This document shows, piece after piece, positions 1 to 37,888 of a stretch of DNA of 37,888 nt (the first letter of the stretch is position 1; the number at the start of each line of letters is the position of its first letter). A program made the translations under genes and the position numbers. The notes beneath the pieces were generated by a model, which saw nothing but the letters and a program-made list of their open reading frames with translations, was not told where the DNA came from and ran no database searches. Source of the DNA: Syncephalis plumigaleata (lineage: Eukaryota; Zoopagomycota; Zoopagomycetes; Zoopagales; Piptocephalidaceae). Location of the stretch: contig JAIXMF010000112.1 of the NCBI GenBank assembly GCA_025201365.1, positions 1 through 37,888 of the forward strand, in the 5' to 3' direction.

Positions 1-473
1 CAATAGCAGTAGCAGTAACAGCTACTATAGCATCGTCTACTCTTCTATAGTGACTATTTCTTTTTATCCAAAAGCATACGCTTATCCGCTAGTATAAGGT
101 CAATTCTTAGTGTAGCAGGTCTAGTCACTTCTTTCGTGTAAACTTGCATCTCTGCCATTGACTTTATTGTTACGCTTTTCCTATTATACTGTGCATACAT
201 TCTTACTTGTTCTGCTCGACCTGTGCAAGTGTATGCGTATTCTGGTTCAAGTAGTCACTGGCGTCAACAGAGGAGACACACTTGGTTTGTTCGCTTGTTT
301 TGTTACGTCACTTTTTATCCAGTCGTTTTCCGCTTACTTCCTTCTTTTCTCTCTCTCTTCCTCTCTCTCTCTCTTTCTCTCTATTACAGTAGGTGGTATA
401 TCGTTCCTTCTCCTCTCCCCCTATCTTATTCCAGTAATTGTATCGCTAGTTGAATTTATCCACTCCACTACCT
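1..473 (+). promoter_or_regulatory. Upstream region of the SH3-like protein gene with a CT-rich tract
   Basis: No gene is convincing here. Open frames in this stretch begin at TTG codons and are low-complexity. A strongly pyrimidine-rich tract (about 345-392, runs of CT) lies about 80-130 bp before the ATG at 474. Similar CT tracts on the coding strand precede the MINDY gene (7850-7872) and the sugar symporter (12595-12635, minus strand), so this is probably promoter or 5' UTR sequence. That reading is an inference. Confidence 0.4.
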
Positions 474-1836
474 ATGGCGGAATCTACCGATAGCTTCAAC
501 TTGTTTGCCGAGACAACTCGCGATCGAAGCTGGTCCCTGCCAGATGAAGGTGCTCGCGAGCTAAAACGTACCTCCGGCGTGATAACGCCAGATGCTAAGG
601 AATTCTGCACGAAAAAGTATAATTCCTATAAGCCGGAAGACTATTCCTCGGACGAGGATCCCGCAGAACGACGAGAAAAACGTAAAACTGCCCCACCATC
701 CAGCGTATCGTCCGTGTCTATTTCACGCTCGTTGAATCAGGACACGCCTGCTACGGATACAATGGTGGATGTCTCGCAAAGGGTTAATGCATTACCGACT
801 GCTATTGCGGACACCACTACTGTAACGACACATTCATCCAATACGTCATCTGCATCAACTGCTCAAAACACGATCACGCCAGTAACAGCAACAGCAACAA
901 CGACAGCAGCAACGACAAATATCAATGCCAATATTACTAAAGATATGATAGCACCAGTGGCGATTAGTGTTTATGAATCACAACGTCTATCGACATCATC
1001 GTTGGCAACCACTTCCAATATTGTTGATGATACTGCAGCCAAATTGACCAAGGATAATACGAGCTTATTCGAACACATCCCACATCACGATAATAGCGAA
1101 CAACATGACGACAATGATGAAACAGCCTCGTGTACCAGTTCCACTCCCACTGAAATTGTAGATTACGACGAGCCAGATGCCGTTTCATCGTCGTCACACT
1201 CGGTAAGCACGCTTGACCGTGTTCGTCAGGTGGCTGACACCATTGCGGCTGCATTACGTCCCAAGCTATTCCCTGGTAAGTTAAGCTGGTTAGTTAGCTA
1301 GCTAGCTAGCTAGTTAGTTAGTTAGTTGATCATTCTAGTAATTTCACTAATCTACGCATCATCTTATTGATGTGTATATACACATACAAACAATCGATCC
1401 TATAATACCAGTATTTCATATTCGTGACTTTGCCTATCCAGACAATGATCCTCGGCATAAGGGCATCTATCCACGTCCCGTGTCAGCCTACCGTTCAGTG
1501 ACAAATTTGTTTTCATTTGACGAGCAGGACAATCCACTGGCCAGCAATGAACCTGTAGATAACTCGATGTTATCGTTTGGCTCTTCGGGGACATCATTAT
1601 CATCATCAAAGGATAGCAATGGTAACAACACCGAAGATGGGCATAAAGACGAGTATACGGGACCCGCTAAAGCAATTCATGATTTCTACGCGGAAGACCC
1701 GAAAGATGTGCTGTTTAAGGCTGGCGAAGAGTGCTGGATTGATCGTCAGTTATCGAAAGGCGTTCTATTAACGTTTAAAAATGGGCAACGTTGCCATGTA
1801 CGCGAGAGTTACCTGGAGTTTACTAATCATGAATAG
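474..1836 (+). CDS. Uncharacterised protein with C-terminal SH3-like domain
   Basis: Two exons, 474-1275 and 1412-1836, give 408 aa. The 136-nt intron has a GTAAGT donor and a CCAG acceptor and contains a GTTA/GCTA tetranucleotide run. The ATG at 474 (protein starts MAESTDSF) is chosen because the frame upstream has only a TTG at 450. Residues 1-250 are Ser/Thr/Asn-rich and look disordered. After the splice comes a conserved-looking block (HIRDFAYPDNDPRHKG, about residues 270-285). The last 60 residues match an SH3-like fold: AKAIHDF at the start, an acidic RT-loop-like segment, an aromatic CW, and RESYLEF at the end. The domain suggests binding to proline-rich ligands, possibly at the cell cortex. 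I do not recognise the family. It is convergent with uL30m. Confidence 0.72.
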
Positions 1837-2230
1837 GTGTTGTTTTCTTAGTCTTTTTTTTCTTACTCGCGAGAGAGATATGCCTTCATTCAATGAGCAC
1901 ATTGATTTGATACTAAGGATTATCTCCAAAATATATATTTCATTTTGTCTGTTGATGATATTGTAATTAATGAGTTATTTAGTTCTATCCTCATTCACTC
2001 ATTCATTCATTTCTTCTATTTGCTACTAGTACAGTCTACGCATGAGTAATCATCATGTTAAATGTCATGGTGTATAATTAGTTCAACGCTATATACAATT
2101 GCAATAAGAGAAAGTATTAGATTTGAGTCTGACAATACATTCTACATCTGTTATCATAGTATCTATGACGATAATAGTATTCGCTCTGTTATTCATTAAT
2201 CACATATATATATACGCGTGCAAGAGTATG
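1837..2230. other. Convergent intergenic spacer
   Basis: This stretch separates the 3' ends of the SH3-like gene (+) and uL30m (-). It is AT-rich with short CATT repeats around 1990-2010 and a TATATATACGCG run near 2207. I see no gene. It presumably holds both polyadenylation regions, but no single signal stands out. Confidence 0.5.
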
Positions 2231-2668
2231 CTAGCAGGAAAGCTTTTCCTTTTGCATTTCAAGTATATTGCCTATCACCTTATAGCCTGATGATGCCGGT
2301 GTTCTGGTATGTCGTGGCTTATTCGCTTGCTCGTACGTCTTCATTTGTTCCTTGGTGGCGTGTTCAATCTTCACTATCTCCTTTAGACGTAATACCGATC
2401 CAGCCACACCGGGTGTCACGGGCTGGAATACTGATCGGCCGCGTTTCGTTAAACCCAAACCATGAGCTACTCGGTACAGCTTACGATTCAGACCAATCAA
2501 TGAACGCGTCATTGTGATCTTTATATATGCTTCCGCCGCAGGTTTCGCAGCCTTGTCGCTATTTGCCTGTAATGACGAGGCATCCGTACTAGCTAGTCGT
2601 ATAGACCGACCAGCAGCGATGGCCAGACTAGGTCGTTGGTATAGATTACGAAGTATTGCCAAAGTCAT
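2231..2668 (-). CDS. uL30m: Mitochondrial large-subunit ribosomal protein uL30m
   Basis: A single-exon gene of 145 aa; the start is a true ATG (CAT at 2666-2668). The first ~27 residues are rich in Arg/Leu/Ala/Ser with no acidic residue, as expected for a mitochondrial presequence. Residues ~48-100 are a ribosomal L30 domain: IKITMTRSLIGL, then KLYRVAHGLGLTKRGRSV, then a segment ending GSVLRLKEIVKIE. A polar C-terminal extension follows, as in mitochondrial L30 proteins. It is part of the mitochondrial 60S-equivalent subunit. No intron is needed, unlike most genes in this window. In yeast nomenclature the homologue is MRPL33, in human MRPL30. Family assignment is firm. Confidence 0.88.
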   Translation of the reverse strand: MTLAILRNLYQRPSLAIAAGRSIRLASTDASSLQANSDKAAKPAAEAYIKITMTRSLIGLNRKLYRVAHGLGLTKRGRSVFQPVTPGVAGSVLRLKEIVKIEHATKEQMKTYEQANKPRHTRTPASSGYKVIGNILEMQKEKLSC

Positions 2669-2986
2669 TGGTGTTATTTTTTAAGTGAAGGGCAAATAAA
2701 AAAGAAAGAGAAAGACAAACTAATTAATCTGAAAATGCAAAATGTGGTACAAGTTGAATCGATTAGGAATAACTTGGTTATGACATTTTCTTCCCTAATA
2801 TTAACCTAGCATGATGTATTAATCAAATAAAGCTAGCAAATCGGATAGTTACAAGGTAATATAATATTATGTTAGTGTAGCTGTACTAGTGCTCTAACGA
2901 TGTGTATAAACAATGTAATGATTTGTCAAATATAATGACGATACTGAATGATTGATATGCTTGATCATTAACTATGGATGTGATGG
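2669..2986. other. AT-rich spacer upstream of uL30m
   Basis: The region lies between the uL30m start and the possible 3' end of the minus-strand micro-exon locus. Stop codons occur in all frames. I see no gene and no clear TATA element for uL30m. Confidence 0.4.
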
Positions 2987-3152
2987 TCAGAATAGGACAT
3001 ATTTATTCAATAAATGATTGAATGATCTTGTAGATATATTTCTTGATCCAAGGAATAATGACTTGAATGGCGTGGACACTAAAGGGTCTTGCATCAATAC
3101 ATTCTTGACTTGAATACCTATAATATCTACTTGATGATGTTCTTGTCTTGCT
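2987..3152 (-). other. Possible terminal exon of the micro-exon locus
   Basis: Downstream of the mini-intron array (minus strand) a well-formed acceptor (branch-like CTGAT, then GATTACAG) ends at 3153. After it two frames stay open: one to a TAA at 3003-3005, the other to a TGA at 2987-2989. Either could be the 3' end of a transcript starting at the signal-peptide exon near 4210. I could not show which frame, if any, is used. Frame length alone (about 50 codons) is weak evidence in AT-rich DNA. Confidence 0.25.
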
Positions 3153-3159
3153 CTGTAAT

Positions 3160-4116
3160 CATAGTGGATCAGTATGAGAATGATTGTTATTGTGGATTAT
3201 TACTTACTGCTTAAGGCTATCATTCGATTAACGTTTATTGTATTGTGATTAGCACGTCGTAAATGACGATTGGAATGATAACTTACAAGCTGCCATACAG
3301 GAACATAGAATTATACGCCACGTTGTAATTAGCGCGCCATACATTATGGTCAGAATGGTAACTTACACTCTATCGTATACAAAACATACGTGGATTATGC
3401 GTCATACTGTGATTAGCGTCTCATATATTGCAATGAGAATGGTAACTTACATCCTATCGTATACAAACATACGTGGACCATGCGTCATACTGTGATTAGT
3501 ACTCGTTCATTACGGCCAGAATAGTAACTTACGGGCTGTCATACAGAAACATATATGGATCATGTGCCATACTGTAGTCAGTACGCCATTCATTACGGTC
3601 AGAATAGTAACTTACAAACTGCCATACAGGAACATAGAATTACATGCCACGTTGTAATTAGCGTGCCATTCATTATGGTCAGAATGATAACTTACATCCT
3701 ATCGTATACAAAACATACGTGGATTATGCGTCATACTGTGATTAGCGTCTCATATATTGCAATGAGAATGTTAACTTACGTCCTATCATACACAAGCAGA
3801 CATGGATCATGTGCCATATTATCATTAGTACCTCATTCATTACAGCCATAACGATAACTTACTCCATTTTATAAAACGCATTCATACATGATTTTGATTT
3901 ATGTTACGATTAACATAGTACTTGCTATGACTAATAGGATAGCTTACCAAATTGGGCTAATAAATTAATAGGTAGGATAAACATTGCAACGTGATTAGCA
4001 TGTCAAAACAACTATTTAGTATACATGAACTTACGAGCTATCGGTAATCATCGATGGACAATGAAACAACAGGCTACGATTAGTACATCAATTGATAGGA
4101 TCACGGTCAGACATAC
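3160..4116 (-). repeat. Tandem array of ~80-bp units, most carrying a mini-intron and a 35-40 nt exon-like block
   Basis: On the minus strand donor-like GTAAGT/GTAAGC/GTATGT sequences recur with G at 4116, 4034, 3947, 3862, 3779, 3695, 3615, 3532, 3450, 3366, 3286 and 3207, spacing 79-87 nt. In the clearer units each is followed 43-44 nt later by a branch-plus-acceptor motif such as CGCTAATCACAG or GTACTGACTACAG, then by a 35-40 nt block before the next donor. AG acceptors are intact at 4074-4075 and in the units whose exon blocks are 3696-3735, 3533-3571, 3451-3489 and 3367-3406. They are lost (CACAA, TACAA, GATAA) in others. The two units with donors at 4034 and 3947 are degenerate. The array lies directly behind a signal-peptide exon. 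Units are imperfect and some exon blocks carry a one-base insertion, so the array may be partly decayed. Confidence 0.9.
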
Positions 4117-4210
4117 CACGACGATCCAGGACGGGACTAGCTTCAACGGCGACCAGACTGGCGACAGCGACAACGGCGACGGCAATAGCGATAATGGCAG
4201 AGAACTTCAT
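4117..4210 (-). CDS. Signal-peptide exon of a candidate secreted small protein
   Basis: An ATG at 4208-4210 opens a 31-codon segment that is a textbook signal peptide. Lys-2 is followed by a ~20-residue hydrophobic core of Ala/Val/Ile, an AxA-like cleavage region (AVEA), then SPVLDRR, which could be a propeptide or KEX2-like site. The exon ends at a good GTATGT donor (4116). Intron 1 (4074-4116, branch TACTAAT, acceptor CGTAG) leads into the repeat array. Unspliced, the frame stops after 42 residues. A TATAAAT box lies at 4394-4400, about 185 bp upstream. GC-rich codon use here contrasts with flanking AT-rich DNA, supporting coding. Exon 1 ends in phase 1 whereas the best peptide-repeat frame of the downstream exons needs phase 2, so the full product is unresolved. 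Confidence 0.5.
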
Positions 4211-4393
4211 GTTGATGTTGGCCTAGTGGAATCGATCGATAGATAAGCTGACTGGAACGAGAGTAGATAGTAGTGGGAGTAGAACAGAACGGGAGTATAA
4301 AGCAGTGGTATATACGAGTAGTAACGATAGTAGCTAGAATAGAGTAGAAGAGCGAGTATGAAGATGGCAAGTCGAGTGTGTCAAAAGTGCTCG

Positions 4394-4400
4394 ATTTATA
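4394..4400 (-). promoter_or_regulatory. TATA box of the secreted-protein locus
   Basis: The minus strand reads CTATAAATCG, about 185 bp before the signal-peptide ATG at 4210. The stretch between is pyrimidine-rich on the coding strand, like other 5' leaders in the window. Confidence 0.5.
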
Positions 4401-4410
4401 GCCGAGATGA

Positions 4411-5879
4411 TGATTATGATGGCGGATATTCCTAGTGAGCACAATACGATGATCATAGACCACAGTCAGCTTATCTCCATACGATACTCTCCTTTGTACA
4501 TGGATTGTACTCGAAATGATGGAACATCCATCAGACTGCACGTTTACCATGCCATCCATATGAATATTGACCAGTAGATTTGCTACATGAATGATAGTGC
4601 AATACTGTTATAACAGCATCATGCAAGTTAGTAGTGAATATTGATATAATAGCATTGCCAATCCATTGTTTGTAGGTAGCACACCGAGCAGATAAGTATC
4701 AATTAGATGGAGGAATACATGTCCAGCTTGTTTCTGTCAATTGCCGAATGCAATCCAAAGGCATGAAGCAATATCGACATGAGCTGTTCACGTCACCTAT
4801 CGTATAATTGCATTGTTGTCTTTGTTTACAATGTATCATGTGGCATTGTCGTCTTTGTTTATAATGTATCTTGTGGCATTGTCGTCTTTGTTTACGATGT
4901 ATCATGTAGCATTCCTCTCACTACATGAATGTACATCGTATGTGTTATTACTATTGAATTTGACATGCATCGGGTGAGTGTCAAGATAGTCACTATCATT
5001 TAATCCCATTTAGATGCACACGATGCACATGAGTGTCGATTAAAGTGGAAATGTAAGGAAAGCTATCCCTTTGTTTAATCATTATAACAATTAGTGATGA
5101 ATATCTGCCATGTCGTGTCACCGCATGATCTGTCAATTGCCTGAATCTACACATCATTATCATTTCAGAATACTTCATCAATAATGACGCGTACACCTGT
5201 TACAATCATCATGGCTGGTTATATTCTATTGAAATGATTGTATGAATATAGCTGAATGTAAATCAATCCATATCACGATGATGACAATAACATTAACATG
5301 ATTATTCCATTCATTATCATCGATGTAATGGTCAATTGCACATAGACATGCTGGTCAATACAATGTTAGGATGTATAAACAATCCAAGTAACAAACAGAC
5401 AATCTAAGAAGGCATTGATACGCTAAATAATCGATTGCTAATGATGGATAATTAGTCGTAAATGAAGTATCTACAATTCAATGGAAATGTACTATTGCCA
5501 ATGTCAAGGTATCGCTTTTAGGAAAGCGTGAGTCTTATTGTAGTCCAACAACTCATGGCATACACATCAATTAGGAAATAGCAATAGTGAAATGATACTC
5601 CGTCACCATTCTAGGTAACCATTATCCATTTGTTAGAAATGATCCACGCCGCAAATACAATGAGGACAAGCATCTCCGATAGGTACATTGTGTAGGATTG
5701 CCATGTATGATAGCTATGCGACCATTCATTTATTTCTCGTTTATACGCTTTCCTCGAACTGTTAACGAATTGCATGAAATAGCTAATAGCTAACGATATC
5801 ATACTCTTTACTCTTTATTCTTTTATCGTTGAAACATTCTTGCTACAGTCGATATTATCGAGTGATCACCGTTAGCATT
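4411..5879. other. Long AT-rich intergenic region
   Basis: About 1.4 kb between the divergent signal-peptide locus and the SNG1-like gene. It holds a three-copy 33-bp repeat (4810-4908) and scattered partial repeats containing GTCAATTGC (near 4735, 5126, 5331). Short open frames here lack family resemblance. A small pyrimidine-rich stretch (5800-5825) precedes the next gene. Confidence 0.5.
4810..4913. repeat. 33-bp tandem repeat, three copies
   Basis: Three near-identical units start at 4810, 4843 and 4876 and begin GCATTGTCGTCTTTG; a partial fourth copy is at 4909. The unit is 11 codons long, so it keeps one frame open on the minus strand. That frame has no other sign of coding. Confidence 0.85.
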
Positions 5880-7508
5880 ATGTATATGCACTCGGATTAC
5901 GATACATCCAATGCTAGTCTACCATCGGAATTGGTACCGAGTAGTACGAGCATTGCTACCACCCATCATCAACCAGTCGAGAGTCTAAGCGACGATAGCA
6001 TGCGTAACCAATCGAATCGACGTCATATAAATGTTATTCATGAAGGATTCTCCGAACCATTTCAACTTGCATATACCATTCCCGAGAATATCGCCACCGA
6101 GATCGAGGAGCGTGAACGACGACATGCACCGAAAACATGTTTGGGTCGTATTAGCGAGTTCGTCACTCGTAATGCTAAGAAGTATTCGGTATCGCTTACA
6201 TTTATCGGATTGGCCTGCTTCCTATACCTGTGTAGCTGGCTTTACATTGGTGCACTATGGCATCCTGTCGCATATCTACCTAATCTACCGGTGGCATTAG
6301 TCAATCACGATCAAGGTTTCGCTAGTGATGGGACGACTATTTCCTCCGAAATCCGTTCAGCATTTCTAGCCACTACCGAGCAGCGCTCATTAGGAGAGGT
6401 AATCGTAGAACAATTGTCTGATCCATCAACGACAACAACAGTAGCAGCGCCATTCGTCTGGACTGTATTCTCGGATAAAAGCGATCAGTTACTCGATGAC
6501 AAATTAACGCTATTAGATAAAGATGGCTACATGGCCATTCTAGATATTCCGGCCAATTTTACTGAATGGTTCGTCAAACATTTACAATCAAATGCTACCA
6601 ATCAATCGACCCGTACACCATCACCTACCCTCACATTCTTATACAATAGTGGCCATCATCAACTACTGGATACATTACTAAGGGAATCGATACAAACATC
6701 GATCCAGCAACTTAATAGTCAATTGGGACTACTGTTCCATGAAAGTACTGCTTTAATGAAGTCGATCTCGATAACCATTTCATCCATTGCTTGGACATTG
6801 CCTGTAGATCTGACGATTATGCCACACCACTCAGTGGAACACACCGGTCAATACGCAGCCATTTATCTGCAAGTAATAAGTGTTTATGTTGCCTGTATCG
6901 TCATCGTTTGCCATCTGAATACTTGGCTATCCGTGTCAACCATTAACCACGATCAATATCATCATCACCTTGCCGCAAATCAATCAACGTCTCAATCACG
7001 TCACTTAGCAATGAATTATAAGCGTCATCAATTAGCACTGTTATCACGTACACTCGCTTACACTCTACTGAAATCTATCGGTATTCTAATCGTCATATCT
7101 ACATTACTATGGTCAATACCACTTTGTTTCGAGGGGTTTCAAGCGGACGGAGGTCATCCAGTGGTTTCTCTCATCTGGTTGGTATACACCGGAATTGCAT
7201 TTATCAGCGCGCTTAATCTACTTCGTCTCGTTGTTAATGGCAAGATTCTTCCTTATGCCAGTCTATTCATTCTACTAGTGCTAATTGCCACTAGTAACAT
7301 TATTATGGATTATGAGTTATCACCACGCTTTTATCATTTCGGTTTAGGATTTCCCTTGTTATACGCAATACGTGGATTAGAGTTTCTCGCGTTTGGCTCA
7401 TGGAATGACTGGATGTGGATTAATAGTCTAGTGCTACTAGCATGGATTACAATACCATTATTGATATGCACTGTCGTGACTATTAAACGACATCGATCAA
7501 TGTCATAA
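5880..7508 (+). CDS. SNG1/DUF3533-like (YhgE/Pip-related) multispanning membrane protein
   Basis: A single exon of 542 aa. The ATG at 5880 is used because the longer frame begins at a TTG. Residues 1-98 are a polar cytosolic N-terminus. A first membrane segment (~100-122) leads into HPVAYLPNLPVALVNHDQG, a motif typical of the YhgE/Pip and fungal DUF3533 families. A ~190-residue extramembrane domain follows (VWTVFSDK, then YMAILDIPANF), and then about six hydrophobic helices (from ~330 to the end) of ABC-2-permease type. The best-known fungal member is SNG1, linked to nitrosoguanidine resistance and membrane lipid asymmetry. No ATP-binding partner gene lies beside it. The substrate cannot be told from sequence. 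Confidence 0.75.
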   Translation: MYMHSDYDTSNASLPSELVPSSTSIATTHHQPVESLSDDSMRNQSNRRHINVIHEGFSEPFQLAYTIPENIATEIEERERRHAPKTCLGRISEFVTRNAKKYSVSLTFIGLACFLYLCSWLYIGALWHPVAYLPNLPVALVNHDQGFASDGTTISSEIRSAFLATTEQRSLGEVIVEQLSDPSTTTTVAAPFVWTVFSDKSDQLLDDKLTLLDKDGYMAILDIPANFTEWFVKHLQSNATNQSTRTPSPTLTFLYNSGHHQLLDTLLRESIQTSIQQLNSQLGLLFHESTALMKSISITISSIAWTLPVDLTIMPHHSVEHTGQYAAIYLQVISVYVACIVIVCHLNTWLSVSTINHDQYHHHLAANQSTSQSRHLAMNYKRHQLALLSRTLAYTLLKSIGILIVISTLLWSIPLCFEGFQADGGHPVVSLIWLVYTGIAFISALNLLRLVVNGKILPYASLFILLVLIATSNIIMDYELSPRFYHFGLGFPLLYAIRGLEFLAFGSWNDWMWINSLVLLAWITIPLLICTVVTIKRHRSMS

Positions 7509-7878
7509 ATACAATGGCGATAATAATGACAATAACGGTAATGATGATGCTACGTTCTATCACAGTCTATTGTTATGCTATTTTAATGCTTTATTTATAT
7601 ACTTTTTCCATTCAATAAAAAGAAACGTTGCATCTCTTTCTATCAAACAGTCACATATCAAACGGTCAAGTATTCTTGTTCTCCGTAATACTTTTTTGTC
7701 TACCTATATTACTAACAGTGCCAGTGACAACACCGAAACTAACTCGTCCATTACTTCTATTTACGCACGACATCTCTGTTCATTCTTTTTACTCCACTCA
7801 CCCATTCCTTCCTTTTTTCAATACTCACTCTTTCTATCCACATACCCGCGCTCTCTCTCTCTCTCTCTATCTTCTTTC

Positions 7879-9843
7879 ATGCAACTGCCATTCAATGACA
7901 ATGTGGACCCTATTGCAAGTGGTCCAACTACAGTTGCTACCACCACGGTAGAATCGACACTTGCTATTACCGACGAGATCGTCGCACCACCCGACGACAA
8001 TGCGCTATCCGAGGCAGTCATCGTGACCGCGCCTACTGCGACAAAGGCTACCGAATCAGTGCGTGGCACTAACGACTTGCTACCTGCTCATGACTCCTCC
8101 ACGTTGTCAGCTTCAACCTCGCCCGTTGTATCTAATGCACCAGAAATCGTATCCAGTGCCGTGCTAAATAGTCGCGACAACGCTGCAATCAATGAATATC
8201 AACTAAAAGCGATTGAATGGTGGGATCCACTTATTGAGCAGACTCGGCATGTACGTATTATCACGCAGAATGGTAAGTAATACTCTTTCTCTCATCAATC
8301 TATCGATTTATCAAGTTATCAATTTATTTCACATCCAACTAATGACGTACATTTAGAGAATGGTCCATGTCCCCTATTGGCCATTTGTAATATATTGATA
8401 CTTCGTGGCGAGCTTGATATACTTCCATCAGATCGACCCACTGTCACTACCGAGTATCTTATTGCCTTGCTTGGCGATAAATTACTAGAAACATCCATGA
8501 CATCATCGAGTGTAAGTAATTATCACATGCAGCTATTTGTATTCGTCATTATCTAACATTGCAATCATCCTTCAACGTGTGTATAGACGTTGAAATCCAC
8601 GGATAATAACAAAGATATTGTTAATTCTGTATTGGGATTGCTGCCCAAATTGCAATACGGTCTTGATATCGATCTCAAGTTTTCATCGCCGCGTGGATTT
8701 GTGCAAAGCGACGAACTACTAGTGTTCCAAGCGTTTAACATTGAACTAGTACACGGATGGTGTGTCGATCCTAGCGATGAGATAGCCTGGAAAGTGCTAT
8801 GTCGTCAAGGCATGAGCTATAACGCCATGGTAGAATTGATTGTACAGGGTGAAGACACTAGTAAATCTTTGGCAGATAATGCGAATGCTCGATTATCCAT
8901 GCATGATACGACCGATGAGGATGATGGTGATGACATTGTGGAAATACGAGACGGTCAACAGCCGGATATTGTTCATGATGGTAAGTCATTGATACGAGGC
9001 GGTGATGGATTTACAATGACTTGGAGTTGATGTTTTTACGTATAGCATTGGTGGCTCGTGATTTCCTCGAGATGAATGCCACTCAATTGACATCCTACGG
9101 ATTGGACGTGCTACGAGAGTCTATTCCTTTAGGAAATCTTTGTATCTTATTCCGAAATAACCATGTAAGTTGCACTGTGGTTTATTCCAAGAATGACATC
9201 AATTACAAACGAAAAGCATTAACGTATTATTATTATTCTTGTTATCTAGTTTGCCACTCTCTATAAGCATCCGGATCAAACGCTCTATTTACTTGTAACG
9301 GATGCTGGACTAGCCACGCAGAACTCGGCTGTATGGGAGGTATTCTCGGATGTACACGGTGCTACCAGTGAACTAGTCGATGCTACATTCGAAGCGAGAC
9401 GTGTAATTGACGATTACGTACGAGATAATCCAGATCCCATTGTTGCCAATTTAGATGCCGAGTAAGTGTGATTGCATCGGCGTATTTACTGCTACTGATT
9501 GTGCTAATTCATCTATTTATTGGCATTTAGTTTTGCACTAGCTTTAAGTCTACAACAACAGGAAGAGGAGCAAGAGCAGATGCGAAGACAACGAGATAAT
9601 CCACGGGCACATGAGAGTGTAAACCAAGTATCGAATGATGGACAGCACAATAGACATAGACTAGTGAATGGTATACGAGAGGATGGGCAACAACAACAAC
9701 GAGAGACAACAAATCATCGTCATCGATCACATCAGTATGATTCTGATTCGGAAACAGGTTCAAGTAGCAAGAATGTCAATGGTCGTGATAATCGACGGGA
9801 TAAATCATCCAAGCGGCATAGCAGTGACTGTATCATTTGTTAA
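7879..9843 (+). CDS. MINDY: MINDY-family (MINDY-1/2, FAM63) K48-ubiquitin deubiquitinase
   Basis: Six exons: 7879-8272, 8357-8511, 8587-8980, 9046-9164, 9250-9461, 9531-9843; 528 aa, all phases closing. MINDY enzymes trim K48-linked ubiquitin chains. After a Ser/Thr-rich N-terminus (~1-110) the catalytic domain starts with the segment ending RIITQNENGPCPLLAI. Cys136 in GPC is the predicted nucleophile. His354 in LCILFRNNH, the last codon of exon 4, is the predicted catalytic His. The segment LYLLVTDAGL follows. Exon 6 encodes a MIU ubiquitin-binding helix (DFALALSLQQQEEE, ~425-438), then a Gln/Arg-rich tail. The last four residues, CIIC, have CaaX form, so membrane prenylation is possible. 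A CT-rich tract lies just before the ATG. The gene is convergent with the symporter. Confidence 0.92.
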
Positions 9844-10121
9844 ATACGGTTAACGCGCGTTATATTATTATTTCTCTAGTGGTATTGTTTCTTTTCTTCT
9901 TTCTTGGTACTAGCAATAAACCTTTTGGTTGTGCTTACAACAGATTTACAGTGAAAACTAAAGCTATATTGTTCACATTTCAACATAGATATATTCGAGT
10001 AATCATTGAATTACGAAATGATTGTAATAAGCATAACAATAATAATTTTATCTGAATAAGAAAAAAAACGAATCGAGACAAACCTATCAACAGCATTAAA
10101 CTACGATAATATCATATATAG

Positions 10122-12403
10122 TTAAGAGCGATGATGTGCATCGTATTGCACACAACGTGAAGCCATAATAGCGGCCATCAACGCGCATATACCACCAAAC
10201 CGTAGTACCCAGCCTACTACTTCTCTATCCTTACCGAAACCTATATCGTCGCCATCACGATGATCGATCGTGTTGGGATCGCTTAATGCTGTAAAGATGA
10301 TACTACTGACAAGTGTACTGACAAACTGTGGCAATACCACATAAATATTGATAATGCCAAGTGCCGTGCCAGTCTCAAGTTTTACGGCAGTTTGACGATT
10401 TGCCTCCATGGCCGTGTCCTCATTTCGATGTATCGACAATACGGCCGAACCCTTACGGAATAATGAGGCTGATGACACGCTAGCCGGACTATTTGGACCA
10501 CTGGCCAATGGAGAGGCAGATGCCGAAGCAGAGGCCGAGTAGTTGGCAGCCGTATCGGATGGCGTGTAATCGATAATGTCCTGTTCCTCGTTCGTGACAT
10601 TAAGATACTCGCCAACCATTGCAAACGGTACCCACATGACGATAGCCCATGGTATACCACATAAAGCGATAATGATGGTAGCTTCGTATACATCTCGTGC
10701 GAACCAGGTGCTAAATAGGAGCAGACTAAAGAATAAGTTGGAGATTACCCAGACACCGCGTAAACGCCAACTAGCAATGACAGTGTCGAGGATGGCTTCG
10801 AATGATCGACGAATAAGACCGAATGATTCACGATGCGACAAGTAATGTCGACGATAATTGGCCATCTTTTGTGCTTGTGCCGTGAATAAAGGCAGGAAGA
10901 TCGAGGAGAAGAGTGATATCAATGCGTTCAATAGTAGGGCGAAACTACCTGCTCTTGTAGCAGCATCTATAAAGCCAGGCTCGGTCGGTAGATGATCTCG
11001 CATTAATATTTCGATAATCCACGTTGTACTATTAGCAATTATAATAAACATCAATAAATATATATATATGTATATACACTATTAGTAAAGTCAATTACCT
11101 ATAGAAAAGAAATGGGAACCAGGCCATCCATGCAAAGAATTGGGTAGTACATACACGTTGTACCGGATCAGGTAGATGCCAGAATGCATGGAACACATCT
11201 AATAATGGTTTATACCAATGTCTAATGGTCGAGTTATAAAAAGTATTATTAATAAAGGAAATGAGTAAAGAGTCAATATCATTCCTGTAGATGAGAGATG
11301 TGTATAATGTTATATACTTACGGTTGTTCCACATCAATGCCACGCTCGTAGCGTTCCTCCCATACCATTAAGCATGTCCAACCAACGCATATGACGAAAA
11401 CGATAGATCCAACCGCACATAGCACCTCCATCTGAGTGTTACCTAGTTCGGGAAATAGGAGCACCAGGTCGAGATAGCCAACGAAATAGCCTATCACACT
11501 ACCAATGCCTAGCATACGACTAGCCCAGGCATTGGCGCGCGATTGCGAATCAAGCGATGCAATATCCACGACCAATGCTCGTAAACATGCTTGAACGGCA
11601 TTTATGCTGAAATCTAATACAAAGAATCCCAGAACGGCAATGCCGATAGCTACTTGATTTAACTAATCAAAATAATTAATGCATTAGATAAAAATAAAGG
11701 TTTATTAGTATATCCTACCGTATCGGAATCATTATCCGATGGCTTAAACGCACGCGACCACAATGCTAAACAATGGGAGGCAATCCATTGTGCATGTGCC
11801 ACCATAAACACCGCTATTAGTACGAGGATCGATCCTAATAGAATGTATGGTCGCCGACGTCCCCAACGATGCGTGCTTACATCGCTATAAGCACCCACCA
11901 TTGGTTGAATGAGCAATCCTAATAAAGCATCATATGTTTATATCATTGTTACTACTATTGTCATTGTTATTGTTCTAACTTACCTGACAGTGGACCTGCT
12001 GTCCAGACCAATGGCAGTAGATCCTTGGACATACCAAGGGAAATCAAGTATGGCGTACCATAGCCAAGTTCCACCGTCCCTATACCCGTTCATTCATTTA
12101 TTAGCAAACAACCGGTGTATACAATAGGAAGCGAGGATTATCTCGGCAATACTATCACTTACAGATAAACTGCATGCCTGCCAAGCCGAGGGTTAGATTG
12201 AAGAAGCTGCCGCAAACTACTTGAGCCATATCACGGTCATTATGAGACTGGTTGTCGTTCGCGGTGGCCAGCATAGAACGCCGACCTGTCGACGTGAACG
12301 AGCTTTGACTACGCATCGATGGACGGATAAGCGGTGTAGTCTCACGACCTAGGCTATTAGCCCGTGAGGTGGGCGAGCCAGAGAAACTCGCCGGTCGTGA
12401 CAT
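10122..12403 (-). CDS. GPH-family sugar:H+ symporter (SUT/SLC45 type, sucrose/alpha-glucoside carrier-like)
   Basis: Six exons on the minus strand: 12403-12163, 12079-11984, 11918-11719, 11662-11322, 11221-11099, 11028-10122; 635 aa. The ATG at 12403 (MSRPASF) replaces a TTG in the longer frame. TM1 carries QFIWTVELGYGTPYLISLG. The loop after the next helices holds the SUT/SLC45 signature GAYSDVSTHRWGRRRPYI (~121-138). VVDIASLDSQSRANAWASRM is another family motif, and FPFLFYSTTW (exon 5/6 junction) another. About twelve helices are expected. A Ser/Ala-rich cytosolic loop sits in exon 6. A 37-nt alternative intron 4 (acceptor at 11285) would also stay in frame; the 100-nt intron is preferred for its length. 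Substrate is probably a di- or oligosaccharide; family identity is firm, specificity is not. Confidence 0.88.
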
Positions 12404-12590
12404 ATTGCTTTTGCCGTTGACAAGACTCAAGTAAAACTATCCGCGGAATATTCGTATGCGTTTATGCAGAAAGTGAAGAATGATATAATGTATATTAAAA
12501 TGAAACGTTGAAATGAAAGACACACAAGGTAAAAGGAAAGGCAATAGAGTAGAATGAGAAGATGAGTCAGTAAGAATGAGTTAAGAAAGC

Positions 12591-12638
<48 letters not shown>

Positions 12639-12998
12639 AAAGGATAAATGTGGTACATGTGGTCACTTGTCTTGATTGCTGTGACTTGCAATTTCGTGAA
12701 CAATTCAAATTAACATAAAGAAAAGGGAGGAAATCAATGAACGAACAAGTAGATCATTGCTAAAGTTTGAACATTAGCATTGTTGTGTTGACTATATAAC
12801 ATATTCTATGCTAATCTTACTTGTTCGCTCTAGTGAATGATCTATTTGTATCTTTTATATGTTCCTTCACTAACGAGTATATCGTGGCTTGATACAGGGG
12901 TTTTCCAACCAACTAACTATTAGACTTTAACTTGTATTAATAAATTTGCATATTAGTTTGCACCATTGATTAATAAATGCGTAGAATTTTGTAATGCA
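12404..12998 (-). promoter_or_regulatory. Upstream region of the symporter with a (CT)n tract
   Basis: On the coding (minus) strand a long CT run (12595-12635) lies ~200 bp before the ATG, flanked by pyrimidine-rich sequence. This is probably the promoter or leader. The rest, to the start of the duplicated segment at ~12999, is AT-rich with no gene. Confidence 0.45.
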
Positions 12999-13650
12999 AT
13001 GCTAGTTATTCCTTTTACTTTCTCAGTAATACGCGTCTTCTTTGTGTCATTCGCATTCCACTTACTTCCTCTTTCAATTTAGCATACACCTTACCAATAG
13101 CAACTATTCTGCCATACTATCTCTATGCCGTTTATTTATCTCTTTGTTTTCCTCTTTCTCTAAACTGTCTACATGCTCACTTGTCGTTATTATTACTATA
13201 CCTATAAGCCTTGTTTGTTGTTCGTTCTGGTCTTTTGTTTTCTATCACTGTCCTGTTCATTTATCATGTTTAAGCGTTCACTGTTCTCGTTGTAGTATGT
13301 ACCTTTTACTCTTACCGCTCTTTTCCGTCATCTGTTTGTATGCCACTATTACGTCATGCTTTGATTTGTATTTTCATTTGTTTACTGCCATCTCCATACT
13401 CTATCTACATACAAGCATACACTGCTTCTTCGAATAAACTGGCATACGTGTTCATGCACCCTTCCTTGTTCATTCCTTGCTCGTTCGTGACAAGTCAGTC
13501 ATTCTACTAGTTACTGCTTGTTTATTACATTGTCTATCGTGTATTCACTTTGTTCACTCGTTGCTACTCATATGCAGTTAACCGTAAGTATTATCGCCAT
13601 AGTTTATTTATTAAATACACGATTTAAAATGTTCATCGAATACAGCATAT
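12999..13650 (+). repeat. Copy A of a ~650-bp dispersed direct repeat
   Basis: This segment is nearly identical to 22441-23110. Shared landmarks in the same order are ATGCTAGTTATTCC, ACGCGTCTTC, ATCTCTATGCCG, CACTTGTCG and CATCGAATACAGCATAT. Copy A lacks about 18 bp present in copy B near its left end. The plus strand is C/T-rich. The open frame inside (13042-13437) has no recognisable domain and is kept open only by base composition. It may be a solo LTR-like or other mobile-element remnant, or a segmental duplication. Confidence 0.9.
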
Positions 13651-13664
13651 GCTTATGAAGTATG

Positions 13665-14736
13665 CAAGTATTTGTAATGTGCATCCGTTTTATTTAGTAT
13701 GGTATAGTTGACACTGTAGACTATCATTGAAGCATTTGGTAAAATCGAGCATTGCATTCTCGTTGTAAGCATATATGCATATGTGATCATTCCATTCACT
13801 AGGTTGCTAGCCATTAAATTGTTATTAACATTAGTCAAATACTACTACAAGATAGCGCAATACTTACGGGTAAGATGATAGCAAAAGACATGTATATATA
13901 TAAATCCATTTAATAAATTGCACTAGATTTATTGATTTCGAATCGGATGAAGTAGTCCCGGTGGCCATAGCAGCAATGAATGGATTTGAACTAGGCGGCG
14001 ATAATATCCATGTTACTACAGCGATGATACCTGGCACATTGATCGAAGGCATGAAGGCATTAAAAGGATTGGGACCACATCAAGCATCACCTGCCGCGAT
14101 AGCCAATACTGCTACTACGAGTACTATGGTCAAAGGCAGTATACACGTACATACATACATACATAGCAATCTAAGTATACATATATATATACATAGCAAT
14201 CTAAGAATACTATACCAATATCTTGACAGGACAATTCATGACAATACCATCGGTGGGACCATTGAATAGCGTATTGGGCGAAGAGCACATCAGCATTAAA
14301 GGAAGTCAGCGTTACGCGGTAATGCAGAAACTTGCCCAGAATGAAGAGGTAGGCAACGCGTATGTACTGATATATCGAGTAACATTGCTGGTGTAGGCAG
14401 CTCGTGTTGCGCATGATCGTGCACAAAAGAGCGACAACACGACAACTACTGTGGTGCGTATTGCTAATGCAGTCACTGCCGGTGAAGCGGATGATGCACT
14501 AAGCGATGAGCTCGAGGAGGAGTGTCGTCACTTTTGATGTCGTAACTCGTATTCACATTGAAGTAGACGACGATACCGCTGGTGCCGCCTATATATTCGT
14601 GCAGTTTGATGATGTGTCTGGTGCACAGCAAGCGGTGAAGATGCTTTATGGTCGCTGGTTCGGTGGACGACAGTTGGCGGCCGACTTTTACAACCAGGAT
14701 GTGTTTATTCGAGACAATCATCGATTAACTATGTAG
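13665..14736 (+). pseudogene. PUF60: Decayed PUF60 (poly-U-binding splicing factor) copy, RRM2 to C-terminal UHM
   Basis: Remains of a PUF60/Half-pint gene with introns kept, so it is a DNA-level copy. Near 13672 lies an RNP2-like stretch (SICNVHP). At 13720-13764 is IIEAFGKIEHCIL. Exon 13927-14138 gives IDFESDEVVPVAIAAMNGFE, the end of RRM2. Exon 14230-14348 gives EEHISIKGSQRYAVMQKL, diagnostic of PUF60. Exon 14397-14736 gives the UHM with GRWFGGRQL. Two defects are visible. RRM1 and most of RRM2 cannot be found. In the last exon the frame meets TGA at 14535-14537; the family-like frame resumes shifted, as if two bases were lost. Downstream of the shift the protein is well preserved, so decay is recent or the shift is a sequencing error. 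Confidence 0.75.
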
Positions 14737-15313
14737 ACATCAAGGAATAATAAAAGAGAATATCTCAATCTGGTACATTCATACGACATATGTTGCCACG
14801 ATGTGTAGTCGACCAAGTAGTCCGTAGAACGTTGTATCATTAAACATTATCTACAATGGAGTGTCAATTACAATGTGGTATACCTTTACAGCTGATAATA
14901 CACTACTAGTGTATGATGTGCTAAATGTCGTAATAGCTGACCGATATGCACTAACCTATTGAATGGTAATAGATTTGATGATAAGCTAATGTCTAATAAA
15001 AAGTATTAGTAGTGTGATATGAGTGCATTGTACTTACTTGAATTGTTTGCTTTTTAGATATGACCAAATGTAAACACGCTTAGACAAGTGTATACAGGAG
15101 ATTATGAATATTTATTGACAGAAAAAGCAAAACAAACATATTTGATACAGTTGGCCATACATGGCGCATATTGAATGGAAATAGGAAAAGTGTGGCAACG
15201 GCCACATTGTTGGTATAACCCGATAGTAGTAGTAGTAGTAATAATAAAAACCTAGTAGTAATGTTAGTTATTGTATTAGTAGCGTATATTAGTGTTGACT
15301 TACCTTATCATTA
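14737..15313. other. Intergenic AT-rich spacer
   Basis: I see no gene. A GTA microsatellite run lies at about 15222-15245. A donor-like GTAAGT on the minus strand (15298-15303) lies just past the stop of the next gene and may mark a 3' UTR intron. Confidence 0.4.
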
Positions 15314-16084
15314 TTATTCATCGCGTATCACACAACGCACGCGACGAACACGCTTGCGTTGTGGTTCGTCCGTGTCGGTCGACCCTACCGAACCAGACTT
15401 AGAGGAAGAGATAATGGTAGGAGAAATGGGAGGAGAAGGGAGATGAGGGCGGGAGGTGCGGGAGTTGCGGCGAGAGCGGAGAGGAGGACGGCTGGGTCGA
15501 GCCGTGGTGTTAGGTTTAAAGATGATTGTCAATGGAGCGACGTCCCGTTGGTATTGGACGTCTTCCATTGGCATAGGGGTATTATCGGAGGAGGTGGAGG
15601 TGTGGTAATGGCGAAGGAAACAGAAGTCAGGAAGAGGAGAGGGATTCAAAATAAAGAAAGGATCGATAGGAGGGGGAGAGAGAGCGGAGAGAGAGTGTGG
15701 AGGCGTAGCGCCGATGCGACTTAGGCGCTCGCGGTTCCACTGGCGCCAGAGCTTCTTGCGCTCGATAGCGCGTTGTTTGATGCGCTCTAGGATGCTATCC
15801 TTGCGCTTACGCTCGAAATGACGAGCTTTTTTATGCACCGAAGTGCTTTTTAGTTTTAACTCAATTTCGGAGTAGGATCGTTTACGAACGATCATGGAAG
15901 CAGATACCGCTTCTGAATTATAAAATGGGCGTAAGCCCATCATACCACACTAAGTGTGACGTATTAGTAACGCGTTTCAACTGCTAGTGCCATAATCACT
16001 TACCGTGACGTGTGGTGGCACAATGTTATTGCCCTGTGCACCGTGCACAGATGGCATAAAGATGGATTGATAAGCTGAAAACAT
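15314..16084 (-). CDS. Basic orphan protein, probably nuclear
   Basis: Two coding exons, 16084-16004 and 15949-15314, give 238 aa. The 54-nt intron has GTAAGT, a TACTAATAC branch site and a CACTTAG acceptor. The ATG at 16084 starts MFSAYQSIF. A second in-frame ATG lies nine codons on. Residues ~50-105 are very basic and probably helical (KKARHFERKRK, IKQRAIERKKLWRQW). A Pro/Ser-rich middle and a C-terminal cluster QRKRVRRVRC, a likely nuclear localisation signal, follow. Base composition is clearly richer in GC than the flanks, supporting coding. A donor at 16360 and an acceptor at 16086 could frame a 5' UTR intron. A TATA box lies at ~16501-16507. I do not recognise the family. Confidence 0.68.
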
Positions 16085-16497
16085 ACTGCAGATGAATACA
16101 GATAGATGCAGATGGATGCTTGTACTATCAATTAATTAGAGCAGCGTGAGTAACATAGAACAAGTATGCAGTGGGGAGGAGCACATACGGAGCACGTACA
16201 ATAGAAAGTATTCGAGAAGAGCGCTTGCAGTGCAAATAGCATAGTCATGCACACGAGACTACTACACACGAGAGAACATACAACGGGTAGAACAGAGACG
16301 AATACGTACAAACAACATACAAGGGAGATACAGCAGCAACACGGTCAACAATATACTTACCAGTTATGGTTTTAGTAAGCTACAAGAAAACGAACAGCGT
16401 TTAAAGTTCAAGTGAATAGCTTTTAGTAAGTGCTTTTTAGTGTGAGAAAAAAGAATGAAATGAATGAGTTGATGATGTAACATTATTTAGTGCGCGT

Positions 16498-16507
16498 CCT
16501 TTTTATA
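16498..16507 (-). promoter_or_regulatory. TATA box upstream of the basic orphan protein
   Basis: The minus strand reads GGTATAAAAAGG, directed toward the gene at 16084. With the possible 5' UTR intron (16086-16360) removed, the leader would be roughly 110 nt. Confidence 0.5.
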
Positions 16508-17245
16508 CCACACACTAAATAAGCAGACAAAATTGCTTGCACATTCTACTACAGCGTAAACACGGATTTTATTATGATCAACTCGCTATGATATTCTTGC
16601 CAATGCTTTTACGCAATAAACACCCATCTTTACAATAATTATACGTTGATTCTTTGAGTAACTGCTGTTCTACATTGATGCAAATGGTGTATGTCGTGGA
16701 TGAATCTATACTAGATGATTAGCCTTGCTGGATTTGACGACGACTGCAGCGGTTAGTCCACCCACTGACCGAGAATAACATCCGATTCCATTCTAATTAC
16801 CGAATACTTGCTGCGGTATGTCAGCCATGTGATATGCTCAGTTTTATCTATTGATTGAGATGATGACTGCCCATACTCATATAGAAGTGCCGTTAATGGT
16901 AATAATCAAGTGTTCGCTATATTGGCAGTAATTAATGTAGCATAGATTGCATAATAGTAGTGTTGCGTGTATCAATATCTATAATTGATCATATCATCTG
17001 GATGTTAATAGACTGATTATGATAATGGTGATAATGATGATGGTATCATTAGTAGCAATAATTGCTAGCTGATCAGTCTATTCCATTCAACTAATAGTGA
17101 ATATCGTACACGAATACAGTATGATAAAGTAACAGTTTATAATTGGTATGTGTCTAACAACTTGGTTCTATGTGTTCAGGATGATCGAATGAATCAGGTT
17201 GTTATTCAATAGGCTTGCTAGTACACCATCGATGGGATGTTGCTA
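16508..17245. other. Intergenic region
   Basis: No gene is visible. An 11-bp inverted repeat (AATAGACTGAT at 17007-17017, its complement at 17072-17082) encloses a GAT-rich stretch. Confidence 0.4.
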
Positions 17246-18433
17246 TTAGTTACATGAATGCATAGTAGTAGTAATGACGTGCCCCTTGTTATTGTTCACA
17301 ACAAGTCGGCATCGATTGCATAAAGATTCCGGTTGATCAGATCGATAGCTCCAACATCTCGGGCATTTATGTCGTACCGACAAACGTAGAATCATTTGAC
17401 CAGATGCACCATTCATAGTGTCTATTATGTTGTCGATCAATAGTCATTATCATGGCACACTCATTCTCCATACTTCATACTTACTTGGTAATGATATCGT
17501 TTCACTAATAAGAACAGTGTCATTTCTCGTGGTTAATGTCGACTGTGCAGCAACATTAACCGATGCACATAAGAACAGTTCAGGTAGTTGTGATGCTAAT
17601 GCGTATTGCTTAATAAAATATGTACAAATAATATCACTATCGCTATTGTTATTATTGTCGTCTTACCGTATTTCTGTAGTAATTGGCCTAGTGGAAACAT
17701 TGCACTGTCTTCTAGTTCTAGTGTCAGATCGATTTGCTCGCTTGTCTTGACTCCCCTATCAGTCAATGAGATTTGTAAATAAATCATCTGTTATACTGCA
17801 GATGACACTTACTTGGCCTGTCGCACCTTCTCGACTAGCTGATAGTACTGACTACGAAGGTGTCGTAGCACTGTCCAGTCTTGCTCCAAAGCAATATTAT
17901 GCCAACGATCATCCTATTCATTGCCAATGCTCGAGTGTTAGACCATACATAGCTCAGTAATTGCAAATGTTTACCAGAGATATCCATCCCGACTGGAATG
18001 CGCTATCAAGCGGTGTCGACCAACTCGACGATAAGAAAAGCTGAACCTCCTCGGCTAAATGACAAGTAATTAATGCGAGTGTGCGTGTGTACACCTCAAT
18101 TATCTATGCAGTATTCCTTGCTTAGCTACAGTTGCATACCAAGTGTCGATGACTTACGTGGTATACGGCAGTCTGTGCTGATCTTCGTGCCAGCGATAAT
18201 TTGTCGTCAACGTAAAGCCGCTCCTTGATAGATTGAAAGTAGAACGCCGATAGTTGTGAGTTGGTAGAGCGATTCAATTCTTAAATAACTACAATAAACA
18301 AGGCAAATATTAGTTCCACCGTTGCGTATGCTGCTCACACTTCTTATCGACATACCTTTATTGAACGAGAATACTTCGTAGGCATTACTAATTAACGTGG
18401 CAGAGCAATGCAGTTCATGTAAAGTGTATTGGT
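17246..18433 (-). pseudogene. ISM1: 3' exons of a mitochondrial-type isoleucyl-tRNA synthetase, catalytic part missing
   Basis: Seven exons on the minus strand: 18433-18356, 18279-18158, 18094-17975, 17913-17813, 17755-17667, 17595-17485, 17421-17246; ~265 codons with no stop or frameshift. They match the anticodon-binding and C-terminal domains of bacterial/mitochondrial IleRS: YTLHELH, AYEVFSFNK, LSAFYFQSIKERLY, CHLAEEV, DWTVLRHLR, then the C-terminal zinc knuckle KCPRCW and LCNRC. The aminoacylation domain (HIGH and KMSKS motifs, ~650-700 residues) is not found upstream; the next 570 bp are noncoding and a retroelement fragment follows. No start codon is evident for the first exon. It is either a truncated relic of recent origin or a fragment with unknown transcription. 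Confidence 0.72.
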
Positions 18434-19001
18434 CTATCAAGTAACGATGAGAATGCAAAACGGTTGACGTGATCAATATCCATTATCACCGTAGAAATGT
18501 CAACTGACGGAACGCAACAATGTCAAGCGTAATAATAATGATAAATCAGTGTTAGTCATGCATGCTTCATTGGTAGCGATAACTATCATTATCAATTCTA
18601 TAAAGTGAACGAGACAAGTAGGTGTATAGGTCGTAATTAAAGCTAGAGTAATTCAATTTAGCATGTATGCATTAAAATGCGCGTCCATGCAAGTTGATGA
18701 GAATTTGTCGATTAGCACTTTGCACGTGGCGTAAGGAGTATAATTTATTCACACTATATACGAATGACACCTATATAAATATTCTTATGTTCTATTAAAA
18801 AGAAGGATTCATTAGTCAACATCTCATGTTAATTGTAGTTGGTACACTAGTGACAACCATTCTCTCTTTTACTGTCACTGTGTTATTGACATCGCTTTCG
18901 TCGAAAGGTTTCAGCAAGTCTATCAGTATTATTGTTTACATATCGTCTTCATCTCCAAGCGTCAGTCACTTCAGTAAGATATTGCTTTATTGTTATAATC
19001 A
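18434..19001. other. Junction between the IleRS fragment and retroelement remains
   Basis: I looked here for further IleRS exons on the minus strand and found none. A plus-strand open frame starting at 18826 with a hydrophobic N-terminus has no family resemblance. It shifts out of the gag frame. Confidence 0.4.
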
Positions 19002-20202
19002 ATGGTGCAGACTGATCGATCACCTTTATCATCAGTCTCGAAGTTCACAGGAGAAAGTGGGTTTCCTGTGTGCCGTTGGTGCGGCCTTGTCGAACAAGTA
19101 TGGAAAATTAGCGATTACAATGAAGCACAGAAAATAGTTTGGGCTGTTCAGTGATTAGGAGGGTCAGCGGCAGCTTGGCGTCAATCCATGCGTGCTAGTC
19201 ACAAGGCACCTAAGACCTGGGAACAATTTAGAAAGGATATCCTCGTACGTTATGGAGGCAATCGGTCAGCTTCCATCGCTCGGTTGCAGTTATCTAGCTT
19301 GCAGTGGACGGATAATCTCGACTTAGAAGAACATATTACCAGGTTCATGGTCATTCGTAGTCGTATCCCCAACGCAGCAGACGAAGAACTCATTGCGGCA
19401 TTCCGACAAACACTTCTGGTATATTATTTGACTGAGTCCCTTCGAGCAAATCCTTGCAATCTTGATGATACATTCCTCAACACACGCGCCCTTTATTATT
19501 CTCGGCAACATTGCAGAAGTGCAACGACTCCAAACGAAATAAGAAAGGAAGATAATAGCAATGTCACATCTATGGATATTGATGCATTAATTCGAGCACT
19601 AAACAGTTTAGGATTCCAGAATAATCGAAACAATAACAACCACAGGTGTAATAACGATAGTAGTAATGCACGACGTTGCTATGCGTGTGACGAACTAGGC
19701 CACATTGCGAGAAATTGCTTACAGAGGAATCGCAACAATACCTACAGCAATAATCGTCGTCGGCAACACAATAACAATAACAATAGCAATCGTCCGCAAA
19801 ATAGCAATTTAGAAGTAGATTGATCAACATAGGAATGTACATACTAGATGTTAATGACATGAACTCGAGAAACGACACTCATTAGTAATGGCTTGCGATA
19901 CTTCTACTGATGATCAATTCGTCGTTACATCTCTACCAATAAGGATTCCACCTGGTTTGAGCTGGTCCCACTCATTCAGGTACGTGCCACTTTAGCGTTA
20001 CTTATCGTTTCACCTTTGATAAACGGTATATCAGCGCACACATTAATATACTCTGTTGTCTCGACTAATCTCCTTGACAAATCATTCGTAATAAAATAAT
20101 CGTAGATGCTAAACTAGGAAATGAAGTAGAATGTAGCACTATCACTATCAATAAAGCATTTATTGCCAAATACAGAATAACGTGCAATCTAAATGGTTAA
20201 TA
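19002..20202 (+). mobile_element. Degenerate Ty3/Gypsy-like retroelement fragment (gag and remnant protease)
   Basis: From 19002 the frame reads as a Gag protein: SKFTGESG, then RQSMRAS, then TWEQFRKDILVRYG, typical of the retrotransposon gag domain. A CCHC zinc knuckle, CYACDELGHIARNC, and an Asn/Arg-rich tail end at 19823. A TGA at 19152-19154 interrupts gag; the open part from the ATG at 19188 is 211 codons. At ~19982-20095 a retropepsin-like stretch is seen (LINGISAHTLI, LLDKSFVIK) in which the expected catalytic Asp position appears changed to Tyr. Similarity fades by ~20202. Reverse transcriptase, RNase H and integrase are absent, as are recognisable LTRs. This is an inactive relic. Confidence 0.7.
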
Positions 20203-20499
20203 ATGGCGGCGCCCTTTGCACATACTAGATATATCCTTTCTCTCTCTTTTGAAACGTTGTCATACCTGATTTTATTATAATAAACACTATTATGCAGCGT
20301 TCAAGTAAAAAAATCATATGTAAGAAATAAAATGAAATGAAATACAAGGATATGATCAAGTTGGATTATTGAAGTGGATGGTTATTGACATACTAAATTT
20401 CAAAATGAATTACAATGAGGCATCATCAGTACTTACTTGAATCACCAAATGACGATTAACGACGTCATTTTAACAAATAAATAGCGCTCGATTCTACAG
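20203..20499. other. AT-rich spacer
   Basis: I see nothing identifiable here. It links the retroelement relic to the pyrimidine-rich tract. Confidence 0.35.
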
Positions 20500-20750
20500 C
20501 TTGCTTAGCTTTGCTTCTTCCTCGCTTCCTCTTTCTTCTTCCTATCCACTTCTCTTTACTCTTTCTTCCTCGCTTCGCTCATCTCTCATCTTTCATTACT
20601 TCACCTCGCTCCACTGCTTCGCTTCTTCTTCGTCTCTTTCTCACTTCTTCGCTCTTCTCATCTCATTACTTCTTCTTGCTTCTCATCTCATCTCATTATT
20701 ATTCTTCTTCACTTTCTCTCTTTTCCACTACTCCTTCTTGTTTGTACATA
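20500..20750 (+). repeat. TTC/CTT-rich low-complexity tract
   Basis: About 250 bp of almost pure p(C/T) sequence with CTTC, CGCT and CTCATCT repeats on the plus strand. Open frames across it are a result of its composition. It could be an expanded version of the CT tracts seen before several genes here. Confidence 0.8.
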
Positions 20751-20759
20751 TATATAATA

Positions 20760-21145
20760 AAATAGGTCAGTGCTCTGTAAACTGCTTGCGTGCAGCGTAA
20801 TACTGGAAGTGGTGAAATCCTATCACGGCCAGCGTGAGACGGAGCTTGTAACGGGCTTTCGGTCTTCTATTCGTGCTTGCTTGCGGGCTTTCGTATGCTT
20901 GTATAATACGATGCTATCGCGATGCAATTCTCTTTCCGCTCGTCCTGTTTCATGTGACTCTTTTGAGGCTAACTACATGCTGACTAGTTCCGGGAACTGT
21001 TCGGGAAAGAGATTGCAGAAACATGCAGCGTCTGTCCTTGTCCCAGGTAATATTTATATTTATCTCACATTGAGGGATCCTGGCTATAATCTGGGACAGC
21101 TGCTGCACTGTTTCTATAGATCATTAAGTTGTAATGTAGCGTGAT
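20760..21145 (+). other. Island of different composition, origin unknown
   Basis: This ~385-bp block is richer in G+C and CpG than its surroundings and is open on the plus strand, but its frame starts with GTG rather than ATG. Short runs of codons give no family resemblance. It lies downstream of retroelement remains and might be a long terminal repeat fragment or another foreign piece. I cannot assign it. Confidence 0.35.
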
Positions 21146-22440
21146 AGTCCATCTATTATATGAGTATTATGAAATGTATTGGATTGCAAATACTTGAACA
21201 TGTATCTTTATTTTATATTGATATGTGTTTGAGATAATTTGCCACCATATTATCACTTAAACGACGCTTTGCCATGATATTTGACCATCATGTTGCTGCC
21301 TTCGCTGGAGAAGGGAGTCTAGTTTACTTGATACTGTGGTGACTGACATTATTTAATGGTATGTTTTCGTGTATGTTTAATCACTTTTTATTCGCGCTAT
21401 CCTATTCAAACTGCAATATGCCTATGTACATCAAAATCCTCCCTCCCTTTTTATGTTATGTCCAAACTAGCCCATATGTATTTAGATACATTACATTGCT
21501 AGTTTACTGATCCCATTGCATGTGCGCGGTTGAATATATCGCGAACGACTACGGCCGTGGCAGCATTGTTCTATGGCGGTGGTCGCCTAGCCAACAATCA
21601 TCGTCCATATCAGTCAATGTGTATATGGTCATTGCCACAAGTGTGTGTTTCCACTTGTGATCAATGACCATATACCGGCCACCGTAGTCCCTATTGCTAA
21701 ATGTTGATGTAAGCGCATTTGTGACGACAGCATCCCTATCAGCAGCTTCGTAATTAATATGATAGCAGTAATGGTAACTTGCTAGTATTAATTTGCACAA
21801 CCACACGAAGCGATGTATGTTCACCTGTGGTGGGTGGACGTACATATGTTGATAGGCACGTACTCCAAATGTAATTACATTAATTTTTAGTAATATAGTG
21901 ATATTTGTCGCAAGACATTCAACTGTATTAGCATGGCGCTTCACTTATGGATGGGAAGGCCCGGTCCGAAGATAGCGGATATGATGGGGACATAACATAT
22001 TTTATTACTTTATTACAATCCATTCATTCATAAGTATTAATTACAGGTAAGTTCATTTATTACAATGCACTAACAATATTACAATTAGAACATCCAACTG
22101 TCAACGATATTGACTACATTCCATTCTACATTACTCATTCTACTATTCCGACATTTCTATCAGTAATGTAAGCCATTTATTCCATTCTACTACCATTATG
22201 CACATAGCAATAAAGACAAACTGTCCATTGCTTCATACAATTCACTATGTTCACAAATGCTACTTCATCCCAGTACATATACATGCTTGCCACTACTGCC
22301 ATTTCACTCTGCTTGTATTTACTATTCCACCTATTACTCATTTCCCTTGTCATTTACTTCTTTACACAGCACGCGTCTTCTTTGTGTCAACTACATTCCA
22401 CTTGTCAGTAAACAACCCGCGTCCACTTCCTCTTAACTAT
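21146..22440. other. Intergenic region with a large hairpin
   Basis: No gene is convincing. The main feature is the inverted repeat at 21621-21675. From ~22000 the plus strand becomes rich in ATTC/CATT and TAC motifs. A unit starting ACGCGTCTTC at 22371 resembles the left end of the repeat copy at 22491. Confidence 0.4.
21621..21675. repeat. Inverted repeat (hairpin) with long arms
   Basis: GTATATGGTCATT at 21621-21633 pairs exactly with AATGACCATATAC at 21663-21675. CACAAGTG at 21636-21643 pairs with CACTTGTG at 21652-21659. The mismatched internal bases are GC versus ATC and the loop is about 8 nt. Confidence 0.85.
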
Positions 22441-23110
22441 ATGCTAGTTATTCCTTTTCCTTTTATTTACCTATTTACTTTCTCAGTAATACGCGTCTTC
22501 TTCGTGTCATTCGCATTCCACTTACTTCCTCTTTCACTTTAACATACACATTCCCAATAACAGGTATTCTGCCATACTATCTCTATGCCGTTTATTTATC
22601 TCTTTGTTTTCCTCTTTCTCTAAACTGTCTACATGCTCACTTGTCGTTATTATTACTATACCTATAAGCCTTGTTTGTTGTTCGTTCTGGTCTTTTGTTT
22701 TCTATCACTGTCCTGTTCATTTATCATGTTTAAGCGTTCACTGTTCTCGTTGTAGTATGTACCTTTTACTCTTACCGCTCTTTTCCGTCATCTGTTTGTA
22801 TGCCACTATTACGTCATGCTTTGATTTGTATTTTTATTTGTTTACTGCCATCTCCATACTCTATCTACATACAAGCATACACTGCTTCTTCGAATAAACT
22901 GGCATACGTGTTCATGCACCCTTCCTCGCTCATTCCTTGCTCCTTCGTGACAAGTCAGTCAGTCTACTAGTTACTGCTTGTTTATTACATTGTTTATCGT
23001 GTATTCACTTTGTTCACTCGTTGCTACTCATATGCAATTAACCGTAAGCATTATCAACATAGTTTATTTAGTAAATACACAATTTACAATGCTCATCGAA
23101 TACAGCATAT
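22441..23110 (+). repeat. Copy B of the ~650-bp dispersed direct repeat
   Basis: Same orientation as copy A (12999-13650) and nearly identical over most of its length, including the segment 22604-22897 that matches 13142-13437 almost base for base. Copy B has extra sequence at its left end (CTTTTATTTACCTATTT). The repeats end at the same point, CAGCATAT, after which the flanks diverge. No coding function is evident. Confidence 0.9.
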
Positions 23111-23724
23111 AATTATGGAGCAACCATTTGGATAATGCGGTGTAGTTATTTGCAGCCAACCGATTAGAGTAGGAAGAATGTAATGACAGTACGATGTAAA
23201 GTAGCATGCTGCAAGGGAAATAATAGTGATACTTAATATCCGACAATGGATGAGTTATGTGGCGATGAGACAGAATCGAATAGCACCACGAAGTTGGAAT
23301 CGACTGACGAAAGAAGTACAGATCACATTCACGAGAATGGAAGGTTAAAGACGAAAAAGCCACGTCGCTAATGACGACACTATTCCATCGGTTGTAGTAA
23401 TCGTAGTAGTCGATCGTAGTTATTATTATAATCTGTTAAAATAGTCTGCTTACACTACCGCCAGATGTTCTGCTACGACTGTTGATCCATATGGAATTCA
23501 GTGAAGCATCAACGTAAGCGTATCTTCTACATTAAATTACTTTCAATACAAAGATCACTTGAATACTCTTATTTTAAATGCATGTATCAAACTAATAGTA
23601 GTATTAATATTAATAAAATGTATCATTTGGTCAGCAAGATAGAAAGATACGAATGCTAATAGTAAATGCAATTGTATAATAAATAATGAGCAGCCTACAA
23701 TATTAACAATCATGCTAAGCCAAA
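23111..23724. other. Intergenic region
   Basis: I see no supported gene. A minus-strand open frame at 23064-23363 has a non-ATG start and no family resemblance. Confidence 0.35.
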
Positions 23725-24707
23725 CTACTGTGCCGTATCGATCTGTGATACGTGCAACAAGTATTCCGTCTTTGGCTTACGCTCAGTAGTTGATTTAGCC
23801 TTATTGTTACAGCAATGATTCGCGAGTATTGTTGTAACTATGACCCTAATCATGATATTGTTAGAATGGCATTTGTTATCGCTATTATCGTTGCTTACCA
23901 ATCTATAACAAGAATAATGTCCTTATTCACGATACCAGTGTAGAAAACGACGACAATTATACTGACAAGGTTGCATAACAAGACAAAACACATTGTTTGT
24001 ATGCCATCATGCATCAGTCGTTTCCAGATGTCGGAGCCAAATATCACGTATTGCTTATAGGTTCTATGACAGAAAATACCAGAGAATAATATGTTGTGTG
24101 GAATATTAACACCGGCCCAAAACCACAATATAACCTGCGTATAGTAAGCGACACAGCCGAGATAGACTTCTGGAATCAGTTTGCCATAGCATATCCAAAT
24201 TGCTGAATATGCAAGTTGTGGCATAATCAATGGGATCCCCACGTATAATACCCATTTCTTCTTGAGTTGTACCAGGTGCGCTTTACGAAGCAGTATTATG
24301 CTATTGCAAAACATCGACAAACTCATGCAGAACACTTGTAGCCAAAGATATATTTTGCAATTGAAACCACTTGTTATTAGTCCTATTATAATAGTACCCT
24401 CGGTGATCATACCCGAGAATGAGGATATGAAAGAGCACCATAAGGGTAGTGCGCATGGGTTTGACATTAGCGCTCTAGATAACTTGATGATGTTCCGACT
24501 AAACAAGCAGAAAATGAGTAGAAAGGCAAATAGTTCAAGTTGTATTCCCAATAATCGATTGCGCTGTTCGGGAATATCTCCAGAAGCCTTCATGTAAAAG
24601 TCACTGATAGTGAGTTTGTCCATTTCGTCAAACGATATGTCATACTTTTTTTCGAGCGCTTTAATTTGCTTAATATCATCGGGATTATTGTAGTCGATGA
24701 CTGGCAT
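23725..24707 (-). CDS. Seven-transmembrane-like protein of unknown function
   Basis: Two exons, 24707-23899 and 23845-23725, give 309 aa; the 53-nt intron (GTAAGC donor, CATGATTAG acceptor) restores the frame and leads to a TAG. The ATG at 24707 starts MPVIDYNNPDDI. The N-terminus is ~50 polar residues. Hydrophobic helices follow at about 52-70, 85-110, 115-137, 150-170, 180-202 and 235-258, with a seventh, IILVIDWVIVTTILANH, built across the splice. The C-terminal ~30 residues are polar with a basic KSTTERKPK stretch. The layout suggests a G-protein-coupled-receptor-like or other 7-TM protein. Cysteines are frequent in and near the helices. No family motif is recognised, so function is open. 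Confidence 0.7.
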
Positions 24708-25449
24708 TGTGAAGTAAATATATACAATTATAATAATCTATAGAGCGATAGAAAGTGGTAGATGCGTTTAGAAAACAGAATATAAAATTGGGAACGATCT
24801 GTTTGGAAATGAAATTATAATAGCCAGTAGAACAAAGACTAGTAGTATTACTGCGTCGTCAAAGGATAGACTTGATAGTGGTTTGATACTAAAGCGATAA
24901 CCATAGAGGTAAACTGGTTTATGCAATGCGTATTGGAAGTACCCGTGTAAAATACTACTGGGAATGGGACTTGTAGACTTGACCTTAATGTGTTTTCCTC
25001 ATTAGAATCAAATGCAGTGCTCATTCAATTAGTTGTGGTCTATAGGCTACGATTGAATTCGTTAACGATGCATGTTGTATTGCTATAGTATACTCATATC
25101 ATGATCATCTTGAATGGCAAATTAACCAGTCAGCTATATCGTCCATTCAATCATGATTATACTGACTGGCAATAGCAATGATGCAACAATCAGTGCATGC
25201 GGTGCCGAACAAAGACTGTGACATGCATTAACGAATCATATTGATTGGATATGCGCGTCGTATCGCATTATAGATGCCATCAAGCATGTTCAGGTTCTAT
25301 TAACACGTCCATATGATTGTGGGATCATTCGATGGCATGTCGTGATTGATTGCAATCAGTATCAATCACGTCAATTGACAATGGAATGAGCAATGATAGA
25401 TGACATACAAATGAACATGTCATGTAGATGTCATGATAATGAATGACAT
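24708..25449. other. Intergenic region rich in short inverted repeats
   Basis: I see no gene. Imperfect inverted repeats are frequent, such as ATCATGAT/TTGAATGG near 25098 with CCATTCAATCATGAT near 25142, and the perfect hairpin at 25341-25370. Repeated TGTCATG words occur at 25415-25450. Confidence 0.45.
25341..25370. repeat. Perfect 10-bp-arm hairpin
   Basis: CGTGATTGAT (25341-25350) and ATCAATCACG (25361-25370) are exact reverse complements around a 10-nt loop. No T-run follows and no gene ends nearby, so it is not an obvious terminator. Confidence 0.85.
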
Positions 25450-25660
25450 GTATATAACTCTATTTAATAAATTGCACTAGATTTACTGATTTGAATCGGA
25501 TGAAGTAGTCCCGGTGGCCATAGCAGCAATGAATGGATTTGAACTAGGCGGCGATAACCTTCATGTCATTACAGCGATGATACCTGGTACATTGATCGAA
25601 GGCATGAAGGCATTAAAAGGATTGGGATCACATCAAGCACCATCTGCTACGATAGCCAAT
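25450..25660 (+). pseudogene. PUF60: Second PUF60 fragment (end of RRM2)
   Basis: This segment closely matches 13891-14108, including the intron-acceptor sequence TTGCACTAG and the exon coding VPVAIAAMNGFELGG and TAMIPGTLIEGMKALKG. One base is missing relative to the other copy just after the acceptor (ACTGATTTGAATCGG versus ATTGATTTCGAATCGG), breaking the frame at its 5' end. Upstream and downstream PUF60 exons are absent. It is a broken duplicate. Confidence 0.82.
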
Positions 25661-26446
25661 AATAATGACAATAATAACGGTGATGCCAATTGATTTACTA
25701 AACAAATACAATTAGTCGAGGTAGCAATTGTGTATATACACTGTTAGTATTGTGTATATGTCATCAACAATCTGTAAACTAACACGGTGAGCAACAATGA
25801 TGTATGAGGGAGTAATAATGACATGTACATCGAGTGTAAGTACTAATGTTTATTGAATACATGCTTGATAGACAATGACATACGCGGTTAATGGTTGGCT
25901 GCGTGTATTACATATTGCATGCAACGGTATAAATGGCAAATAAGAGATATCAAATGCGTGGGAGTAGCACGTCATCTTGTCATAGGTTGATTAGACCAGC
26001 TTTGTACAATAATCGGTGAAGCATTGCAGTTAGTCCATTTAGTCGAGTCATGCTGTATAGAATCCTCAAGTAATAATTATAAATGCTAAACAATGCAATC
26101 CAGCATACTCGATAAGTGTTGATACACAATGCTTTATTGATACAAGCACTAATTGCAGCGAGATAAACGATAGTATGCCTGATAGCATGATGGCTCATTA
26201 ATAGTTAGGCATTAGCATTAGAAATACTGATATTAATGACGATAGATGTTGAGTAAACATTACGCATTGATATATGAGGTATCTACTGGGTGTACTGACT
26301 AGTTGAATACAAATGATGCCATAGTCATATACTCGATATTGCTACTTCCGATAATGAGCAGATCCATGCAGTTACAACTTTACAATACTGTAATAATATT
26401 GCGTATGCTTGTTATTTTTATTAATTTAGAAAAGCAATAATAATGA
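25661..26446. other. Intergenic region
   Basis: I see no firm gene. A 72-codon minus-strand frame (25980-26198) has an ATG and hydrophobic stretches but no family resemblance. Confidence 0.35.
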
Positions 26447-27880
26447 TCAATTGAGCTCGCTCTCAGGTTTTCTAAACTTTCCCTGTAACCAGCAGCGATA
26501 CATTTTCAGTTGACGCACTCTATTGACGATAAGTCGTCGATCTACGGCATTCTGTTCAATTGTAAATGTTTCACCGAACAATTCCTCAATCTCCTCTAAT
26601 CATATTGGTTAGCAATCTTGATCTCAATCATCTACACGTCATGTATAGTCGCTACTTACCCGGCGTAAAGAAATAGACACGAGTACCATCACCGCGAACG
26701 TAAAAGTTGTCGTCAATCCTACGTTCTGGCTTAAATCTTAGCTGCGCCATATCGTGTCGACCATAATCTAGCAAGTAGTCAATGGGCTGGCTGTTAGCCA
26801 TTTGTCATCACAAGTAATAAATTATAATGGATCATTACCTCGGAATAGGATGATACCACCTGGCTTAAGCATCTATTTGTCACGACATACATAGCAATTA
26901 ATGAATCAGATAGCATCAAGTATTAGCAACATGAATAGCTTACGGTAGATAGATTCTTCATAGCTTGTTTCCATTGTTGCGGGGACAACGCCGACAGTAC
27001 AAAGATTAATACAATAACATCGATAGAGCCTTCAGTTACTGATTCTGGCAATGTTTCCGACGCTAGATCCCATACAAATGCAGCAGATCGTTGTGGATCT
27101 AACAATGGATTCGACTAGAGTACAAATAAGCATCATCATAACTAACATTAATCGACTTGCATGCTAAATTATCGCTAGATGACTTATGTGTATATACACT
27201 ACACTACATTACCTTAACTACATTGACTGCCTCTTCTGAGAAATCACATCCCAATACACGTAGATTAGGATCGGGATTCGCCGATAATAACGGAAATAGC
27301 GTGTTACCAGCACCACAACCAATCTCTAATACAGTACGTGGTTCATTCTAAATGACAATCATTTCTATAAGTCATCATCATTACTAGTAATATTAGCAAT
27401 CATTGCTATCTTACCGTAACTTCAAATAGCTCAGGAAACTCGATGCGTAACCAGCGTCGATCTCTAAAGAATCGATTCTGATTAACCCTATAAAATGCAT
27501 CCCATTGCTGCGGTGCCTCATGTTCTAGTCGATCTAGTCGTTTATCGATGTTAATCAACTATACACTAGGAATATCACCATACTCCATACTACTTGCCTC
27601 GTTCCTCTTGAGTCATTGTCACGGATGCCTGCTTTTCAATAACCACTTTCGCGTGTTCCTTATGTTCTTCACTCCATTCCACGTGATCCCTACAAGTAAT
27701 AATGGTGTTCATATTCTATCGCTAACTAGTGTCATTATCAACTTACCAGGCATTAAACTCGAATACTCGGTCAGCATCAGTTAACAAACGTCCACCGAAC
27801 GCTTTATCTTCCGGTGCATTGACATCACGTACACTAGAGGACACCTTTTTATCGGTTGTTGTTTTTGGTGTTGCTTCCAT
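26447..27880 (-). CDS. TRM140: tRNA N3-methylcytidine methyltransferase (METTL2/Trm140 family)
   Basis: Eight exons: 27880-27747, 27689-27598, 27533-27415, 27347-27213, 27114-26944, 26872-26839, 26767-26660, 26595-26447; 313 aa. The enzyme makes m3C32 in the anticodon loop of certain tRNAs. The N-terminus has the family block [18 protein letters not shown] followed by DHVEWSEEH. The SAM-binding motif I is [16 protein letters not shown]. Then come [31 protein letters not shown] and DRRLIVNR. Length matches the METTL2 family rather than the actin-binding fusion of budding yeast. Intron 2 fits only as a GC-AG intron (GCAAGT donor at 27597). The start lies 157 bp from the divergent bL34m start. 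A TATAAAAA box is at 27971-27980 on the minus strand. Confidence 0.93.
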
Positions 27881-28036
27881 TATTAAATTCAAGAATCGTA
27901 TTCAAAAGTAAAGAAAAAAAAACAAATTAATCAACATTAAAATTGCTTGTTCTTTAATGAGATTATTTATACTTTTTATAAGCTGAATTAAAAAATATCG
28001 CTCTTCCTCTTTCATTACATCTACTATTCTCCGATC
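27881..28036. promoter_or_regulatory. Bidirectional promoter of TRM140 (-) and bL34m (+)
   Basis: A 156-bp divergent spacer. A TATAAAAA box is on the minus strand (27971-27980), and a TTTATA element on the plus strand lies just before it. A CTTCCTCTTTC pyrimidine stretch (28003-28013) precedes the bL34m ATG. Confidence 0.5.
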
Positions 28037-28535
28037 ATGTCGTTACTGTTTGCTAGAACACTGCGGCAATCTGCTCAGTTGCCAATGAACCGACTTGCCT
28101 CTAGTGCAATGTCAAGCCGACTATTCTCTTCCGGGTAGAGTAGTACTGGTATGGATAACGGAAACAAAACACTAATGGTGCACTATTACTAGATCACTAC
28201 GCCCTTCATTATTCACGGCACCTACACGTCCTACCTCTCTGTTATCTGGCACTTCTTCGTAAGTATTACTACACGCGTTCAACTGTTATCTTATATGTGG
28301 TGTTAGTGGCTCTCTGCTGAATCCATTAGGTTTGACGCGTAATCGACTATTATTGCCTATGGCAGGTCAACCCTTACTATCGTCTGTTCGATGGGTCACC
28401 TATGGTAACGAGTATCAGCCGTCTAATTTGAAGCGTAAACGACGACATGGATTCTTGTCTCGACTTCGAACAAAGAATGGACGCAAGATTCTAGCGCGTC
28501 GTCGATTAAAGGGTCGTAAATATTTATCACACTAG
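28037..28535 (+). CDS. bL34m: Mitochondrial large-subunit ribosomal protein bL34m
   Basis: Three exons, 28037-28134, 28193-28258 and 28307-28535, give 130 aa. The N-terminus [19 protein letters not shown] is a mitochondrial presequence. The C-terminal ~45 residues are the L34 domain: [19 protein letters not shown], then [18 protein letters not shown], conserved from bacteria. Intron 1 has a GTAGAG donor. For intron 2 the acceptor at 28305-28306 (48-nt intron) keeps the frame, whereas the later AG at 28328-28329 does not. It is divergent from TRM140 and convergent with the ABC gene. Confidence 0.9.
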
Positions 28536-28782
28536 TGAGGGTGTCGTATACTGCAACAATTGAACAAAATAAACTGTTCCATCTATTGATATGGAAATAG
28601 AGCAGTATCTAGTTATTATAATTGACAATGATGATAATCTACTTTATTTCATAGTAGTAAAGACAAGTAAGAACAAGTGATTATCTCTAATTACGTACAA
28701 GTTAAATGATTCATTTGCAAGATGAATACATTTGGTAATACAGCCATAATAATAATAATAACGATATCAATAGTAAATTACG
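28536..28782. other. Convergent spacer between bL34m and the ABC transporter
   Basis: 247 bp of AT-rich sequence with an AATAATAATAATAACG run. It holds both 3' ends and I see no gene. Confidence 0.4.
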
Positions 28783-31700
28783 TTAAATACTTCGTGTTTC
28801 CACGTATTTTTTACCAATAGACCACATGTAGTCCCATGGTTCAACTCGGCGTTGTACACTTTGTTTACATGCTAATGCGTAATAATAGCCGCGTCGTGCC
28901 AATAGATCGAAATGCGAACCTCGTTCCACTACACGACCATGATGTAGTACCACTAAACGAACATAGAATTAGTAAACATCTCATTTATCTACTTATAAAC
29001 TTACCAATGGTAGAGGCATGCTGTGCCACCGATATGCGACTCGAGGCAATGAGTGATGTACGCTTCTCGAATCCCTTGACTAGATATTGACAATAAAAGA
29101 TACACACACACGCATATTAATAAATAATTGAACATTATCAACGATGAGTGCCTATTACCTCGAGTTGACTTTTTGAGTGCTTCAAGAAATTTAGTCTCAC
29201 TTTCCGGATCCAAATGACGTGTCGGATCATCTAGTAGCAACACTTTCGGTCGACGTATCAACGCTCTGCCTAAAGCAATGAGTTGACGTCGTTGAGCATT
29301 GAGTTCACTGCCAATCTGACTTAGTCGCGTGTCGTAACCTTGTGGTAGACTGGTACACCAACTATCGAGGCCTACTACGCGTGCCGCCGTGATAACATCA
29401 TTCCGAGTGGCATTCGGTAGTCCATACTCGAGACACTCGGCCACCGTATCCCCGAATAGAGCGGCATCCCACTCTACGAATGACATACCCGCGCGTAATG
29501 CATCGATCGTCCAGTCGTTAACATTCTGCCCATCAATCTCCACTTGACCCTTCTTAGCATCGTAGAAACGTGGAAGCATACCGAGGAGTGCACTCTTCCC
29601 GGTACGAGTTGCTCCTACGATGGCCACTAGTCTTCCGGGTTGAATACGAAGATTCAATCGTCGAAAGATAATTGTATCCGGTTGAGTGGGGAATGTAAAT
29701 TGCACATTTCTGAAGGTGATCTGACCCTTCTTGTATTGTGGTTGATTTGTCGGCGGTTGTGTCTCATTACCGTCATCGGATGACGGTGTATCCGGTGATG
29801 GCAAAGCTGGTGCATCCATAACACGGAATACACTAATCATTATTGTGGATTAGTGTTACTATTACTATCAAGTAGTATCTTTTTGTATAGTTACCTTAAG
29901 GCAGCTGTAGTCGCCTCGTCATATTGTCCCCATAGTTTCATAAGTGTACTACCACTTGTAATGGTAAACATAATGGTAAACAATATGACAAGCATGTTAC
30001 GTAGACTGTAGCTATCACTGGTCACTACATACATGCCATAACCGAAAGAGACGGCATAAATCATAATGAGTAGACCTGATCGAGTATTCATGAATTGTAA
30101 AAAAAGTTCAAATAATCAATATCTACATACATCTTCTATAGTATACACTCTACCTTGTGACAAACCATAACCTGCAGAGGATATGAGAGCGGCTCGTACG
30201 GCTACTTGAAACGGTGCATTACTCGCGGCTATGATAATTACAATAGTAAGCAATGAACTATACATTTAGTACTAGACTAGTTACCTTCAAAGTAAGCTTG
30301 AAATGATTGATCACGACCCAACGCGATAACCATACGAAAATTGGGTACACTCTGACGTACAATACGTACGGCTTTCTCAAATGCTTTAGCCGATCGTTTA
30401 CCAAGTCTATTCATCAATTAGTCCTAACAGTTATTATGATGATGATGTAATACAGTAACCCTAACAAATACTTACCGTAAAATGGCATTGACATGTAAAT
30501 CACTGGCACCAGATACAGCGGGGAAGCATGCCATGATTAGAAATGCGAAATTCCATCTAGATTGCATCTTTAAGCTTTACATGTTATGTTACAACATCAT
30601 TAATGCAATAAACTTACCCTTTAGCGAATGCAATGGATACACCCGTTACTACAGTAATTAAATGAAGTAATGCTTCACCCCATAATTCTGTAATGATAGG
30701 TGGTACACGAACTGGATCAAGTGCGAGTGTCTGGGTAAGAGCAGCTATTATTGATTATGGAATTATCATTATTAACAAACAAACTAACAAATAATAAATA
30801 GATTACCTGTACTATTCTCTGGTTTATCAAAGAATGCCATACGTTGATGTAGTATGTTATGCAATGCCTTAATCCGTAATCGACCCACTAAACGTTCACC
30901 GGCACGACCAAATAACGCACCCTGTGCATAACGACATATACAGGATACATTGGCGAGGGTAAGTGCCATCAAGGCCCAAAAGTCTGCTCGTTCTCGTAGG
31001 GTAGTTGGTCTAAAAGAGATGCAAATATAAATGTCTACATTCCTATTCTATTTGATACTTACTTGTTAACCGCCATTAGACTGACAAGTAACTCGGCGAA
31101 TATCCAAGCAAAGAATGGCAAGACTAATCCGTTGATCATGGAAGCAATACTACCACCGAGTACAAACCATTTCTCGGGTGCTGCTTCCTTTAATAATCGG
31201 ATTAATGGCACTTTCTTGCCCTCGTCACTCTCCTCCTCTGGTGCTTTACCCGGTTTACCATCGATATCCTTTTGAATACGCCCTGCTTTGGCACCATTAC
31301 GAATAATGAATAATTTACGCTTGGGTGGATCAGTCTCCTGTGGACTATCCGCACTTGGTGTTGTTTTATCCTCCAATTTCGTAGTTGCTTTCGTTTTCTC
31401 TTTCAATTTCACGTCTTGTTTAGCCTCCTTAGATTTAACCATTTTCTTACGACTAAATGGATCAATGTACTCGCCACCATAATCATCGTCGTCATCATCA
31501 TCATCTTTATCCTCTTCATCTTTATCTTCATCGGAATGCTGCCCAGCTGGATCATCTTCCCGTTTACCTTGACGTTCTGCCTGTTCCGCCACAAGTAGTT
31601 TCATGTATGCACCCTTTACAGCCAGCAATTGATCATGCGTACCCGATTCAATAATCTCACCATCATTAAGCACCACTGATAATAACAATTAGATCTATAC

Positions 31701-34663
31701 TACACTAGTAAACAATAATAATAGTAATTACCAATTCTATGAGCATGTTTAGCTGCTGATGGCCAGTGTGTTACAATTAGGGTAGTTCGTTTGACGGCTG
31801 CCTCCTCCAATGCCTGTTGAATAATCGCCTCCTCTGCACTTGCTCCCAATGAACTATAGATTGATTAATTCTAGTACTTATGTATTCACTAATATCCTAC
31901 CTAGTTGGCTCATCTAGAATTAATATAGATGGTTCACGTATAATTGCACGAGCAATAGCAATCCTCTACACGCTTATTATTAGTATCACTCTACCGTTAT
32001 TTACGCATCTACTTGTCATTTACCTGCAATTGACCAACACTAAGTGTTACCCCACCATCACCAATAATTGTGTCGTAACCATCCTCCAACTGTGTAATAA
32101 ACTCGTGAGCATAGGCACGTCGACATGCTGCCTCGATCTGTTCTTGGCTAGGTGGTACACTTGGATCACGTGCACCCATACGAATATTCTCTGCCACTGA
32201 CATGGTGAAAATGACGGGATTTTGACTATACACGCTTATTAGTTAGCAACAATAACTAGTATCAATGTCTTCCTTAGCAATATACATACGTTACATAGCC
32301 AATGTGCTAATAAATAGACATGATATTAGTGTATGATAATTATCACACGGATGTTATTCCATTCTACTTACTTGACGTAATGATCGTCCATTAGCTTTAC
32401 TAATATCGACGCCATCAATCAGAATGGTACCAACTATTGTTGTGAACCAAATACGAGTGAGTAAGGGAATGAATAGTAGAACTATGCATCGTATACAACT
32501 TACATTGAGCAACATAGAACCGTAATAATAGCTGAGCCAATGTACTTTTACCACTGCCATCCGTGCCTACAATGGCAATTGTCTCGCCTGGTAGGATGGT
32601 CAATGAGAAATTCTTGATAATTGGACGATTCGGCATAATAGGATAACTAATGAATATCATGATCAATATTATAGTAACCAGCTATGTCGATGTCTTGTCT
32701 AACACGCTTACCGGAAATCAACTGACTGAAAATCAATACGGCCACGTACTGAAGTAATAATACATCCACCTTCCGTTGACATTCGTTGAGCGTGTTCAAT
32801 GACATCAAATATACGAATGCCTGCTTGACGTGCTTCGGCCATTTTTTGTAAAGCAGGTGGAATATCACCTACAGCCAGAATAGCTATCATCATCATTTAT
32901 AAATTAGTACATATATATGTAGTAATGCTTGCTTTTATTTACCTAATACCACGGCAAAGAACACATTCACTAGGCCACCCGTGGTTAATTGATCACGTAG
33001 TACAAGTGTACCCGCATACCAGAATGCCGCTGCATATGAACCATCTAAATAGTGGTTTATTATATTAGAACTGATTCAGTAGTATAACTATTAAAACAAT
33101 AAACCTACATAATAGAAAGTAGACGATTGCCGATGCTATTGCTCGAGTAGTAACACGACGATAGGCAAGTGTTTCAACCTGTTTCAATGGTTCTCTATAC
33201 AAGTAGACTAGGTTAATATACATGAACAATCAACAACGATAACAGTAATAGTAACAATAGTAACTTACGCATAACGATCCACTTCCTTATCCATGGCACC
33301 AAAGGAAACCACCGTACGAATAGCTCGGATAATACGTGTGGCAATGGCATCAGCTGGCATATAAGCCGTAGCCACTAAACAAAAAGACAACAACAACAAC
33401 TCAATATATACAATAAAAATACACTTCATGACTAGCTTACCCTTTTCTGCATATCGATTAACAACTATTACCATAACAATGACTACAATGACTGAATCAT
33501 AATGATTAGTAAACGAGTAATACATACATATATATATATATGACTATACTATTACTTACGCAATACAGGTGCAATACTAAGCATGATTGCTGCTAGACGC
33601 CATTCTAAATATACAATATTAGCAATCGACTGATTTGAATGAAACCATTAATAATAGCGGTTTACCTCGTATAAATGCAATAATCAAACCGGATACAAAT
33701 GTTGTCACAGATAGAACAATACGTGGTAGAACATTGGCACCCATGCCTTCACGCGCTCTGAGTATATCGGTCGACAGACGTGACATGAGTTCTCGTTCAT
33801 CAAGTCGATCATGTTCCGGTACAGATAGTCGTAGTAATGCCGTATAATAATGAACACGCATATTCTAATAATAATTCATTAGTAGCCATTAGTCAATTAC
33901 TCAATACGCAATCCTGTCATTTACTTACTTTAGCCTGTCGTTCAGCAACCACCTCCCAACATGCTGATACGCCAAATCCAATGATGAGTGCCACAATCGA
34001 TATGACGCCAATGTAAATGACATCATTAAACCCCGCACTATAAAGGGTCGGCTCCACATTAAACGGTATGTCACGACGAACGTATTGCTCCATCAATGTG
34101 AATATATCATCTAGATTCGTGAGTTTCATTAATAAAAGTATGTAATGCCATATCATTTATACTTACAAAATATTACAGTTGTTAATGGAAATACAAGACC
34201 TACAGTCATCAATAGTAAGAGAGAGAGAAGGAAGGAGAAATAGAACGACGTGTTAGATTGTAATAGTGACTAATTACTGCTATTTACCTGATATAATCGA
34301 TAAAATTAAACCCGACAACATCATGATGTAGTCCCATTTGTTAGCATATCGAAATAGTGTTCGATACGAGGCTAGTTTGGGCACATCTTTCTCTGCCACG
34401 CTTATACCTTCCGTGAAATAGGACGTGCTTGCATAGGAGGTGACAGTGCCATGTCGACAACTACTGCAACTACTCGTGTTATTGTCGGTACTTGTGTTAT
34501 CTCCGACTGGATTACCGCAAGTTGAACAAGTGATATCTGGATGATACAATGGATCAGATGCCACCTTATAACAACAATCAAGTATATCGATATTAGTGAA
34601 TGAATATAACAATAATAAACATGTACAAATAGTCACTACCTCTTCTTCTTTGATAGTTTCCAT
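28783..34663 (-). CDS. ABCB (MDR/P-glycoprotein type) full transporter with a degenerate second ATPase site
   Basis: 27 exons, 1402 aa, arranged TMD-NBD-TMD-NBD. Exons: 34663-34640, 34564-34288, 34199-34167, 34110-33929, 33864-33666, 33604-33560, 33491-33441, 33374-33269, 33194-33109, 33044-32943, 32883-32712, 32646-32504, 32433-32372, 32306-32290, 32225-32024, 31965-31901, 31853-31732, 31675-31063, 31009-30807, 30744-30618, 30556-30476, 30406-30285, 30228-30154, 30075-29895, 29832-29159, 29079-29005, 28952-28783. NBD1 has Walker [10 protein letters not shown] (453-461), signature LSVGQ, Walker B LILDEP (Glu586) and His618. NBD2 has Walker A GATRTGKS (1170-1177) but Glu at the Q-loop, LNAQR for the signature, LLLDDP for Walker B and Ser for the switch His. 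The linker is very acidic (~630-670). The N-terminus has CSTC and CSSC pairs. Substrate is unknown. A further 5' exon is possible, as an acceptor-like site precedes the ATG. Confidence 0.93.
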
Positions 34664-35365
34664 TCCAAGGAATTCGTAGATGACAGTCTTCTGTCACAAT
34701 AGAAATATCGCCGAATTCAATGCAATGCAAGAATACTAAATACTAATAACTAATAATAACTAATAATAATAATAGAGTAATAATAGGATAATAATAACTA
34801 TGTGGTTGTGGTTGTTGTTACAAAAGAAAGAAAGAAAGAAAGAAAGAATTGAGATGAGAGGATTGGACGTCAATACAAGAGAAGAGTAGAAGAGACAAGA
34901 GGGAATTAAACACGGTAGAATGGATACTAGAGTCAGTATCAATAATTGGTGAGTCTTTTGTATGTGTGTGCTCGTAAACACATCACCGCCAATGTAGCAC
35001 TATTATGCTTCTCAACCGTAGATTGGTGGACATGTAGACTACTGTGTGATGCAAACATGATGAATGATCAAAATGGTTCAAATTTATGGGGTTATTTGAG
35101 AGAAATGTCGTCCACCTGATACGAGCACATGTCATGTTTCCTTGTTGCCTTGCCTATTTCTTTAAACGGACAAACTCAAATACCGAAATGGTTATCCAAG
35201 AAAGAAACAAGGCACATTATATGTCATACATACTCGTATACAAGGGAATGTTCATCTATGACGAATAGATGGCAAAGCTATGATGTATTCATAGGATAGT
35301 AAAGACTTTAATAAGCAATGACAACTCATACAATAATGAATGGGTTAAAAAGAAATAAGGGAAAG
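34664..35365. other. Spacer with microsatellites upstream of the ABC gene
   Basis: TAATAA repeats (34740-34795) and an AGAA repeat (34824-34847) are present. I see no gene; the promoter of the ABC transporter should lie here but no clear TATA box stands out. Confidence 0.45.
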
Positions 35366-36919
<1,554 letters not shown>

Positions 36920-37212
36920 ATTGTCAATAGTACTGCAATGTTCCGAATAGTTAACCAAGTGATGACTATGAAGAAAAGGTTTAATTAAGAGTGGATAGAA
37001 AAAAAAGAAGAAAAAAGCAATCAAAATGATAAAAAATAAACACATTTTATTGGACTGTTGAGTCAATTGGACTACATTTCCATACTAACTAAAGATGTAA
37101 CAAATAATTCATATTACAAGAGACTATTGCTACATGCGATACTAATGTATATACACGTATATTTATTCTGTATGGAATCAAAGGAAGGCTTATAAAAAGC
37201 AAGTAAGTAAGC
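36920..37212. other. Spacer upstream of DIM1
   Basis: AT-rich, with an A/G-rich run at ~36980-37020 (CT-rich on the gene's strand) about 60-100 bp before the DIM1 ATG. I see no gene. Confidence 0.4.
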
Positions 37213-37855
37213 TCACGGGGCTTGAGGAAAGTGAAAACTAACATTGTTATGATGTTGGACGCTGGCCAACTCATGAGAGATCGCTTGATGTGCCATATTG
37301 CTTTGTTCATAGGCAGGAGCAACATCGATAGGATCGAGTTCAAGTATTACCGGTTCTGATGGTATGGAAATGATCAAATCTTTGTAGTATGCATCCTCGG
37401 TAGATTCATGATATGAAGAGTGATTATTTATATTGGTTTGTATATGTGATGCACGTCTTGACTCGAAGATAGTCATGGATTCACTAAAGCAACAAGATAA
37501 TAACAACAAAGAAAACAAATAGATTATGGTGTTAATAGACGATAATCATAAGAATAAAAGAGGAATAGACGAGAAAACTTACAATTTGGTAACAATAGAC
37601 TAGTAATCAGTATATTAGAGCATTAGTAAATGAAGGATATCGATTGCTAGCTAGGATACTTACAATGATCATTAGGAAAAATGTAGGATGAAGAATGTTG
37701 TATATAACGCATAATATTTGATTTACAATGGGATGTCTGGCGATTAAACTGGGAAAAGTTGCCACTAACGAATACGCAGATCGTGCACATGGGCAACGGT
37801 GATAATACCACCGGCATTCTGCACTCGCATCTAATAACATGACGTGCATTAGCAA
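37213..37855 (-). CDS. 3' end of a probable membrane protein, cut by the window edge
   Basis: The last exons of a gene entering from the right. The last exon (~37486-37213) encodes a polar ~90-residue tail: ESMTIFESRRASHIQ, an acidic stretch with ILELDPIDVAPAYE, then FHFPQAP and TGA. It joins in frame to a 17-nt exon (37588-37604, coding SIVTK) and then to an upstream exon rich in hydrophobic residues (IVNQILCVIYNILHPTFFL), probably the final membrane helix. The tail resembles a cytosolic receptor C-terminus, but that is a guess. The 5' boundary of the hydrophobic exon (an acceptor near 37832 or further right) is uncertain and the frame could differ there. Confidence 0.5.
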
Positions 37856-37888
37856 TCCAGTATTAAGTAATGACTAGCAAGAGAGAGA

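Follow-up and report, generated by a model that had tools for sequence, protein, structure and literature searches.

A tandem array of short units lies behind a predicted signal-peptide exon in the fungus Syncephalis plumigaleata, each unit beginning with what looks like a splice donor, and the question raised by this locus is which of its letters, if any, would remain in the mRNA. The analysis covered DNA only, from one genome (a 32.6-Mb assembly of 383 contigs); the window, i.e., the whole stretch analyzed, is contig C16 over 37,888 nt. Twelve donor-like words on the minus strand, spaced 79-87 nt apart (ten GTAAGT, one GTAAGC, and one GTATGT), had been reported in a first-pass annotation, and all of them were re-found by word search (Table 1), along with three extra GTATGT words that lie off-register in the array, at 3718, 3472, and 3389. 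TRF described the array as a repeat of period 83 with 6.5 copies and 71% matches (3324-3862), and 10 of the 43 minus-strand GTAAGT words of the window fall inside 0.83 kb of array. The earlier view that the amplified element is a combined intron-plus-exon unit, situated behind a signal-peptide exon, was borne out, and the TATAAAT word upstream is present as well. We consider it highly probable (roughly 0.9) that the array is one of a large family of genes for secreted peptides, with a spliceosomal intron of ~80 nt after every codon of the mature region. Elsewhere in the window, we noted a 33-bp tandem repeat of 3.2 copies upstream of the promoter (4810-4913) and, by Pfam, a DUF3533 membrane protein (5790-7505), a retrotransposon gag with zinc knuckle (19155-19820), and an ABC transporter domain (29004-29849).

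Table 1. Predicted features of the window copy (L001), with the contigs of the intron-free relatives.
Feature	Position	Strand	Detail
TATA-box-like TATAAAT	4394..4400	-	190 nt upstream of ATG
Exon 1	4117..4210	-	MKFSAIIAIAVAVVAVASLVAVEASPVLDRR + first base of next codon
Intron 1	4038..4116	-	GTATGT ... TACTAAT ... GATAG
Unit 1 exon	4035..4037	-	CTC, 3 nt
Unit 2 exon	3948..3956	-	CCCAATTTG, 9 nt
Unit 3	3863..3947	-	donor GTAAGC; without acceptor AG near its end
Unit 4 one-codon exon	3780..3782	-	GAC
Unit 5 one-codon exon	3696..3698	-	GAT
Unit 6 one-codon exon	3616..3618	-	TTT
Unit 7 one-codon exon	3533..3535	-	CCC
Unit 8 one-codon exon	3451..3453	-	GAT
Unit 9 one-codon exon	3367..3369	-	AGT
Unit 10 one-codon exon	3287..3289	-	CTT
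Last unit exon	3208..3216	-	CCTTAAGCA with conserved TAA
Final intron, in 3'UTR	3153..3207	-	GTAAGT ... TACTGAT ... GATTACAG, 55 nt
3'UTR exon	2996..3152	-	starts AGCAAGACAAGAACATCATC; family-wide; far end approximate (TTTATTGAATAAATATGTC)
Donors other than GTAAGT	4116, 3947	-	GTATGT, GTAAGC; word search
GTAAGT donors	4034, 3862, 3779, 3695, 3615, 3532, 3450, 3366, 3286, 3207	-	
Intron-free loci L060-L069, in order	contigs C329, C1, C37, C223, C135, C364, C179, C1, C112, C340		

Comparison of the units revealed a constant order, i.e., GTAAGT, ~30 nt, TACTAAT/C (the mid-unit branch site being CTAAT/CTAAC), ~42 nt ending in TGTATRATAG or similar, three letters, and the next GTAAGT. In the window copy, an AG ahead of the next donor was seen by eye in 10 of the 11 internal units, at a distance of 3 nt (units 1 and 4-10) or 9 nt (units 2 and 11), and unit 3 alone was without it. 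Across the 39 parsed loci (L055 was left out), 517 of 523 middle units, i.e., those from unit 4 to the last but one, have their AG exactly 3 nt ahead of the next donor. Between the eighth nucleotide past the branch and this terminal AG, 502 units contained 8 AGs vs 717 expected from composition (the GA control gave 805), the pattern that a terminal acceptor AG would predict. Since AG is scarce before the branch site as well, though less so (291 vs 808 expected), part of this depletion reflects composition or descent. In a column alignment for which the presence of the AG was a condition of inclusion, GTAAGT reached 1.64-2.0 bits vs 0.04 and 0.06 bits at codon positions 1 and 2, the lowest among 51 columns. 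As the units are related by descent, counts of them are not independent. By sequence, the units appear to possess the hallmarks of spliceosomal GT-AG introns, with a 5' GTRAGT, a CTRAY branch site, and an AG-free run to the 3' AG. With the conserved acceptor placed 3 nt ahead of the next donor, the micro-exon would be a single codon, and the block of 35-40 nt previously taken for the exon would be the 3' part of the intron. The statement that several units have lost their AG was, for the same reason, mostly an artefact of the acceptor assumed; it stands for unit 3 of the window copy.

The predicted three-letter exons behave as codons. Forty-four of the 64 possible triplets occur between AG and donor and none of the 517 is a stop, whereas positional composition predicts 9.8 stops in 514 (the 460 distinct units are not independent); read in either shifted phase, these strings have stops in 7/476 and 48/476 triplets. 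Third-position usage in the array was close to that in eight intron-free paralogues (229 codons), at T.48/.46, C.30/.25, A.12/.18, and G.10/.11. These paralogues are among ten further loci (L060-L069) that were fetched and that have the signal-peptide family in a running frame with no array introns; GTAAGT/C, GTATGT, and GTGAGT were absent from all ten within ~620 nt from the ATG. In L060-L067 the peptide comes directly after RR, reading RRAPQ in L060 and L063 and RRTPQ in L066, like the spliced array genes, and joining the CTC exon of the window copy to its next exon yields RR-A-PQF, the same as in L060. At the other end, L063, L064, and L065 have TAAGCA fused to AACAAGACAAG, which is the predicted last junction. 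The junctions predicted for the array genes are thus already fused in their intron-free paralogues, which also put the shared sequence after the last junction in the 3'UTR. A different reading of the last unit, with acceptor TTAAG, a 2-nt exon, and a C-terminus TRQGHHQVD..., was dropped because the intron-free paralogues place that region behind the stop. In L068 and L069 the mature part is different, and L068 reads into the 3' stretch without a stop. The mature parts of L060-L069 are as variable as those of the array genes (e.g., glycine-rich or PC-repeat). We also discarded the idea that these are plain retrocopies, as L062 (C37) has the upstream region of the array genes. All ten hold recognizable pieces of the family 3' stretch (by eye), and the shared upstream and 3' stretches suggest either an older state or intron loss by conversion.

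In silico splicing was then used as a reading of the frame. Exon 1 stops one base into a codon; its translations have a hydrophobic N-terminus (by eye), and RR closes it in 36 of the 39 parsed loci. In the window copy, exon 1 likewise appears by eye to encode a signal peptide followed by a Kex2-like RR, cleavage by Kex2 itself being putative. The exon of unit 1 has 3 nt in 35 of 39 loci and that of unit 2 has 9 nt (30 loci) or 3 nt (9 loci), and unit 3 ends in a phase-setting exon of 5 nt (28) or 2 nt (7) in 35 of 39 loci, giving phase 0 where the one-codon exons begin; the exons of units 1-3 vary in length, and some choices between a 3-nt and a 9-nt acceptor are ambiguous. Among the 33 complete loci, i.e., those in which the chain reaches the last unit exon (six other chains are partial), the parser met its first stop in the last unit exon in 23, as TAA in 20 and as TGA in L028, L032, and L039. 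Two more (L040 and L044) were not open by parser and open by eye. Eight of the 33 look damaged: the window copy, L021, and L022 have lost the unit-3 exon and its acceptor, exon 1 is frameshifted in L027, L043, and L058, and L035 and L038 have a 2-nt exon within the array. The window copy is thus probably a damaged member of the family. A second exon-1-like fragment was seen at 90-175 of L043, ~1.5 kb upstream of the array gene.

In the 23 open genes, 14-38 exons precede the 3'UTR exon, and 366 of their 367 middle exons have 3 nt and phase 0, with as many as 33 in a row. A frame offset of one or two introduced at exon 4 left 16/23 and 6/23 loci open and, since shifted frames often stay open, openness alone is weak evidence. 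Cysteine occurs in 8 of the 23 open loci, always exactly four in the order C..CC..C, and the other fifteen have none; this framework appears only once the codons are joined. The eight loci represent seven distinct peptides, those of L036 and L042 being identical; L044, which is not among the 23, has two cysteines instead of four. Under one signal peptide, we found four-cysteine, WGPPPP, histidine-rich, and other groups of peptides, which presumably resemble venom- or effector-like families such as the conotoxins. A Pfam search with five spliced proteins gave no matches above the curated cut-off, a PDB sequence search with one peptide gave nothing credible (best E 0.29), and a UstYa search gave no match, nor did its controls, so that it carries no weight. 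As read from these predicted proteins, the array products would be hypervariable secreted peptides, probably cut by Kex2.

Other readings of the array have to be weighed against these results. The first-pass annotation placed the acceptor beside the branch word, with micro-exons of 35-40 nt behind it, and pairs of this type (CTAATCACAG), with an AG a few nt from the branch A, do exist: the window copy has them in 5 of its 11 internal units (units 1, 5, 7, 8, and 9) and no more, and across the family an AG falls no further than 8 nt from the branch A in 90 of 502 units. The remaining units are without one, whereas the terminal AG is near-invariant behind a stretch nearly free of AG. A branch-to-AG distance of ~6 nt, as such exons imply, falls short of what splicing usually requires. 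In units 5, 8, and 9 the block after CTAATCACAG begins TATGACGCAT, and by eye that of unit 5 has a stop in every frame. We find exons of this size scarcely credible. It is also very unlikely that the array is a satellite or a decayed array forming one long intron, whose splice-like words come from a single ancestral unit and which leaves the mRNA, possibly by stepwise recursive removal, with exon 1 joined straight to AACAAGACAAGG of the 3' exon and with no codons between them. The units are indeed copies of one another, and splicing of exon 1 to the final exon is formally possible. However, no part of the unit varies more than the 3 nt that separate AG from GT, yet these are free of stops, and they yield C..CC..C and a single frame to the stop of the last unit, although a recursive splice site needs no constant three coding letters; moreover, the intron-free paralogues encode a peptide in this position.

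A further possibility is that the one-codon exons are real and that their output is mainly combinatorial through exon skipping, as in schistosome micro-exon genes (MEGs), which overlaps the explanation we favor and does not exclude it. The splice signals of neighboring units are nearly identical and, since nearly all middle exons have 3 nt and phase 0, skipping would keep the frame. Nevertheless, the four-cysteine order in 8/8 cysteine-bearing intact loci speaks for one product, and the codon strings of paired copies are identical (e.g., 69/69 letters in L036/L042); we regard a mainly combinatorial output as unlikely.

Under the favored explanation, in which an intron follows every mature-region codon, exon 1 would supply the signal peptide and the Kex2-like RR, with putative cleavage after RR. 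The exons of units 1-3 would set the phase (usually with 3 nt in unit 1, 9 or 3 nt in unit 2, and 5 or 2 nt in unit 3), each unit from the fourth onward would contribute a single phase-0 codon, the last unit exon would hold the stop, and the final intron would lie in the 3'UTR. Splicing of the codons, as we infer it from sequence, would proceed by intron definition, the acceptor being the first AG past the mid-unit branch site, across ~42 nt nearly free of AG. Since a 3-nt exon offers nothing constant, donor choice would rest on the near-invariant intronic GTAAGT, and, as each intron is removed, its codon would become part of an upstream exon that keeps growing, which would leave an exon of normal size ahead of the next donor. 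Because neighboring units are homologous, unequal exchange between introns could add or remove whole codons without a frameshift.

The array is no chance local repeat. A DNA search of its own genome with the window array gave at least 116 matches (40 scored of 218 candidates), and 39 loci were fetched with flanks and studied with the window copy, 40 in all. Dispersed relatives of the array exist, and exon 1 was found in 40/40 of the loci read. A search with the exon-1 peptide gave at least 150 matches (150 scored of 173 candidates), i.e., ~170 candidate loci, in some of which the reading frame continues past RR. Intron 1 has at least 107 candidates genome-wide, the 40 scored all being at least 92% identical, and a 306-nt region upstream of the ATG is common to family loci (40 of 172 candidates scored). 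The pattern GTAAGT-N(60-82)-AG-N(k)-GTAAGT has 1918 occurrences across the genome at k=3, compared with 25, 26, and 108 at k=4, 5, and 6. These other spacings served as the control since the reversed pattern (102, 203, 62, and 38 for k=3, 4, 5, and 6) was a poor one, probably because array units contain TGAATG. In viral contigs, the one-codon unit pattern had 205 matches, none confirmed as a relative. Runs of the one-codon pattern at G000:C1:1412781-1416851 and C1:2256065-2256397 have no nearby exon-1 match among the 150 scored, and their introns are quite different in sequence; they are possibly further families of the same layout. Two other runs (G000:C58:10437-12755 and C223:612325-614641) have an AG six nt before the donor with equal spacing in both, perhaps reflecting two-codon exons or an extra AG. 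A family of ~170 candidate loci, hypervariable codons, intron-free paralogues, and a last intron in the 3'UTR all go beyond what had been noted at this locus.

Divergence of codons and introns was compared all-against-all among 517 units, in pairs that are not independent. Where introns were ~2% apart, codons were 9% apart between loci and 22% within a locus; the corresponding figures were 22% and 36% at 5% intron divergence, 33% and 45% at 10%, and 63% and 61% at 18%. Codons thus exceed introns in divergence in every class with any intron difference. In eight recent pairs with units in register, 2/267 codon letters had changed vs 124/7039 intron letters. In the older pair L047/L054, the counts in register were 11/57 codon vs 96/1506 intron letters (P 0.001), or 15/66 vs 136/1814 by plain position (P 1.4e-4), and in the likewise older pair L047/L052 in register they were 13/39 vs 117/1040 (P 3e-4). 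Codons therefore change more than introns in older pairs and not in recent ones. Of the eight codons of L047/L054 that differ by position, six alter the amino acid, five of these via 2-3 letters, and the cysteines are kept. Exchange that homogenizes introns would mimic fast codons, and both selection and unit swapping are possible.

In the collinear pairs L023/L024 and L026/L039, ~94-95% identical, the differences are entire units and hence entire codons: relative to L023, L024 carries two extra codons, and relative to L026, L039 carries one extra and lacks one. A four-unit block of the window copy is missing in L021, the flanks being not collinear throughout. Eight pairs (L023/L024, L026/L039, L031/L034, L046/L049, L028/L032, L036/L042, L025/L027, and L056/L057) are 94-99% identical with collinear flanks, most with one member on a small contig, and are haplotype copies or segmental duplicates. 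The small contigs C379, C338, and C102 match large ones at 97-99%, and the assembly may contain haplotype copies. In L036/L042, exon 1 differs at 12/94 sites vs array introns that are 95.8% identical, a contrast suggesting that the signal-peptide exon has been converted or exchanged between loci.

As to function, there may be about an even chance that these genes supply fast-evolving secreted peptides directed against a host, prey, or competitor. More tentatively, and with the odds somewhat against it, the one-codon exons could themselves be an adaptation, i.e., a codon-shuffling device in which a recombining intron stands between codons and single amino acids are gained, lost, or swapped in frame, over about a hundred array loci (107 intron-1 candidates) and up to ~1900 one-codon exons, possibly with combinatorial splicing in addition. 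The layout could allow single amino acids to be added, lost, or swapped with the gene unbroken; if it is selected, the introns would be recombination spacers, and the peptide would evolve residue by residue without frameshifts. The usual rule is reversed in these genes, the introns being alike and the exons hypervariable. Exon size would be pushed to the smallest coding unit, dozens in a row, which would test spliceosomal exon definition, as donor and 3' splice site would need to be recognized merely 3 nt apart. Since ordinary gene prediction very likely misses such genes, comparable families may hide in other genomes.

Several known systems share parts of this layout. Secreted peptides of fungi that are processed by Kex2 (KEPs, pheromone, and RiPP precursors) share a signal peptide and a dibasic RR before a variable peptide. 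KEPs are characterized by repeated motifs (PMC6339444), whereas a repeated core separated by dibasic sites was seen by eye in 0/23 spliced array peptides. SP7-like effectors of arbuscular mycorrhizal fungi are likewise a secreted fungal family with a conserved intron ahead of a variable part; their repeats stand behind that one conserved intron (PMC11333574), unlike the one codon per exon of the array genes. The 1-nt exon of Fusarium CYP621A, for which an intron-free relative likewise served as an argument (PMC12940212), shows exons of one or a few nt to be within reach of fungal spliceosomes; it is a single exon, isolated in a conserved enzyme motif, vs dozens in a hypervariable peptide in the array. 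Isolated exons of 3 nt appear to be on record elsewhere, and no runs of one-codon exons in a gene were found among the top-ranked results in openly licensed PMC full texts. Aphid bicycle genes resemble the array family in comprising many secreted candidate effectors with unusually small internal exons of one phase. They have ~17 exons on average, nearly all internal exons being of phase 2 (PMC9168663); compared by description, the array genes differ in having one codon per exon, phase 0, and introns that are recognizable copies of each other. The resemblance to secreted micro-exon genes seen in the first-pass annotation appears to hold, a signal-peptide exon being followed by an array of tiny exons. 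Schistosome MEGs, like the array genes, have a signal-peptide exon, then many tiny in-phase exons, and variable secreted products; their short exons are symmetric, measure 6-36 bp, and make up ~80% of the coding region (PMC5825161). Compared by that description, the array genes, with 3-nt exons (366/367 middle exons), lie below 6-36 bp and belong to a different kingdom. We class the array family as an extreme variant of the micro-exon gene kind rather than as MEGs.
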